From NCBI RefSeq assembly GCF_000165505.1, contig NC_014632.1, forward strand, positions 744,001 to 808,000: 64,000 nucleotides of DNA, read 5' to 3'. The translations under genes and the position numbers were made by a program. This document shows positions 1-64,000 of the stretch, one piece after another (the first letter of the stretch is position 1; every line of letters starts with the position of its first letter). The notes beneath the pieces are model-generated. The model had not been told where the DNA came from. It saw nothing but the letters and a program-made list of their open reading frames with translations, and made no database searches. This DNA is from Ilyobacter polytropus DSM 2926 (GTDB lineage Bacteria > Fusobacteriota > Fusobacteriia > Fusobacteriales > Fusobacteriaceae).

Positions 1-591
1 ATGGGTGCAAATTTCTAAGCTTGAAATATCGGGCTGCGAGACAATATCTTTAAATTTTTCAAATGTAGCTTTTTCGTCATAAAACTCCCATTCAAAATTT
101 TCAGTTGTTTTTATATTATTGTCAAATTCATCCCAGTTTTTTTGTTCAGGAACAGTCCTCATGGCCAAGTCATACTCTTTGCAGATCTTACTCATTATTT
201 TTAAGACCTTTGGGATCTGATGTACATGGTGATGGCTGTCTGCATGGGTTATTTTGTAACCTTTTTTAATTAGAAGATTGAGCTGTGCCCTTAGTTCAGC
301 CTCTATAGTCTTTTCCGAGCACAGAGCGATTCTGTCAAAATCCCTGTCCATGACACCATCTTTACCTAGTAATTCCGATGAATTGGTTAGAGGGATATAA
401 CTTGTCAATACGAAATGTATTCCTAGTCCAAGACCTTGATTATCCTTGTATAGATCCAAGGCATGGTCGACATAGGGCATATTCATCATTATGGTGGTAG
501 AAGTGACCAATCCATTTTTATAAGCCTCTATAATGCCGTAGTTTACACCTTTTGAATAACCGAAATCATCTGCATTTATTATTAATTTCAT
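1..591 (-). CDS. chbG: ChbG/YdjC-family carbohydrate deacetylase, cut by left edge
   Basis: The reverse strand is open from an ATG at 591 to the window edge (197 codons, no stop), so the C-terminus is missing. The start MKLIINADDFGYSKGVN carries the family's N-terminal metal-binding DD, and a later ADSHHHVHQIPKV segment supplies the His cluster. Family members remove acetyl groups from N-acetylated sugars such as chitobiose, using a divalent metal in the cytoplasm. An AGGAG lies 7 nt upstream of the start. It follows the P-loop gene by 34 bp and is probably co-transcribed with it. The exact substrate cannot be told from this sequence. Confidence 0.9.
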   Translation of the reverse strand, partial: MKLIINADDFGYSKGVNYGIIEAYKNGLVTSTTIMMNMPYVDHALDLYKDNQGLGLGIHFVLTSYIPLTNSSELLGKDGVMDRDFDRIALCSEKTIEAELRAQLNLLIKKGYKITHADSHHHVHQIPKVLKIMSKICKEYDLAMRTVPEQKNWDEFDNNIKTTENFEWEFYDEKATFEKFKDIVSQPDISSLEICTH

Positions 592-625
592 CTGTTTTCT
601 CCTTTTTTTTACCTGTCATTAAAGG

Positions 626-2353
626 TTATTTAATAATTTCAAAAAGTTTGACTGCTAATTTTTTCGGACCTTCTTTTTCCATACCTGTTATACCAAGACA
701 GGTCTTTACTTCTCCCACTTTGACCCCTCTTTCGAAGAGTATGCTAAAATACTTATTTAAAAGCATATCACAACGGCCTTTTCTCTGTATGGGACCAAAT
801 GGATTTGCAAAATAAGAGGTTACCATCCCTTTTTCACTGGTAGTTCCCTTAGCCAGTCTCTTTGCTTCTTTAAATACTTTTAGGGCTTCTTTAGAATTTT
901 TGAAGAACTTTATCTCATCTTCATCTTCGTAGTTGTTTGCGTAGAAAATATAGTCTACAGGATACTCTTTGACTATGTCATTATAAGAGGTTATAGGAAG
1001 AACCACCCTTGAGTTTTCTCTGTCAGGATTCATAAATATACTTCTGTCCATGGACTGGTAGGCATAACCCTGTTCTAAGTCATCCATCCTTATAAAGGCT
1101 CCTATCTCTGTACCAGAGGCCACCACCTGATTTTTAGAGTTCAGCTTTAGAACCCCCATATCGTCAAATATTATTTTCATATCTTTTACATAGTTCTCAC
1201 TGAGGGCTCTTAAAGCCTCTATACTCTCTGATTTTCCTGCACCACTGTCTCCTACGATGACAATATTACTCTCTTTACCTGTTTTTGTAACTACATTTAC
1301 CATGGCTCCGTGTACAGGAAGGTTTCCTTGCTCCATCATATATACGTTGTGAAGGGTCAGGATCATAGTTTTCATATATCCGAAATAATCAATATCTTCG
1401 TGATAATTGGCGTATCCCAAAATTATACTGTTCTCTTTATCCTTGTAAAAACAAGTTGTTTTTTCGTTATTAAAATCCTTCATTCCATAGACATATATAA
1501 TGTCGGGTTTTTTATTTCTGTACTCATCCTCTTTGGCCAACTCAAAAAGGTTGCATAAAGTTACTCCGTGGCACATGAAATCCTTGTGGAAATATATATA
1601 GGCTAGAAGGTTTCCTACCTTTGCAGGATAGCAGAACCAGTGGTGTTCATTTACAGAAGCTTCTGATAAAGGGGATGTGAAAACCTCTTTAGCTATTCCC
1701 TCTCTTTTGTTCTTCTTTGGATATATGATAAAAGGAGGCTCTAGGATTATAGTCTCGATAAAAGGGACTCTTTCAAGGAATGAATATTCGTGTGGGCATG
1801 GCCATTTTACCTCATTTACAATAAGCCCAGCATTGGCACCGGCAGGAAGCTGACGATAAACCCTGTGCTGATATCCGATGACAGTTTCCTCTATACGCCT
1901 GTATACTCCTAAGATCATGTTGCTGAAGTTATTGTTGGCCTCTATAAAGCCAACATTCTGAAGGCCTTCTCCCTGTCTTCTGTTTGATACTACAGAGTAT
2001 CTTTCTAGTTTTCTCCAAAAGGAGTAGATTCCCTCAATAAGTTCTACAAAGTATTCTTTTTTATCAAAATAAAGAGTGTACTTTGAATCTATTTTTGAGA
2101 TATCCTCTACCTGTAGAACCAAAAGCAGTTTAAATACTACAATGAGGTTGTCTACCATATTGTCCAAATCATTGTCTGATCGTTTTATAAAATAGTTATA
2201 TACTGCATTGTCCTTGCTTTTTATAATCTCCATATATGAGGTCAAAACCGTTTTGAATGCTTGGCTGTCAAGGAGTTTTTCTCTTGTATCACAGTATTTG
2301 GCAGTGAAGTTTATGATGGCACTCTGTCTGCTGAGCAGAAATTCTTTTCTCAT
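626..2353 (-). CDS. Unassigned protein with HPr-kinase/PEPCK-like P-loop domain
   Basis: This 575-residue cytosolic protein has no signal peptide or membrane segment. The N-terminal half (about 1-340) resembles nothing I recognise. Near residue 370 there is a P-loop, GDSGAGKSES, followed by IIFDDMG, an arrangement seen in HPr kinase/phosphorylase and ATP-dependent PEP carboxykinase. The form GxSGxGKSE is closer to HPr kinase. HprK and PckA share this nucleotide-binding fold, but the substrate motifs of neither enzyme are evident and the length fits neither family. It is the first gene of a probable operon with the downstream ChbG-like deacetylase. A sugar-linked kinase or phosphatase role is speculation. 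Confidence 0.6.
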   Translation of the reverse strand: MRKEFLLSRQSAIINFTAKYCDTREKLLDSQAFKTVLTSYMEIIKSKDNAVYNYFIKRSDNDLDNMVDNLIVVFKLLLVLQVEDISKIDSKYTLYFDKKEYFVELIEGIYSFWRKLERYSVVSNRRQGEGLQNVGFIEANNNFSNMILGVYRRIEETVIGYQHRVYRQLPAGANAGLIVNEVKWPCPHEYSFLERVPFIETIILEPPFIIYPKKNKREGIAKEVFTSPLSEASVNEHHWFCYPAKVGNLLAYIYFHKDFMCHGVTLCNLFELAKEDEYRNKKPDIIYVYGMKDFNNEKTTCFYKDKENSIILGYANYHEDIDYFGYMKTMILTLHNVYMMEQGNLPVHGAMVNVVTKTGKESNIVIVGDSGAGKSESIEALRALSENYVKDMKIIFDDMGVLKLNSKNQVVASGTEIGAFIRMDDLEQGYAYQSMDRSIFMNPDRENSRVVLPITSYNDIVKEYPVDYIFYANNYEDEDEIKFFKNSKEALKVFKEAKRLAKGTTSEKGMVTSYFANPFGPIQRKGRCDMLLNKYFSILFERGVKVGEVKTCLGITGMEKEGPKKLAVKLFEIIK

Positions 2354-2717
2354 TATGACTCCTCCAATTTTATAAAAATATGAAACTTTGTAACTTTAAA
2401 CTCACAATTCTAATTGAACATTTATTTAACTAAAACTAAAAATTCAAAGTTCAAAAAAATATAATCCTATCAGTAATTATAATATATTTTTATCAAAAAA
2501 GTATATATAAAATAAAAGCACTTGTCAACGTAAGATCTCCTGTAAAAAAACCCCTAAAATACAGGGGAATGAAGTTAGACAAACAAATTTGTTTGTGATA
2601 TAATGAGGAATCTTTGTTAAAAATTCATTGTTCAATGAGAAACATAAGGAAAATCCAGGTTGAGCTCTTAAAAAATGAGGTCAGCTTTATTTTTCAAAGA
2701 TAGTCGGGGAGGTATAG
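2354..2717. other. Divergent intergenic region
   Basis: This stretch separates the minus-strand P-loop gene from tex. It contains a short CCCCT/AGGGG hairpin (2551-2567), the tex promoter with its palindrome (2575-2604), and an untranslated leader of about 105 nt before tex. The leader has no obvious terminator and no T-box consensus. I could not place a convincing promoter for the minus-strand gene in the AT-rich left half. Confidence 0.5.
2575..2604 (+). promoter_or_regulatory. Promoter with perfect 18-bp palindrome in the spacer
   Basis: A TTAGAC -35 (2575-2580) and a consensus TATAAT -10 (2599-2604) are separated by 18 bp. The perfect palindrome ACAAACAAATTTGTTTGT covers 2579-2596, overlapping the end of the -35 and most of the spacer. 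A bound dimer there would block RNA polymerase, so it looks like a repressor operator for the tex-sensor-ileS operon. The regulator is unknown. Confidence 0.65.
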
Positions 2718-4883
2718 ATGTCTGTTTTTTATGATACAGTTGCCAGGGAGCTGAAGATAAAGGCTAGCCAGGTAGAAAACACTATAAAACTTTTAGACGA
2801 AGGTGCTACGGTTCCCTTTGTGGCAAGGTATAGAAAAGAGCTTACAGGGGATCTCGATGAAACAGTTATCAGAGATATTCTTGAAAGAATGAACTACCTC
2901 AGAAACCTTCAAAAAAGAAAGGATGAGGTGCTGAAAAGTATAGAGGAGCAAAACAAGCTGACAGAGGATCTGAAAAACAAGATTCTAAAGGCTGAAAAAC
3001 TCCAGGAAGTGGAAGATCTCTATCTTCCGTACAAGAAAAAAAAGAAAACTAAGGCCGATATAGCAAAGGATCACGGTCTAGAACCCCTTGCAAAGCTGGC
3101 TTTAGGTAGGATAAACTATGATGAACTTTTAATAAAGGCAGAAAAGTTTTTATCAGAAGATGTAAAGACTAACGAAGAGGCTATAGAGGGGGTAAAACTA
3201 ATCTTGGCCCAGGAAAATTCTGAGAATCCTGTTTTTAGAGAGGAAATCAGAAATAGGATGCAAAAATATGCATCACTTTACTCAAAGGCTACCAAAAAAT
3301 CCCCTGAACTGGATCTAAAGCAGGTTTACAGGGATTATTATGAATATAATGAGGCTGTTTCAAAGATACCATCTCACAGAATATTGGCTGTGAATCGTGG
3401 AGAGAATGAAAAGATACTCAAGGTTTCAATAAAGTTTGATGAAAAGACAAGATCATTTATAGAAAATATGATTTTGAGAGAATACAAGAATCAGAGTCTG
3501 AAGGACTTTTATCTTGAAGTTATAAAAGACTCTTTAGACAGGCTTATTCTACCGTCTATAGAGAGGGAAGTCAGAAATATTCTTACAGAAAAAGCAGAGG
3601 GAGAAGCCATAGAATCATTTAAGGAAAACTTAAAAAATCTTCTTATGCAGCCTCCACTTCAGGATAAAAATATTTTAGGGCTAGACCCAGCATATAGAAC
3701 CGGGTGTAAAACTGTAGTTATAGACAAAGATGGGTTTTTTAAATGTGATGACGTTCTTTATCTTGTTGAAGGAATGCATAACCCAAGACAGCTAGAACAG
3801 GCTAAAAATAAAATAATTAAATATATAGACCAGTACGATATAGATATAATTGCCATAGGAAATGGTACTGCATCTAGAGAGACAGAAAGCTTTGTTGCAG
3901 GAATGCTAAAAGAAGTAAAAAAAGAGGTTTATTATCTCATAGTAAATGAGGCGGGAGCTTCTGTTTATTCTGCTTCTAAACTTGCTAAGGAAGAGTTTCC
4001 AGACTTAGATGTAACTGCAAGAGGGGCTATATCAATAGCCAAGAGAATACAGGACCCTCTGGCAGAGTTGGTAAAAATAGACCCTAAGTCTATAGGGGTT
4101 GGAATGTACCAGCATGATGTAAACCAAAACAAATTAGACAGTTCTCTAGGGGAAGTAATTGAAAGTGTCGTTAACTCTGTTGGAGTAAATGTAAACAGTG
4201 CTTCTTGGGTTCTTTTGTCATATATATCTGGGATAAAGAAGAATGCTGCCAAGAATATAGTGGATTTTAGAAAAGAAAACGGTAACTTCACAAACAGAAA
4301 GAAACTTCTGAAAGTAAAGGGAATCGGTGCAAAAGCCTATGAGCAGATGGCTGGTTTCTTGGTGATACAGGACGGGGAAAACATTTTAGACAATACCATT
4401 ATTCACCCGGAGTCTTACGGAATAGCAGAAGAGATACTAGAAAAAGCAGGATTCACCCTGGAGAAATACAGAAAAAGTATAGGGGATGCAAGAGCGGCAT
4501 TGAAGAATTTTAATGTGGAAGCCTTTTCAGAAGAAAAAGGTTATGGAAAAGAAACTGTAAGAGACATCTACGGAGCTCTTATAGGTGATAGGCGTGACCC
4601 GAGGGAAGAATTAGAAAAACCAGTATTAAAATCAGATATACTTAAGATGGCAGACCTTAAGCCTGGTATGGAACTTGAAGGAACTGTTAGAAACGTAGTA
4701 AAATTCGGGGCCTTTATTGATATAGGGCTAAAGAACGATGCTCTCCTTCACATATCTGAGATATCAAACACATTTATTTCAGACCCATCGAAGGTTCTTT
4801 CTGTAGGTCAAATAATAAAAGTAAAAATTAAAGATGTTGATTTTCAGCGGGAAAGAGTGACTCTCACTAAAAAGGAGAAGTAA
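2718..4883 (+). CDS. tex: Tex-family S1 RNA-binding protein
   Basis: At 721 residues this has full Tex length. The order is an N-terminal helical Tex region, a YqgF/RNase H-like domain beginning near ILGLDPAYRTGCKT (about residue 320), a helix-hairpin-helix region (KLLKVKGIGAKAYEQ, about 530-550), and a C-terminal S1 domain starting at GMELEGTVRNVVKFGAFIDI (about 650-720). Tex proteins bind nucleic acids and influence transcription; the precise role here is unknown. The ATG is preceded by GGGGAGG. The sensor gene starts 3 nt after the stop, so they are one transcript. Confidence 0.95.
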   Translation: MSVFYDTVARELKIKASQVENTIKLLDEGATVPFVARYRKELTGDLDETVIRDILERMNYLRNLQKRKDEVLKSIEEQNKLTEDLKNKILKAEKLQEVEDLYLPYKKKKKTKADIAKDHGLEPLAKLALGRINYDELLIKAEKFLSEDVKTNEEAIEGVKLILAQENSENPVFREEIRNRMQKYASLYSKATKKSPELDLKQVYRDYYEYNEAVSKIPSHRILAVNRGENEKILKVSIKFDEKTRSFIENMILREYKNQSLKDFYLEVIKDSLDRLILPSIEREVRNILTEKAEGEAIESFKENLKNLLMQPPLQDKNILGLDPAYRTGCKTVVIDKDGFFKCDDVLYLVEGMHNPRQLEQAKNKIIKYIDQYDIDIIAIGNGTASRETESFVAGMLKEVKKEVYYLIVNEAGASVYSASKLAKEEFPDLDVTARGAISIAKRIQDPLAELVKIDPKSIGVGMYQHDVNQNKLDSSLGEVIESVVNSVGVNVNSASWVLLSYISGIKKNAAKNIVDFRKENGNFTNRKKLLKVKGIGAKAYEQMAGFLVIQDGENILDNTIIHPESYGIAEEILEKAGFTLEKYRKSIGDARAALKNFNVEAFSEEKGYGKETVRDIYGALIGDRRDPREELEKPVLKSDILKMADLKPGMELEGTVRNVVKFGAFIDIGLKNDALLHISEISNTFISDPSKVLSVGQIIKVKIKDVDFQRERVTLTKKEK

Positions 4884-4886
4884 TTT

Positions 4887-7298
4887 ATGAGGCTAAAAAA
4901 AGATTCTTTGCTCCTAAAAATAATCTTTTATAATAATATGGCGGTTCTTCTCACTGCTTCAATGATCGCTTTTATACTTGCCTTTATTACTTTAAAAGAT
5001 ATTGGAGCTCAGGTTCCCAAATTGGCGGCAGAGAAGATAAAGACCTTAGACAGGTATTATACTTTTTACATGTCTAAGATGCGCGACGATATCTCTATGA
5101 TATCTCAGAACCCAAATACTTTTTTCGATTCCAATACATCTCAGAATAGCAGATTAAATTATCAGCTTCTTTCTGACAAACTAAAGTCGCAGTTAGAAAA
5201 GCAAAATTATAAAATTTACAACGATACAATATTTTCTATAATAGGAAAAAACAATGAAATTATCGGAGAATCTGGTGATGAAGAAGTTTTAAAAAAATTC
5301 TCTGCTTCTAAAAGTAGGAATTATCTTAATTTTATAAATAAAAGGTCTAAATATCAGATGAAGACCTCTTTTAGTGAAAAAATATCTGATGATATAATAG
5401 TTAGAATCTCGGTACCTTATTATGGGGATCCTGAAATCAAAGCTTATGTACTTACCTTTATGATTGATGAAAAATTTTTAGAAGTCTGTCATGATTTTAT
5501 GGGTCTAGAAGCTGAACACAAGATATTTCTACTGAGTAGTGGAGATTACAGTAAAGGAACCCTAGAAGTTTCCAATGGGGAAAAATTTCTGAGTGATAAG
5601 GTTCGTTCAGAACTTCAGCTGAGAGACCACAAATATTTTTATATAGAGAAGACATTAAATAAGGAACCTTATTACATGGCACTTTACCCCATAAGAAATA
5701 CCAATGGTATATTTTTAGGGAGTATAGGTATAGCAATATCACAAGGAGAAGTTATCCGTATAAAGGCTCTTGTATTTCTTTTTATAGCCAGTGTGGCGAT
5801 AACTCTGATACTCTTTAACTCTACATTTTTCGGGAAGATCTTCTATAAGACTTTAACTCCCTTGGCAGAAATAGCAGAGGCTTCTGACAGAATATCACAG
5901 GGAGATTATGATGTAGATCTCAAAATAAAGAGTACTGGTGAGATAGGGACACTTATAATGTCCTTTAAAAAAATGATTAAAACCATAAGGTGCACACAAA
6001 ATAAGCTTAGGTCACAAAATCTAAAACTTCAGGAAAATATATTTAGGATAAATGTAATAGAAAGACTACTACTAGGAATACATGTAGAAGATGATATCTT
6101 TGATGTGATAAGATCAATAGCAAATGCTCTTACTTCTGAAATGGGGCTTGGATACAGTCGGGCAATATTCCTAAGGTACAGCAGAGAGATAGAATCTCTT
6201 GTCGGAGAGTATGCCATCATAAACAGTAATGTGATAGAAACAAAGGATGACGGAGTCGCTGGTGCAGTAGGAGGTTTTAGGTTTCAGAGTGAATCACTGA
6301 ATGAACTAGTTTCATATATAAAGATTCCAGTGAGAAAGCCAAGTTTAATGGCAGAATCAGTCAAGGATAAAAAAATAATATATCACAACGACAGAGGTTA
6401 TAAATACAACCTGGGAAATGAGTTTTTAATGAGTCTTGGACTAAACAACTTTATAATCATTCCTATATACAGTAATGAAAGAGATTATGGTTGTATATTA
6501 GTGGATAATTTTATGAAGGATAGAGTTGTTACAACTGAAGAGGTAGAGCTACTAAATCTTCTTATATTAAATCTAGGGATACATTTTAAAAACAGAATTC
6601 TAGAAGAAGAAAAGATAGATAATGAAAGAGCTATAACAATAGGTAAACTTTCTGAGAAATTCTTAGACGGAAGAAAGCCTCTTTTAGAAAAAATAGATGC
6701 AATAGTAGAAAAGGCAAAATTAGGAACCGATGACTTTAGGAAAGAAATTTTAGAACTAGAAAGGGAACTCTTAAATGTAAAACGTGAAAACAGCATATTA
6801 ACTGATTATTCTGATATGAAAGAGTATAGGTTTGAAGTTTTTGATTTAGAATCTCTATTTGAAGAGATATACAATGAACACAAGGATAATATGATTTCAA
6901 ATAATATTACAGTTTCTCTTTTTGTAAAGTCTAGAGAAAAAATTTATGGAGACAGAGCAGAGCTAAAAAAAGCATTTACTGAAATAATAGATAACGCCTT
7001 TGATGCAGTTATAAAAAGTGATAAAACAAATAAGAAAATCAATATTATTCTTTCAAGAGCTAAAAATACAGAAAAAGTAAGAATCAGAATTTTTGATAAT
7101 GGTATAGGAATGAATGAAAGTCAGCTACAGAATATATATGAGCCCTTTGTAAGCTATAAAAAGAATGCTTCAGGACTAGGACTTTCCATTGCCTATAGAA
7201 TAATAAAACACCATAGGGGAATCATAAAATTTGAATCCCAGGAAAATGTAAATACGCAAGCAAAAATAACTTTAAATGCATATAAGGAGGAGAAATAG
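4887..7298 (+). CDS. Membrane sensor with histidine-kinase ATPase domain, H-box His missing
   Basis: This 803-residue protein has an N-terminal membrane helix (about 12-34), an extracytoplasmic sensor domain (about 40-290), a second helix (about 292-314), a HAMP linker (about 315-370), a GAF-like domain (about 390-570), a coiled dimerisation-like segment and a C-terminal HATPase. The ATPase boxes are intact: N-box EIIDNAFDA, G1 DNGIGM, G2 SGLGLS. The H-box position reads KFLDGRKPL, with Leu593 where AHEIRNPL-type kinases carry the phospho-accepting His. No response regulator lies nearby. It sits tightly between tex and ileS. It may be a pseudokinase or use a different acceptor. Confidence 0.8.
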   Translation: MRLKKDSLLLKIIFYNNMAVLLTASMIAFILAFITLKDIGAQVPKLAAEKIKTLDRYYTFYMSKMRDDISMISQNPNTFFDSNTSQNSRLNYQLLSDKLKSQLEKQNYKIYNDTIFSIIGKNNEIIGESGDEEVLKKFSASKSRNYLNFINKRSKYQMKTSFSEKISDDIIVRISVPYYGDPEIKAYVLTFMIDEKFLEVCHDFMGLEAEHKIFLLSSGDYSKGTLEVSNGEKFLSDKVRSELQLRDHKYFYIEKTLNKEPYYMALYPIRNTNGIFLGSIGIAISQGEVIRIKALVFLFIASVAITLILFNSTFFGKIFYKTLTPLAEIAEASDRISQGDYDVDLKIKSTGEIGTLIMSFKKMIKTIRCTQNKLRSQNLKLQENIFRINVIERLLLGIHVEDDIFDVIRSIANALTSEMGLGYSRAIFLRYSREIESLVGEYAIINSNVIETKDDGVAGAVGGFRFQSESLNELVSYIKIPVRKPSLMAESVKDKKIIYHNDRGYKYNLGNEFLMSLGLNNFIIIPIYSNERDYGCILVDNFMKDRVVTTEEVELLNLLILNLGIHFKNRILEEEKIDNERAITIGKLSEKFLDGRKPLLEKIDAIVEKAKLGTDDFRKEILELERELLNVKRENSILTDYSDMKEYRFEVFDLESLFEEIYNEHKDNMISNNITVSLFVKSREKIYGDRAELKKAFTEIIDNAFDAVIKSDKTNKKINIILSRAKNTEKVRIRIFDNGIGMNESQLQNIYEPFVSYKKNASGLGLSIAYRIIKHHRGIIKFESQENVNTQAKITLNAYKEEK

Positions 7299-7301
7299 AT
7301 A

Positions 7302-10097
7302 ATGTCTGATGAAAGAGACTATGGGAAGACCTTAAACCTTCCAAAGACAAGCTTTCAAATGAGAGCAAATCTACCTAACAAAGAGCCACTAATATTAAAA
7401 CAGTGGGACAAGGACAAAATTTATAAAAAGAGTTTAGAGGGGAAAGAAAAACAGTTTATTCTTCATGATGGACCTCCCTATGCCAATGGAAATATCCATA
7501 TAGGTCACGCTCTTAATAAAATTTTAAAGGATATAATACTGAAGTATAAGAGACTTCAAGGATACAATGCACCTTATATTCCAGGATGGGATACACATGG
7601 ACTTCCTATAGAATTAAAAGTTACAGAGGAGCTTGGAGAAGCAGCAAAAGATATGTCTCCTCTTAAAATAAGAGATAAATGTACAAAATATGCTAAAAAA
7701 TGGGTACAAAAACAAAAATCTGACTTTATCAGATTGGGAGTAATGGGAGATTGGGATAACCCTTATCTTACTTTAAACCCAGAATATGAGGCAAAACAAC
7801 TAGAAGTATTTAAAGAATTATATGAAAACGGATATATATTTAAAGGACTTAAGCCTATTTATTGGTCTCCGGCAACAGAAACAGCCCTTGCAGAAGCAGA
7901 GATAGAGTATAAAAACCACGTATCACCATCTATCTATGTAAAGATGGAAGCTAATTCTGATCTTTTAGAAAAACTAGGTCTAGATGAAGCATCTCTTGTT
8001 ATATGGACCACAACTCCTTGGACTATTCCGGCAAATGTGGCTATATGTTTAAATGCTGAATTTGAATATGGGGTATACAAAACTGAAAAAGGAAACCTTA
8101 TCTTGGCTAAAGGTCTATCAGAAAAGGCATTTGCAGATATGGGTATAGAAAATGTTGAGCTTTTAAAAGAGTTTACAGGGGATAAATTAGAAAGAACAAC
8201 TTATAAGCACCCTTTCCTAGACAGAACGGGAGTGGTGATCTTAGGAGAACACGTAACTATGGAAGCCGGTACAGGGTGTGTACATACAGCACCTGGACAT
8301 GGTCAAGATGACTATGTTGTAGGAACAAGATACGGATTACCTGTTATCTCACCTATAAACAACAAGGGGCACCTTACAGAGGAAGCTGGAAAGTTCGCAG
8401 GAATGTTTTATAAAAAAGCAAACAAAGAGATCGCAGCTCATATGGATGAAACAGGACACCTTCTTATGTTAAAAGAGATAGAACATTCTTATCCTCATGA
8501 CTGGAGATCAAAAACTCCTGTAATATTCAGAGCTACAGAACAATGGTTTGTGAGAGCTGAAGGTTCTGACTTGAGAGAAAAGGCTTTAAAGGCCATTGAA
8601 GATGTAGATTTCATACCTGCATGGGGTAGAAACAGAATAAGTACTATGCTTGAATCAAGACCTGACTGGTGTATCTCAAGACAGAGAATCTGGGGAGTTC
8701 CTATCCCTATATTCTATAATGAGGCCACTGGAGAGGAGATTTTTTACGGTGAAATCATTGACAGGGTTATAGGTATAGTGAAAAAAGAGGGAACAATAGC
8801 ATGGGTTAAATATTCTCCAGAAGAACTTATAGGAGAAGAACTTCTTGAAAAATATAACTTAGCAGGTTTAGAGCTGAGAAAAGAAACAAATATAATGGAC
8901 GTATGGTTTGACTCTGGAGTTTCTCATAGATCGGTATTAGAAACAAGAGAAAACCTAAAAAGACCTGCTGACCTTTATTTAGAGGGTTCTGACCAGCACA
9001 GAGGATGGTTTCAGACATCACTTTTAACTTCTATAGGGTCTACAGGAGATGCACCGTATAAGCAGGTTCTTACTCATGGATTTGTAAACGACGGAGAAGG
9101 AAAGAAAATGTCTAAATCTACAGGAAACGTAATGTCTCCTGATGACGTAATCAAAACGTATGGTGCAGATATACTTAGATTGTGGTGTGCCTCTGTAGAT
9201 TACAGAGAAGATGTTAAAATATCAGAGAATATTCTAAAACAGATGGCAGAGGCTTATAGAAGAGTCAGAAATACTGCTAGATATATATTAGGAAATACAA
9301 ATGACTTTGATCCTATCAAAGACAGAGTATCTTATGATGAGCTTCCTGAGATAGATAGATGGGCTATGCATAAGCTTGAAACACTCAAAAGAAAAGTAAC
9401 TGAAAACTACAATAAATATGAGTTCTACAACCTATTCCACGATATACATTATTTTGCCGGAATAGATATGTCAGCTTTCTATCTTGATATAATCAAAGAT
9501 AGACTTTATGCTGAAAATGGTGATTCAGTTGATAGAAGGGCAGCTCAGACAGTTATGTATGAGGTACTTGTATCTATGAACAAAATGATAGCTCCTATTC
9601 TTTCATTCACAGCTGAAGAGATCTGGAGTAAAATTCCTGAAACTTCAAAAGACGCAGAATCTATACTGATCTCTAAATGGTATGAAAATAATGATCAGTA
9701 TATAGATGAAGAGCTTGCAGCAAAGTGGGATCAGATCATAAAAATCAGAAAAGATGCAAATAAGTCTCTTGAAAAAGCAAGACAGGGAGAAAACAGAATA
9801 ATAGGAAATTCACTTGATGCCAAAGTTCTAATAAAGTTAAATGATGAAGGTCTGGCAAAGCTTCTAGAAGAAAACAGAGAACTAATAGAGGGAGTTCTAA
9901 TTGTTTCTTCACTTGAAATAGTTTCAGAAACAGATGAAACATTTACTGAAGGAGAAGAAGTCGAGGGAATGTTTGTAAAGGTACTTCACGCTGAAGGAGA
10001 AAAATGTGAAAGATGCTGGAAGTATTCTACTGAAATAGGTACTTTAGAAGAACACCCTACAATCTGTCCTAGATGTTCAGAAGTTTTGAGTAAATAA
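7302..10097 (+). CDS. ileS: Isoleucyl-tRNA synthetase
   Basis: This class I aminoacyl-tRNA synthetase charges tRNA-Ile. It is full length (931 aa). The HIGH motif is at residues 66-69 and KMSKS at 602-606. The CP1 editing domain with [10 protein letters not shown] lies between them. The C-terminus has a zinc site, CERCWKY followed by CPRC. It begins 3 nt after the sensor gene, so its expression follows the tex promoter; there is no dedicated leader or T-box directly upstream. A strong hairpin follows the stop. Confidence 0.98.
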
Positions 10098-10129
10098 AAA
10101 ATTGTGACGGGGATTCCCGTCACAATTTT
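10098..10129 (+). terminator. Hairpin after ileS
   Basis: A 14-bp inverted repeat (AAAATTGTGACGGG and its complement) with a 4-nt loop lies immediately after the ileS stop. Only four T residues close it before the sequence turns A-rich, so termination may be partial and lspA may be reached by read-through. Confidence 0.6.
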
Positions 10130-10161
10130 GAAAAATAAATTTTTTCTGAGAAGGTGAATTT

Positions 10162-10638
10162 ATGTTGTATCTTCTGTTAATCCTTCTGCTAATAGCCCTA
10201 GACCAAATTTCAAAAATAATGATAGTTGGCAGGATGGTAGAGGGAGAAAGCATAGCTCTGCTGTATGATTTTTTGCATATAACCTATGTAAAAAATAGAG
10301 GGGTTGCCTTTGGGATGCTCCAGGGGAAAATCAACATTATCTCCTTAGTGACAGTGGCAGCAATAATTGGAATAATAATATATCTTGCAAAGAATTTGAA
10401 AAAAGGAAACACACTAGAAAATTTTGCATATTCCTTCATACTTTCCGGTGCTATCGGAAATATGCTCGACAGAATTTTCAGAGGATTCGTTGTGGACATG
10501 GTTGATTTCAGAGGGATCTGGAGTTTTGTCTTCAATCTGGCTGACGTTTGGATAAATATAGGGGTAGCCCTTATTGTTTTGGAATCAGTTTTGGCAACGA
10601 AAAAAAAGGAGAAAAGTATAGAGGAGGAAAGTAAATGA
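10162..10638 (+). CDS. lspA: Lipoprotein signal peptidase II
   Basis: This 158-residue inner-membrane aspartyl protease cleaves prolipoproteins before the lipidated Cys. It has four hydrophobic segments and the two catalytic aspartates in conserved contexts, [18 protein letters not shown] and FNLADVWI. Its last 4 bp overlap the glyQ start, so it is translationally coupled to glyQ. One predicted substrate in this window is the TPR lipoprotein at 32533. Confidence 0.97.
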
Positions 10639-11513
10639 CCTTTCAAGAAATGATATTTGCACTCCAACAGTACTGGAGTTCTAAAGGATGCATATTAGCA
10701 AATCCTTACGACATTGAAACAGGGGCAGGGACATTCAATCCCAATACATTTCTTATGTCTCTGGGACCAGAGCCTTGGAATGTAGCCTATGTAGAGCCGT
10801 CTAGGAGACCTAAAGACGGAAGATACGGAGAAAATCCAAATAGAGTGTATCAGCATCACCAGTTTCAGGTAATAATGAAACCATCGCCTAAAGATATACA
10901 AGAGTTATATCTTGAGAGTCTTAGAGTTCTCGGGATTGATCCTCAAAAACACGATATCAGATTTGTAGAAGATGACTGGGAGTCACCTACTCTGGGTGCT
11001 TGGGGACTAGGATGGGAAGTATGGCTTGACGGAATGGAGATAACACAATTTACTTATTTCCAACAGGTAGGAGGACTTGAATTAGAAGTTGTGCCTGCAG
11101 AGCTTACATATGGTTTAGAGAGAATAGCACTTTATCTTCAAGGAAAAGAGAGTGTTTATGATCTTGAATGGACAAAGGGTGTAAAATACGGGGATATTAG
11201 ATTCCAGTATGAGTATGAAAATTCAAAGTATTCCTTTGAAAAAGCAGACTTAGACCTTCATTTTAAATGGTTTGACGATTATGAAAAGGAAGCTCTTAAT
11301 GCACTAGAAGATGAGCTTGTTTTCCCTGCTTATGATTATGTGTTAAAATGTTCTCATGTATTTAACGTATTAGATTCAAGGGGAGCTATCTCAACAACAG
11401 AGAGAATGTCTTATATATTAAGAGTAAGAAACTTGGCTAAAAGGTGTGCAGAGGTTTTTGTACAAAACAGAAAAGACCTAGGTTACCCATTATTGAAAAA
11501 AGAGTCGAATTAA
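10635..11513 (+). CDS. glyQ: Glycyl-tRNA synthetase alpha subunit
   Basis: This is the alpha subunit of the bacterial alpha2beta2 glycyl-tRNA synthetase, carrying the class II catalytic core. The start [14 protein letters not shown], the [11 protein letters not shown] stretch and [20 protein letters not shown] are family hallmarks. Length (292 aa) is normal. It overlaps lspA by 4 bp and is followed by glyS after 32 bp. No T-box is present upstream. Confidence 0.98.
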
Positions 11514-11545
11514 TATAATCTCGCTGCAAGAAAGGAGAGAATGAC

Positions 11546-13618
11546 GTGAAGATCCTATTGGAAATAGGTATGGAAGAGATACCTGCAAGGTTTTTGAAGC
11601 CTGCACTAAATGATATAGAAAAATATATTAAAAAAGAATTTGAAAGCCAGAGAATAAAGTTTGAAACCCTGAAAACTTTTGGGACTCCTAGAAGGTTAGT
11701 TCTTCTAGTAGACGGAGTTTCAGAAAAACAGGAAGATCTTGATATAGTAAATACAGGTCCTGCAAAAGAAGTAGCATATGACGTAAATGGTGAGCTTACA
11801 AGGGCCGGTGTTGGATTTGCAAAATCTCAAGGAATTGATCCTACAGATTTAGAGATTCTAGAAACTCCTAAAGGTGAATATATTGCCGTAAGAAAGTTTG
11901 TAGAGGGTAAGGATACTAAAGAGCTTCTTTCAGGACTACTTAAAAACCTTATCACAGGATTAACATTCCCAAAATCTATGAAATGGTCTGACTTAAGTAT
12001 GAAATTTGCAAGACCTGTCCAGTGGTTTTTGGCAATGGCAGACGATGAATTGGTAGAATTTGAAATAGAAGGGATAAAAAGTTCCTTAAATTCAAAGGGA
12101 CATAGATTTTTTGGCGAGGAGTTCGAAGTAACTTCAATTGAAGAGTACTTTACAAAACTCAGAGAAAATAACGTAATAGTGGACATAGAAGAAAGAAAAC
12201 AAATGATCATAGATATGATAAAGGAAAAATGCACCAAGACAGGGGAACAGGTACTTATAGAGCCTGACCTACTAGATGAGGTGACAAATCTTATAGAATA
12301 TCCTTATCCTATAGTTGGAACTTTCAACTCAGAATTTTTAGAGGTTCCTCAGGAAGTTCTTATTATATCTATGCAGGTCCACCAGAGGTACTTCCCTATT
12401 TTAGATAGCCAGGGTAAGCTTTTACCTAAATTTGTAGTTATCAGAAATGGGATAACATCTTCTGAGCATGTAAGAAAGGGTAATGAGAAGGTTTTATCTG
12501 CAAGACTTTCTGACGCCAGATTTTTTTATCAGGAAGATCAGAAAAAATCTCTTGAGGAATTTGTAGATAAGCTATCTACTGTGGTATTCCAAAAAGATCT
12601 AGGAACAATAGCTCAAAAAATCTCAAGGAGTAAAAAACTTGCTGAATATATGAGTGAAAAATTAGCATTAAGGGATTCAAAAGAAGATATTATGAGAACT
12701 ATTCATCTTGCAAAGGCTGACCTTGTCTCTAACATGATAGGGGAAAAAGAGTTTACAAAGCTCCAAGGGTTTATGGGAGCAGATTATGCTCTTAAGGCCG
12801 GAGAGAAAGAGGTCGTTTCAAAGGGTATAGAAGAGCATTATTACCCTAGATACCAGGGAGATAAGCTTCCTCAAGGTATAGAAGGAGTAATAGCAGGAAT
12901 ATGCGACAGAATGGATACCCTAGTGGGATGTTTTGGCATTGGTATGATCCCTAGTGGTTCAAAAGACCCTTTTGCCCTAAGAAGAGCCGCACTTGCAATT
13001 GTAAATATTATTTTAAATTCTAAACTTGTGATTTCTTTAGAGGAGCTTACTTCTAAAATGCTTGATATTTTAGAAGAAGACAATGTTCTTAAGAGACCTA
13101 AAAAAGATGTTTTAAAAGATCTAATGGAATTTTTTAAACAGAGAGCTATAAATGTATTTGCTGACCATGGACACAGAAAAGATGTTATTGGTGCAGTCTT
13201 AAGTATAGATTGTGATGTTCTTTTAGAGGCCTCTGAAAAAATAGAGACACTGGAAAAAGTTTCTAAGGAAGAGGGATTTAACGATCTGGTACTCCTTTTA
13301 AAAAGAGTAGGAAATATATCTAAAGATCATCATGAAAAAGCAATTTCAACTGATTTACTTGTAGAAGACGCTGAAAAGGAACTTCATAAATTTTATGTAG
13401 ACCTTGATTCAAAAACAGAATTGAATCTTCAAACTAAATCTTATGAAGAATTTTTTAGAAATATTCTTGCGGGTAAAAATGTAATAAATAGATTTTTTGA
13501 CAGTGTAATGGTAATGGATAAAGATCAATCGTTAAAAAATAATAGACTTTCTCTTTTGAAATCTCTAAATGAGATTTTTAACAGAGTAGCTAAATTGAAT
13601 TTGATAGAAGAAAAATAA
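11546..13618 (+). CDS. glyS: Glycyl-tRNA synthetase beta subunit
   Basis: This 690-residue beta subunit of tetrameric glycyl-tRNA synthetase contributes tRNA binding. The N-terminus LLEIGMEEIPARFL and the KSMKWSDLSMKFARPVQWF segment are typical. The start is GTG at 11546, chosen because AAAGGAGAG lies about 8 nt upstream and the nearby ATG at 11541 stops after two codons. An intrinsic terminator follows directly. Confidence 0.97.
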   Translation: MKILLEIGMEEIPARFLKPALNDIEKYIKKEFESQRIKFETLKTFGTPRRLVLLVDGVSEKQEDLDIVNTGPAKEVAYDVNGELTRAGVGFAKSQGIDPTDLEILETPKGEYIAVRKFVEGKDTKELLSGLLKNLITGLTFPKSMKWSDLSMKFARPVQWFLAMADDELVEFEIEGIKSSLNSKGHRFFGEEFEVTSIEEYFTKLRENNVIVDIEERKQMIIDMIKEKCTKTGEQVLIEPDLLDEVTNLIEYPYPIVGTFNSEFLEVPQEVLIISMQVHQRYFPILDSQGKLLPKFVVIRNGITSSEHVRKGNEKVLSARLSDARFFYQEDQKKSLEEFVDKLSTVVFQKDLGTIAQKISRSKKLAEYMSEKLALRDSKEDIMRTIHLAKADLVSNMIGEKEFTKLQGFMGADYALKAGEKEVVSKGIEEHYYPRYQGDKLPQGIEGVIAGICDRMDTLVGCFGIGMIPSGSKDPFALRRAALAIVNIILNSKLVISLEELTSKMLDILEEDNVLKRPKKDVLKDLMEFFKQRAINVFADHGHRKDVIGAVLSIDCDVLLEASEKIETLEKVSKEEGFNDLVLLLKRVGNISKDHHEKAISTDLLVEDAEKELHKFYVDLDSKTELNLQTKSYEEFFRNILAGKNVINRFFDSVMVMDKDQSLKNNRLSLLKSLNEIFNRVAKLNLIEEK

Positions 13619-13620
13619 AA

Positions 13621-13645
13621 AAGGTGTCTTAGGACGCCTTTTTTT
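13621..13645 (+). terminator. Intrinsic terminator of glyS
   Basis: An 8-bp stem (AAGGTGTC / GACGCCTT, one G-U pair) with loop TTAG is followed by a T run. It separates the aminoacyl-tRNA synthetase operon from the threonine leader. Confidence 0.85.
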
Positions 13646-13916
13646 ATTTATCCAATGAAAAACAAAAATATTTTGAAAAAAAACTTTTTTTTTTGTATCA
13701 AATAATTGGTACTAGCTTATAAAACTTCTCAATTAAAAGATCATGAAAATTTTATTAAATTTATAAAAGAAAGACAAGTTTTATAGAGTGAAACATTGTT
13801 TAACCCTTGTTAACTCTGGGTTTATTATGAAATATATTTATACTAAAGGCAGATTTTTATTAAAAACCTAGAAAAATTAATATAATGCAAGGAGTTATTT
13901 ATTAAAAATTTTTAAC
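13646..13916. other. AT-rich gap before the threonine leader
   Basis: No open frame or clear RNA structure is visible. There is a GTTTAAC/GTTAAC pair near 13799-13813 that could be a regulator site but matches no consensus I can defend. Confidence 0.4.
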
Positions 13917-13946
13917 TTGACGTTAATGGTCTATAACTGCTATTAT
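13917..13946 (+). promoter_or_regulatory. Promoter P1 of the threonine leader
   Basis: TTGACG (13917-13922), an 18-bp spacer and TATTAT (13941-13946) lie about 115 bp upstream of the leader-peptide start. Transcription from here would include the leader peptide and attenuator, and could read on into the riboswitch. Confidence 0.65.
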
Positions 13947-14060
13947 ACATAAAAGTTCTTCTAGGAAAGACAAAGTTATAAAAAACAGTAAAAAGTTTCG
14001 AAAGTAAAAATAAAAGTTGTGATAGAGTATTGTCACAAAAGTATAGAGGAGAGAAATGCT

Positions 14061-14102
14061 ATGTTTAGACTAACTATAACCACCACCATAATTATTATGT
14101 AG
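14061..14102 (+). CDS. thrL: Thr/Ile-rich leader peptide of the threonine operon
   Basis: A 13-residue frame, MFRLTITTTIIIM, starts at ATG 14061 behind GAGGAG with good spacing. Four residues are Thr and four are Ile, including TTT and III runs. It is followed by a stable hairpin and then a terminator hairpin, upstream of genes for threonine synthesis. This is the classical design in which ribosome stalling at Thr or Ile codons prevents termination, known from enterobacterial thrL. The symbol is given by analogy of function, not by homology. The alternative ATG at 14056 gives only five codons. Confidence 0.85.
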   Translation: MFRLTITTTIIIM

Positions 14103-14136
14103 GGTTTGCAATCAGAATTTCTGCTGATTCAGACCC
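14102..14136 (+). promoter_or_regulatory. Attenuator upstream hairpin
   Basis: The arms 14102-14115 and 14124-14136 pair over 13 bp (one G-U) with a single bulged C. The stem begins inside the leader-peptide stop codon, so ribosome position would decide whether it folds. Downstream, TTTTAGA (14138-14144) is complementary to TCTAAAA (14182-14188), a possible alternative pairing. Confidence 0.65.
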
Positions 14137-14196
14137 ATTTTAGAATAATGAAAATGTGGAATGTTTCTAAGTGGGATAGAGTCTAAAAGTAGTCAA

Positions 14197-14237
14197 ATGC
14201 CCGTTTAGAACATATGTTCTTAACGGGCATTTTTTTA
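14197..14237 (+). terminator. Attenuator terminator
   Basis: The arms ATGCCCGTT (14197-14205) and AACGGGCAT (14222-14230), extended by AGAACA/TGTTCT after a T-T mismatch, form a very stable hairpin followed by eight T residues. It lies about 95 nt after the leader-peptide stop and is the expected termination point when Thr- and Ile-tRNA are charged. Confidence 0.9.
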
Positions 14238-14376
14238 TAAAATTAAATAACAACCTCATCAAACAGTGAAAAGTCTCAGCCTGATAAATTATACATTAAT
14301 AAAGGGCTAAAGCTGTAGTGATTAAAGATAATTTTATCAGAGTGAACATAATAATGTTAAATAAAGAAAAAAACTT

Positions 14377-14405
14377 TTGACATTTCTTTAAAAATCTATT
14401 ATTAT
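14377..14405 (+). promoter_or_regulatory. Promoter P2, upstream of the glycine riboswitch
   Basis: A consensus TTGACA (14377-14382) and TATTAT (14400-14405) are spaced by 17 bp. An overlapping TATAAT lies at 14403-14408. This promoter sits after the attenuator and would produce a transcript controlled by the riboswitch alone. Confidence 0.75.
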
Positions 14406-14454
14406 AATCTTCAACACGGTAAATAAATGTCGAGTCACTGACAGCTTAATAAAT

Positions 14455-14605
14455 CGGATGAAGGTATAGGGAGAGAGCTGGTAAAACAGCCACCGAAGAA
14501 GTAAATCTTTCAGGTAAATGGACCTATGCTGGACGAACCTCAGGAGAGAACTGTTTGATCAGTCACCGAAGGAGTAACACTCTCAGGTAAAAGGACGGAG
14601 GAAAA
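14455..14605 (+). promoter_or_regulatory. Tandem glycine riboswitch
   Basis: Two glycine aptamers follow one another. Aptamer 1 (about 14464-14530) has GGGAGAGAGC, CCACCGAAGAAGTAAA and TTTCAGGTAAATGGAC, closed by TATAGG/CCTATG. Aptamer 2 (about 14536-14603) has CAGGAGAGAAC, TCACCGAAGGAGTAA and CTCTCAGGTAAAAGGAC, closed by CCTC/GAGG. These are the conserved cores of the gcvT/glycine riboswitch. It precedes the aspartate-to-threonine operon rather than glycine cleavage or transport genes. Confidence 0.92.
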
Positions 14606-14641
14606 CCCACGCAACTATTTTTGCGTATGGATTGTTTTCTT

Positions 14642-14668
14642 GAGGTTACATTTTTGTAACCTCTTTTT
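14642..14668 (+). terminator. Riboswitch expression-platform terminator
   Basis: An 8-bp stem GAGGTTAC (14642-14649) / GTAACCTC (14656-14663) with an AT loop is followed by a T run. GAGGTT is also complementary to AACCTC (14536-14541), the 5' side of aptamer 2's P1. If so, glycine binding would free GAGGTT for the terminator and switch the operon off. A minor hairpin, ACGCAA/TTGCGT, lies at 14609-14626. Confidence 0.85.
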
Positions 14669-14700
14669 ATATATTTAAATTTTTTTAGGGGGGATTATCA

Positions 14701-15675
14701 ATGAGTTATGTTGTAGCGGTAGTTGGGGCAACTGGTATGGTAGGAAGGAAAATGTTACAGGTACTTGAAGAAAAAAAGTTTCCTGTTAAAGAGATAAAGC
14801 TTTTGGCTTCGGCTAGGTCAGCTGGTAAAAAGATGACTTTCAGAGGAAAAGAAGTAGTTGTAGAGGAACTTAAAGCTGAAAGTTTTGTAGGAGTAGATGT
14901 AGCACTATTTTCAGCCGGTGGAGAAACAAGTAAGAAATTTGCTCCTGAAGCTGCAGAAAGAGGAGCTATCGTAGTAGACAACTCAAGTGCATGGAGAATG
15001 ACAGAAGATGTTCCGCTAGTGGTACCTGAAGTAAATCCAGAGGCTATAAAAAATAGCAAAATAATAGCAAATCCAAACTGTTCAACAACACAGTGTGTAC
15101 TTCCTTTAAAAGTGGTTCAAGACTTATTTGGACTAAAAAGGGTTGTTTACAGCACTTATCAGGCTGTCTCAGGATCTGGTAGAGATGGTATAGAGGAATT
15201 AAAAGAAGGGAAAAGATTTTATCCTTATCAGATAAAAAATAACTGCCTTCCGCATATAGATGTATTTTTAGACAATGGCTACACCAAAGAAGAAGAGAAG
15301 ATGATAAATGAAACCAGAAAGATTCTTGAAGTTCCAGAGTTGCCTATAACTGCAACTTGTGTAAGAGTACCAGTACTTAACTGTCACGGAGTTTCAATAA
15401 ACGTAGAAACAGAATCAGAAGTTGATATTCAGAAATTAAGAGATGCACTACAAGATTTTCCAGGAGTTGTGCTGTATGACGACCCTAAAAACAATGTATA
15501 CCCACTGGCTTCAGAATCAGATGAAAAAAATGAAGTATTCGTAGGAAGACTTAGAAAAGATCCAAGCATAAAAAATGGTCTCAACATGTGGGTAGTATCA
15601 GATAACCTTAGAAAAGGTGCAGCAACAAACACCGTACAAATAGCAGAGGTACTTGCAAAAGGGGGAAAATTATGA
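14701..15675 (+). CDS. asd: Aspartate-semialdehyde dehydrogenase
   Basis: It reduces aspartyl phosphate to aspartate semialdehyde with NADPH, the branch point for lysine and for homoserine. The N-terminal nucleotide-binding motif VGATGMVG and the active-site Cys127 in NPNCSTTQ are present. Length (324 aa) is normal. It is the first gene of the threonine operon, 33 nt after the riboswitch terminator, behind GGGGGGAT. It overlaps hom by 4 bp. Confidence 0.97.
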   Translation: MSYVVAVVGATGMVGRKMLQVLEEKKFPVKEIKLLASARSAGKKMTFRGKEVVVEELKAESFVGVDVALFSAGGETSKKFAPEAAERGAIVVDNSSAWRMTEDVPLVVPEVNPEAIKNSKIIANPNCSTTQCVLPLKVVQDLFGLKRVVYSTYQAVSGSGRDGIEELKEGKRFYPYQIKNNCLPHIDVFLDNGYTKEEEKMINETRKILEVPELPITATCVRVPVLNCHGVSINVETESEVDIQKLRDALQDFPGVVLYDDPKNNVYPLASESDEKNEVFVGRLRKDPSIKNGLNMWVVSDNLRKGAATNTVQIAEVLAKGGKL

Positions 15676-16625
15676 AATTAGGTGTAATAGGATTAGGTAC
15701 TGTAGGCGAAGGAGTCTTAAAAATTCTTACACTTGAGAAAGATAGATTAGAGGCCATGTTTGGAGAGAAAATAAATGTTACAAAAGTTTGTGACCTTGAA
15801 GAGAGAAACTTTCCATTTGGTAAATTTAACTTTACAAATAATTATAAAGAAATACTAGCAGATGAAGAGATCAATACAGTTGTAGAACTAATCGGCGGAG
15901 TGGGGATAGCCTTTGAAATAGCAAAGGAAATCCTTGGATCAGGAAGGAACTTAGTGTGTGCAAACAAGCATCTTATAGCTACTCACGGAAAAGAATTATT
16001 TGCTCTTGCAGAAAAAAATAATGTTAAGTTTTTCTTTGAGGCAGCAGTTGCAGGAGGGATTCCAGTTGTAACTCCCCTTAAAGAAGGACTTTTTCCAAAT
16101 AGATTTGAAAGAATAAGAGGGATACTAAACGGTACTTGTAACTATATGCTTTCAAAAATGGAAGAGGGAATGAGTTATGATGAAGCACTTGCAGACGCTC
16201 AGGAAAAAGGCTATGCAGAAGCAGATCCTACATTTGATGTAGCTGGTATCGATACAGGACATAAAATAAGTGTTCTTGCATATTTAGCTTGGGGAGAACT
16301 AAAGGAATTTTCATCAATACCTATAACAGGGATTGATAAGTTAACTAAGGAAGATATCGAAAAAGCCAAGGCAGAAGGAAAAAGATACAAACTTTTAGGA
16401 GAAGCATTTAAAGAAGAAGGAAAGCTGACAGTAAGAGTATCACCACAACTAATTGAAAGCAGCGAACTTCTTTATGATGTAGGCGGAGTTTACAATGCTG
16501 TGGAGATAGACGGTTCATATACAGGGAAAACAATATTCTTCGGAGAGGGAGCAGGGATGGACGCAACTGCTTCAGCTGTAGTATCTGACATATATAAAGT
16601 TTTAGCCAGTCGTTCTTGGAATTAA
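15672..16625 (+). CDS. hom: Homoserine dehydrogenase, short form without ACT domain
   Basis: It reduces aspartate semialdehyde to homoserine. A Rossmann motif GLGTVGEGV is at the N-terminus and GGIPVVTPLKEGL plus GILNGTCNYMLSKM form the catalytic region. At 317 residues it ends at the catalytic domain, lacking the C-terminal ACT domain usual in enzymes of about 400-440 aa. Loss of direct threonine feedback would fit the elaborate transcriptional leader. It is translationally coupled to asd by an ATGA overlap. Confidence 0.95.
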   Translation: MKLGVIGLGTVGEGVLKILTLEKDRLEAMFGEKINVTKVCDLEERNFPFGKFNFTNNYKEILADEEINTVVELIGGVGIAFEIAKEILGSGRNLVCANKHLIATHGKELFALAEKNNVKFFFEAAVAGGIPVVTPLKEGLFPNRFERIRGILNGTCNYMLSKMEEGMSYDEALADAQEKGYAEADPTFDVAGIDTGHKISVLAYLAWGELKEFSSIPITGIDKLTKEDIEKAKAEGKRYKLLGEAFKEEGKLTVRVSPQLIESSELLYDVGGVYNAVEIDGSYTGKTIFFGEGAGMDATASAVVSDIYKVLASRSWN

Positions 16626-16643
16626 TACGAGGGGGTAAGGAGA

Positions 16644-17852
16644 ATGGCATTAATAGTACAGAAATTTGGTGGAACAAGCGTAAAGGACACTGAGAGACTG
16701 CAGGAAGTCGCTAAGTGGGTAGTTAAAAATAAAGAAGAGGGCAACAAGATGGTGGTAGTTGTATCTGCACCTGGAGGCATGACTGATTCTCTGATAAAAA
16801 GAGCAGAAGAGGTTAACAGCAACCCTCAAGGAAGAGAGTTAGATGTGCTACTCTCTGTGGGAGAACAAATATCAGCGGCACTTCTTTCAATGGCAATAGA
16901 ACAGCTTGGACACAAGGCCATCTCTTTTACCGGACCACAAGTAGGAATAAAGACGACTAATGATTTTAATAATGCAAAGATACTGGATATATCACCTGAA
17001 AAAATAATGGAAAAATTAAACAGTGACCATGTGGTTATAATAACAGGATTTCAAGGTGCAGACGAAAATGGTAATATTACTACCCTTGGAAGAGGGGGAT
17101 CGGATACAACGGCTGTAGCTGTGGGGGCAGCTATATCTGCAGATCAGGTGGAAATTTACACTGATGTAGATGGTATATACACAGCTGATCCGAGAGTGGT
17201 AAAAAATGCTGGAAAGATACCACAGGTGTCTTTCACAGAGATGATAGAGATGGCGGGGAAAGGAGCTAAAGTTCTTCACTGCAGAAGTGTGGAACTAGCT
17301 GCTAAATATGGGATCGATATTCATTTGAGATCAGCGTTTACATGGGAAGAAGGAACTTGGGTAAAGGGGGATGAAAAAATGGAAAAAGCAATGGTAAGAG
17401 GAATAACGCATGTCAAAGGACTTGCTAAATTGACTATAACTCAGCTTGAAAGTAATAATTATCTAAGTGATGTAATGGATATATTAGAAGATAGGGAAAT
17501 TGATATCAGACTGGTAAGTCAAGGACTTAATCCTTCTGGGCATTTTGAAATTTCATTCCTTTTAGAAGAAAAAGAGGCAGTGAGAGTTTCTAAACTTATC
17601 CAAGAGAAGCTGGGAAACAAAGAAAATATAGATGTAAAACTGAATTTGGGAATGGTCTCTGCAATAGGTATAGGGGTTCGTTCAAACAGGCTTCAGGGAA
17701 GTGTAATGAGAATACTTAATAACAACGGGATAAAACCAAAAATGATGTCTTCTTCGGAAACAAGTCTTTCTTATGTTGTAGCAGAAGAAAATGTAGATAA
17801 ATTAAAAAGGCTGATGCATGATGAACTTATAGAAAAAAGCCTTTCTGCCTAA
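16644..17852 (+). CDS. lysC: Aspartate kinase
   Basis: It phosphorylates aspartate, the first step of the Lys/Thr/Met pathway. The start MALIVQKFGGTSV, the GRGGSDTTAVA motif and IYTDVDGIYTADPR are family hallmarks. Two C-terminal ACT repeats (about 255-402) are present, so allosteric control by lysine and/or threonine is likely at this enzyme. Length (402 aa) is normal. SD AAGGAG, 18 bp after hom. Confidence 0.96.
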   Translation: MALIVQKFGGTSVKDTERLQEVAKWVVKNKEEGNKMVVVVSAPGGMTDSLIKRAEEVNSNPQGRELDVLLSVGEQISAALLSMAIEQLGHKAISFTGPQVGIKTTNDFNNAKILDISPEKIMEKLNSDHVVIITGFQGADENGNITTLGRGGSDTTAVAVGAAISADQVEIYTDVDGIYTADPRVVKNAGKIPQVSFTEMIEMAGKGAKVLHCRSVELAAKYGIDIHLRSAFTWEEGTWVKGDEKMEKAMVRGITHVKGLAKLTITQLESNNYLSDVMDILEDREIDIRLVSQGLNPSGHFEISFLLEEKEAVRVSKLIQEKLGNKENIDVKLNLGMVSAIGIGVRSNRLQGSVMRILNNNGIKPKMMSSSETSLSYVVAEENVDKLKRLMHDELIEKSLSA

Positions 17853-17870
17853 AATGGAGGTCGGTAAACA

Positions 17871-18800
17871 GTGGCTGTTTATACTAAATTGAGCGATGAA
17901 TATATAAAGAATATATTGAAAAGTTACTCCTTTAAAAAGGTGGACAGGATAGAGGAGATATCTGAGGGGATATTAAATACTAATTATTTTGTAGAAGGTG
18001 ACAAAGGTAAATTTATTTTTAGAATATTAGAAGGTGAGAGGGATTACACAGAAGAGGTAAAGGAACTCGAATTTCTAGAATATCTTAATTTAAATGGGTT
18101 TCCATGTCCAACGGCTATAAAAAATGATTTAGGAGAAAATTATACATTTATAGATGGTAAGATGACTTCGGTATTTACATTTATAGAAGGAGAAAAAGTA
18201 AAGTCTATAAATGAAAATAATATTAAAGAGATAGGCCAAAAGCTAGGTAAAATGCATAACCTCTTGAAAGACAGAGATATAAAAAGAAACAGAAAAATAG
18301 ATATGCAGTATTTTTATGATATAATATCAAAGGCTGATCTCAGAGGAATACTTAAAGATGATTATGATTTCATTATGAAGTATTATGAAAGGGCATCTAA
18401 AATAGATTACTCAAATCTTCCCTTTGGTATAATTCATAACGATATTTTTCCTGACAATGTTTTTATGCAAGAAGGTGAAATATCAGGTATAATAGATTTC
18501 AACGACTGTCTTAGAGGACCTCTTATTCTTGATTTGGCTATAGTTATAAGTTTTTGGATAAGAAACAGAGGTTTTTCAGATGAAGTTGAAAATAGGCTAA
18601 CTGAAGTATTTTTAAATGCCTATGAGAGTGAAAGAAAGATAACCGAAGAAGAGAAGGAGCTCATGAATGAAGCTCTCATAAGAATTGCTCTTACTTTTAT
18701 ATTTTTGAGAGTTAATAAATTTCATGTAGAGGACAACAGCAGTGTAAATATGGAGTTTAAAAATTACAAAGATCTCCTTCCATTGCTGAGATATTTCTAA
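17871..18800 (+). CDS. thrB: Homoserine kinase, aminoglycoside-phosphotransferase-fold type
   Basis: This 309-residue kinase has the APH fold: catalytic HNDIFPDN (about residue 188) and metal-binding IIDFND. The N-terminus MAVYTKLSDEYI matches the alternative homoserine kinase family rather than GHMP-type ThrB. Placement between lysC and thrC supports phosphorylation of homoserine. The start is GTG at 17871 behind GGAGGTCGG. Function is inferred from fold and context. Confidence 0.9.
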   Translation: MAVYTKLSDEYIKNILKSYSFKKVDRIEEISEGILNTNYFVEGDKGKFIFRILEGERDYTEEVKELEFLEYLNLNGFPCPTAIKNDLGENYTFIDGKMTSVFTFIEGEKVKSINENNIKEIGQKLGKMHNLLKDRDIKRNRKIDMQYFYDIISKADLRGILKDDYDFIMKYYERASKIDYSNLPFGIIHNDIFPDNVFMQEGEISGIIDFNDCLRGPLILDLAIVISFWIRNRGFSDEVENRLTEVFLNAYESERKITEEEKELMNEALIRIALTFIFLRVNKFHVEDNSSVNMEFKNYKDLLPLLRYF

Positions 18801-18810
18801 GGAGGAAAAA

Positions 18811-20280
18811 ATGAGATACGTTAGTACTAGGGGAAACCTTGAAAAAAGTTATTCGGCAGCAGAAGCCATAAGAGAGGGAATGGTTCCAGGAGGAGGACTT
18901 TTTGTACCTGAGAGTTTTCCTAAATTTACTCTTGACGAAATAAACAGCTTGAAAAAACTTAACTACCAAGAAGTTTCTATTGAAGTACTGAAAAAATATC
19001 TTTCTGACTATACAGAAGAAGAGATAAAAGAATGTGTAGAGGGTGCTTACAGCGACATTAATTTCTCACACAAAGAAAGAACTCCTGTGGTGAAAGTCGA
19101 GGATGAAGTATATGTAATGGAACTATGGCATGGTCCAACAGCTGCATTTAAGGATATGGCACTTCAGCTTATGCCAAGACTCTTTGTGAAAGCTAGAGAG
19201 AAAACAAATGCTGTAGACGATACCCTTATACTTGTTGCTACTTCTGGTGATACTGGAAAGGCAGCTCTTGAAGGATTTAAAAATCTTAAGGGGATTAAAG
19301 TAGTTGTTTTTTATCCAGAAGAGGGTGTAAGCCAGGTTCAAAAACTTCAAATGATAACAACAGAGGGAGATAATCTAACTGTTTCTGCATTAAAAGGGAA
19401 CTTTGATGACTGCCAGACAGGTGTAAAGGATATTTTTTCAGACGAAGAGTTTAATAGTATTTTGAAAGGCCTAGAGCTGTCTTCGGCAAATTCCATAAAT
19501 CTAGGCAGACTTCTTCCTCAAGTAATATACTATTTTAAGGCCTATGCACAGATGCTGAGAGACAATGAAATTACCCTAGGGGAAAAAGTGGACTTCTGTG
19601 TTCCAACAGGAAACTTTGGAAATATACTAGCAGGTTATTATGCTATGGAAATGGGTCTTCCAGTTGGAAAACTGATCTGTGCTTCTAATAAAAACAATGT
19701 TTTGACAGACTTTCTTCAGAGCGGAACCTATGACAAAAAAAGAGATTTTCATAAAACAATGAGTCCATCTATGGATATTTTAGTTTCTTCAAATCTTGAA
19801 AGATTTCTTTATCATACACTGGGAGATGCTGACAAAGTTTCTAAGATCTACGAAAGGTTCAATAGAGACGGAGTTTTCAGTATAGAAAAGCAGGAGCTAG
19901 AAAATATTCAGAATATTATGGAATCTGGATACACTGATGAAGATATGTGTATAGATACAATAAAAAATGTTTTTGAAAATGATAACTATATAATGGACAC
20001 TCATACTTCGGTAGCTATGAATGTAGCACTTAGAAAAAAAACTGAAAGAAAAGTAGTAGTATTATCCACAGCCAGTATATATAAATTTCCTTCAAGTGTC
20101 TTAAGGTCATTTGGGAAACAGGGAGAAACTGAGTTTAAAGAAATAGAGATGTTAAATGAAATAACAGGTGTAGAACTTCACAGTGCAGTAAAAGGGATAG
20201 ATAAACTTCCTGTACTCCATAAAAACTGCATAGAAAAAGATGGAATGAAAGAATTTTTGGAAAATCTAATAAAAAAATAA
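18811..20280 (+). CDS. thrC: Threonine synthase
   Basis: This PLP enzyme converts O-phosphohomoserine to threonine. The PLP lysine is Lys114 in GPTAAFKDMALQ, and VATSGDTGKAAL is the phosphate-binding loop. Length (489 aa) fits the long bacterial form with MRYVSTRG at the N-terminus. It closes the operon, which encodes the whole path from aspartate to threonine. Confidence 0.97.
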   Translation: MRYVSTRGNLEKSYSAAEAIREGMVPGGGLFVPESFPKFTLDEINSLKKLNYQEVSIEVLKKYLSDYTEEEIKECVEGAYSDINFSHKERTPVVKVEDEVYVMELWHGPTAAFKDMALQLMPRLFVKAREKTNAVDDTLILVATSGDTGKAALEGFKNLKGIKVVVFYPEEGVSQVQKLQMITTEGDNLTVSALKGNFDDCQTGVKDIFSDEEFNSILKGLELSSANSINLGRLLPQVIYYFKAYAQMLRDNEITLGEKVDFCVPTGNFGNILAGYYAMEMGLPVGKLICASNKNNVLTDFLQSGTYDKKRDFHKTMSPSMDILVSSNLERFLYHTLGDADKVSKIYERFNRDGVFSIEKQELENIQNIMESGYTDEDMCIDTIKNVFENDNYIMDTHTSVAMNVALRKKTERKVVVLSTASIYKFPSSVLRSFGKQGETEFKEIEMLNEITGVELHSAVKGIDKLPVLHKNCIEKDGMKEFLENLIKK

Positions 20281-20315
20281 ATTTTAAAATTTATCAGAGG
20301 TTAAACATGTAAAAG

Positions 20316-20345
20316 GGGGTGTCTAGAATACTAGATGCCTCTTTA
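20316..20345 (+). terminator. Probable terminator of the threonine operon
   Basis: A hairpin GGTGTCTAG / CTAGATGCC (two G-U pairs, loop AATA) is followed by a broken T-rich tail. Strength is moderate. Confidence 0.6.
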
Positions 20346-20365
20346 TTGTTTAAAAATAAATAAAT

Positions 20366-20393
20366 TTGACATATTAGGTAAAACTGATATAAT
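20366..20393 (+). promoter_or_regulatory. Promoter of the TSCPD gene
   Basis: Consensus TTGACA (20366-20371) and TATAAT (20388-20393) are spaced by 16 bp, about 30 bp before the gene start. Confidence 0.8.
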
Positions 20394-20424
20394 TTTTATA
20401 TAAAAATTTTAGGAGGAAAAAATT

Positions 20425-20664
20425 ATGAAGACATTTAAAACTTCAGGGGTCTGTGCAAGAGAGATCTCTTTTAAAGTAGATGGAGATGTTATTGAAAGTG
20501 TTGTTTTTAAAGGTGGATGCAGTGGAAATACCCAGGGTCTAAGTGCTCTACTAACAGGAATGAAGGTAGATGACGTAATAGAAAGGCTCTCTGGGATGAA
20601 CTGTGGATCAAGAGAAACATCTTGTCCTGATCAGTTGGCAAAAGCCTTAAAAGAGTTATTATGA
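20425..20664 (+). CDS. TSCPD-domain small protein
   Basis: This 79-residue protein has the TSCPD family pattern: an N-terminal SGVCAREISF, a GGCSGNTQGLSAL core and the C-terminal SRETSCPDQLAKAL. Conserved cysteines (11, 32, 60, 67) suggest metal or nucleotide binding. The domain also occurs at the end of vitamin B12-dependent ribonucleotide reductases, but the stand-alone form has no established function. It is monocistronic, with its own promoter and terminator. Confidence 0.85.
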   Translation: MKTFKTSGVCAREISFKVDGDVIESVVFKGGCSGNTQGLSALLTGMKVDDVIERLSGMNCGSRETSCPDQLAKALKELL

Positions 20665-20704
20665 TGAAAGATTGATATAAAAATGATTGTTTTTTCATCT
20701 TTTT
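20663..20704 (+). terminator. Terminator after the TSCPD gene
   Basis: GATGAAA (20663-20669) pairs with TTTCATC (20693-20699), followed by a T run. The loop is long (23 nt), so strength is uncertain. Confidence 0.45.
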
Positions 20705-20715
20705 AAACAAAAATA

Positions 20716-20852
20716 TTTTCTTGAGAAGAAAATAATGTTATAATACATACGTAATAGAATATTTTCAAGAAATAATAAGATGAAAAATTATTGATGATAA
20801 CTTTAATAGTATACCATCGGAGAAAAACATCTTGGTAACAAGATGTTTTTCT
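20716..20852 (+). promoter_or_regulatory. Promoter and strong hairpin before ftsI; leader or small RNA
   Basis: A weak -35 TTTTCT (20716-20721), 17-bp spacer and consensus TATAAT (20739-20744) are followed about 75 nt later by a perfect 14-bp hairpin (20821-20834 / 20839-20852, loop GTAA) ending in TTTTTCTT. The transcript could be a short RNA of about 100 nt or a leader of the transpeptidase gene. The rest of 20853-20962 is AT-rich with nothing recognisable until an AGGAGG at 20949. Confidence 0.4.
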
Positions 20853-21175
20853 TAAAGATAGCTTGTGAAGTTCGTGAAAAAAGTTGTAATATTATTGAAT
20901 ATAAATTATAATTAATTGATATTAAAAACTAAAAGTTATTTTTGTCTAGGAGGCAACTTTTCATGCTATCAAAAAAGGTTAAAATAAAAGTACTGACAGG
21001 GGTTTTTTTTGTCTCTGATTTTACTTTTTATTTATAAGGAAATGCACACTTTACTGTTTGGGATGTCACTTTTTTATTTTTTTTACTTTACATAATAAGT
21101 AGAGATAGTGAAAAATACAAGTATTCTAATTTCACAACCAGAAGTAAAAATCTTTCGAGGACCTGTCTTTTTTTT

Positions 21176-23074
21176 ATGTTGATTTTGATAACACGTCTGT
21201 ATCAAGTACAGGTGATAGAGCATAAAAAGTATGAAAAGACACTTGTTGACCAAGTAGAGGCAACTTATTCGATTATGGGTAATAGAGGTAAAATTTTGGA
21301 TTTTAGAGGAAAACCTTTAGCTTATAATTCAAATTTATATACAGTAGCTATAGATCCTAGAAGAGTTTATAAATTTGAGACTGCAATGAATGCCCTAGAG
21401 GAGATAGATAAAAATCATATTAAAATAGGGTATAGGGCACTAAAAAAAAAATTACCTTCTTTATCTGAGTCTAAATATAAAATAATAGCTAAAAATGTAG
21501 AAGAAGATAAAAAAGAAGAGATAGAGAAACTAATAAAGGAAAAATATAAACTCAAACACAACGAAATATTCTTTCAGAAAAAAGGTAACAGAGAGTATTA
21601 TAGAAAAGAAATATTTTCATATCTGGTTGGAATTACAGGGTTTACTAAAAAATCAAAAGATTCTAAAACAGGAATTTTCGGAGTGGAAAGAAAGTATGAA
21701 AAGTATCTTAGAGCCAGAACAATAACAAAAAAAGATATATTTACCAGAAGTCGTTTTATGAGACTTCCAACGGCATCAGATGAGTTGGAAATATCTGCAA
21801 ATGGTAAAAATATCTATTTAACTATAGATTATTTTTTACAATATATACTCAATGAAGAAGTGAAAAAACAATTTGACAACACCAGGGCTGAAATGGGTCT
21901 AGGACTGATAATGGATCCAAATACAGGCAGAATACTAGCTACATCAATATTCAACAAAAGCCCCCAGAAAAACCTAAAAAATCAGATAATACAGAGTCAG
22001 TATGAACCTGGTTCTACATTTAAACCTCTGATTGTGGCGGCTGGGATGGAAGAGGGATTGATTTCTCCTAATGATACCTTTGATGTGGGAGATGGTAAAA
22101 TAGTAAGACACAGGCACACCATAAGGGAAAGCAGCAGACACACAAAGGGAATATTGTCTACAGAAGAGGTATTGAAAAAATCCAGTAACGTGGGAATGGT
22201 ACTTATAAGCGACAAATTCAGCAATGAAACATTTGAAAAATATCTTGAAAAGTTTGGTCTAGAAGATAGAACTAAGGTGGATCTTCCCGGAGAGTTAAAA
22301 CCATATATGCAACATTACAATAAATGGGATGGTCTTAAAAAAAATACAATGGCTTTTGGTCAGGGGATAGCAATAACCCCTATACAACTAGCAACGGCTT
22401 TTTCATCGGTAATAAACGGAGGAGTACTTTATCAGCCTTATGTGGTTGATAGAATAGCCGGAGATGACGGAGTAGTAATACGAAGAAATACACCTCAAAA
22501 GGTGAGAAGGGTGATATCTCCTAAGATTTCACAAGAGATGAGAAGTATGCTCGAACATGTGGTAGCTGATGGTACAGGTAAAAATGCAGCCATAGATGGT
22601 TATAGAATCGGAGGAAAGACAGGAACAGCCCAGATAAGTTCTAAGGGCGGCTATCTCAGGGGCGAATATCTAGCGTCCTTTATAGGTTTCTTTCCGGCAA
22701 ATAACCCACAGTATTTAATGCTCTTTATGTTTTTGAAGCCACAGGCAGATATTTACTATAAGAAGTTTGGTGGATCTGTAGCTGCCCCAGTATTTAAAGA
22801 GGTTGCCAAGAGAATAATAAAGTACAACGACATCCTTCCGGGAGATGTGGAATATCTTGGAGATTCTGAAATGGAATTTCCAGAAAATAGTTCTAATGAA
22901 CCTCTGGTTGAAATGCCTGATCTTTCTGGGAAAAGTGCCAGAGAGGTACTGAAGATATTAGGTAAACTGGGTATAGAGGTTAAAATTTCGGGAACTGGGT
23001 TGGTGGATTCACAATGGCCGAAAAAGGGTACCGCTCTTGAAAAAATAAATAAGGTGAAAATTCACCTGAAATAG
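21176..23074 (+). CDS. ftsI: PBP2/FtsI-type peptidoglycan transpeptidase with PASTA domain
   Basis: It cross-links septal peptidoglycan. Catalytic motifs are intact: STFK with Ser280, SSN, and KTGTAQ. One PASTA domain (about 580-632) closes the protein, as in SpoVD/PBP2x. The ATG at 21176 cuts into the middle of the membrane anchor and lacks a good SD. The same frame is open back to 21038, and an AGGAGG-preceded ATG lies further up at 20963. The 5' end is therefore probably misread or frameshifted. priA follows after 11 bp. Confidence 0.88.
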   Translation: MLILITRLYQVQVIEHKKYEKTLVDQVEATYSIMGNRGKILDFRGKPLAYNSNLYTVAIDPRRVYKFETAMNALEEIDKNHIKIGYRALKKKLPSLSESKYKIIAKNVEEDKKEEIEKLIKEKYKLKHNEIFFQKKGNREYYRKEIFSYLVGITGFTKKSKDSKTGIFGVERKYEKYLRARTITKKDIFTRSRFMRLPTASDELEISANGKNIYLTIDYFLQYILNEEVKKQFDNTRAEMGLGLIMDPNTGRILATSIFNKSPQKNLKNQIIQSQYEPGSTFKPLIVAAGMEEGLISPNDTFDVGDGKIVRHRHTIRESSRHTKGILSTEEVLKKSSNVGMVLISDKFSNETFEKYLEKFGLEDRTKVDLPGELKPYMQHYNKWDGLKKNTMAFGQGIAITPIQLATAFSSVINGGVLYQPYVVDRIAGDDGVVIRRNTPQKVRRVISPKISQEMRSMLEHVVADGTGKNAAIDGYRIGGKTGTAQISSKGGYLRGEYLASFIGFFPANNPQYLMLFMFLKPQADIYYKKFGGSVAAPVFKEVAKRIIKYNDILPGDVEYLGDSEMEFPENSSNEPLVEMPDLSGKSAREVLKILGKLGIEVKISGTGLVDSQWPKKGTALEKINKVKIHLK

Positions 23075-23085
23075 GTGTTTAAAAT

Positions 23086-25371
23086 ATGAGATATTACGGA
23101 GTTTATGTAGACGGGACAAACGACTTTTTTACCTATTGCGACATGAAAGATGAATTTAATATAGGAGAGAGAGTTGCAGTTCCTTTTAGAGGAAGAATAA
23201 AAAGTGGTCTGATAGTTTACAGGGAAATGTCTGAGAACTTTGAGTTTAAAGTTCTTTCTATAACCAGAAAATTAGATAGTCATATTCATCTTTCTAAGGC
23301 TATGGTAAAGCTATTATTATGGATGAAAAATTATTATCTTTGCTCTTTTGGACAAAGTTTTGGAGCCGCTGTTCCAGGCAACCTGAAGGTAGAATACTCT
23401 TATAACTACAGATTTATAGAAGAAATTCCTATAAAAACAGAGGAAGAAAAAAAAATCGGAGATTATTTCAGAGAAAAATCAGAAGTAACAAAAACTACTT
23501 TGTATAAAAATTTTTCTAAGGATCTTATTAAAAGTGCTTTGGAAAATAAAATTCTAAAAGGTAAAAACAAACTAACAATTGGAGATAATTTAAAAGAAGA
23601 GTATTTTGAATTGTCAGAATATTTTTCTCAGAGGATGTGTGTAACTAAAGCAACCTTAGAAAAGAAGTTTTCTAAGGAGTTAATAGATAAAATGGTCAGA
23701 CGTGGGTCACTTTCATTGGAAAAGACCTTAAAAGACAAGAGAAAAACTTATGATATAGATGAGGCTGACGGGATATACTCTAAAGAAAGCACAGTTTTGA
23801 ATAAAGAACAGGAAACAGCAGTATCAGAGATAGAAAATTCAAAAAAAAGGTATTTTCTTTTAAAAGGTGTTACCGGTTCTGGAAAGACAGAAGTATATCT
23901 GAGGCTTATAAGAAAGGCCTTAGAAAGAAATCAAGGTTCTATCTTTTTAGTTCCTGAGATCTCCCTAACTCCACAGATGGTAAAGAGGTTCAAAGGTGAA
24001 TTCAGGGAAAATATAGCTATTTTACACAGTAAACTAACTCCTGTACAAAGAGCAAAGGAGTGGCTCAGTATCTATACCGGAGAAAAGAAAGTGGTTCTTG
24101 GAGTAAGGTCTGCGGTATTTGCACCTGTGAAAAATCTTAAATATGTTATAATAGACGAGGAACATGAAGCAACCTATAAACAGGACAGTAACCCAAGATA
24201 CAATGCAAAGTATGTTGGGATAAAAAGAGGGGAGTTAGAAGATGCAAAGGTTGTATTAGGATCGGCAACCCCTTCAATAGAAAGTTATTTTTTTGCAAAG
24301 GAGGGAGTTTTTAAACTCCTAGAACTGAATGAACGTTACAATGGTGCAAATCTACCAAAACTAAAGTTAGTGGATATGAAGGATGAGAAGAGCCATTATT
24401 TCAGCAGGGAACTTCTGAAAGATATGTCTGAAACTTTAAGAAAAGACGAGCAGATAATGTTACTGCTAAACAGAAAAGGTTATTCTACATATATTCAATG
24501 TCTAGAATGCGGCCATGTAGAGGAATGTCCTCATTGCTCTATAACCATGAATTATTATATGAGCCAGGGGATCTATAAATGCAACTACTGCGGGGAAACC
24601 AAAAGATATACAGGAACCTGCAGCAAATGTAAAAGTAAGAATCTGAGCCACATGGGAAAAGGAACAGAAAGACTCGAAGAAGAGATAAGAAAGCACTTTG
24701 ATGTGGGGATAATAAGAGTTGATTCTGAAAGTAGCAGAGAAAGGGACTTTTATGATAATATGTATAGAGAGTTTCTGGAGAAGAAATACCATATAATGCT
24801 TGGAACTCAGATAATATCTAAGGGTTTTCATTTTCCAAATGTAACTCTGGTAGGGGTTATAAATGCCGATTCCATAATGAATTTTCCGGACTTTCGTTCT
24901 GGTGAAAAGACTTTTCAGCTGGTGAGTCAGGTAGCTGGAAGGGCCGGTAGGGAAAGTAAAAAAGGAGAGGTTCTGATACAGACTTTTCAGCCGGAAAATC
25001 ATGTGATGAAAAGAATAATAAAAGGCGACTATGAAGGATTTTATACTGATGAGATTGAGACTAGAAAAATACTCTCGTATCCGCCCTTTTCAAGAATTAT
25101 AAATATAATAATAACCTCAACAATAGAGGAGGGCCTAGAAAACTATGCCAAAAGATTTTATGATATGATAAAAGACAAGGGTATAGAGGTCTACGGGCCT
25201 ATGAAAGCCCCTATATATAGGATTAAGGGAAGATACAGATATCAGATTTTTTTAAAGGGAACAAGAAAGAAGATGAATGCAGTAAAACCTTTCCTTGAGA
25301 GATGCAGCTGCGAACTTCGAGATGAAAAATACAGAGTGGTCATAGATGTTGACCCGATAAATTTAATGTAA
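23086..25371 (+). CDS. priA: Primosomal protein N', replication restart helicase
   Basis: This superfamily 2 DNA helicase reloads the replisome at stalled forks. Walker A GVTGSGKTEVYL, the DEEH box (IDEEHEATYK) and a zinc-binding cysteine cluster (CLECGHVEECPHC, then CNYCG and CSKCKSK) are present in the usual order. At 761 aa it is full length. It is 4 nt before the def ribosome site, in one operon with def and fmt, a common bacterial arrangement. Confidence 0.97.
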   Translation: MRYYGVYVDGTNDFFTYCDMKDEFNIGERVAVPFRGRIKSGLIVYREMSENFEFKVLSITRKLDSHIHLSKAMVKLLLWMKNYYLCSFGQSFGAAVPGNLKVEYSYNYRFIEEIPIKTEEEKKIGDYFREKSEVTKTTLYKNFSKDLIKSALENKILKGKNKLTIGDNLKEEYFELSEYFSQRMCVTKATLEKKFSKELIDKMVRRGSLSLEKTLKDKRKTYDIDEADGIYSKESTVLNKEQETAVSEIENSKKRYFLLKGVTGSGKTEVYLRLIRKALERNQGSIFLVPEISLTPQMVKRFKGEFRENIAILHSKLTPVQRAKEWLSIYTGEKKVVLGVRSAVFAPVKNLKYVIIDEEHEATYKQDSNPRYNAKYVGIKRGELEDAKVVLGSATPSIESYFFAKEGVFKLLELNERYNGANLPKLKLVDMKDEKSHYFSRELLKDMSETLRKDEQIMLLLNRKGYSTYIQCLECGHVEECPHCSITMNYYMSQGIYKCNYCGETKRYTGTCSKCKSKNLSHMGKGTERLEEEIRKHFDVGIIRVDSESSRERDFYDNMYREFLEKKYHIMLGTQIISKGFHFPNVTLVGVINADSIMNFPDFRSGEKTFQLVSQVAGRAGRESKKGEVLIQTFQPENHVMKRIIKGDYEGFYTDEIETRKILSYPPFSRIINIIITSTIEEGLENYAKRFYDMIKDKGIEVYGPMKAPIYRIKGRYRYQIFLKGTRKKMNAVKPFLERCSCELRDEKYRVVIDVDPINLM

Positions 25372-25384
25372 TGAGGTGATAAAT

Positions 25385-25897
25385 ATGATTTATGATATAA
25401 GAACTTACGGTGACCCTGTTCTGAGAAAAGAGGCGCTGCCAGTGGAAGATGTAAATGATGAGATAAGAGAGATAATAGACAGTATGGTTGAAAGCATGCA
25501 TGAAGCCGGTGGAGTAGGCTTAGCAGCACCTCAGATCGGGGTAAGCAAGAGGATATTTGTAATTGATATAGAGGACGGTAAAATAAGGAAAGTTATAAAC
25601 CCTGAATTTTTAGAATTCTCAAAAGAGATTGTAGAGCATGAAGAGGGATGCCTTAGTGTACCGGGAGTTTATAAAAAAGTAAAAAGACCAGCAAGAGTCA
25701 AAATAAAATATACTAACGAAAATGGAGAAAAGGTAATAGAAGAAGCAGAAGGACTTCTTTCTAGAGCATTTCAACACGAAGCAGACCATTTAGACGCCAC
25801 TCTTTTTGTGGATAAATTGTCTCCTGTGGCCAAAAGAATGGTTTCAAAAAAATTACAAGCACTGAAAAAAGAGACTGAAAAAAAGGACATTAAATAG
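25385..25897 (+). CDS. def: Peptide deformylase
   Basis: This metallo-hydrolase removes the formyl group from nascent proteins. All three motifs are present: GVGLAAPQIG, EGCLSV and QHEADHLD, giving the Cys-His-His metal site. I chose ATG 25385 (170 aa, MIYDIRTYGDPVLR) over the upstream GTG at 25376, because GAGGTGAT overlaps that GTG and is correctly spaced for the ATG. It is paired with fmt, which adds the formyl group. Confidence 0.97.
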   Translation: MIYDIRTYGDPVLRKEALPVEDVNDEIREIIDSMVESMHEAGGVGLAAPQIGVSKRIFVIDIEDGKIRKVINPEFLEFSKEIVEHEEGCLSVPGVYKKVKRPARVKIKYTNENGEKVIEEAEGLLSRAFQHEADHLDATLFVDKLSPVAKRMVSKKLQALKKETEKKDIK

Positions 25898-25911
25898 AGA
25901 GGATGGTTTGA

Positions 25912-26856
25912 TTGAGAATACTTTTTATGGGTACCCCGGATTTTGCGGTACCGTCACTTGATTTATTAAATAAACACCATGAAATTGCAGGGGTTTTTAC
26001 AAAAATAGACAAACCTAATATGAGGGGTAAAAGAATAAAATTTACACCGGTAAAAGAGTATGCGTTAAAACATGAAATTCCTGTGCACCAGCCAAAATCG
26101 GTCAAAACCGATGAAACATTGGATCTTGTGAGAGAGATAAATCCTGACCTAATAGTTGTGGTGGCATATGGTAAGATTCTTCCGAAAGAACTTATCGAAA
26201 TCCCAAAATACGGAGTTATAAATGTTCACTCCTCTCTTTTGCCTAAATACAGAGGAGCGGCGCCTATTCATGCTGCAATAATAAACGGAGATACAGAGTC
26301 GGGAGTGTCTATAATGTACATTGCAGAAGAGCTAGATGCAGGCGATGTCATACTTCAAGGGAAGACACCTATAAATGATGAGGACACCTTAGAAACCCTC
26401 CATGACAGGTTGATGAGTATAGGGGCAGAAACACTTTTAGAGGCTGTAGATCTAATCGGAAAAGAAAAGGCTCCTAGAATATCCCAGGATCACGAAAAAG
26501 CGACCTTTGTAAAACCTTTTAAAAAAGAGGACTGTGAAATAAATTGGAATCAAGAAAATTTTAAAATATATAATTTTGTAAGAGGAATGAATCCTTTTCC
26601 AAGTGCACATACATATAACCAGGGTAAAATCTACAAAATCTACAAAGTTGAAAAAATCTCACGTGAATACGAGGGAGAGCCAGGGGAAATAGTTGAATTA
26701 CTAAAGGGAAGGGGCCCTGTTGTAAAAACTGGCAACGGAAGTGTGATAATCGCCGAAGCTAAGCCTGAAAACAAAAAAAAGCTTACGGGTCCAGACCTTG
26801 TTAACGGAAATTATTTTAGTATTGGCGAGAAATTTGAGAACAGCAAAATAAAATAG
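25912..26856 (+). CDS. fmt: Methionyl-tRNA formyltransferase
   Basis: It formylates Met-tRNAfMet using 10-formyl-tetrahydrofolate. MRILFMGTPDFAVPSL, HSSLLPKYRGAAPI and the downstream LDAGDVI segment identify it. Length (314 aa) is normal. Translation starts at TTG 25912 behind AGAGGATGG. FolD, encoded two genes later, supplies its folate cofactor. Confidence 0.97.
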   Translation: MRILFMGTPDFAVPSLDLLNKHHEIAGVFTKIDKPNMRGKRIKFTPVKEYALKHEIPVHQPKSVKTDETLDLVREINPDLIVVVAYGKILPKELIEIPKYGVINVHSSLLPKYRGAAPIHAAIINGDTESGVSIMYIAEELDAGDVILQGKTPINDEDTLETLHDRLMSIGAETLLEAVDLIGKEKAPRISQDHEKATFVKPFKKEDCEINWNQENFKIYNFVRGMNPFPSAHTYNQGKIYKIYKVEKISREYEGEPGEIVELLKGRGPVVKTGNGSVIIAEAKPENKKKLTGPDLVNGNYFSIGEKFENSKIK

Positions 26857-26872
26857 CTTAGGAGGAGTAATC

Positions 26873-27535
26873 GTGATTAGTTTGGTGACTGACAAAGAAA
26901 AAATATCCCCGAGGGTAATAGAGAGGCTGACTAGATATTTAAGATGTCTGGAAAATCTCTCTCCTGATGATTACATATCTTCTGAGGAGATGGCTGAAAG
27001 AATGGGGCTTACAGCTGCTCAAATCAGAAAAGATCTATCGAATTTCATTTCAGATTTTGGAGAGGGTTTCGGAGTGAGAGGAAAAGGGTATCAAGTAAGG
27101 ATTTTGTACAGCGGAATAGAGAAAATTTTAGGAGTTCATAAAACAAATAATATAATAATCATAGGTGCCGGAAGACTAGGAGGAGCTCTCCTTGCAGAGC
27201 CTGAGTTTACAAAGGAAAGTTTTAACGTAATAGGTGTATTTGATGTAGCAGAGTACAAGGTAGGAAAAGAAGTAAACGGAATAAAAATAAGACATACTTC
27301 TGAGATAGAATACTTTTTGAATACAAAAGATAGGGTTGATATAGCTATTCTTACTGTTCCTAAAGGAGTTGCTCAGGATATAGCTACAACTTTAATAAAG
27401 GCAGGGGTTAAGTCCTTCCTAAATTTTGCACCTTTGAAACTAGAAGTCCCTGAAGATGTAGTGGTATCTAATATAGATTTGTACGGGAAACTTCAAGAAC
27501 TAAATTACTGGAAGGAGAAAGTAAATCAATGGTAG
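26873..27535 (+). CDS. rex: Redox-sensing repressor Rex
   Basis: Rex represses fermentative and redox genes when the NADH/NAD+ ratio is low. A winged-helix N-terminal domain (about 1-80, with SSEEMAERMGLTAAQIRKDLS) is followed by a Rossmann domain with GAGRLGGALL. The GTG start at 26873 follows GGAGGAG. It overlaps folD by 7 bp. The hydrogenase operon in this window is a plausible target, but I found no convincing Rex box there. Confidence 0.95.
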   Translation: MISLVTDKEKISPRVIERLTRYLRCLENLSPDDYISSEEMAERMGLTAAQIRKDLSNFISDFGEGFGVRGKGYQVRILYSGIEKILGVHKTNNIIIIGAGRLGGALLAEPEFTKESFNVIGVFDVAEYKVGKEVNGIKIRHTSEIEYFLNTKDRVDIAILTVPKGVAQDIATTLIKAGVKSFLNFAPLKLEVPEDVVVSNIDLYGKLQELNYWKEKVNQW

Positions 27536-28377
27536 TTATAGATGGTAAAAAAATATCCGCAGAGATAAAGGAAGAGGTAAAAAAGGAAGTAGCAAAGTAT
27601 AAAGGAAGTGCAGGTCAGACTCCTGGTTTGGCAGTGGTTTTGGTAGGAGAGAATCCAGCTTCGAAGGTTTATGTAAACTCAAAGGTTAAAAGCTGCGGAG
27701 ATTTGGGTTTTTATTCGGAAAAACATGTTTTAGATGAAAATTCAAGTGAAAAGGAAGTCCTAGAATTAATAGATAAACTCAATGAAAATGAGAAAATTCA
27801 TGGAATATTAGTTCAGTTGCCACTTCCAAAACATATAGACGAAAAAAAAGTTACAAACAGAATAGCTTCAGAAAAAGATGTAGACGGTTTTAAACCTGAA
27901 AATCTCGGAAAAGTCATGATAGGTGAAGATGACGGATTTAAATCTTGTACGCCTTACGGAGTGATAGAGTTACTTAAAAGAAGTGGTATAGAGATAGCCG
28001 GAAAAGATGCAGTGATAGTAGGAAGAAGTAACATAGTTGGTAAGCCTCTGGTAGGGCTTTTGATCAGTGAAAGTGCCACAGTGACTATATGTCACAGCAG
28101 AACTAAAAATTTGGCAGAAAAAACCAAACAGGCGGACATACTGATAGCTGCTGTTGGTAAAGCTGGATTTATAAAAAAAGATATGGTAAAAGAGGGAGCA
28201 GTAGTCATAGATGTAGGTATAAACAGAAATGAAGCAGGAAAACTCTGCGGAGATGTTGAATTTGATGAAGTGGCTCCAATGACCTCTGCAATAACACCTG
28301 TTCCCGGTGGAGTAGGACCAATGACAATTGCTATGCTGATGAAGAATACCATGGAATCATTTAAGAGATCACTGTAA
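27529..28377 (+). CDS. folD: Methylene-tetrahydrofolate dehydrogenase/cyclohydrolase
   Basis: This bifunctional enzyme interconverts 5,10-methylene-, methenyl- and 10-formyl-tetrahydrofolate with NADP. The catalytic YVNSKVKSCGDLG, GILVQLPLPKHID and VGRSNIVGKPL motifs are present. Length (282 aa) is normal. It provides 10-formyl-THF for Fmt, which fits its place in the fmt-rex-folD run. Confidence 0.97.
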   Translation: MVVIDGKKISAEIKEEVKKEVAKYKGSAGQTPGLAVVLVGENPASKVYVNSKVKSCGDLGFYSEKHVLDENSSEKEVLELIDKLNENEKIHGILVQLPLPKHIDEKKVTNRIASEKDVDGFKPENLGKVMIGEDDGFKSCTPYGVIELLKRSGIEIAGKDAVIVGRSNIVGKPLVGLLISESATVTICHSRTKNLAEKTKQADILIAAVGKAGFIKKDMVKEGAVVIDVGINRNEAGKLCGDVEFDEVAPMTSAITPVPGGVGPMTIAMLMKNTMESFKRSL

Positions 28378-28398
28378 ATTTATTGGGATATTTTTGAC

Positions 28399-28427
28399 TT
28401 GAAAATCTATACTGAAAATGCTAAAAT
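28399..28427 (+). promoter_or_regulatory. Promoter of the UPF0735-accB unit
   Basis: TTGAAA (28399-28404) and TAAAAT (28422-28427) are spaced by 17 bp, about 47 bp before the next start. CTAAAATACATTTTAG forms a small palindrome overlapping the -10. Confidence 0.6.
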
Positions 28428-28473
28428 ACATTTTAGTGGTTTATAAAACATATTTATAGAAGGTGATTGAGGG

Positions 28474-28923
28474 ATGAGCAAAAAAGAGAAAAGAGAGTAC
28501 TACATAGTAGATAAACGTATTCTGCCAAACTCAATACAAAACGTAATTAAAGTAAATGATATTGTTCAGCTTGAAAAGATATCTAAGTATGAAGCCATAA
28601 AGAGAGTAGGAATAAGTAGAAGTACTTATTATAAATATAAAGATTTTATAAAACCTTTCTTCGAAAGTGGAAAGGAAACAGTTTTTAGTGTTTATATGTC
28701 TCTGGAGGACAAACCTGGAGTTTTGGCCAGAATACTCGATGTCGTAGCAGACACAGGTATGAATATACTGACCATAACGCAAAATATACCAATTGACAGA
28801 ACTTCTAAAGTGACGATATCTCTACAGACCAACGAGGATATGCTCAGAAAAATCGAAGCGATGCTAGAGAATATAACAGGACTAGAAGGAGTAAAAGATC
28901 TAAGGGTCATTGGTAGTAACTAG
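28474..28923 (+). CDS. ACT-domain protein, UPF0735 (PheB-like)
   Basis: This 149-residue protein has a short N-terminal helical region resembling a helix-turn-helix (YEAIKRVGISRSTYYKYKDF, about 50-70) and a C-terminal ACT domain (about 72-147, SLEDKPGVLARILDVVAD). UPF0735 members, sometimes called PheB, probably sense an amino acid; their function is not established. It is followed by accB after 14 bp. Confidence 0.9.
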   Translation: MSKKEKREYYIVDKRILPNSIQNVIKVNDIVQLEKISKYEAIKRVGISRSTYYKYKDFIKPFFESGKETVFSVYMSLEDKPGVLARILDVVADTGMNILTITQNIPIDRTSKVTISLQTNEDMLRKIEAMLENITGLEGVKDLRVIGSN

Positions 28924-28937
28924 ATATAGGGGGAAAT

Positions 28938-29387
28938 ATGAAGATTGATGTAAAAACTATAAGAGATTTGGCAGAAAATATAGAAAAATACAACTTGCAA
29001 GAGGTAAGTGTAGAAAGTGACGGAACAAAAGTAACTTTAAAAAGAGAGATAGCAACATCTGAAACAACTTATGTAAGTGCAGCAGCTATGACTACTCCTA
29101 CGGCAGTAGCAAGCAAAGCAGAGGTACCAGCTGTAGAAGAAGCAGAAGACAAATATGAATCAGTTGACTCTCCTATGATGGGGACTTACTATAAAGCACC
29201 TTCACCTGATGCACCTGACTTTGTAAAGGAAGGACAGGAAGTAAAGCAAGGTGATACCCTTTGCATAGTTGAGGCTATGAAACTAATGAATGAAATAAAG
29301 GCTTCAAGAGATGGAAAGATAGTAAAAATTCTTTTAAAAGATGGAGCCCCTGTAGTCAAAGGAGATAAATTATTTCTTATAGACTAA
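28938..29387 (+). CDS. accB: Biotin carboxyl carrier protein of acetyl-CoA carboxylase
   Basis: It carries biotin between carboxylase and transcarboxylase in fatty-acid synthesis. The C-terminal biotinyl domain (about 75-149) has the target Lys115 in EAMKLMN and an SPMMGTYY entry strand. An Ala/Thr/Val-rich linker separates it from the N-terminal region KIDVKTIRDLAENIEKY. Length (149 aa) suits AccB. No accC, accA or accD is adjacent, so the partners are elsewhere. A decarboxylase carrier is the less likely alternative. Confidence 0.92.
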   Translation: MKIDVKTIRDLAENIEKYNLQEVSVESDGTKVTLKREIATSETTYVSAAAMTTPTAVASKAEVPAVEEAEDKYESVDSPMMGTYYKAPSPDAPDFVKEGQEVKQGDTLCIVEAMKLMNEIKASRDGKIVKILLKDGAPVVKGDKLFLID

Positions 29388-29388
29388 G

Positions 29389-29417
29389 AAAAGCGGTTAT
29401 ACACCGCTTTTTTTATA
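29389..29417 (+). terminator. Intrinsic terminator of accB
   Basis: AAAAGCGGT pairs with ACCGCTTTT over a short loop, followed by a T run directly after the stop codon. Confidence 0.85.
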
Positions 29418-29571
29418 TCTATATTAATAAAAAAATGAAAAATTAAAATAAGCTGTTAAAATAATACGACCAAAAATATTATGATAAATTATAGACAAGA
29501 AATAAAGACTTAGTAAAAAAGAAATTAACTTTATACGAGTATATATATAACATAATTTGGGAGGTATATTC

Positions 29572-30024
29572 ATGGAAAAAACGCTACTTATAATCAAACC
29601 TGACGGTGTTCAAAGAGGCCTTGTGGGAGAAATTCTTGGGAGAATCGAGAAGAAAGGGTTTAAAATCTCTGCAATGAAACTTGAAAAGATTTCCAAAGAA
29701 AAAGCTGGAATTCATTATGCAGAACACGCAGGAAAGGGTTTTTACTCTGAGCTTTTAGAGTTTATTACTTCTAGTCCCAGTGTCTTGGCGGTTATAGAGG
29801 GTAAAAATGTTATAGATGGTGTAAGAAAAATGGCTGGGAAAACAAATCCTCTAGAATCTGACCTAGGAACAATAAGAGGAGACTTTGCAGTTGCAGTATC
29901 TCATAATGTAGTTCACACATCAGATGGACCTGAAAGTTCTAAAAGGGAGATTGAAAACTTTTTTTCCAATGAGGAGATACAGACACATATTTTATGCACT
30001 GAAGAGTGGACTTGTGAAGCTTAG
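29572..30024 (+). CDS. ndk: Nucleoside diphosphate kinase
   Basis: It equilibrates nucleoside di- and triphosphates through a phospho-histidine. KTLLIIKPDGVQRGLVGEIL and the active-site region NVVHTSDGPESSKREIENFF are clear. I chose ATG 29572 (150 aa), preceded by GGGAGGT, over the upstream in-frame TTG at 29557. It is probably monocistronic; a separate promoter precedes the next gene. Confidence 0.96.
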   Translation: MEKTLLIIKPDGVQRGLVGEILGRIEKKGFKISAMKLEKISKEKAGIHYAEHAGKGFYSELLEFITSSPSVLAVIEGKNVIDGVRKMAGKTNPLESDLGTIRGDFAVAVSHNVVHTSDGPESSKREIENFFSNEEIQTHILCTEEWTCEA

Positions 30025-30031
30025 GGCTGAT

Positions 30032-30060
30032 TTGTCTTTTGATTCCTTTTATGCTAAAAT
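30032..30060 (+). promoter_or_regulatory. Promoter of the CBS-CNNM unit
   Basis: TTGTCT (30032-30037) and TAAAAT (30055-30060) are spaced by 17 bp, 24 bp before the CBS gene. Confidence 0.6.
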
Positions 30061-30084
30061 TCACTAAAATTGGAGGGGTAACTT

Positions 30085-30528
30085 ATGAAAAAAATAGCCG
30101 ATGTTGTAAATAAAGAAGTTATTTTCATTAGTAAAGAAACATCTTTTGATGATATAATATCCATTATGAAAGAAAAAGGCGTAGGAAGACTTCCAGTAGT
30201 ATCAGAAGAAAAAGTGATCGGTGTAGTTACAAGAGATGACATTCTTATTAGAGAGGAAAAAGCACCTCTCCCACCTGTAATTGCATTTTGGGATCTTTTG
30301 ATAACACTTCCGGGGAATAAAGAATTTAAGAGTAAGTTGAAAAAAATAGCTTCATTCAAGGCGGAAGATATAATGACAGAGGAGTTTTTGAGTAGCAGTC
30401 TTGAAGATGATCTAGAAGAAGTGGTCACAAAGATGATAGAGGAAGAATATTCTTATACTCTAGTATTAGAGGATGAAAAATTAATTGGGATTGTAACAAA
30501 AAGCGATCTTATAAAAACTTGTTTTTAA
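30085..30528 (+). CDS. CBS-domain pair protein
   Basis: This 147-residue cytosolic protein consists of two CBS domains (about 1-62 and 88-147; GRLPVVSEEKVIGVVTRDD and EYSYTLVLEDEKLIGIVTKSD). CBS pairs bind adenine nucleotides and usually regulate a partner. The insert between them contains PLPPVIAFWDLL. It precedes a CNNM/CorC-type membrane protein that also carries CBS domains, but a functional link is only inferred. Confidence 0.88.
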   Translation: MKKIADVVNKEVIFISKETSFDDIISIMKEKGVGRLPVVSEEKVIGVVTRDDILIREEKAPLPPVIAFWDLLITLPGNKEFKSKLKKIASFKAEDIMTEEFLSSSLEDDLEEVVTKMIEEEYSYTLVLEDEKLIGIVTKSDLIKTCF

Positions 30529-30585
30529 TAATAAAATTATTTATGTGTAGAAACACACTATTAAAAAGGAAGGTGTAATTCAAAC

Positions 30586-31851
30586 TTGGGCACGTATGGA
30601 CAAATTTTACTACTAGTTCTTTTGGTTCTACTATCGGGATTTTTCTCGGCTTCTGAAACAGCTTTAACTGCATTTAAAACTAGGAATCTCGAAGAGATAA
30701 AACATCCTAAAGCAGGAGAGCTTTTGAAAAAGTGGCTTAAAAGGCCTAACGAGATGCTCACAGGGATACTTCTAGGAAATAATATTGTAAATATTTTGGG
30801 TTCTTCTATAGCGACAGCGATAACATTTAATGTTTTGGGAACAAATAGTAAAGCTATATTAACAGCTACTGCTTCTATGACTGCTGTTATTTTGATTTTC
30901 GGAGAAATAACTCCTAAAATTGTGGCTAAGAATTATTCTGCCAAAATAGCTAAAATTGTTGTAATACCTGTATATTATTTTACTTTGCTGACTATACCTT
31001 TGATAAAGATACTCATGATTATTTCAAAATTTATAGGGAAAATTTTGGGCATACATATCCATGACGAGGCCCTTATGATAACTGCACAAGACATAATCTC
31101 TTATGTAAATGTGGGAAAAGCAGAGGGAATCATAGAAGAAGAAGAAAAGGAGATGATACACTCAATATTTGAGTTTAGTGACACTACAGCCAAAGAGGTC
31201 ATGACTCCTAGAACATCGATGTTTGCTTTAGATGGAGAGAGTACAATAAATGAAGTATGGGACGACGTTTTTGAAACTGGGTACTCTAGAATACCTGTAT
31301 ATGAAAACGGAATAGATAATATTATCGGTGTTTTGTATATTAAAGACCTTTTAAATGTCATAAAAGAAGGGAAAGCCGATACTCAGATAAAAAATTATTT
31401 GAAAAAAGCATATTTTGTACCGGAAACAAAGTCAATTGTAGAAATACTAGGGGATTTTAAAAGAACGAAGGTGCATATTGCCATAGCGATAGATGAATAT
31501 GGTGGAACAGTGGGTATAGTAACAATAGAGGATCTCCTAGAAGAAATTGTAGGAGAGATAAGGGATGAGTATGACAGAGAGGAAGAAGAAATTATTCGTC
31601 CTTTAGGTGATGGTAAATATGAAATAGATGCAATGATAGATATAGAAACTTTGAATAAGAATCTAGATATTGAACTTCCGGAATCTGAGGATTATGAAAG
31701 TTTAGGTGGACTTGTGGTTACAGAATTAGGCAAGGTAGCAGATACAGGGGATCAGATTACGGTAAATGATGTATCTATTAAAGTTCTAGAAGTAGATAAG
31801 ATGAGGGTTTCTAAAGTATTGCTTGAAAGGGAGACAGAGGTGCAGGAATGA
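30586..31851 (+). CDS. CNNM/CorC-family membrane protein (DUF21-CBS-CorC)
   Basis: This 421-residue protein has an N-terminal DUF21 membrane domain (about 1-190, four hydrophobic segments, GFFSASETAL), a CBS pair (about 205-325) and a C-terminal CorC_HlyC domain (about 335-415). The family is linked to Mg2+/Co2+ efflux and was formerly labelled haemolysin. The TTG start at 30586 is supported by AAGGAAGG and by the position of the first helix. Its stop overlaps the DUF502 start by 4 bp. Confidence 0.93.
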   Translation: MGTYGQILLLVLLVLLSGFFSASETALTAFKTRNLEEIKHPKAGELLKKWLKRPNEMLTGILLGNNIVNILGSSIATAITFNVLGTNSKAILTATASMTAVILIFGEITPKIVAKNYSAKIAKIVVIPVYYFTLLTIPLIKILMIISKFIGKILGIHIHDEALMITAQDIISYVNVGKAEGIIEEEEKEMIHSIFEFSDTTAKEVMTPRTSMFALDGESTINEVWDDVFETGYSRIPVYENGIDNIIGVLYIKDLLNVIKEGKADTQIKNYLKKAYFVPETKSIVEILGDFKRTKVHIAIAIDEYGGTVGIVTIEDLLEEIVGEIRDEYDREEEEIIRPLGDGKYEIDAMIDIETLNKNLDIELPESEDYESLGGLVVTELGKVADTGDQITVNDVSIKVLEVDKMRVSKVLLERETEVQE

Positions 31852-32516
31852 GAAAAAATTTGAAAAACTGGTTTTATACAGGATTAATAGCTTTATTACC
31901 AGTTATACTTACCTTTTATTTTCTTTCTTGGATTTTTCAGATGGTAATAAATTTATTAAAAGATTCCTTTATTGTAAGAAATTTAACAAATTTTTTATTG
32001 GGTCTAGACAGATTTAGTAAGGTTGAACAGATTGAGATATATATAAAGCTATCTGTGTATGTGATTTCAATTGTAGGCATATTTTTCATAATAACCCTTG
32101 TAGGATTGACCTTGAAGCACGTAATGGGGAAAAGAATAGCTAGTTTTTTTGAAAGACTCTTTATAAAACTACCTGTAATAAAACAAGTATATACTACACT
32201 TAGTCAGATAACTGGATTAGTATCTTCGGATAAGGCAAAATCATATCAAAAGGTAGTTTTAATAGAATATCCGAAAAAAGGGATTTATAGTCTGGGTTTT
32301 TTAACCAGTAATGGAAATAGCTATTTTGAAGAGGTAATGGGCAAAGAAAAGTTATTAAATATATTTGTCCCAACATCTCCAAATCCGACTTCTGGAATGT
32401 TTATAATGATGGAAGAAAAAGACGTGAAAATTCTTAATATTAGAGTTGAAGAGGCTATAAAATTAATTATTTCAGGTGGAGCGATAATTCCATATTCTGT
32501 GTCAAATAGGATTTAA
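31848..32516 (+). CDS. DUF502 membrane protein
   Basis: This 222-residue protein has two N-terminal membrane helices (about 12-34 and 66-90) and a cytoplasmic or membrane-associated domain. KNWFYTGLIALLPVILTFY and the PTSPNPTSGMFIM motif are typical of DUF502. The function is unknown. It overlaps the CNNM gene by ATGA, implying coupled translation. Confidence 0.9.
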   Translation: MRKNLKNWFYTGLIALLPVILTFYFLSWIFQMVINLLKDSFIVRNLTNFLLGLDRFSKVEQIEIYIKLSVYVISIVGIFFIITLVGLTLKHVMGKRIASFFERLFIKLPVIKQVYTTLSQITGLVSSDKAKSYQKVVLIEYPKKGIYSLGFLTSNGNSYFEEVMGKEKLLNIFVPTSPNPTSGMFIMMEEKDVKILNIRVEEAIKLIISGGAIIPYSVSNRI

Positions 32517-32532
32517 TAAAACAGGGGGGACT

Positions 32533-33444
32533 ATGAAAAAATTACTTTATATTATTCTTTTAATAAGTCTGATGGGATGCACAAATACTTCGAAAACATC
32601 TGAAAGCACAACTGACAAAGAGGAATACAATGTCATAAGAGGGATTAATCTTTCTCAAGAAGGTAAGTATTTAGAGGCACTCAGGGAGTTTGAAAAAGCT
32701 TACGGGAAAAATGATAAGAACATAATAACTTTAAGAGAGATGGGACTAGTTTATGCTCAACTCTCAGATTATAAAAAATCAGAGGAATTTTATAAAAAGG
32801 CTCTTGTATTAGACGAAAGAGATCAGACGGCTATAAAAAATCTTGCTTTACTCTCATATGTAAAAGGGGATTATGAAAAATCTGAGGAATATTTAGAAAG
32901 TGTATCCAAAGATTCTATAGACAATATGGTTTTGAAGTTAAAGGGATTTATTTCTTTTAAAAAAGGTGAAAATATTAAAGCATATGACATTTTAAAAAGA
33001 GCTCTTTACTTGGAGTCTGACATAGATATGGAGTTTTACAGTGTGTATTCACAGGTTTTACTGGAAGAATCCAAATTTATGGAGTTGTATAAAGTTCTTG
33101 AAAGCGGGTATGAAAAGTATAGTTTAGATAAAGATTATATACTTTTTTATACTAGAATACTTTCAGTCAATTATAGTGAGCATGATAAAGCTGAAAAAAC
33201 TCTGAAAAGGTATATGGCAGAAAATGGTATTGATGATGAACTATTGTTGCTGCTAAGTAAGATATCTTTTACAAACGGAGATATGGACAGTGCAGAAAAT
33301 TCATTAAAAATGATTTCAGATGACTACAAATATGATCTAGAATATCTCAATCTAAAAAAAGACATACTAGATAAAAGTAATAAAAGTGAAGAAGCCCAAA
33401 AAATAAATATCCTTATTGAAAGGCTGACTAAGGGAAAAAGCTAA
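32533..33444 (+). CDS. TPR-repeat lipoprotein
   Basis: The signal peptide ends in the lipobox LMGC with Cys16 as the lipidation site. The remainder (about 35-300) consists of tetratricopeptide repeats, for example EGKYLEALREFEKAYGKND and SDYKKSEEFYKKALVLDE. Such lipoproteins act as scaffolds in the cell envelope. Specific partners are not evident. It ends the CBS-CNNM-DUF502 run and is followed by a strong terminator. Confidence 0.88.
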   Translation: MKKLLYIILLISLMGCTNTSKTSESTTDKEEYNVIRGINLSQEGKYLEALREFEKAYGKNDKNIITLREMGLVYAQLSDYKKSEEFYKKALVLDERDQTAIKNLALLSYVKGDYEKSEEYLESVSKDSIDNMVLKLKGFISFKKGENIKAYDILKRALYLESDIDMEFYSVYSQVLLEESKFMELYKVLESGYEKYSLDKDYILFYTRILSVNYSEHDKAEKTLKRYMAENGIDDELLLLLSKISFTNGDMDSAENSLKMISDDYKYDLEYLNLKKDILDKSNKSEEAQKINILIERLTKGKS

Positions 33445-33475
33445 AAAGAGCGGTGTAAAAGCACCGCTCTTTTAC
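33445..33475 (+). terminator. Intrinsic terminator of the TPR lipoprotein gene
   Basis: AAAGAGCGGTG pairs with CACCGCTCTTT over loop TAAAAG, followed by T residues. Confidence 0.88.
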
Positions 33476-33484
33476 TAAAAAATA

Positions 33485-33513
33485 TTGAGGAATGCTTAAA
33501 ATTATGTTATAAT
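33485..33513 (+). promoter_or_regulatory. Promoter of the NUDIX gene
   Basis: TTGAGG (33485-33490), a 17-bp spacer and consensus TATAAT (33508-33513) lie about 40 bp before the gene. Confidence 0.65.
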
Positions 33514-33553
33514 TTTATCTGCTTTCTTTTTTTATATAAGGGGGGATTGCCTT

Positions 33554-33985
33554 ATGGAAATAAGGGTTAGAGTAGCTGGTGTTTTAACTATAAAAGATGA
33601 GATACTTTTTGTGAAACATCAAAAAAATGGAGAAGAGTATTGGCTACTTCCTGGAGGGGGAGTAGATTACGGTGAAACTATGGAGGAATCTTTAGCAAGA
33701 GAATTTTTAGAAGAGTGTAATTTAGAGATAGAAGTTGAGAATTTAATGTTTGTTTCTCAAGGGATTTCACCAGATAAAAAGAAGCATATAATCAATATGT
33801 TCTTTAAAGTAAAATATTTATCAGGTGAGCTTAAAATCGGTGAAGAAGAAAGACTTAAAGAGGCCGCTTACCACAATATAGATGATATAAATAATATGAC
33901 TCTTTATCCCAATGTAAAAAAAGAACTTTTAGACTACTTTAAAGGAAATAAGGAGATAAAGTATCTAGGTCACAGGTGGGAATAG
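33554..33985 (+). CDS. NUDIX hydrolase
   Basis: This 143-residue enzyme carries a complete Nudix box, GGGVDYGETMEESLAREF continuing LEECNLEI (about 34-58), with the metal-binding REFLEE. NUDIX enzymes cleave nucleoside diphosphates linked to another group; the substrate is unknown. The pilB-like gene begins 2 nt after its stop. Confidence 0.92.
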   Translation: MEIRVRVAGVLTIKDEILFVKHQKNGEEYWLLPGGGVDYGETMEESLAREFLEECNLEIEVENLMFVSQGISPDKKKHIINMFFKVKYLSGELKIGEEERLKEAAYHNIDDINNMTLYPNVKKELLDYFKGNKEIKYLGHRWE

Positions 33986-33987
33986 AA

Positions 33988-35640
33988 ATGGCCAGGATTA
34001 TAAAAAAAAGGCTTGGAGACACTCTGGTTGATGAAAAAATAATAACGGAAGACGAGCTGGTAAAGGCCCTTGAAAAGCAGAATATAACACACAAAAAACT
34101 CGGAGAAACCCTAGTTGATATGGGATATGTAAGTAGTGAGGAGATAGTGAGAATACTAGGAGAACAGATGGGGATTCCCTATGTTTCTCTAGAAAGATTA
34201 GTAATTACAAAGGAAGCCATACTACTCTTAAGCAAAGAAACTGCTGAAAAGTTTTGTGTGATGCCACTATTTAAAAATGAAAATGTGTTGCATGTGGCCA
34301 TGGAAGATCCTCTAGACGTCTTTGCAATAGATCGTATAGAGGAAGAAAGCGGCATGGAAGTCTTTCAGTCTATAGCCAGAAGAGATGATGTGGTACGAGC
34401 AATAGAAAAATATTATTCACCTGTATTTTTGAAGGAAGATTCGAGTTACTTAAAAGAAAGAAGAAGCTTTGAGAGAACGGATACTTCTGCTGTAGAGGTT
34501 GTAAACCTCGTTATGAAAAAGGCGATAATCGAAAATGCAAGTGATATTCATATAGAACCTGAAGCCAATATTTTGCGGGTGAGATTTAGAATAGATGGTT
34601 TACTTCATGAAATACTTACGCCTCCTAAATCACTTCATTCAGCTATAGTATCTAGAATAAAGATAATTTCTAAGCTTGACATAGCTGAAAAAAGAATACC
34701 TCAAGATGGTCGGGTAGAAATAAATTTTGAAGAAAAGCTGATTGATATGAGAGTATCAATACTTCCCACTATTTTTGGAGAAAAAGTCGTAATCAGACTT
34801 CTTGATAAATCCAATGTAAAGGTGAGTTTAGAAAGCCTTGGATTTGGGAAAAGCAATGTAGAAAAATTAAAAAAACTCATAAATAGACCCAACGGGATAA
34901 TATTTGTAACCGGTCCCACGGGAAGTGGTAAAACTTCTACTCTGTATGCATCTCTAAATGAGATCAATACTCTAGATAAAAATATAATAACACTTGAAGA
35001 TCCGGTAGAATACCAGATGGAAATAATAAATCAAGTTCAGGTGAATTCTCAGGTAGGGCTAGACTTTTCATCAGGGCTAAGGTCAATATTGAGACAGGAT
35101 CCAGATGTTATAATGATAGGTGAGATAAGGGATGTGCAGACTGCTGAAATAGCTATAGAATCTGCCATGACAGGTCATTTAGTTTTTTCTACCTTACATA
35201 CAAATTCTGCAACAGGAGCAATATCACGACTTATAGATATGGGAGTTGAACCATTTTTACTTTCAGCTTCTCTAGCTGGAGTATTAGGGCAAAGACTATT
35301 AAGGAAACTTTGCACACACTGTAAAGAGGAGATATTAGTTTCTGGAACAGAATTAAAAGAGTTTAATGTAAATCCCATTGAAGATTATAAACTTTATAAG
35401 GCTAAAGGTTGTAGCTTTTGCAGAAATACAGGCTATAGTGGGAGAACAGCTGTAATTGAGCTTCTGGAAATTGAGAGTGAGATAAGGACTATGATAAACA
35501 AGGGTGCAGATATTTTTCAGATAAAAGATGCAGCTACGAGAAAAGGCATGAAAACAATAAAGCAAGAGGGATTTGAGAAAGCCTTAGAAGGAATAACCAG
35601 TATAGAAGAAGTTTTAAGAGTAGCACAGGATGATATATAA
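33988..35640 (+). CDS. pilB: GspE/PilB-family pilus assembly ATPase
   Basis: This 550-residue protein powers type IV pilus extension or type II secretion. An N-terminal GspE-type domain (about 1-150) precedes the ATPase core with Walker [11 protein letters not shown], the Asp and His boxes, and Walker B ([12 protein letters not shown]). A tetracysteine zinc site, CTHC and CSFC, lies near the C-terminus. I chose ATG 33988 over the in-frame GTG at 33976. It stands alone between NUDIX and apt, far from the prepilin gene at the right edge. PilB and GspE cannot be separated by sequence alone. Confidence 0.9.
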
Positions 35641-35659
35641 TGTTTTTAGGAGGATTCAA

Positions 35660-36172
35660 ATGAATTTGAAGGATTATGTAGCCTTAGTTGAGGACTTTCC
35701 AAAAGAGGGAATTAAATTTCGGGATATAACCCCATTGATGAATAATGGTGAGGCTTTTCGTGCTGCAACGGATAAAATAGTAAAATATGCAGAAGAAAAA
35801 AAAATCGACCTTGTTGTTGGACCAGAGGCCAGAGGTTTTATTTTTGGATGTCCAGTGTCTTATGCACTAGGAGTTGGATTTATTCCTGTAAGAAAGCCAG
35901 GAAAGCTTCCTAGAGAAGTTGTAGAATATGACTATGACCTTGAATACGGGAGAAACGTACTTTGTATACACAAGGATTCTATAAAGCCAGGGCAGAGAGT
36001 TCTCATTGTAGATGATCTTTTAGCTACTGGTGGAACTGTAGAGGCTACTGTAAAATTAATAGAGGAACTGGGTGGAAAAGTAGCAGGGCTAGCTTTTCTT
36101 ATAGAGCTCAAAGAGCTTGAGGGAAGAAAAAAATTAGATGGCTACGATGTATTTACACTTATGGATTATTAA
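35660..36172 (+). CDS. apt: Adenine phosphoribosyltransferase
   Basis: It salvages adenine to AMP using PRPP. The PRPP-binding motif [16 protein letters not shown] and [10 protein letters not shown] are present, and length (170 aa) is normal. The start is ATG 35660 behind TAGGAGGA; the longer in-frame version would begin inside pilB. It is upstream of relA/spoT, a frequent neighbour in Gram-positive bacteria, though here a terminator separates them. Confidence 0.97.
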
Positions 36173-36181
36173 AAAATAAAG

Positions 36182-36205
36182 AGCGGCGCATCTGCCGCTT
36201 TTTAT
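36182..36205 (+). terminator. Intrinsic terminator of apt
   Basis: AGCGGC / GCCGCT with a 6-nt loop is followed by a T run 10 nt after the apt stop. Confidence 0.85.
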
Positions 36206-36226
36206 TTAAAAATTTTGAAAAGTATG

Positions 36227-36279
36227 ATATTATTAACTTTAAAATTTAATTATTTTTGAGTTTTTAAAGTTAATAATAT
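36227..36279 (+). promoter_or_regulatory. Long AU-rich stem-loop before relA/spoT
   Basis: A perfect 17-bp inverted repeat (36227-36243 and 36263-36279, ATATTATTAACTTTAAA and complement) encloses a 19-nt loop. It ends 3-4 nt before the purine-rich ribosome site (AATTAGGAGAGAAGAGGG). A TTGAAA-like -35 lies at 36214. It could be an operator for a dimeric regulator or an mRNA structure affecting translation. No T run follows, so it is not a terminator. Confidence 0.6.
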
Positions 36280-36305
36280 TCAATTAGGAGAGAAGAGGGA
36301 TTTAT

Positions 36306-38462
36306 ATGGGATATAAACACGAGATATTAGATGCCATAAAAAAGAATAATCTCAAAGTTGACACAGATAAGATACTCTTGGCTTATGAATTTGCAAAGGA
36401 ATGTCATGTGGGACAGTTTAGAAAATCTGGAGATGAGTATATTATCCACCCGATAGAGGTGTCTAAGATACTAATCAATATGAAGATGGATACTGATACC
36501 ATAGTTGCAGGGATACTTCATGATATAGTAGAAGATACTCTTATAACAGTTTCTGATATTGAATATAATTTTGGAAACTCGGTGGCTAAACTTGTAGATG
36601 GAGTAACAAAACTTAGTGTTTTGCCAAAAGGAACTAAAAAACAGCATGAAAATATAAGAAAAATGATAGTTGCAATGGCTCAAGATATAAGGGTTGTAAT
36701 AATAAAACTTGCTGATAGACTTCATAATATGAGAACACTAAAATATATGCCGGCTCATAAGCAGGAGAGAATTTCAAGAGAGACTCTTGAAATATTTGCC
36801 CCTCTTGCCCACAGACTTGGAATGGCTATGATCAAATGCGAGCTCGAGGATCTTTCCCTCTATTATCTAGAGCCTGAAATATATAGAGAGTTAGTCAAGC
36901 TCATCAACTCTAAAAAAGCTGAAAGAGAAAAATATACAGAGGCTACGAAAAAAGAGATAGAAAAATTCTTATTGGAAAATAATATAAAAGGTGAGGTTTC
37001 AGGAAGGCCTAAACACTTTTACAGTATATATAAAAAGATGTACGAAAAAGGTAAGGAGTTTGATGAGATATACGACCTTATAGCCCTTAGAATAATAGTT
37101 GAAACTGAAGGAGAATGCTATAATGTGCTAGGTGTACTTCACGGAAACTATAAACCTGTCCCAGGAAGGTTTAAGGACTATATAGCAGTGCCAAAGTCAA
37201 ACGGATACCAGTCAATACACACAACTATAGTTGGACCTCAAGGGAAATTTATAGAGGTACAGATAAGAACAGAAGAGATGCACGGTATAGCTGAAGAGGG
37301 AGTAGCTGCCCACTGGAGTTATAAGGAAAGAGGTAAGGTAACTAAAAAAGACCATGTATATTCATGGCTGAGACAGATATTAGAATGGCAGCAGGAAGCT
37401 GACAATTCAGAGGAATTTGTAAAAACTGTTACCGGAGATATACTTCATGAGACAGTATTTGTATTTTCTCCTAAGGGTGATGTTGTAGAACTAGCTTATG
37501 GAGCCACTCCTTTAGATTTTGCATTCCATATTCATACTGAGATAGGCTTGAAATGTGTGGGAGCAAAAATAAATGACAGAATAGTTCCGATAGACTATAA
37601 ACTTCAAAATGGTGATAAGGTAGAGGTAATAACCTCAAGAAATGCTAAGGGTCCCGGTAACGATTGGTTGGATATTGTTGTTACCCAAAGTGCCAAGAGT
37701 AAAATAAGAAAATGGATTAAAGATAAAAAGTTTGATGAAAACGTAAAACTTGGAAAAGAGATAATGGAAAAAGAACTTTCTAAGTTTGGAGTCTCTATAA
37801 AAGAGTTTGAAGCCAGTGAGATAACATTAAAATATATTGAAAAGCAGAATATGCAGTCTAAAGAGGATCTTTATTTTAGACTTTCACAAAATAGAATAAA
37901 GGCTGAAGCTCTGGCAGGAAGATTCAAACCTGAGGTTGTCAAAGAATTGAATTTTGACGATATAGGAGAAAGAAAAAAGCCAAAAAGCAGAAAGAAGAAT
38001 GACTATGGGGTTGTTATAGATGGCCTTGATAACACTCTTATAAGATTTGCAAAATGTTGTACTCCTCTCCCAGGCGATGAGATAGGAGGCTACATAACCA
38101 AAGGAGCCGGTATAGCTGTCCACAGAAAAGACTGTAAAAATTATCAGGGGATGATAAAAAGTGATCCTCCTAGAGAGATAGACGTAAAATGGGATGAAGA
38201 TGTTTTTGCAAAAAAACTCAATAAATATCAGTTTAATTTTAATGTTTTCGTAGTGGAAAGACCTAATATGCTAATGGATATAGCCACTATTATAGCTAAC
38301 CACAAGATAAATGTTATCGGTGTAAACTCTAATCTTATAGTTAAGGGTCTAGACAGATATATGAATTTAAAATTTACAATAGAAATCTCTGAAAAAGATG
38401 AATATGAAAAACTCTTGAAACATCTTTCTGGAATAAAAGATATAATAGAGATACAGAGATAA
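36306..38462 (+). CDS. relA/spoT: Bifunctional (p)ppGpp synthetase/hydrolase
   Basis: It makes and degrades the stringent-response alarmone. The HD hydrolase domain is intact (His48, HD at 72-73, HDIVEDT), the synthetase domain follows (about 235-345, RFKDYIAVPKSNGYQSIHT), then TGS (about 390-450), a zinc-finger-like CCTPLPGDEIGGY region and a C-terminal ACT domain. At 718 aa it is a full-length Rel enzyme. Tgt follows after 9 bp. Confidence 0.97.
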   Translation: MGYKHEILDAIKKNNLKVDTDKILLAYEFAKECHVGQFRKSGDEYIIHPIEVSKILINMKMDTDTIVAGILHDIVEDTLITVSDIEYNFGNSVAKLVDGVTKLSVLPKGTKKQHENIRKMIVAMAQDIRVVIIKLADRLHNMRTLKYMPAHKQERISRETLEIFAPLAHRLGMAMIKCELEDLSLYYLEPEIYRELVKLINSKKAEREKYTEATKKEIEKFLLENNIKGEVSGRPKHFYSIYKKMYEKGKEFDEIYDLIALRIIVETEGECYNVLGVLHGNYKPVPGRFKDYIAVPKSNGYQSIHTTIVGPQGKFIEVQIRTEEMHGIAEEGVAAHWSYKERGKVTKKDHVYSWLRQILEWQQEADNSEEFVKTVTGDILHETVFVFSPKGDVVELAYGATPLDFAFHIHTEIGLKCVGAKINDRIVPIDYKLQNGDKVEVITSRNAKGPGNDWLDIVVTQSAKSKIRKWIKDKKFDENVKLGKEIMEKELSKFGVSIKEFEASEITLKYIEKQNMQSKEDLYFRLSQNRIKAEALAGRFKPEVVKELNFDDIGERKKPKSRKKNDYGVVIDGLDNTLIRFAKCCTPLPGDEIGGYITKGAGIAVHRKDCKNYQGMIKSDPPREIDVKWDEDVFAKKLNKYQFNFNVFVVERPNMLMDIATIIANHKINVIGVNSNLIVKGLDRYMNLKFTIEISEKDEYEKLLKHLSGIKDIIEIQR

Positions 38463-39641
<1,179 letters not shown>

Positions 39642-39676
39642 AAAATCTTTTTAGTAAAATAAGGTATTAAAAGTAT

Positions 39677-39706
39677 AGAGGGAGCTGCAGTCTGCAGCTC
39701 CCTCTT
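39677..39706. terminator. Bidirectional terminator between tgt and hydA
   Basis: A perfect inverted repeat, AGAGGGAGCTGCA / TGCAGCTCCCTCT with loop GTC, sits between converging genes. T-rich sequence follows on the plus side and A/T-rich sequence on the other, so it can serve both strands. Confidence 0.85.
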
Positions 39707-39710
39707 AATA

Positions 39711-41474
39711 TTATTTTTTTCTTGAAAAATATTTTGTGTGTAACAATTCGTGTGCTTTTTCACCCATTGGTTCTCCAAGAAATTTTTCATATAATTCTTT
39801 AATATAAGGATTTTCATGAGATTTTCGTATTTTTTTTCCACTGTCGATTGCCTGTATTCCGTCAAATCTCTTTTTAATAATGCTAAATTTACCATGATGA
39901 TAAGGTTGTCCTCCGCCCCCTATACACCCTCCCTTACAGGCCATAATCTCTATTGCATGCAAGACTTCCTCTTTATTTTTTACTTTTTCCAGCAGTTTTC
40001 TAGCGTCTCCGAGTCCATGGGCAATTCCTATCCTCAAAGGGGCACCGTCTATCTGAAGTTCAGGTATTTCTGCGACTCTCGATCCTTCTAGTCCTCTCAG
40101 CTGTTTGAAATCTACATTCTCTAGCTCCTTACCTGTTATCCATTCGTATGCCGTTCTAGTAGCAGCCTCTATAACTCCGCCTGTTCTTCCAAAAATATTC
40201 GCAGCTCCACTAGACATTCCGAAAGGCTTGTCAAATTCTTCTTCTTGTAACATGTTAAAACTTATTCCGCTTTGATTTATAAGACTTGCAAGTTCTCTTG
40301 TTGAAATTGAGATATCTGTGTCAGGATTTCCATCCTTTGAAAATTCCTCCCTAGAAGCCTCGTATTTTTTTGCTAGGCATGGCATTACAGAAACCACAAT
40401 TAAATCTTCTCTTTTTATCCCCATTTCCTTTGCCCAAAACTCTTTTGCTATTGCACTAAACATCTGCTGAGGAGATTTTGCAGTGGATGGGATATCCAGC
40501 ATGTCGGGAAAATTATGTTCGATAAATTTTACCCAGGCAGGACAGCAGGAGGTCAGGATAGGAAGTTTTACATCTTTATCTCCATCTAGATATCTAACTA
40601 CTCTTGATTTTAACTCAGCTGCCTCTTCCATAATTGTGAGGTCAGCTGCAAAATTTGTATCAAATACATAGTCAAATCCTATCCTTCTAAGGGCAGTAAC
40701 CATTTTTCCAGTGACATCTGTACCAGGCTTATGTCCAAATTCTTCTCCAAGAGCAACTCTTACAGCAGGGGCTACTTGCACAATTACGGTTTTAGACGGA
40801 TTGGCAAGCATATCTACTACTTCCCAGGTATAGTCTTTTTCATGAAGGGCACCTACTGGACAGACGGCCACACACTGACCGCAGAAAGTACATGCAGTAT
40901 CTTCTAGATCTTTTTCATGGGAAGGGGCCACCACCGTTTCAAATCCCCTGTTTACTGCTGATAAAATGTTGCATGTTTGTATTTTGTTACACATTGTCTC
41001 GCATCTTCTGCACATTATACATTTATCCATATCCCTAATTATAGCAGGTGAAGAATCTGATCTGTAAACCGATTTTTCTCCTTCAAACCTTATATTTTTT
41101 ATCTTAAATTCATCTGCAAGATCTTGAAGTTCACATTCTCCCGACTTTGAACATGTAAGACAATCCTTTGGATGGTTAGATAAAATAAGTTCTAGAATAT
41201 TTTTTCTTATCTGTATTAGTTCTGCCGAATTGGTAATAATCTCCATTCCTTCGTAAACCTTTGTTTCACAGGCAGGATAAAGATTTTCCTGTTCATTTAC
41301 CTCTACTACGCACATTCTACATGAAGCTGGATCGTGGACATATCCTATATCACCCATTTTAAGCTGGCATAAAGTAGGAATTCTGACCCCTATACTCTTA
41401 GCAGCTGCCAAAATAGTAGCGTGTTTTGGAGACTCGACCTCTATACCGTTTATCTTTATTTTGACCGTTTCCAT
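39711..41474 (-). CDS. hydA: [FeFe] hydrogenase catalytic subunit HydA, NADH-linked
   Basis: It forms or oxidises H2 at the H-cluster. An N-terminal [2Fe-2S] domain (about 1-78), a His-Cys3 [4Fe-4S] region (HPKDCLTCSKSGEC) and a double [4Fe-4S] ferredoxin segment (CIMCRRCETMC, CTFCGQCVAVCPVG) lead to the H-cluster domain. L1 is TSCCPAW (308-314), L2 MPCLAKKYE (364-372), L3 MACKGGCIGGG (511-521). At 587 aa with partners HydB and HydC it matches trimeric bifurcating enzymes. SD GGGAGG precedes ATG 41474. Confidence 0.96.
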   Translation of the reverse strand: METVKIKINGIEVESPKHATILAAAKSIGVRIPTLCQLKMGDIGYVHDPASCRMCVVEVNEQENLYPACETKVYEGMEIITNSAELIQIRKNILELILSNHPKDCLTCSKSGECELQDLADEFKIKNIRFEGEKSVYRSDSSPAIIRDMDKCIMCRRCETMCNKIQTCNILSAVNRGFETVVAPSHEKDLEDTACTFCGQCVAVCPVGALHEKDYTWEVVDMLANPSKTVIVQVAPAVRVALGEEFGHKPGTDVTGKMVTALRRIGFDYVFDTNFAADLTIMEEAAELKSRVVRYLDGDKDVKLPILTSCCPAWVKFIEHNFPDMLDIPSTAKSPQQMFSAIAKEFWAKEMGIKREDLIVVSVMPCLAKKYEASREEFSKDGNPDTDISISTRELASLINQSGISFNMLQEEEFDKPFGMSSGAANIFGRTGGVIEAATRTAYEWITGKELENVDFKQLRGLEGSRVAEIPELQIDGAPLRIGIAHGLGDARKLLEKVKNKEEVLHAIEIMACKGGCIGGGGQPYHHGKFSIIKKRFDGIQAIDSGKKIRKSHENPYIKELYEKFLGEPMGEKAHELLHTKYFSRKK

Positions 41475-41489
41475 AGTTAACCTCCCTAT

Positions 41490-43286
41490 CTATGCTTTCT
41501 TTATGGCATTGAATCTGCATGCATTATAACAAGCACCGCACTTGATACATCTATCCTGATAAATATAGTGCTTTTCTTTTACCCTTCCAAGAATGGCCTC
41601 TGTAGGACAGACCTTTGCACAGGCAGTACATCCGATACACTTGTCTGTTATAGTAAACTGAATAAGACTTGTACAGACAGTTGAAGGACATTTTTTATCT
41701 TTGACATGAGCCAGATACTCATCATAAAAATTGTTTAAAGTTGAAAGCACAGGATTAGGTGACGTTTTACCCAGACCGCAAAGAGATGCCCTTTTTATTG
41801 TTTTAGAAAGGTCTTTCAAGAGGTGAAGATCATTTACCGATCCTTTACCCTTTGTTATTTTGTCAAGAATCTCATACAACCTTTTGTTTCCTATTCTGCA
41901 AGGTGTGCATTTTCCACAGGATTCCTCCACAGTAAATCCCAGATAAAATTTTGCCACTGCAACCATACAGTCGTCTTCATCCATTACGATCATTCCACCT
42001 GAACCCATCATAGAGCCTTTTTCTTTTAGGGAATCAAAATCTATAGGTGTATTTAAATCTTTTTCTGTGAGGCAGCCTCCAGAAGGTCCTCCTGTCTGAA
42101 CGGCTTTAAATTTTCTATTTTTTGTGATACCACCACCGATGTCAAAGATCACTTCCTGAAGGGTGGTACCCATAGGAACTTCGATAAGCCCGACGTTTTT
42201 TACCTTACCAGCTAAAGCAAATACCTTTGTTCCTGGAGATTTTTCCGTTCCGATACTCTTGAACCACTGAGCTCCCTTATTTATGATCACAGGGATATTT
42301 GCAAGAGTCTCTACATTGTTTACATTTGTAGGTTTTTTCCAGTAACCTGCTTCTGCTGGAAATGGAGGTTTTAGAGTTGGTTCACCTCTTTTACCTTCCA
42401 TTGAATGTATAAGAGCAGTCTCCTCACCACAGACAAAAGCCCCGGCTCCATATTTTAATCTTACTTTAAAATTAAAATCCGTCCCAAAAATATTTTTCCC
42501 TAGCACACCATATTCGTTTGCTTGTTTTATGGCTTTTTTGAGCCTATTTATTGCAAGGGGGTATTCTGCTCTGATATAGATTAAGCCCTCATCTGATCCT
42601 ATTGCATATCCGCATATTGCCATAGCTTCAAGTACAGAGTGTGGGTCACCTTCGAGAACAGATCTGTCCATAAATGCCCCAGGGTCTCCCTCATCGGCAT
42701 TGCAGACTACATATTTTTTATCCACATCTTTGTTGAAGGCAAATTGCCACTTAAGACCTGTGGGAAAACCTCCGCCCCCTCTTCCTCTAAGACCGGAAAT
42801 TTTTATCTCATCTATCACATCCTGTCTAGACATCTCTTTGAGTGACTTGTATAAGGCAAGGTATGCGTCTCTTGAAACAGCTTCCTCTATATTCTCAGGA
42901 TCCATAAAGCCACAGTTGCGAAGAACTACTTTTTCTAATTTATCGCTTATAAATACGTCTGTCTTGTGGATTTTTTTATATTTTATATCTTTCAGTATTT
43001 TTTCTGCCTTAGGCAGATCTACATTTCCAAAAATTTCTGGCTGTTGGCCAGGGATAGTTACCTCTATAGTTGGCTCAGAGTGACACAGACCCATACAGCC
43101 AGTAGAAACAAGTTTTATACTGGCATTTCCTTCTCTTTCCAGCTCCTCTTTAAAAAAATCATAGAGGGTATCTGCCCCTGCTGTTATACCGCAGGTTGCC
43201 ATAGAGATTTTTATAAGGGTTTTTTCATTTTCAGATTTTTGATAGTTTTCTTTTATGTTTTTTAAATCTTCGATAGTATTAAGCAC
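41490..43286 (-). CDS. hydB: Hydrogenase diaphorase subunit HydB (NuoF-like)
   Basis: This subunit binds FMN and NAD(H) and relays electrons. An N-terminal thioredoxin-like [2Fe-2S] domain (about 1-120, CGITAG and TGCMGLCHSEP), a NuoF core (GLRGRGGGGFPTGLKW; AYICGEE-like FVCGEETALI), the ESCGKCTPCRIG cluster site and a C-terminal pair of [4Fe-4S] motifs (CIGCTACAKVCP, CIKCGACYNAC) follow in order. The GTG at 43286 is better spaced from GGAGGG than the in-frame ATG at 43292, which is only 1 nt away from it. Confidence 0.95.
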   Translation of the reverse strand: MLNTIEDLKNIKENYQKSENEKTLIKISMATCGITAGADTLYDFFKEELEREGNASIKLVSTGCMGLCHSEPTIEVTIPGQQPEIFGNVDLPKAEKILKDIKYKKIHKTDVFISDKLEKVVLRNCGFMDPENIEEAVSRDAYLALYKSLKEMSRQDVIDEIKISGLRGRGGGGFPTGLKWQFAFNKDVDKKYVVCNADEGDPGAFMDRSVLEGDPHSVLEAMAICGYAIGSDEGLIYIRAEYPLAINRLKKAIKQANEYGVLGKNIFGTDFNFKVRLKYGAGAFVCGEETALIHSMEGKRGEPTLKPPFPAEAGYWKKPTNVNNVETLANIPVIINKGAQWFKSIGTEKSPGTKVFALAGKVKNVGLIEVPMGTTLQEVIFDIGGGITKNRKFKAVQTGGPSGGCLTEKDLNTPIDFDSLKEKGSMMGSGGMIVMDEDDCMVAVAKFYLGFTVEESCGKCTPCRIGNKRLYEILDKITKGKGSVNDLHLLKDLSKTIKRASLCGLGKTSPNPVLSTLNNFYDEYLAHVKDKKCPSTVCTSLIQFTITDKCIGCTACAKVCPTEAILGRVKEKHYIYQDRCIKCGACYNACRFNAIKKA

Positions 43287-43300
43287 AATCATCCCTCCAT

Positions 43301-43780
43301 TTACTCATATTCTTTTAAGATATGCTTTACCTGCTCAGCTTCTACCCTACCGTAAGTCTTATTTCCTATTTTTATAATAGGAGCCATACCACAGGCACCT
43401 ATACATCTCAGAACGTCTATGGAGAATTTTCCGTCATTAGTAGTCTCTCCGACCTTGACTCCTAGTTCTCTTGTCAGTTCGTTTAAAATTGTTTCAGATC
43501 CGTTTACATAACAGGCTGTTCCCATGCACACAGAGATTGGATGTTCACCTTTTGGTGTAGTTGTAAAAAAGGAATAAAAAGTAATAACACCATAAATCTC
43601 AGAAATAGGTATTCCCATTTTTTCACCTATGAATTCCTGAACCTCCACCGGGAGATAGCCAAACATATCTTGAGCTTTATGCAGTACGCTTATGAGTTCG
43701 CCATCTTTTGTTTCAAGTTCACTAATAAAAGTATCTAGTTCACTGAACATGTTTTTTTTGTAATTATTTTCACAATTCAT
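43301..43780 (-). CDS. hydC: Hydrogenase subunit HydC (NuoE-like)
   Basis: This 159-residue thioredoxin-like [2Fe-2S] protein holds its cluster with CMGTACYV and CIGACGMAP cysteines. GYLPVEVQEFIGEKMGIPISEIYGVITFYSFF is compressed family sequence typical of NuoE (only fragments quoted: GYLPVEVQ, YGVITFYSFF). It opens the hydC-hydB-hydA operon. I chose ATG 43780, preceded by GGGAGG, over the in-frame ATG at 43798 that lies before that site. Confidence 0.94.
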   Translation of the reverse strand: MNCENNYKKNMFSELDTFISELETKDGELISVLHKAQDMFGYLPVEVQEFIGEKMGIPISEIYGVITFYSFFTTTPKGEHPISVCMGTACYVNGSETILNELTRELGVKVGETTNDGKFSIDVLRCIGACGMAPIIKIGNKTYGRVEAEQVKHILKEYE

Positions 43781-44656
43781 ATAATCCTCCCTTTTCATAA
43801 AAATATAACTACACCATTAATATATCTATTAAGAATAAATAGAACCTTTCCTATTAAAATATATTTTTCTCATTGAAAATTTTTGTTGATTGATTTAAAT
43901 TGCTACTTAAAAGAAGTTAGAATAAATTACTGACTTTATTTGAACCTGTTACTTTTCTCTTGAAAGAAAAGTAACCAAAAGTTCAAGAATTTTCAAATGT
44001 CTAGGAAGTAGATATTTCTTTTATCGCCTTTGTAAGCTACAGTCTTCGGTTCCCTGCGGAACTTATTCTGTAGGACGGCTGAGTGCAGGTTCTTTCCTGT
44101 ATAAGCCCTGCGACTTGAAATTCAAAAAATATAAAAGCATATGTTATCACTTGAGAAGTAAGCGCAAAGGTTTACCAAGGTTTATTCACACAAAAGTTTT
44201 TTTTAAGTTTTTGGCCATTGATAAAATAAGCGTTAAGAATGACTGAGAGAAATCTCTAGAAAAAATCAACTGTCTGAGCGTAGCGAGTGACCATAAAATA
44301 ACGAGTTATACGAGTATATTTTATGGTTCTCAGAAACTTAATTTCTGAGTTTCATTACTCTTATTAGATTTCCGAAGGCATTTAGCTTATTTTTCACAGG
44401 CCTTGATTTTTGGTTATGCCCTGACCGAAGGGAGGAAATGCCCTTGGGGTGCTTTTCATCAAGGAAAAGTAACGGAACTTTGGATAAATTCAATACTTTA
44501 ATTTGAATTAAGTAAATTATGCTTAATTTTAATTTAATTATTATAATTTCTGGAAAAAGATAGAGATAATAAAAATAATAGTAAAAAAAATTTTATTTTC
44601 AAAAAACATGTGGTATACTTTATTTATACAGTATATACAAAAGGAGTTGAGGATTC
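43781..44656. other. Intergenic region between hydC and the 163-aa gene
   Basis: The first 150 bp hold the presumed promoter region of the hydrogenase operon, without a motif I can assign. From about 43930 to 44492 it is filled by a non-coding repeat element. At 44618-44640 there are TATACT and TATATAC stretches that may be the promoter of the plus-strand gene at 44657. Confidence 0.5.
43930..44492. repeat. Non-coding structured repeat element, copy 1
   Basis: The element is bounded on the left by a GTTACTTTTC...GAAAAGTAAC hairpin (43948-43974) and on the right by TTTTCATCAAGGAAAAGTAAC plus CTTTGGATAAATTCA (44478-44492). Segments 44214-44291, about 44365-44415 and 44452-44494 are nearly identical to copy 2 at 61230-61646. 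Its left half (about 44018-44125) is GC-richer than its surroundings and unique. An inserted stretch at 44291-44365 has two further hairpins. No open frame spans it. Confidence 0.8.
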
Positions 44657-45148
44657 ATGTTATTTATTCTAATTTGTGTGCTTATTTCATTATGTTCATA
44701 TATGTTCATGTCTCAAAAGATGACAAATCTAAATTACTCTAATTTGGAAAAAGTTTTTAGTGAAACTGATTATTATGTAGATAAAACAAAAGAGGAGACT
44801 GGAGAAGAAAAAGTAGTTCCTTACTTTTACATGATAAATCCAAGGAAATCTTCGGGTGTTATAATGAAATATGATTTTTTCAAAGAAAACTTTTCGTTTT
44901 TATATGATGCTTATAAGAAAAATAATCTAATTGTAAAAAGACTCACTCATCATGGAATTACAAACAGTTATGTTCTCAGCTTCTTAAAGGAGAAAGTGGT
45001 AATATATCCTTATATATCAGTAGCTGAAAAGCCATGGGAATTAAAAAATAAGATGGACAATGTATATCCTGATATATATTTTTTAGAGAGTAAAGATATG
45101 AATAAAATATGTAATGAGCTACAGATAAACGATATGGCATTTGAATAA
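44657..45148 (+). CDS. Hypothetical membrane-anchored protein
   Basis: This 163-residue protein has one N-terminal hydrophobic helix (about 2-19, no lipobox) and a soluble, aromatic- and Lys-rich remainder. I do not recognise the family. Motifs that stand out are PYFYMINPRKSSGVIMKYDF and THHGITNSYVLSF. The start follows AAAGGAG with proper spacing, codon use resembles its neighbours, and a terminator follows, so it is likely a real single-gene unit. Confidence 0.75.
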   Translation: MLFILICVLISLCSYMFMSQKMTNLNYSNLEKVFSETDYYVDKTKEETGEEKVVPYFYMINPRKSSGVIMKYDFFKENFSFLYDAYKKNNLIVKRLTHHGITNSYVLSFLKEKVVIYPYISVAEKPWELKNKMDNVYPDIYFLESKDMNKICNELQINDMAFE

Positions 45149-45161
45149 TAAGAGAAATTTT

Positions 45162-45190
45162 AAGGGGCAGTTATTTACTGCCCTTTTTCT
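45162..45190 (+). terminator. Intrinsic terminator of the 163-aa gene
   Basis: AAGGGGCAGT pairs with ACTGCCCTT(TT) over a short AT loop, followed by T residues. Confidence 0.85.
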
Positions 45191-45377
45191 ATGTCTGAAA
45201 AAAGTCTTATTATAGTAAAATTTACTTTAAATAAAGGAATTTTCAGATTTTTTAAAATAAAGTTTAAAAACAATGTGTCTTAAAACAAAAGTTTTACCCA
45301 GTAAAATAATCTTTAGAATTTATGTGTTATTATAATAAGATAATTCAGTAAAATAATATGTATAAAAGGAGATCAAA

Positions 45378-46277
45378 GTGCCAGGTAAATTTTATTTGGA
45401 TAATGATATTTTTATAAGAGTTTGGGATGATGTAAAAAACCCAAAGGGGATAATACAGATAATCCATGGTATGGGAGAGCACAGCCTGAGGTACGACACT
45501 GTAGCCAAATGGTTTAATAAAAATGGATATATAGTATATGCAGATGATCACAGAGGACACGGGTATTCAGCAGAGAGTATCGAGGAGTTAGGGAGTATAG
45601 AGGGTGGATTTGAAACACTTGTGGATGATGAAAAATATATAACCGATTTTATATCAAAAAGTTGTCCAGGACTTCCAATTTATGTGTTAGGTCACAGTAT
45701 GGGTTCTTTTATTGCCCAGGGTCATATGTCTGATTTATCACGTTTTGTAAATGGGTATATTCTTACAGGTTCTTGCGGTAAGAGGATGGCAGAAACTTTT
45801 TCAGGATGGATTTTAAGTGGGATAATAAGAATATTTTTTAGTAAAAGCAAGAGTCCACTTATGAAAAGACTGATATTTCTAGGATATAACAAAAAGATTA
45901 AAAAGAAAAAGACTGTCTCTGACTGGCTTACAAGGAGAGAAGAAATTGTAAAGGATTATATAGACGACCCATTCTGTGGATTCGTTTATACCTCAGGGTT
46001 TTATTTTTCATTTCTGAAATATCTAAAAAATCTATTTACCAAAAAAACTTTTGAATCTGTAAAAAGGACCATACCAGTTTTTATACTATCTGGTGAGTCT
46101 GACCCTGTTGGATTATATGGAAAGGGAGTAAGGAAATTGCTAAAATTTTATAAGAAAAATCATTTTAATTTTGTGAAAATGAAGTTGTATCCTGGTGCAA
46201 GGCATGAAATACTAAATGAGATAAACAGTATAGAGGTTTTAGAAGATATAAAAAACTGGATAGAAAATAAAAAATAG
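45378..46277 (+). CDS. Alpha/beta hydrolase, monoacylglycerol-lipase/lysophospholipase-like
   Basis: This 299-residue serine hydrolase has the nucleophile elbow GHSMGSF (about residue 100), IIHGMGEHSLRY near the oxyanion region, a likely catalytic Asp in SGESDPVG and His in PGARHEIL. YADDHRGHG is typical of the lysophospholipase/monoglyceride lipase group. The start is GTG 45378 behind AAAGGAGA. No signal peptide is present, so it acts in the cytoplasm, probably on lysophospholipids or monoacylglycerols. Confidence 0.9.
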   Translation: MPGKFYLDNDIFIRVWDDVKNPKGIIQIIHGMGEHSLRYDTVAKWFNKNGYIVYADDHRGHGYSAESIEELGSIEGGFETLVDDEKYITDFISKSCPGLPIYVLGHSMGSFIAQGHMSDLSRFVNGYILTGSCGKRMAETFSGWILSGIIRIFFSKSKSPLMKRLIFLGYNKKIKKKKTVSDWLTRREEIVKDYIDDPFCGFVYTSGFYFSFLKYLKNLFTKKTFESVKRTIPVFILSGESDPVGLYGKGVRKLLKFYKKNHFNFVKMKLYPGARHEILNEINSIEVLEDIKNWIENKK

Positions 46278-46300
46278 GAGGTATTACTCTCCTATTTTTT
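46269..46300. terminator. Bidirectional terminator between hydrolase and glgP
   Basis: AAAAAATAGGAG / CTCCTATTTTTT with an 8-nt loop lies between converging genes and overlaps both gene ends. A- and T-tracts on both sides make it functional for either strand. Confidence 0.88.
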
Positions 46301-48713
46301 CACCCTTGATATTCCATATCTCTTGTGCATATTTGGCAATGGTATTGTCAGAGGAAAAGTGTCCTGACATCGCTATATTTACAAGACATTTTTTAGCCCA
46401 TTTATCCTTATTTTTATAAAGTTTTTCTATTTTTTCCTGGGCCTTTACATATTCTTTGAAATCTTTTAGAACAAAATAATAGTCATTCTTTTCTGTTAAC
46501 TCTTTGTATATTTCTCCAAACTCAGTTATAGAAACACCTAGAGTTCCATCAACTAAAGTTTCTACCAATTCTGCTATCTCTTGATTTTCTTTTAGGAAAT
46601 TTACTGAGTTGTATTTATGGGAACTATAGAATTTTAAAACCTCTTCTGATGTTAGACCGAAGATAATGATATTTTCATCACCGACTAGCTCTTTTATCTC
46701 TATATTTGCACCATCTAGAGTGGCTAGGGTTATGGCTCCGTTCATCATAAATTTCATATTTCCTGTTCCTGAGGCTTCTTTTGATGCGGTGGAAATTTGT
46801 TCACTTACATCAGCAGCAGGAATTATTTTTTCAGCCTTACTGACATTATAGTTGTCTATAAATACGACTTTAATCTTATCATTTACTTCAGGATCATTAT
46901 TTATAAGATCTCCCAGTGTATTGATAAGTTTTATTATTTTTTTGGCGAATACATATGCCGGTGCTGCTTTGGCACTGAAAATAAAAGTCCTTGGATAAAT
47001 ATCAAAGTTCTTATCGTTTTTCAGTTTTTTATACAAGTAGAGAATATGAAGACAGTTGAGGAGCTGTCGTTTATAGCCGTGGATTCTTTTTACATGAATG
47101 TCAAAAATAGAATCCGGGTCTACAACTATTTCTTTTTTATCAAAAATATATTTTGCAAGCTTCACCTTGTTTTCACGTTTTATATCCTCTATTTTGGATA
47201 AAACATCTTTATCTTTTTTAAAGATCATCATTTTTTCAAGATCTTTAGGATTTCTTACCCAGCTGTCCCCTATACAGTCGATAATAAGGTTCGTAAGGGC
47301 TCTGTTACTCTTTATAAGCCACCTTCTATGGGTTATACCGTTAGTTTTATTATTAAATTTTCCTGGGTAAAAATCATTAAAGTCCTTTAGCTCTTTTGTT
47401 TTAAGGATCTCAGTATGAAGTGCTGCCACTCCGTTTACAGAATGGCTTCCAACGATTGCAAGGTTGGCCATTTTTACCATTCCGTTTTCGATTATAGACA
47501 TTCTTCCGACTCTGTCCCAGTCTCCGTGTCTGGCAATAATCTCCTGACAAAACCTTCTATTTATCTCTTCTATAATCATAAATAATCTAGGGAGTAACCT
47601 TTTAAATCCAGAAGCCGGCCATTTCTCAAGAGCTTCAGCCATGATAGTGTGATTTGTATAGGCACAGACCTTTGTTGTTACGTCCCATGCCTCTTTCCAG
47701 TTAAGTTCATCTTCATCCATAAGTATTCTCATGAGCTCAGCCACTGCTAAGGCAGGGTGAGTGTCATTAATGTGTATTGCCACATAATCGTCTAAATGTT
47801 TAAAGTCAACTTTCACTTCTCTGTGATAATTCAAAATAGACTGAAGACTGGCACTTACAAAGAAATACTCTTGTTTTAGTCTAAGCTGTCTTCCGTTTTC
47901 TGTAGAATCATCAGGATAAAGAACTTGAGATATTAGTTCTGCAGTATATTTACCCTCTACTGACTGAAGATAGTTTCCGCTGTTAAAGTTCTGAAAATCA
48001 AATTCGTCTGTATCAGCCTCGGAACTCCATAACCTCAGTGTGTTGACAGTTTTATTTAAATATCCAGAAAGGGGTATATCGTATGGAACGGCTTTTACTG
48101 TATAGTAGTTTTCATGTACAGCCTCTAGCTCGTTACCCACTTCTTTCATATAGGCAGTTCCGCCAAATCTTATCTTTATACTCCTGTTTTCTTTTCTTAC
48201 CTCCCAAGGGTAGGGCTCTTTCAGCCAAGGATCTGGCATCTCTACCTGATAGCCATCCTTTATCTCTTGTCTAAACATACCGTATTTATATCTTATCCCA
48301 CAGCCATGTCCCGGAAGACCAAGGGCTGCAAGGGAATCCATAAAACAAGCAGCCAGCCTTCCTAGACCTCCGTTTCCAAGTCCTGCATCAGGCTCTACCT
48401 TTATCAGTAGGTCTAGATCCATTCCCATATCCTCTAAAGCTTCTTTTGCCAGATCTGATATTCCGAGATTGATTAGATTTTTTTCAAGAAGCTTACCAAT
48501 TAAGAATTCCATTGACAGATAATAAACTTGCTTTACTTTCTTATCTTTATACTGCTGATTGGTTTCAAACCAACCTTCAGACATATAGTCTCTTATTAGG
48601 TTGGAAAAAGCTATATATTTCTGAATATCAGAAGCATTTTTCAAATCTTTAGAGTAGAGGCTTTTTAATTTTAAAGCAAAGCCGTTTTTTATCATCTCTT
48701 TTGTAAATTCCAA
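46284..48713 (-). CDS. glgP: Glycogen/starch phosphorylase
   Basis: This PLP enzyme releases glucose 1-phosphate from glycogen. The PLP-lysine region EASGTGNMKFMMNGA and the GNGGLGRLAACFMDSLA segment are clear; length is about 810 aa. Two in-frame TTG codons are possible starts: 48722 directly abuts GGGGAG, while 48713 is about 9 nt from it, so I prefer 48713. It is the last gene of the glg operon, giving synthesis and breakdown enzymes on one transcript. Confidence 0.96.
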   Translation of the reverse strand: MEFTKEMIKNGFALKLKSLYSKDLKNASDIQKYIAFSNLIRDYMSEGWFETNQQYKDKKVKQVYYLSMEFLIGKLLEKNLINLGISDLAKEALEDMGMDLDLLIKVEPDAGLGNGGLGRLAACFMDSLAALGLPGHGCGIRYKYGMFRQEIKDGYQVEMPDPWLKEPYPWEVRKENRSIKIRFGGTAYMKEVGNELEAVHENYYTVKAVPYDIPLSGYLNKTVNTLRLWSSEADTDEFDFQNFNSGNYLQSVEGKYTAELISQVLYPDDSTENGRQLRLKQEYFFVSASLQSILNYHREVKVDFKHLDDYVAIHINDTHPALAVAELMRILMDEDELNWKEAWDVTTKVCAYTNHTIMAEALEKWPASGFKRLLPRLFMIIEEINRRFCQEIIARHGDWDRVGRMSIIENGMVKMANLAIVGSHSVNGVAALHTEILKTKELKDFNDFYPGKFNNKTNGITHRRWLIKSNRALTNLIIDCIGDSWVRNPKDLEKMMIFKKDKDVLSKIEDIKRENKVKLAKYIFDKKEIVVDPDSIFDIHVKRIHGYKRQLLNCLHILYLYKKLKNDKNFDIYPRTFIFSAKAAPAYVFAKKIIKLINTLGDLINNDPEVNDKIKVVFIDNYNVSKAEKIIPAADVSEQISTASKEASGTGNMKFMMNGAITLATLDGANIEIKELVGDENIIIFGLTSEEVLKFYSSHKYNSVNFLKENQEIAELVETLVDGTLGVSITEFGEIYKELTEKNDYYFVLKDFKEYVKAQEKIEKLYKNKDKWAKKCLVNIAMSGHFSSDNTIAKYAQEIWNIKGEKIGE

Positions 48714-48733
48714 TTCAACCAACTCCCCACGTG

Positions 48734-50164
48734 TTAACCCAATATTTCTTTGTAAAAAGATTTATAATTTTTTGCAGCATGACTCCAGCTATTCTTCTCA
48801 TTCATACCCCTAAGAATGAGTTCTTTCCATGCTTTTTTATTCTGATATACTTCTACAGCACATTTTATTGTATCCAACATTTCATGGGCATTGTAATTGG
48901 AAAAAGTAAATCCGGTTCCCTGTTTTTTCTTTGCGTTATAAGGCTTTACTGTATCTCTTAAGCCACCTGTCTCTCTTACCACAGGGACAGAACCATATCT
49001 CATTGCAATCATCTGAGAGAGTCCACAGGGTTCAAAAAGTGAAGGCATTAAAAACATGTCAGATGATGCGTATATTTTTTTTGCCATTGCATCATTGAAA
49101 GTAATGTTAGAAGACAGTTTAGACGGATAAACTTGTGAATAATACTCAAAGATATCCTCGTAATCCTGATCCCCTGTACCCAAAATGACTATTTGAAGGT
49201 CCATCTGTAGAAGTTCCTGAAGCACGTGAGTTATAAGGTCGATTCCTTTTTGTCTCACCAATCTTGTTATAATACCGATCATAGGAATATCCTCTGATAC
49301 AGTGAGGCCTAGTTCTTTTTGAAGTTCCAGCTTATTTTTAATTTTTTTATCTATTTTACTCTGGCTGAATTTAGTTGCGATATCTTTATCAGTCCTAGGA
49401 TTGAAAATATCATAGTCTATACCATTTACTATTCCAGAAAGCCTGCTGTCTATATGTCTAAATAATCCGTGAAGATTTTCTCCGTAAAATTCCATCTTTA
49501 TCTCTTCTGCATAGGTGCTGCTTACAGTGGATACATAGTCTGAATAATTTACTCCCCCTTTTAAGAAGGAGATAGCGTCAAAAAATTTCATAGAGTCCTC
49601 TCTAAAGTGGATATCATGTGAGAGTCCTAGAACATCATCTAGAGTTTCCATAGAAAAAATACCCTGATATTTTAGGTTATGTATAGTATAGAGGGTTTTT
49701 ACATTCTTATAGGTATCATTTCTCTGAAGCTCTTTTAGATAGACAGGAGTAAGTCCTGAATGCCAGTCGTTGCAATGAATGAGATCAGGCTCGAATTCCA
49801 TAACTTCTAAAGCAGCTAATACCGATTTTGAGAAGAAACCAAATCTTTCACAGTCATCAAACTCGCCATATACATTATCTCTCTTAAAATAATGCTCGTT
49901 ATCAACAAAATAATACTTAACTCCGTCGTATTCGAGCATATCTATCCCACAGTATTGATTTCTCCAGGAAAGCTTCACATATGTGTGTCCCAGATGCTTC
50001 ATTTTGCTCTTGTATTTATAGTCTATCGCCTTGTATTTAGGCAGGATCACTCTAATATCTACCCCGGTTTTTACGAGTGATTTTGGGAGAGAATGAGATA
50101 CGTCTCCCAGTCCTCCTGTTTTAATAAAAGGCCATGCTTCACCAGTTACGAATAATATTTTCAT
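48734..50164 (-). CDS. glgA: Glycogen synthase (ADP-glucose)
   Basis: This GT5 enzyme extends alpha-1,4-glucan from ADP-glucose. The ADP-glucose-binding KTGGLGDV (15-22) and the C-terminal PSLFEPCGLSQMIAMRYG signature are present. Length (476 aa) is normal. SD AAGGAGG precedes ATG 50164. It lies downstream of glgC and glgD, which supply its substrate. Confidence 0.97.
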   Translation of the reverse strand: MKILFVTGEAWPFIKTGGLGDVSHSLPKSLVKTGVDIRVILPKYKAIDYKYKSKMKHLGHTYVKLSWRNQYCGIDMLEYDGVKYYFVDNEHYFKRDNVYGEFDDCERFGFFSKSVLAALEVMEFEPDLIHCNDWHSGLTPVYLKELQRNDTYKNVKTLYTIHNLKYQGIFSMETLDDVLGLSHDIHFREDSMKFFDAISFLKGGVNYSDYVSTVSSTYAEEIKMEFYGENLHGLFRHIDSRLSGIVNGIDYDIFNPRTDKDIATKFSQSKIDKKIKNKLELQKELGLTVSEDIPMIGIITRLVRQKGIDLITHVLQELLQMDLQIVILGTGDQDYEDIFEYYSQVYPSKLSSNITFNDAMAKKIYASSDMFLMPSLFEPCGLSQMIAMRYGSVPVVRETGGLRDTVKPYNAKKKQGTGFTFSNYNAHEMLDTIKCAVEVYQNKKAWKELILRGMNEKNSWSHAAKNYKSFYKEILG

Positions 50165-50188
50165 ATTAGTTTTTCCTCCTTCCTCTAT

Positions 50189-51346
50189 TTACATATCTTC
50201 TAGAGGCCAATAAAGTTCCTTGAATCGTTCTGAATTGATTCCTATTTTCTTTTCTATGACAAGAGGGAATTCCACTGAAGCTTTTAATTCCTCTCCTTCT
50301 GCTATTACTGTATTTTTATCAATTACGACATTTTTTAATTTTGAACCTTTTTTGATGGTGCAGTCTTGAAGGATTACACAATCTTCTATCTCAGTTCCTT
50401 CTTCAATTTTTACGTGTCTTGAGACGACACTGTTTTTAACCGTTCCCTCTATAGTACATCCGTTGGCAACAAGTGAATTTGTAACTTCCGACCCATTTTT
50501 AAATAAAGAAGGCGGAGTATCTTTTATCTTTGTAAGTATTTTTCCGTGTCTGAAGAATAGATCTCTTCTCACATCTAGATCAAGTACATCCATGTTAAAT
50601 TTGAAGTATTCCTTTGTAGAATTGATACATCGTAGATAACCTTCAAATTCAAGACCTTTCACTTTATATTTATTTACGTTTCTAGAGATTAGATCTTTGA
50701 ATGAAGTATAAGATCCATTTTGAGTTGCTTCACAGATCATTTTTATGAAGGTATCTTTTTTCATTATGAATCCCTCTAATGAGATTTTTTCCTCTTTTTT
50801 AAAATGAAGATTTTTTCCGATACCTTCTACATATCCGTCTTCATTTAGGTTTATTGTATCACATCCGTAAAAACTTACATCAGCATTTTTTACATTTTTA
50901 TAGATAATAGATATATCTGCTTCGCTTTCCTCATGTTCTTCGATGAATTTTTTAGCATCCATGCTGCACACCATGTAAGAGGAAGTTACAAAAACATGAT
51001 CCTGTTTACTTCTGTAAAAGTATTCTAAGTTGTTTTCTAAGATAGAAATGTCAGTACGGGATCCCTCTCCACCTGCAAAGTTGAAAAGAAACATTCCGTC
51101 TATTTTTCTGTCTAGATCCCAAGGTCCTCCGCTACCTAAGTGGTCTACTAAAGATCTACTGTTTTGCTTACCTACAAAGAGCCCTACATTTCTCAAACCT
51201 GCATTAACCATGTTTGAAAGTGCAAAGTCAATAACTCTATATCTTCCTCCTACTGGAGTGGAGGCTATATTTCTATTTTTAGTTAGCCCTCTTATATCGT
51301 CGTCTTTTTCCGTTAGGAGTATCATCGCCATATAGTTGTTTGTCAT
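50189..51346 (-). CDS. glgD: GlgD, glucose-1-phosphate adenylyltransferase-like regulatory subunit
   Basis: This 385-residue paralogue of GlgC has the nucleotidyltransferase fold and a C-terminal left-handed beta-helix. The N-terminal GGxGTRL pyrophosphorylase motif is replaced (MILLTEKDDDIRGLTKNR), so it is probably non-catalytic. In Firmicutes GlgD modulates GlgC. It follows glgC by 15 bp. Confidence 0.94.
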   Translation of the reverse strand: MTNNYMAMILLTEKDDDIRGLTKNRNIASTPVGGRYRVIDFALSNMVNAGLRNVGLFVGKQNSRSLVDHLGSGGPWDLDRKIDGMFLFNFAGGEGSRTDISILENNLEYFYRSKQDHVFVTSSYMVCSMDAKKFIEEHEESEADISIIYKNVKNADVSFYGCDTINLNEDGYVEGIGKNLHFKKEEKISLEGFIMKKDTFIKMICEATQNGSYTSFKDLISRNVNKYKVKGLEFEGYLRCINSTKEYFKFNMDVLDLDVRRDLFFRHGKILTKIKDTPPSLFKNGSEVTNSLVANGCTIEGTVKNSVVSRHVKIEEGTEIEDCVILQDCTIKKGSKLKNVVIDKNTVIAEGEELKASVEFPLVIEKKIGINSERFKELYWPLEDM

Positions 51347-51361
51347 TTTAAACCTCCCCCT

Positions 51362-52507
51362 TTATTTTATGATCTGATTTTTTTGGATGATTGTATTGTC
51401 TGGTATTACTTTTATTTCTATTCCGTCTCCTATAGAGGCATGATCATTGATCATTACATTTGATCCGACAATTGCTTTTTCTATAACTACGTTGTCCCCT
51501 ATAGCTGATTCAGACATAATAACAGAATTTTTTATTTTTGTATTTTTACCTATACATACTCCTCCGAATATAATGGAGTTTTCAACTTCTCCGTATATGT
51601 CACATCCTTCTACAATAAGGGAGTTTTTAATCTTAGCATTTTCACCTACGTATTTTGGGGGATATGCCTTTTGTGGTGAATATATTTTCCAATTTCTATC
51701 AAAAATATTTAGTTCATTGTCTGGATTTAAAAGATCCATATTTGCTTCCCATAGGCTGTCTATAGTTCCTACATCTTTCCAGTATCCTTCGTAAGGATAA
51801 GCCATCATTTTATGTCCGTCATTTAGCATTTTTGGGATTATATCTTTTCCGAAGTCATGACTAGAGTCTTTATTTTCTTCATCTTCTATCAAGAATTTTC
51901 TAAGAAGATCCCATCTGAAAATATATACTCCCATAGATGCTAGGGTACTCTTTGGATTTGCAGGTTTTTCTTCAAATTCATAAATAGAGTAATCTTCGTT
52001 TGTATTCATAATACCAAATCTCGAGGCCTCTTCCATTGAGACATTTATTACAGCTATAGAAGCATCTGCATTATTCTCCTTATGAAAATCAAGCATTTTA
52101 CTGTAATCCATCTTGTAAATATGGTCACCTGAAAGTATCAAAACATACTCAGGGTTGAATTTGTCGATATAGTTAATATTTTGATGGATGGCATGAGCTG
52201 TTCCCATGTACCAGTCTCCACCGTCCATACTTGTGTAAGGCTGAAGTACAGATACACCACCGTTTTGTCTGTCTAGATCCCAAGGGGCCCCTATACCGAT
52301 ATGATTATGTAGGGCAAAGGGTTCATATTGTGTGAGCACCCCAACAGTATCTATTGCCGAGTTAGAACAGTTACTTAGAGCGAAGTCTATTATTCTGTAC
52401 TTTCCTCCAAACGGCACAGCAGGTTTTGCTATTTTTTCTGTAAGAGACTTTAGTCGTGTACCTTGTCCCCCTGCAAGAATCATTGCTACTATTTCTTTTC
52501 TAGCCAT
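51362..52507 (-). CDS. glgC: Glucose-1-phosphate adenylyltransferase
   Basis: It makes ADP-glucose from ATP and glucose 1-phosphate, the committed step of glycogen synthesis. The catalytic motif [13 protein letters not shown] and [19 protein letters not shown] are intact. Length (381 aa) is normal. The start ATG 52507 overlaps the end of glgB by 8 bp, with GGGGGAAAA as ribosome site. Confidence 0.97.
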
Positions 52508-54458
52508 TGCTTTTCCCCCTTTTATTTAGTTGAGCTTTATAGAATACCGCTGATAGAGGCGGGATATCAATCATGATGCTGTATTTCATTTCATGCCATG
52601 GTTCCGGTGAAGGATGAAGTTCTTCATTATTTGTCATACCAGTACCTCCATATTCGTGAAGGTCGCTGTTGAATACCTCTTCGTATACTGCGAAGCGAGG
52701 CACTCCTAATCTATATCCTTTTTTAGAGACAGGTGTAAAATTGAATACACCTATTACAAAATCATCTTTGTCTTTACTCTTACGTATAAAAGAGATTATA
52801 CTCTCTTCATAATTTAAACAGTCTATCCATTGAAAACCGTCATGAGAACAGTCATTTTCCCAGAGAGCTTTTTCTTTTTTATAAAACAAGTTTAGAGCTC
52901 GGGTATACTTTTTCATCTCTTTATGTTTTGGATATTCCAAGAGATTCCAGTCGAGGTCTTCATAATATTTCCATTCGACAAACTGACCGAATTCCCCTCC
53001 CATAAACAGTAATTTTTTACCAGGATGAAGCATGGTATAGCCATAAAAAGCTCTTAAGTTGGAGAATTTTTCTTCATATGTACCTGGCATTTTGTCCAAT
53101 AATGACTTTTTACCGTGTACCACTTCATCGTGAGATAAGGGAAGTACGTAATTCTCTGAGAATGCATACATAAAGGAAAAGGTGATATAGTTGTGATGCC
53201 ACTTTCTGTATAGAGGGTCGAGCTCCATATAAGCGAGCATGTCGTTCATCCATCCCATATTCCATTTATATGTAAAACCTAGTCCTCCGACATAACCTGG
53301 TTTTGTCACAAGAGGCCATGCAGTAGATTCCTCAGCGGCGATATAAACCCCTGGATATTCCTCGAGAATTGATTTATTCAGTTCTCTCAAGAATTCTACG
53401 GCCCAAAGATTTTCATTTCCACCATGTTCGTTTTTTAGTTCTGGATGGTCACCTTTTTTACCGTAATCTAGATAGATCATATTTGCAACGGCATCTATAC
53501 GAAGACCGTCTATGTGAAACTCCCTTATCCAATAAAGGGCATTAGAGATAAGAAAACTCTTTACTTCGTTTCTAGAAAGGTCAAAGTTCGCAGTTCCCCA
53601 GTCATAATTCTCTCCTAAAAGTTCCCACTGGTATTCATAGGTTGGAGTCCCGTCGAATCTATATAAGGCGTGACTGTCTTTACAAAAATGCCCAGGAACC
53701 CAATCTAATATAACCCCTATATTTTTTTCATGCATCTTTTCTACAAAATACTTAAAGTCCTCAGGTGTTCCGTATCTGCTGGTTACAGAATAATAACCTG
53801 TCCCTTGATAACCCCAGGAAGCATCTAGGGGATATTCTGACACAGGCATTATTTCAATATGGGTGTATCCCATATATTTTACATATTTAGATAGTTCATC
53901 TGCGATCTCTCTAAAGTTATAAAAACACTCATGGTCAATCTCGATTATATTTGACGAATGATCAATATTTTTTATCTTATCTCCTGAGAGTTCTTTTTGC
54001 TTCCATGAACCTAAATGTAGTTCATAAATATTCATAGGACTCTCGTAATGATTGGTCTTTTTACGTTTTGTCAGCCATTTACTGTCTTGCCATTTGTATT
54101 TTTCTAGACCATATACTATAGATGCAGTATTAGGTCTTAGTTCAGAATAGAAAGCGTATGGATCACTTTTTTGAACCCTGTCTCCAAACTGAGTTTCTAT
54201 GTCAAATTTATAAATTTCACCCTTGGTGATTCCGTCTATTTCAAGTTCCCATATACCTTCGTTATTAATCTTTGACATGGGATTGGCAGAGGAATTCCAG
54301 TTGTTGAAATTTCCTATGACACTTACGGACTTTGCTCTAGGGGCCCAGACCCTGAAAAAAGTTCCATTTTTTGTAAGGTGTGCTCCCATATATTCATAGG
54401 TTCTTTTGTGTTCTCCTCTGTGAAAGAGGTATCGGTCTATTTCGGTTTTATTGCTCAT
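52500..54458 (-). CDS. glgB: 1,4-alpha-glucan branching enzyme
   Basis: This GH13 enzyme introduces alpha-1,6 branches. An N-terminal CBM48 domain (about 25-115, [21 protein letters not shown]) precedes the barrel with catalytic Asp in [11 protein letters not shown] and Glu in AAEESTAWP, and [14 protein letters not shown] chose ATG 54458 (652 aa) behind GAGGAGGT over an in-frame TTG at 54473. It is the first gene of glgBCDAP. Confidence 0.97.
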
Positions 54459-54902
54459 TGTACCTCCTCTCAATAAAAAATATGTCCTTTATATTAATAC
54501 TTCAAATTATTAATTTTCTTTTTATATTTTTTAGTTTTTTTTAACAGGGTTCATCTATGTATACCAAAATCACTAAATTCTTAATGTTTTTATATGAAAG
54601 AAGAGAAGATAAATTCTTCTCCTCTTTTAGTAAGTTAATGACAGTAAGTTTTTTAATTTTTTATTCATATAAAATTCAAAGAAAAAAATTATATTTTTTG
54701 AAAATGTTGTTTACAAGTATATCACCAATGGTATATTTAAATCAAATAGATATTTCTTAAAAAAAGGAACTTTTTATGGTTAAAAATTATTCGTTTTTGT
54801 CATGAAATATTTTGTTGAAAAAGTAAAACTAGATTTTATGGGATTTTGAATTGAAGATTAAAAAAACTAAACCAGTCAATGATAAAAAAAAACAGCCGAA
54901 AA
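54459..54902. other. Upstream region of the glg operon
   Basis: On the minus strand, TTGAAG and TATTTT spaced by 17 bp lie just upstream of the glgB ribosome site and could be its promoter. The rest is AT-rich with no recognisable gene. A 67-codon plus-strand frame at 54557 has low-complexity content and no ribosome site. A run of A at 54884-54890 belongs to the terminator of the next gene. Confidence 0.45.
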
Positions 54903-54916
54903 TTAATCCGGCTGTT
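54884..54916 (-). terminator. Terminator of the Spy-like gene and two-component operon
   Basis: The arms 54891-54898 (AACAGCCG) and 54909-54916 (CGGCTGTT) form a stem; the stop codon of the Spy-like gene lies in the loop and the minus-strand T run is at 54884-54890. Confidence 0.82.
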
Positions 54917-55274
54917 GATCTATGATTTTTCTTATACGGTTCATATAGTTCTCTTTTAACACTCTTCTCTCTCTTCTTAATTTTGTTGCTTCTTTCTGAA
55001 GCTGTTCAAATTTTTTCATGTCTGGTTCTTTAGAAAGCATACATTTATTCATTTCAGACCTCAAATCCCTCGCACGATTGTTTATTTCTGACTCTTTATT
55101 GACAAGCTCTGCTCTCAGCTCCATCACCTTCTCTTTTTGATCTGGAGTCAGATTATCATAGGAAACACCGGTTTTCATGTTTTTATGTTTCATTGGATTA
55201 TTATTGAAGGGAGCTGCATCAGCTGAGACTGCAAAGATTACAAGAATAAAAATCAAACTTAATTTTTTCATCAT
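54903..55274 (-). CDS. Spy/CpxP-like periplasmic protein
   Basis: A signal peptide (about 1-21, cleavage after ADA) is followed by a helical, charged domain with the family's LTPDQ motif (LTxxQ). Length (123 aa) is typical. Spy/CpxP proteins are periplasmic chaperones or stress modulators of Cpx-type systems. The gene overlaps the end of the histidine kinase by 4 bp, so it is translated together with it. One member of the same family is duplicated at 60302. Confidence 0.85.
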   Translation of the reverse strand: MMKKLSLIFILVIFAVSADAAPFNNNPMKHKNMKTGVSYDNLTPDQKEKVMELRAELVNKESEINNRARDLRSEMNKCMLSKEPDMKKFEQLQKEATKLRRERRVLKENYMNRIRKIIDQQPD

Positions 55275-56686
55275 ATCTCTACCTCCCCTCCTTCAAACCA
55301 GAAAAGCAAACCTTTTTCTACTTTTTCCACTCCATATCTATATCCGTGACTGCTCAGAATTTTTCTAACTATGGTCAGCCCAAGACCAGTGCCGCTGTCC
55401 CTTGTCCGGGATTTATCGACTCTGAAAAAAGGGACCCATAATTTTTCTAATTCATCTTCCTCTATATCACAGTTGTTAAAAATCTCAAATCTCATATTTT
55501 TATCGATTTTTTGGAGTTTGATATGTATAGAACCATTATCTGAAACATATTTTACAGCATTACTGATAAGGTTTCTTATTACCATAGAGATTTTATCGTG
55601 ATCCCCTAGGATTTGGCCATTCTCTAGTTCTGATTTTAAAGTGATAGATTTTTTATCCATAAGGAGCTTGTTTATGCTTATCTCTTTTTCTATTATCTCT
55701 TTTAGGTCTAGCTCTTCCATTGCAAAGTCTTCATAACCTCTTTCCAATTTTGAAAGAAACAGAAGTGATTTAACAAGCTTATCCATCTCTAAAACCTCAT
55801 CCTGTATGATCTCAAGATAAAAATTTCTTGTTTTTTCATCAGGAGCTATTCCGTCTCTTAATCCCTCAGTATAATTACTTATAACAGCTATGGGGGTTTT
55901 CAGCTCATGACTTACATTGGAGATAAACTCCTTTCTCATTTGGTCTATTGCTTTTTCTTTTTCTATATCTTTCAGAAGTATTTTATTTGCCTCTAGAAGT
56001 TTTTCTTTAGCAGAGTTGATCTCTAGAATGTTGCTTTCAAGGCTCTCTGACATCATATTTATACTTTCTCCCAAGTCGCCTATTTCATCCTTTGATTTTT
56101 TTGTGAACCTTTTTGAAAAATCAAATCTTGCAACTCTATGAGCAAGATTTTGTATTTCTATGAGAGGTTTGGTTATTCTGCCAGAAAAAACTTTGACTAA
56201 AATAATCCCCAGTATAAAAGCTATAAATATTATTTTTAAATGGTAAGCTGTTACTATGTCCATCTGCTCTTTTATAAAGTTTACAGGAACACCCACTACC
56301 AGAAGTCTTTTATTGTCGTATGCGGTAAATAGGACAAGAGTTTCCACTCTAAAAAATCTATCAATACTTTTTTTGTAAAAATAAGTTCCTGGATTCTTCA
56401 AAAGTCCCAAAATTTCCTCTTTTTTTGTCCCACTATCCTGAAGGAGTTCAGGTTCTATGAAATCAAAGGGAAATAAATCAACCCGAACACCGGTTTCTTG
56501 CTCAAGCTTTCCTATATCGATATCATAGCCTGATGTTTTTACATATTCAGAAACCTCTAGGAGTTTATCTTTTTTAACATTAAAATAATACTTTTCAAAA
56601 TGTATTTCACTGAAAAGATACAAAGATAAAGTTATTATTATCATTATCAGTGATAAAAGAAAAAATAATTTATTTTTTATGCTCAC
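55271..56686 (-). CDS. Sensor histidine kinase, CpxA/EnvZ-type
   Basis: This 471-residue kinase has a membrane helix (about 7-25), a periplasmic sensor domain (about 27-148), a second helix (about 150-168), HAMP (about 170-222), HisKA with the phospho-His in SHELKTP, and HATPase boxes (LISNAVKYVS, DSGTGLGLTI). The start is GTG 56686, directly after the regulator's stop codon, behind GAGGTG. With a regulator upstream and a Spy-like gene downstream, it most resembles a Cpx envelope-stress sensor; orthology to CpxA is not claimed. Confidence 0.93.
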   Translation of the reverse strand: MSIKNKLFFLLSLIMIIITLSLYLFSEIHFEKYYFNVKKDKLLEVSEYVKTSGYDIDIGKLEQETGVRVDLFPFDFIEPELLQDSGTKKEEILGLLKNPGTYFYKKSIDRFFRVETLVLFTAYDNKRLLVVGVPVNFIKEQMDIVTAYHLKIIFIAFILGIILVKVFSGRITKPLIEIQNLAHRVARFDFSKRFTKKSKDEIGDLGESINMMSESLESNILEINSAKEKLLEANKILLKDIEKEKAIDQMRKEFISNVSHELKTPIAVISNYTEGLRDGIAPDEKTRNFYLEIIQDEVLEMDKLVKSLLFLSKLERGYEDFAMEELDLKEIIEKEISINKLLMDKKSITLKSELENGQILGDHDKISMVIRNLISNAVKYVSDNGSIHIKLQKIDKNMRFEIFNNCDIEEDELEKLWVPFFRVDKSRTRDSGTGLGLTIVRKILSSHGYRYGVEKVEKGLLFWFEGGEVEI

Positions 56687-57346
56687 TTATGACACCTCAA
56701 ATTTATAGCCCACGCCTCTTACAGTTTCGATATATTCTCCGCCAAGTTTTTTTCTTATTCTTTTTATCTGGGAATCTACTGCCCTACGATCTCCCTCATA
56801 GTCATATCCCCACAGTGAAGTTATTATTTTTTCTCTACTTAATGCTATTCCTTTATTTATTACAAAATACAAAAGCATCTCATATTCTCTAGGAGACAGT
56901 TCTAAAATCTCTCCGTCTAGAGTAACAACGTGGCTGCTGTCATTTATGATTAGTTTTCCCATATTGATAATAGAGTCATTGTTATTTCTTCTCAAAAGAG
57001 CCTTTACCTTTGCCATTAAGATTTTAAGTGAAACAGGTTTGGTGACATATTCATCGGTCTTAAGTTTATACCCTTTTAATATATCATCTTCATCGCCCTT
57101 GGCGGTTAGCATTATTATAGGGACATTTTTCCTTTCGCTTCTGATCTCTCTGCAGACATCCCAGCCGTCTAATTTTGGCATCATGATATCTAGTATTACA
57201 AGGTCTATTTTGTTGTTAAAAAAAAACTCTATAGCTTGTTCGCCATCCTCAGCTTCTATGACGAGATATCCTTCTTTTTTTAAAAAGTCTGAAGCAATCC
57301 TTCTTAATTTCCAGTCGTCCTCTGCAAGGAGTATTTTTTTATCCAT
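56687..57346 (-). CDS. OmpR/PhoB-family response regulator, CpxR-like
   Basis: This 219-residue regulator has a receiver domain (acidic pair EDD near 9-11, phospho-Asp in LVILDIMMP, Lys in YVTKP) and a C-terminal winged helix (ELSPREYEMLLYFV, ETVRGVGYKF). I chose ATG 57346 after GGAGG over the in-frame TTG at 57358. OmpR-type regulators bind head-to-tail direct repeats with 10-11 bp period, exactly the type of repeat found upstream of 61012 and 63934, so it is a candidate regulator of those genes. Confidence 0.95.
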   Translation of the reverse strand: MDKKILLAEDDWKLRRIASDFLKKEGYLVIEAEDGEQAIEFFFNNKIDLVILDIMMPKLDGWDVCREIRSERKNVPIIMLTAKGDEDDILKGYKLKTDEYVTKPVSLKILMAKVKALLRRNNNDSIINMGKLIINDSSHVVTLDGEILELSPREYEMLLYFVINKGIALSREKIITSLWGYDYEGDRRAVDSQIKRIRKKLGGEYIETVRGVGYKFEVS

Positions 57347-57383
57347 ATTTTCCTCCAATTAAAATCTTTTTAAATATTTGATA

Positions 57384-57983
57384 TCAAAGATCTTTCTCTG
57401 CTATTATTATCCTTACCACATCAAAAAAAAGATCTTTTCTTTCTGTTATTTTGAATCCGGATTTTTCTATATTTTTTTGGGTCTTTCTTATCATAGAAGT
57501 TCCCAAAAAGAATTTTGACATAATATTCATCATAAAAAGAAAGATGTTTATCAGCGGATTTTTACTTCTCATATGTTCTAAAAAAAGTACCTTCCCTCCA
57601 GGCTTTATAACCCTGTATATTTCTTTCAAACCTGCTACAGGATCAGGGACGGTACAAAATACACAAGTTGATACAGCACAGTCAAAGCTATTATCCTCAA
57701 AAGCCATAGTCTGTACATCCATTTCTTTAAGTTTAATATTTGTGATATTATTTTTTTTAATTACTTTTTTTGATTTTTCCAGCATGTTTTTGCTGAAGTC
57801 TATTCCTATAACTGAAGTTTTTTCAGAGTAATAGGGAAGATTTGCTCCTGTTCCCACTCCTACTTCTAAGACTTCACCCTGTGCGAGAGATATTAGATCT
57901 TTTCTATATTTATTGAAAAACAACATTTTTTCCATTCTATCATAAATTTTAGCTACTTTGTCATATTTATCTTTTGTATTCAT
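57384..57983 (-). CDS. Class I SAM-dependent methyltransferase
   Basis: This 199-residue protein has motif I VLEVGVGTGANL, a following acidic GIDFSKNML strand and the late GGKVLFLEHMRSKNP segment, resembling the UbiE/phosphatidylethanolamine-N-methyltransferase group. A hydrophobic stretch around 145-160 (INIFLFMMNIMSKFFLG) may associate with membrane. Lying between a fatty-acid-hydroxylase-like gene and a two-component system, it might modify lipids, but the substrate is not known. Confidence 0.88.
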   Translation of the reverse strand: MNTKDKYDKVAKIYDRMEKMLFFNKYRKDLISLAQGEVLEVGVGTGANLPYYSEKTSVIGIDFSKNMLEKSKKVIKKNNITNIKLKEMDVQTMAFEDNSFDCAVSTCVFCTVPDPVAGLKEIYRVIKPGGKVLFLEHMRSKNPLINIFLFMMNIMSKFFLGTSMIRKTQKNIEKSGFKITERKDLFFDVVRIIIAEKDL

Positions 57984-58012
57984 ATAAATCTCCCTTTATA
58001 CATTATTATCCT

Positions 58013-58801
58013 TTATTTGTGTGACGAATTTGTGTCATCCTTTAGAAAAGGTTGTTTCAAAAGGAAATAAAACTTTTGGTACCCTTCTTCATTATACCCA
58101 GGTATTCCGTATTTTGAAGTTGAAAATTTTCCCTGGGGTGTGAAACTTCTGAAAATTTTGTCCCAGAATATAAGGAAAGATGAGTAATTTGAGTTGCTCT
58201 CTTTATATTTTATGGAATGGTGTATTCTGTGAAGATATGGGGTCACGATTACTTTAGATAAAATGATATCAATTTTTACAGGTATTTTGATATTACTGTG
58301 GTGGAAATAAACGTTGCCGTTTAGAATCACCTCGTACATTAATACCGCCTCTATACTTATTCCTAGCAGTGCTATAGGTACTAATCTAAAAATGTTCCCC
58401 AAAAAAATCTCGATAATGTGAAATCTAAGGGCTGAAGTTGAATTTAAAAATTTATCAGTGTGGTGGACATTGTGAAATCGTCTCAAAAAATTTATATTGT
58501 GAAGAAGTCGGTGCCAGGTGTAATTAGTAAGGTCTAACAAAAGTATTTCTAATAACAAAATCATATTTGTGTTTAGAGAAATTAGATTAAAAAGACCCCA
58601 ATTGTTTTTTTCAAAAAATGATACTACTGCATAGACTGTAAGTATGGCTATTAGGCGTCCTAAAACTGTATTTATAATTCCGATTTTTATATTTGTTTCG
58701 TCGTGTTGCTTTGACCGTTTACTGTTATCCATCTGAGGCTGCAATCGCTCAAGAGCGAAAAAAAATAGAAATATAAATAAAAGTAGCAGTCCTCTATCCA
58801 A
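58013..58801 (-). CDS. Fatty-acid hydroxylase / sterol-desaturase family membrane protein
   Basis: This 262-residue membrane protein carries the family's His boxes HRLLH, HNVHH and HRIHH, which bind a di-iron centre, within several hydrophobic segments. The family hydroxylates or desaturates lipid chains using O2; its presence in an apparently fermentative anaerobe is noteworthy. The start is placed at TTG 58801, 7 nt from AAGGAGG, since the GTG at 58810 overlaps that site. It is probably the first gene of the operon that continues to the Spy-like gene. Confidence 0.88.
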   Translation of the reverse strand: MDRGLLLLFIFLFFFALERLQPQMDNSKRSKQHDETNIKIGIINTVLGRLIAILTVYAVVSFFEKNNWGLFNLISLNTNMILLLEILLLDLTNYTWHRLLHNINFLRRFHNVHHTDKFLNSTSALRFHIIEIFLGNIFRLVPIALLGISIEAVLMYEVILNGNVYFHHSNIKIPVKIDIILSKVIVTPYLHRIHHSIKYKESNSNYSSFLIFWDKIFRSFTPQGKFSTSKYGIPGYNEEGYQKFYFLLKQPFLKDDTNSSHK

Positions 58802-58889
58802 TTTATCCACCTCCTTAAAAAATTTCTTGATTATATGATAAATTATTTTAACTAAATTTTTTTATTAAAGAGAAAAATTATCCGTTTTA

Positions 58890-58919
58890 TAAAAAAAAGT
58901 CCCTGATAACTCAGGGACT
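58890..58919 (-). terminator. Terminator after the 119-aa gene
   Basis: A perfect 9-bp stem AGTCCCTGA / TCAGGGACT with loop TAAC is followed on the minus strand by eight T residues. Confidence 0.9.
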
Positions 58920-58925
58920 GACAGT

Positions 58926-59285
58926 TTAGTGTCTTTTTATTTTTAGATTTGTTTTTTCAGGGAGCTTGCTAAGATGTATGTGCCTATGCTCTGCTACCAA
59001 TGACAATCTATCTATAATAGCTCCTAAGTCTGATGAGTCAAATATCTCTTTAAACCTTTCTTTTTCTAATAAGGAATCTTTAAATTCATAGCTACATGGA
59101 CTTTGGGGTTTGAAAACTATGGCATCTGAATATATTTTTTCTCCTAATACCTCGCTCAAAAGATCTGCTACTGTCATGGTAAAAACACCCTCAACTTCCA
59201 CAGTATTTCTCGAATGGTTTATTTCTGTACGGTATTTAGGCTCATACCTTTTTTCGATTGTGGAATAGGAATTTTGCATACTCAT
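58926..59285 (-). CDS. Hypothetical protein, 119 aa
   Basis: I do not recognise this protein. It is soluble, without a signal peptide or membrane segment. It contains NTVEVEGVFTMTVADLLSEV and a His-rich EHRHIHLSK near the C-terminus. The ATG at 59285 has a strong AAGGAGG site, and a perfect terminator follows, so it is very probably expressed as a single-gene unit. AT-rich repeats ATTGTAAAAAA and ATTGTAAATTG upstream may be regulatory. Confidence 0.75.
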   Translation of the reverse strand: MSMQNSYSTIEKRYEPKYRTEINHSRNTVEVEGVFTMTVADLLSEVLGEKIYSDAIVFKPQSPCSYEFKDSLLEKERFKEIFDSSDLGAIIDRLSLVAEHRHIHLSKLPEKTNLKIKRH

Positions 59286-59362
59286 ATAATCCCCTCCTTA
59301 ATATATAACATTTGTGTATCTATAAACAATTTACAATTTTTTTACAATATTCCTTTAAAAAA

Positions 59363-59388
59363 ATAAAGCCTGTTTTAAGAGGCTTTAT
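59363..59388 (-). terminator. Terminator of the outer-membrane protein gene
   Basis: The arms ATAAAGCCT (59363-59371) and AGGCTTTAT (59380-59388) form a 9-bp stem with T residues following on the minus strand. Confidence 0.75.
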
Positions 59389-59804
59389 CAGTACTTATAA
59401 TCAAATTTCAACACCATTCTACCGTCAGACTCATCTTCTATAGGGTCTATGAGATAATTTTCATAGGCTACCTCCAGGCTGAGATCATTTAAATCCACAC
59501 CGGCTCCGACACTATAATACTTGTTGTCTGCAATGTCTGAAAGAGCTGTCTCTGTAGAGCTTTCATCAGAGACATAACTATATCCCATATCACCTTTTAC
59601 ATAGGGAACGGCCTTTGTGCCATCGTAAAATTTGTATTTCATTTCTGCGTATACAGGAGTCGCCTTTGATTCATCCATAAGCTGCATAGAGTGTGAGGAT
59701 ACTCCCACCTGCATATTTTTATATTCTATTCCTTTCAAATCCTGAGAGAAGAGTTGAATGGAGATAATTACAGAAAACATAAAAAATATAAGTGCTCTTC
59801 TCAA
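59388..59804 (-). CDS. Small outer-membrane beta-barrel-like protein
   Basis: A signal peptide (about 1-20, MRRALIFFMFSVII then IQLFSQ) precedes alternating amphipathic strands, and the chain ends in an aromatic C-terminal strand MVLKFDYKY, as outer-membrane barrels do. At 138 aa it would make a small barrel of about eight strands. The TTG start at 59804 has GGAGG about 8 nt upstream. It has its own promoter. Function is unknown. Confidence 0.72.
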   Translation of the reverse strand: MRRALIFFMFSVIISIQLFSQDLKGIEYKNMQVGVSSHSMQLMDESKATPVYAEMKYKFYDGTKAVPYVKGDMGYSYVSDESSTETALSDIADNKYYSVGAGVDLNDLSLEVAYENYLIDPIEDESDGRMVLKFDYKY

Positions 59805-59845
59805 GATATTTTCCTCCTACTAGAGATAATAAAAGTCACAGATAA

Positions 59846-59874
59846 ATTTTATCACCTTCTAAAAAAAGTGTCAA
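59846..59874 (-). promoter_or_regulatory. Promoter of the outer-membrane protein gene
   Basis: On the minus strand a consensus TTGACA (59869-59874) and TAAAAT (59846-59851) are spaced by 17 bp, 42 bp before the TTG start. The -35 overlaps the end of the upstream gene. Confidence 0.75.
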
Positions 59875-60161
59875 TTATTAGTGGCTTTATTTAGATAGTA
59901 ATTTACCCCTATAGAATTTTCTATATTTAACACAGCTTCATTTTCCTTGAATAAATACTCTTCAATAAGTATAAATACGTTGTGTTCGTCCTTGTAAATA
60001 TATCTAAACTCCAAGTCATCTACATGATTTCTGTTTTTTCTGTTATTTATAAAAACTTCGTCTATTTTAAATATTTTTTTTAAAGTCTGTCCTTCTGTTT
60101 TTTTTAGTAAACATGGAAAGTGGTCTTTTTTTAACATGATATCCATTATTTCAAATTTCAT
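59871..60161 (-). CDS. Hypothetical protein, 96 aa
   Basis: I do not recognise it. It is soluble, charged and rich in Asn, Lys and Glu, with FRYIYKDEHNVFILIEEYLF as its most distinctive part. It could be an intracellular binding protein. A GGAGGGG site lies upstream of ATG 60161. A single ATGACAGAATT, resembling one unit of the 11-bp repeats at 61099, lies at about 60214-60224 in its upstream region. Confidence 0.65.
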   Translation of the reverse strand: MKFEIMDIMLKKDHFPCLLKKTEGQTLKKIFKIDEVFINNRKNRNHVDDLEFRYIYKDEHNVFILIEEYLFKENEAVLNIENSIGVNYYLNKATNN

Positions 60162-60258
60162 AATAACATCCCCTCCTTTTAAAGAAGATATTCTTATTAA
60201 ATTCTGTCATCCTTTTTATATATTTTTATCACTTAAGTCGATAATTCTAAAACTATGT

Positions 60259-60294
60259 AAATTAAAATGGGCTGTATTTAGCCCATTTTAATTT
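60259..60294 (-). terminator. Terminator of the duplicated Spy-like gene
   Basis: A perfect 15-bp stem AAATTAAAATGGGCT / AGCCCATTTTAATTT with a 6-nt loop. It is symmetric and could act on both strands. Confidence 0.85.
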
Positions 60295-60301
60295 AGTTGA
60301 T

Positions 60302-61012
60302 CTAATTTTCCATGTCACTTTCTGTTATGTAGTCATAAAATTTTTCTTTTAATTCTAGTCTGTTTCTAAGCATGGTTTTTTCCATCTCACTCTGTATTTT
60401 TATTCTTTTCTCTGTGAGCATCTCTATTTTTTCCATATTTGGATTTTCTGAGAGCATCTCTTTTTGCATATCTAGTTTGATCTCTCTTATCTGAAGTCGA
60501 TACTCTAAATTTTCTTTTCTGTTATCAATATTGTTTTTTCTGATCTCCTGCTGCTGTTCCTGAGTAAGTTTCTGATTAGAAGGGTTTTTTCTACCCTTGT
60601 TATTTTTCATATTTTGTCTCATAGCACCATGAAAATTATCAATTCCAAATTTTTCTTTTAATTGGATTCTGTAATCTAGCATCGTTTTTTCTCTTTTGAT
60701 TTTAAAAGCGGCTTTTTTATTGATTAATTTATCTAATTTTTTCATGTTTGGTTTATCCTTAAGAAGTTCTTTTTGCATATCCAGTTCTGTTTCACGAATC
60801 TGGATCATATAACTTTTAGATATTTTCATAGCTTCTTGATTCATTTCGTAGAATTCCTTCTGCTGCTCAGGAGTCAAAATCACAGCCTGCTGATGCCTCA
60901 TTACTTGCTGACCTGTATTTTTAACATTTGAGTTTACCGGTGTTCCAGCCTTGGCAAAGGAAACAGCTGACATAGATAAGGCCATAATAGCTACCATTTT
61001 CTTCATATTCAT
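60302..61012 (-). CDS. Tandemly duplicated Spy-like periplasmic protein
   Basis: A signal peptide (cleavage after SFAKA, about residue 22) precedes two copies of a 77-residue Spy-like unit at about 46-122 and 149-225. Each begins with LTxEQQ, has ELDMQKELL / KLDMQKEML, a PNM motif, a Lys-rich stretch and ends in LKEKF. A basic linker (about 125-148) joins them. Single-unit Spy proteins are dimers, so this may be a pseudo-dimer in one chain. I chose ATG 61012, about 10 nt from AGGAG; the ATG at 61021 is only 1 nt from it. Confidence 0.85.
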   Translation of the reverse strand: MNMKKMVAIMALSMSAVSFAKAGTPVNSNVKNTGQQVMRHQQAVILTPEQQKEFYEMNQEAMKISKSYMIQIRETELDMQKELLKDKPNMKKLDKLINKKAAFKIKREKTMLDYRIQLKEKFGIDNFHGAMRQNMKNNKGRKNPSNQKLTQEQQQEIRKNNIDNRKENLEYRLQIREIKLDMQKEMLSENPNMEKIEMLTEKRIKIQSEMEKTMLRNRLELKEKFYDYITESDMEN

Positions 61013-61086
61013 TTCTATCATACTCCTTTTTAATTAATAGGTTTGTAAGATAATAGATTTGCAGTAAGTTTGTTTAATACACATTG

Positions 61087-61131
61087 ATAATACCTCTCTT
61101 CTGTGTCATTTCTATGTCTTTTGTGTGCCAT
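61087..61131 (-). promoter_or_regulatory. Promoter with three 11-bp direct repeats upstream of the duplicated Spy-like gene
   Basis: Read on the minus strand there are three contiguous 11-mers: ATGGCACACAA (61131-61121), AAGACATAGAA (61120-61110), ATGACACAGAA (61109-61099). Exactly 10 nt after the last 7-mer ATGACAC is a -10 TATTAT (61092-61087). No -35 consensus is present. This is the geometry of a promoter activated by an OmpR/PhoB-family regulator. The same repeats and spacing recur at 63816-63873. Confidence 0.68.
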
Positions 61132-61229
61132 ATGACAAATTTAACTATAATTCAGTTTTTTCCTTTAAATACGTATATTTATTAGTAGTAACTCGAGTTT
61201 TCTATTTGTAAGAAATGCTGATAAGTTAC

Positions 61230-61646
61230 TGAATTTATCCAAAAGCTGTGTTACTTTCTTTGCTTGCCCAAAGAAAGTAACCAAAGAAAAGGCACCCCTA
61301 AAAAATACCTAAAATCACTTCTGAACTAACTTTCTATTGAAATATAGTCGGTAAACCTCCTTATTTCAATGAAAGTGGATTTCACAAGATGATTTCTTAA
61401 CGGCATTTTTTAAAGGGGAATTTAAAATCTTAAATGATTTTTTTAAATCTTTTTAATTTTTTTTGGCCATTGATAAAATAAGCGTTAAGAATGACTGAGA
61501 GAAATCTTTAGAAAAAATCAACTGTTTGAGCGAAGCGAGTTTTGATTTTTACTTAGATTTCCGAAGGCATTTAGCTTATTTTTCACAGGCCTTGATTTTT
61601 GGTTACTTTTCATCAAGGAAAAGTAACGGAACTTTGGATAAATTCA
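61230..61646. repeat. Non-coding structured repeat element, copy 2
   Basis: This 417-bp element has outer inverted ends TGAATTTATCCAAAAG (61230-61245) and CTTTGGATAAATTCA (61632-61646), and inside them hairpins GTTACTTTC...GAAAGTAAC (61250-61281) and GTTACTTTTC...GAAAAGTAAC (61602-61627). Nested inside are further long inverted pairs (ACCCCTAAAAAAT 61294-61306 with ATTTTTTAAAGGGG 61405-61418; TATTTCAATGAAAGT near 61361-61375 with a partner near 61330). Segments 61462-61541 and 61552-61650 match copy 1. No coding frame was found. Confidence 0.82.
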
Positions 61647-61689
61647 ATATTTTATCTTGAAGGAGAAGTAGAAACTAAGGCTAAATAAT

Positions 61690-61724
61690 AGAAAAAAGGC
61701 AGATACTTATTCTGCCTTTTTTCT
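61690..61724 (-). terminator. Terminator after the rubredoxin-like gene
   Basis: A perfect 14-bp stem AGAAAAAAGGCAGA / TCTGCCTTTTTTCT with a 7-nt loop; symmetric, usable from both sides. Confidence 0.85.
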
Positions 61725-61755
61725 AAATCACTATGAGAATGATTTTAAATTAACA

Positions 61756-61890
61756 CTATACTTCTTGAAATCTGGCACCTTCACATAAAGGGCAAAGATC
61801 CAATTCTTCTTCGTTTTCTATTTCTATCTGAAATCCACAGATAACGCATTGATATATTCCTTTTTTTATCTTTTCTCCTGCTATAGGCAT
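61756..61890 (-). CDS. Rubredoxin-like zinc-ribbon mini-protein
   Basis: With the start at ATG 61890 (SD GAGGTG) the protein has 44 residues: a CxxCG knuckle at Cys15/18 and CPLC at Cys33/36. This is the rubredoxin-type metal site, shorter than the usual 52-residue rubredoxin. It may bind Fe for electron transfer or Zn structurally. The longer in-frame extension to 61950 has no ribosome site. It is a single-gene unit. Confidence 0.82.
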   Translation of the reverse strand: MPIAGEKIKKGIYQCVICGFQIEIENEEELDLCPLCEGARFQEV

Positions 61891-62000
61891 AATTTTCACC
61901 TCTTCAAGTTTTGATATATGAAGTATATTCCTTATATTGTGAAAATACAAGAGTTATTATTAAGATAGAAAAATTTTATGAAATCTAACAGGTTAGTAAT

Positions 62001-62028
62001 AAAAACCCCCTTGGATTTACCAAGGGGG
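62001..62028 (-). terminator. Terminator of the APC transporter gene
   Basis: A 9-bp GC-rich stem CCCCCTTGG / CCAAGGGGG with loop ATTTA; five T residues follow on the minus strand at 62005-62001. Confidence 0.9.
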
Positions 62029-62049
62029 ACGTAATTTCATATAGTAAGA

Positions 62050-63366
62050 CTATTTCTTATAGAAGAGCAGCCCTGAAAGGGTAGCTAATAGAGAGATAAG
62101 CATATATTTAGGGTTGCTGATGGCGGCATATACTCCGATGGATACTCCCCCTAGAATTGCTAGGATGGGAACCACAGGGTATAGGGGAACCTTATAAGGT
62201 CTTTCTAATTCAGGCTCTCTTTTTCTAAGGATGATTACCCCTAAAAATACCATAGAGTAGAACAACCAGAATATTGCCACCGGTATATCACCAAATACAT
62301 CGGGATTCCCAGTAATAAACATAGCTATCAGATAAACCATAGAGAGTATAAACATAAGTCCTGCTGATCTCATAGGCTGGTTGCTTTTTTCCTCTACCTT
62401 GGAGAAATAATTCTTTGCCGGGAAATGCCCCTCTATAGCCAGAGAGTAAGGGACTCTCGTAGATATAAGGGAGAAACCGTTTAGTCCTCCGAAAGAGGAG
62501 ATCATTATTCCTAGGAATATAACCTTGGCACCGTAATTTCCAAATAAATTCTGAGCAACTCCAAACATACCCTGGTTTACAAGTTCATCTGCAGAGAAAA
62601 CCTTGAGAAGTCCGATGTTTAAAGCTACATATATTATGGTAATAAATCCAAGACCGAATATAATGGCCTTTGGAAGGTCTTTTTTTACATTTTTCAAATC
62701 TCCTGAGATTGTTCCCACGTAGATCCAGCCGTCAAAGGCAAACATCACAGGTACCAACGCCATACCCAAAAGAAGAATAGGAGGTTTTGTAGAAACTGCC
62801 TCTGTAGATGTATAAAAAATCCCGGCACTGTTGTTGTTTGACATGAATCCGAATATGGTTATTGCCGCCAGAGGGATTATTTTGGCTCCTGTTGCCAGGG
62901 CCTGGATTATTCCACCTGCTCTTTGTGTAAAAGTGTTTACAGCAAAGACAAGTACCAGTGCTCCTGCTGACAGGGGAAGCATATATTTAGGACCAGCTTC
63001 TACTCCTAAAAACTGTGTGGTGAAAAATGCAAAATAATAGGCTATGAGAGCCACTATTGCAGGGGTGTATACTATAGCCTGAGTCCATCCAACGAGAAAC
63101 GCCACCTTATCCCCGTAAACCCTTCTTATCCAGGCAATGATTCCACCTGTTTCGGGAACTGCCGCTCCGATCTCTGCCGCTGTTAGCCCAGAGAGAATAG
63201 AGATAGTCCCACCCAAGATCCATGCAGAAATTGCGATTTTTGGGTGAAGCCCCGATGCTATAAGAACAGGTTTCGCCTTGAAAAATATTCCTATACCGAT
63301 TACTACTCCTACTACCATTGAAAAAGCAACTGGAAAGCCGTACCTTCCCTTTAGTTTATCTTCCAT
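62050..63366 (-). CDS. APC-superfamily amino-acid permease
   Basis: This 438-residue membrane protein has about 12 hydrophobic helices and the first-helix motif VVIGIGIFFKAKPVL, plus PETGGIIAWIRRVYGDKVAFLVGW, placing it in the amino acid-polyamine-organocation (LAT/APA-like) group. Substrate is not evident. SD GGAGAAA precedes ATG 63366. An ACACAA/TTGTGT pair lies upstream at about 63384-63413. Confidence 0.93.
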   Translation of the reverse strand: MEDKLKGRYGFPVAFSMVVGVVIGIGIFFKAKPVLIASGLHPKIAISAWILGGTISILSGLTAAEIGAAVPETGGIIAWIRRVYGDKVAFLVGWTQAIVYTPAIVALIAYYFAFFTTQFLGVEAGPKYMLPLSAGALVLVFAVNTFTQRAGGIIQALATGAKIIPLAAITIFGFMSNNNSAGIFYTSTEAVSTKPPILLLGMALVPVMFAFDGWIYVGTISGDLKNVKKDLPKAIIFGLGFITIIYVALNIGLLKVFSADELVNQGMFGVAQNLFGNYGAKVIFLGIMISSFGGLNGFSLISTRVPYSLAIEGHFPAKNYFSKVEEKSNQPMRSAGLMFILSMVYLIAMFITGNPDVFGDIPVAIFWLFYSMVFLGVIILRKREPELERPYKVPLYPVVPILAILGGVSIGVYAAISNPKYMLISLLATLSGLLFYKK

Positions 63367-63933
63367 ATTATTTTCTCCTTATATATTGTGTAATTTAGTT
63401 TATGTGTAACACAACTTTTTATATCTGTAAAAATTCTGAAATTAAGAATTGTTTAATTACAAAATTTAATTAAAAATTACAATATTATGTTTTTTCTTAT
63501 TGTGTTTAATATCATCCTTACATAGTTATTGTTCGATATAGTATAGGTTAAAAGAGTTATATCTTTTGAAATATCTATCTTTTAAATAATTGATTAATTC
63601 TAGATTGTTCGTACATCAACTTTATTATAATAGCATAATTTTTAAAATATTGAAATAAAAATAAGGGTAAAATCATAATTTTTACAACAAATTTTATATC
63701 AAAGATGCTGATTTTACGGATGAAATGATCTCTTTCGGTGTTTTTTGTCAAGTGAGCTTTGTTTATAAATAATCTGAAAGACAGTTAATATGGAAAAAAA
63801 TAGTACAGTTACAATACGACATAGACCTGACACAAACATGACAATAGTCTGACACAAAACAACAATATATATTTACTGAGAGGAATATGAAAAAGTATGA
63901 TAATAAGTGAAAAGTATAGGGGGAGTATGATTG
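63367..63933. other. Intergenic region between the APC gene and the prepilin gene
   Basis: About 440 bp of AT-rich sequence without a recognisable gene or RNA, then an array of 11-bp repeats and a -10 element (63816-63873), and an untranslated leader of about 55 nt. A seven-codon frame at 63887 is not convincing. Confidence 0.5.
63816..63873 (+). promoter_or_regulatory. Promoter with four 11-bp direct repeats upstream of the prepilin gene
   Basis: Four contiguous 11-mers lie at 63816-63859: ACGACATAGAC, CTGACACAAAC, ATGACAATAGT, CTGACACAAAA. Exactly 10 nt after the last 7-mer CTGACAC is TATATA (63866-63871; TATATT at 63868). The 7-mer plus 4-bp layout is that of Pho-box-like sites, and the sequence matches the array at 61099-61131. 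The -35 would be replaced by a bound activator. Confidence 0.68.
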
Positions 63934-64000
63934 ATGAAAAGAAAAGGTTCTGTGCTGATAGAATGTTTAATTGCCATTGTGATATTTCTTATTGGAATGA
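63934..64000 (+). CDS. Type IV prepilin-like protein, cut by right edge
   Basis: Only the first 22 codons are visible: MKRKG followed by SVLIECLIAIVIFLIGM. This is a class III signal: a short basic leader ending in Gly, then a hydrophobic helix with Glu at mature position 5, as processed by prepilin peptidase. It marks the start of a type IV pilus or type II secretion pseudopilin gene. GGGGG lies 9-13 nt upstream. The PilB-like ATPase at 33988 could act with it. Confidence 0.8.
   Translation, partial: MKRKGSVLIECLIAIVIFLIGM

Follow-up and report, generated by a model that had tools for sequence, protein, structure and literature searches.

Expression of the enterobacterial thr operon is governed by thrL, a Thr/Ile leader-peptide attenuator. 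The leader described here lies upstream of a threonine operon in a 64,000-nt window, the whole stretch of DNA that was analysed, from Ilyobacter polytropus DSM 2926 (G000:C1:744001-808000, in a genome of 3.13 Mb on three contigs). It resembles thrL in that its thr genes are preceded by hairpins, a terminator and a short peptide with many Thr and Ile codons, but differs in its five-segment logic, with a hairpin 1:2 that would favour read-through, in its phylum, and in the operon that it precedes. The Rfam Thr leader family, which we take to be RF00506, gave no match in positions 13900-14720 at E values up to 1. A T-box was also considered and rejected, with no Rfam match in the whole window at gathering score or in 13900-14720 up to E 1.

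As far as the available part of the source goes, the closest known arrangement is a glycine riboswitch combined with a T-box-Ser before serC/serA/serS, for which two cases are described (PMC9481103). Both are leaders of amino-acid biosynthesis genes in which a tandem glycine riboswitch, taken as OFF, accompanies a device that senses tRNA charging. That device is a T-box and the amino acid serine in the described system, whereas here we find a translated Thr/Ile leader peptide, threonine as the product and a promoter-like site between the two devices. In the accessible part of a regulon survey, glycine-riboswitch genes belong to glycine metabolism, glycine transport and serine metabolism (PMC3766115). 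The riboswitch in the window shares with those before agcS, which include a paralogue in the same genome, the tandem aptamers, a single terminator platform and an OFF-type alternative pairing, but its target is threonine synthesis, which the accessible parts of PMC3766115 and PMC12452182 do not name. Within open-licence PubMed Central literature, available in part, we found neither a glycine riboswitch before a thr operon nor a thr leader-peptide attenuator in Fusobacteriota, and neither arrangement occurs in the accessible portions of PMC12452182, PMC11477304, PMC3766115, PMC8632094, PMC6944388, PMC9481103, PMC12060979 and PMC12674515. An earlier sequence-only reading of this DNA had known of no described system combining these devices for a thr operon in this phylum, and none was found in that same literature. 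The parts are ordinary ones, no description of their combination or target was found, and we regard the conserved, doubly controlled leader as real.

Upstream of asd the elements occur in the order promoter-like site, leader peptide with attenuator terminator, second promoter-like site, tandem glycine riboswitch and terminator. Stacked double RNA control with a promoter between the two devices had been proposed from the sequence, and two stacked devices with a promoter-like site between them were recovered in all three searched genomes of the window's genus, each with a terminator that an antiterminator could oppose. Our main reading, to which we assign a probability of roughly 0.7, is a two-input RNA leader with a by-pass, an attenuator followed by an OFF glycine riboswitch, on an operon serving as a source of glycine as well as threonine. 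Provided that both promoters work, as we infer, the order of elements means that transcripts from the first (P1) would meet the attenuator and then the riboswitch, while those from the second (P2) would meet the riboswitch alone. P2 would then let the cell make threonine for glycine even though Thr-tRNA is charged.

The gene order asd-hom-lysC-thrB-thrC given previously is supported by family matches on the + strand, in the case of thrB by best match only. It comprises asd (aspartate-semialdehyde dehydrogenase, 14701..15675; NF011456 and TIGR01296 over cut-off), hom (homoserine dehydrogenase of 317 aa, 15672..16625; NF004976 over cut-off), lysC (aspartate kinase, 16644..17852; NF005154 over cut-off), thrB (homoserine kinase of the APH-fold type, 17871..18800; PF01636, with the best NCBIfam match, PRK05231, at 187 bits below its cut-off of 271) and thrC (threonine synthase, 18811..20280; TIGR00260 over cut-off). 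The nearest named asd locus is from a Cetobacterium MAG (66% identity). Hom, which had one match in the window's genome, showed only NAD-binding and catalytic domains and no ACT domain (Pfam, E 1e-5), hence allosteric control of this enzyme by threonine may be absent and RNA control may weigh more heavily. Open frames of hom matches outside g1, g3, g13 and g14 span approximately 361-447 aa. Frames of 315-335 aa occur in the other genomes that have a Thr/Ile leader; g3, in which the scan detected no leader, has them too.

P1 (TTGACG-18-TATTAT, with TG before the second hexamer, 13917..13946, +) and P2 (TTGACA-17-TATTAT, 14377..14405, +), both already called promoters from the sequence, outrank all other sigma-70-like matches on the + strand between 13400 and 15300. 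Such matches are common in this region (12 on both strands vs 7.2 +/- 2.9 in shuffles), so the case for P1 and P2 rests on their conservation in two relatives. Indeed, in the alignment P1 is kept in G042 and G043 beside diverged sequence, and promoter-like sites were seen by eye at the position equivalent to P1 in G053 and the g14 genomes.

Downstream of P1, the predicted 13-codon leader peptide with four Thr and four Ile was present (MFRLTITTTIIIM plus stop, 14061..14102, +), identical in three genomes and preceded by a Shine-Dalgarno stretch recognised by eye (AGGAG, 14045..14054, +). The leader thus carries a short ORF rich in codons for the product and provided with a ribosome site, as is found in attenuators of this kind. 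No comparable ORF with a Shine-Dalgarno stretch arose in 5000 shuffles of the 1082-nt intergenic region, and eight did when the Shine-Dalgarno demand was dropped, with demands chosen post hoc when the peptide was already known. On the strength of these shuffles and of a scan of asd/hom loci for Thr/Ile ORFs (below), we reject a chance ORF.

RNA folding placed a hairpin 1:2 directly at the stop codon (14102..14136, +; arms 14102-14115 and 14124-14136), followed by an extension of segment 2 able to pair with segment 3 in 2:3 duplexes (14134..14145, +), segment 3 itself, the 5′ strand of the proposed antiterminator (14163..14175, +; folding and duplexes), and the attenuator terminator (14195..14236, +). 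Segment 4 (14200-14211, +; duplexes) is common to the 5′ arm of this terminator and to the antiterminator. The hairpin and terminator of the sequence-only reading therefore stand, except that the tail has seven T and not eight. The terminator was missing from the list returned by a simple terminator scan of 13400-15300, however RNA folding does show it, and the region folds far better than its shuffles (z −6.5 and −6.4). Base-pair changes among three genomes, seen by eye, keep the stem: one position has T-A, G-C and A-T, and another has A-T vs C-G.

The segments can form competing structures. Duplexes of segment 2 (14124-14145) with segment 3 reached −12.3 to −17.7 kcal/mol in seven genomes, and the pairing of segment 3 with segment 4 comprised 11 consecutive pairs in G000 and nine in G053. 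When the spacer was shuffled, the 3:4 duplex was matched in 20 (G000), 21 (G042), 12 (G053) and 48 (G057) of 1000 cases, and it was unremarkable in G043, G055 and G054 (93, 122 and 155 per 1000); G059 was left out of this test, as its sequence equals that of G054. The duplexes that would oppose terminator and antiterminator were thus present in all seven genomes and beat shuffles at the 5% level in four.

In the mechanism that these pairings suggest, a shortage of charged Thr-tRNA (or Ile-tRNA) would stall the ribosome within the leader peptide, hairpin 1:2 would stay, and segment 3 would pair with the 5′ arm of the terminator, so that transcription continues. When the peptide is completed, a ribosome at the stop codon would cover segment 1, 2:3 would pair and the terminator would form. 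This parity, in which 1:2 favours 3:4 in a five-segment logic, resembles that of the his attenuator and not that of trp. We modelled the ribosome states at equilibrium on transcripts ended before the 3′ arm of the terminator, comparing the best value for a stalled ribosome with that for a ribosome at the stop codon. The core pairing of segment 4 fell from Thr-stalled to stop codon (G053, 0.94 to 0.43; G057, 0.99 to 0.76; G054, G055 and G059, 0.97 to 0.56 each). The drop had the predicted direction in eight of eight genomes, but in the window's genus it was near nil at equilibrium (0.82 to 0.79 in G000, 0.78 to 0.71 in G042, 0.78 to 0.77 in G043). Full-length folds made the terminator in 22 of 24 cases (eight genomes in three ribosome states, the exceptions being two G057 states), as expected when kinetics are ignored. 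Overall, we consider the modelled support for this attenuator mechanism fair.

Two further elements were considered in the attenuator region. A duplex between the leader ORF (14064-14083) and 14171-14187, present in all four sequences tried, is a candidate safeguard for untranslated RNA, but in the untranslated, truncated G000 transcript the antiterminator still prevails (0.79). For the stretch from the first terminator to P2 (14238-14376), a structured element was considered and rejected, its fold having z −1.47 and 17 of 200 shuffles being equally good.

Beyond P2, both of the tandem glycine aptamers predicted earlier score above the Rfam gathering threshold of 32 bits for RF00504, aptamer I (14458..14535, +) with 62.0 bits and aptamer II (14538..14601, +; P1 helix 14538-14541 with 14598-14601) with 48.1 bits. 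Both contain the core GGAGAG. The variant class RF03166 (glycine-GGAnGA) was rejected as an identity, as its score of 98.5 bits lies below the cut-off of 110; the RF00504 pair sums to 110.1 bits. The second terminator, likewise foreseen, was detected by the scan as a hairpin at 14642-14663, and with its T tail it spans 14642..14668 (+; scan and folding). Folding and covariation point to an antiterminator whose 5′ strand (14536..14547, +) overlaps the P1 helix and conserved core of aptamer II and whose 3′ strand (14636..14647, +) enters the 5′ arm of the terminator.

This antiterminator had a mean pairing of 0.93 in folds made before the 3′ arm of the terminator exists. When the P1 helix of aptamer II was forced, the 5′ arm of the terminator was freed at a cost of 11.5 kcal/mol (−41.1 vs −52.6) in an energy model free of ligand, and the full-length riboswitch fold made the terminator. 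In silico, the leader thus has a platform on which the aptamer P1 helix with the terminator and the antiterminator are mutually exclusive. Since the antiterminator pairs with the P1 strand of aptamer II, glycine binding would go with terminator formation, as in a riboswitch of OFF type. If glycine is lacking, this strand of the helix, together with part of the core, would pair with the 5′ arm of the terminator; with glycine bound, the strand would be kept within aptamer II and the terminator would form. We regard this modelled mechanism as well argued.

Comparison of paralogues provides some covariation for the antiterminator, which is kept with other letters, AACCTCAGG with TTGAGGTT before asd and AGCCTCTGG with AGAGGCT before the aldolase. 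Over nine sequences (eight distinct), all 96 of 96 cells were standard pairs and two pairs showed a two-sided change, with these changes tracing to approximately two events among the paralogues. The paired share and the covariation score were each reached by one of 500 shuffles, the number of two-sided pairs by 203 and the number of pair types by 386. Sliding the partner by 1-3 columns lowered pairing to 35-66%, although one of the compared sequences had supplied the structure, which is therefore favoured over the slid versions. The row-by-row comparison that gave the letters quoted above used the thr, aldolase and G043c rows, with four grdX-linked rows kept for a side remark and G068 lacking an anchor. 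Two other alignments, in which the terminator 3′ arm of G053 is shifted, were not used for pair counts.

The riboswitch of the thr operon shares 0.89-0.91 identity with those before agcS and 0.88-0.89 with those before the aldolase. P2 with its flanks was identical to the agcS riboswitch promoter of G000 at 44 of 60 positions, a score reached by 1 of 500 shuffles that kept the boxes, and it bore no likeness to the aldolase promoter (396 of 500 shuffles reached the score). The agcS likeness was weaker in G042 and G043 (10 to 15 and 12 to 44 of 500 shuffles). These sequence comparisons offer no more than a suggestion that a cassette of promoter, riboswitch and terminator moved in between the attenuator and asd, a move that would account for the promoter lying there.

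We searched 98 genomes of the phylum. In the three of the window's genus among them (G000, G042 and G043) the order of all elements is kept, and the tandem riboswitch ends approximately 90 nt before asd. Their alignment shows a leader ORF identical to the letter and conserves P1, hairpin, terminator, P2, aptamers and second terminator, with the sequence before P1 diverged. The five-gene thr operon also occurs in G053 and in six g14 genomes (G054, G055, G057, G059, G060 and G061), cut by contig ends in G060 and G061. In these five genomes of two other genera, diverged Thr/Ile peptides precede asd: G053 (MLRLISTTTTIIMI), G055 (MYIKNMMTTIITLT), G054 and G059 (MFIKNMITTIITLT) and G057 (MFTKIISITIIMIT), and each is followed by a hairpin and terminator. 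A glycine riboswitch was not found before asd in G053 or g14, where the attenuator stands alone. Of the elements that the sequence-only reading proposed to seek in relatives, the attenuator thus extends beyond the genus and the riboswitch at the thr operon is confined to it.

The scan for Thr/Ile ORFs with a ribosome site, its demands fixed after the first peptides had been seen, covered 27 asd/hom loci and gave seven hits on the operon strand, one before asd in each of the seven loci with an operon start, and none in the 20 others (including L148 and L149, where a contig end cuts the operon). The opposite strands of the 27 loci (227,444 nt) gave no hits. Applied to the + strand of 80 asd loci, the same scan gave a single hit (L086), 4.7 kb downstream of the asd start, which was taken as chance.

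We also searched the window and the 80 asd loci (L031 being Cetobacterium) with a home-made glycine model, R1, built with only 11 pairs from aptamers I and II aligned together. Its sensitivity is limited, as it detects aptamer II of the window and misses aptamer I. The best match elsewhere (L089, 21.4 bits, E 0.012), approximately 1.1 kb before asd, was rejected as a glycine riboswitch, Rfam finding none there up to E 1, and three other matches had E values of 0.24 to 0.95. The hairpin GGATGCAACGTCACGTTGCTTTTT, a candidate for another terminator upstream of asd in G053 and g14, was likewise rejected as thr control, being a dispersed repeat. This terminator-like palindrome has, with at most two mismatches, 83 matches in G053, 55 in G054, 53 in G055 and 70 in G059 and none in G000, G042, G043 or G057, and asd directly follows a copy of it in G053, G054 and G055 at the least (L143, L144 and L145).

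RF00504 matches were present in 57 of the 98 genomes. For 61 riboswitch loci from 39 of these, the first same-strand downstream ORFs of at least 120 aa were compared with five reference proteins, which identified an AGCS symporter (n = 33), threonine aldolase (n = 9), a grdX-like gene (n = 8), asd (n = 3) and a protein that is presumably UPF0210-like (n = 4), with four loci lacking such an ORF before the contig end. The grdX-like gene was the first ORF in seven of its eight loci and the second in one, and in four of the eight it lay approximately 2 kb off. In the other 18 genomes, coordinates compared by hand placed every riboswitch more than 5 kb from any asd or hom match. Judged by these two genes, glycine control of threonine synthesis is thus found in three of 57 genomes, all of one genus.

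Each of G000, G042 and G043 carries glycine riboswitches at the thr operon, an L-threonine aldolase and an AGCS symporter. The riboswitch-linked aldolase (353 aa, on C2) belongs by sequence to the L-threonine aldolase family, with 188.9 bits to PF01212 and the L-threonine aldolase 5vye as its best solved relative (E 2.7e-78); against the NCBIfam equivalog it remains under the cut-off (76 of 312 bits). In g14, thrC is followed on its own strand by a riboswitch-aldolase unit, approximately 60 nt (G055) and 110 nt (G057) from the end of the thrC match, or 1.1 to 1.2 kb away past an opposite-strand open frame (G054 and G059). This neighbourhood ties threonine synthesis to glycine independently of the leader studied here. 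We read the threonine operon, with the aldolase and the symporter, as a likely member of a regulon for glycine supply that glycine shuts down. The wider reading, in which the aspartate-threonine-glycine route and uptake form one glycine regulon, with a cassette placed behind an older attenuator and P2 by-passing the charging check, we hold at even odds.

Three other explanations bear on the same evidence. If the riboswitch were an ON switch, high glycine would open the operon, for example to rebalance amino acids, and glycine riboswitches of either sign are indeed known from the accessible parts of PMC6944388 and PMC11477304. In the competing structures, however, it is the glycine-bound form that goes with the terminator, and this platform also precedes the AGCS symporter, a context reported, in those parts, as OFF in other bacteria (PMC11477304, PMC6944388), which makes an ON switch improbable. 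A quite unlikely explanation, although one to which the resemblance of P2 and the riboswitch to the agcS leader (promoter 44/60, riboswitch 0.90) would lend itself as with the move of a whole cassette, is that a single device works, the cassette having been inserted behind an old attenuator with P1 and the leader peptide now idle, or the reverse. The attenuator standing alone in G053 and g14 also fits this, but by eye the sequence before P1 is less well conserved than P1 itself, the leader ORF and the attenuator stem, and compensatory change occurs in that stem, which argues for upkeep.

The third explanation retains an OFF switch and takes glycine as a sign that amino acids in general are plentiful, or the switch as a guard against glycine toxicity, with no feeding of glycine from threonine. 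Each of G000, G042 and G043 has one glyA match and a full-length serA over cut-off, hence glycine is probably also made from serine and threonine is not necessarily its main source. Searches for serC add little, as it was under cut-off in all eight genomes searched (best in G042, 337 of 443.6 bits; 61 bits in the window's genome) and the cut-off was passed in only four of 14 control genomes. Against this explanation stand the threonine aldolase after the riboswitch in nine of 61 loci, one per genome of the genus, and the glycine cleavage gene gcvP, which was under cut-off in the three genus genomes and over it in the other five (G057 barely, 26.7 vs 26 bits), so that glycine cleavage seems absent from the genus genomes. 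We therefore find it unlikely, and we infer, under the two-input reading with an OFF riboswitch, a flux from threonine to glycine. That reading carries a puzzle of its own. If glycine vetoes both promoters, a glycine-rich, threonine-poor cell would be left without homoserine and so without threonine, and methionine by its usual route would also be blocked, hom being single-copy. Possible answers are that the second terminator leaks, that the habitat does not present such conditions, or that the sign is wrong.

If the two-input reading is true, it would add threonine synthesis to the targets of glycine riboswitches, provide a case of a translated leader-peptide attenuator followed by a metabolite riboswitch on a single operon that also has a by-pass promoter, and establish thr leader-peptide attenuation in Fusobacteriota, with comparative support from eight genomes. 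It predicts that glycine in threonine-free medium slows growth. The leader allows a clean test of what two terminators in a row do together, and of whether threonine supplies glycine in these anaerobes.

Several riboswitch loci elsewhere in the phylum showed arrangements of their own. Tandem riboswitches with an OFF-like antiterminator occur at L192, L194, L195 and L210 (G054, G055, G056 and G059), where the nearest identified same-strand gene is grdX-like and approximately 2 kb off; in G054 the stretch that separates riboswitch and grdX-like gene is overlapped by a 361-codon open frame on the opposite strand. At L180, L181, L186 and L187 (G040, G041, G045 and G046) the riboswitch lies 0.4 to 0.6 kb before the UPF0210-like gene. 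In G044 (L183 and L184) two AGCS symporter genes follow one another, each with its own tandem riboswitch in front, and a threonine aldolase gene is preceded by two tandem riboswitches in a row, the first of which is cut by the contig start.
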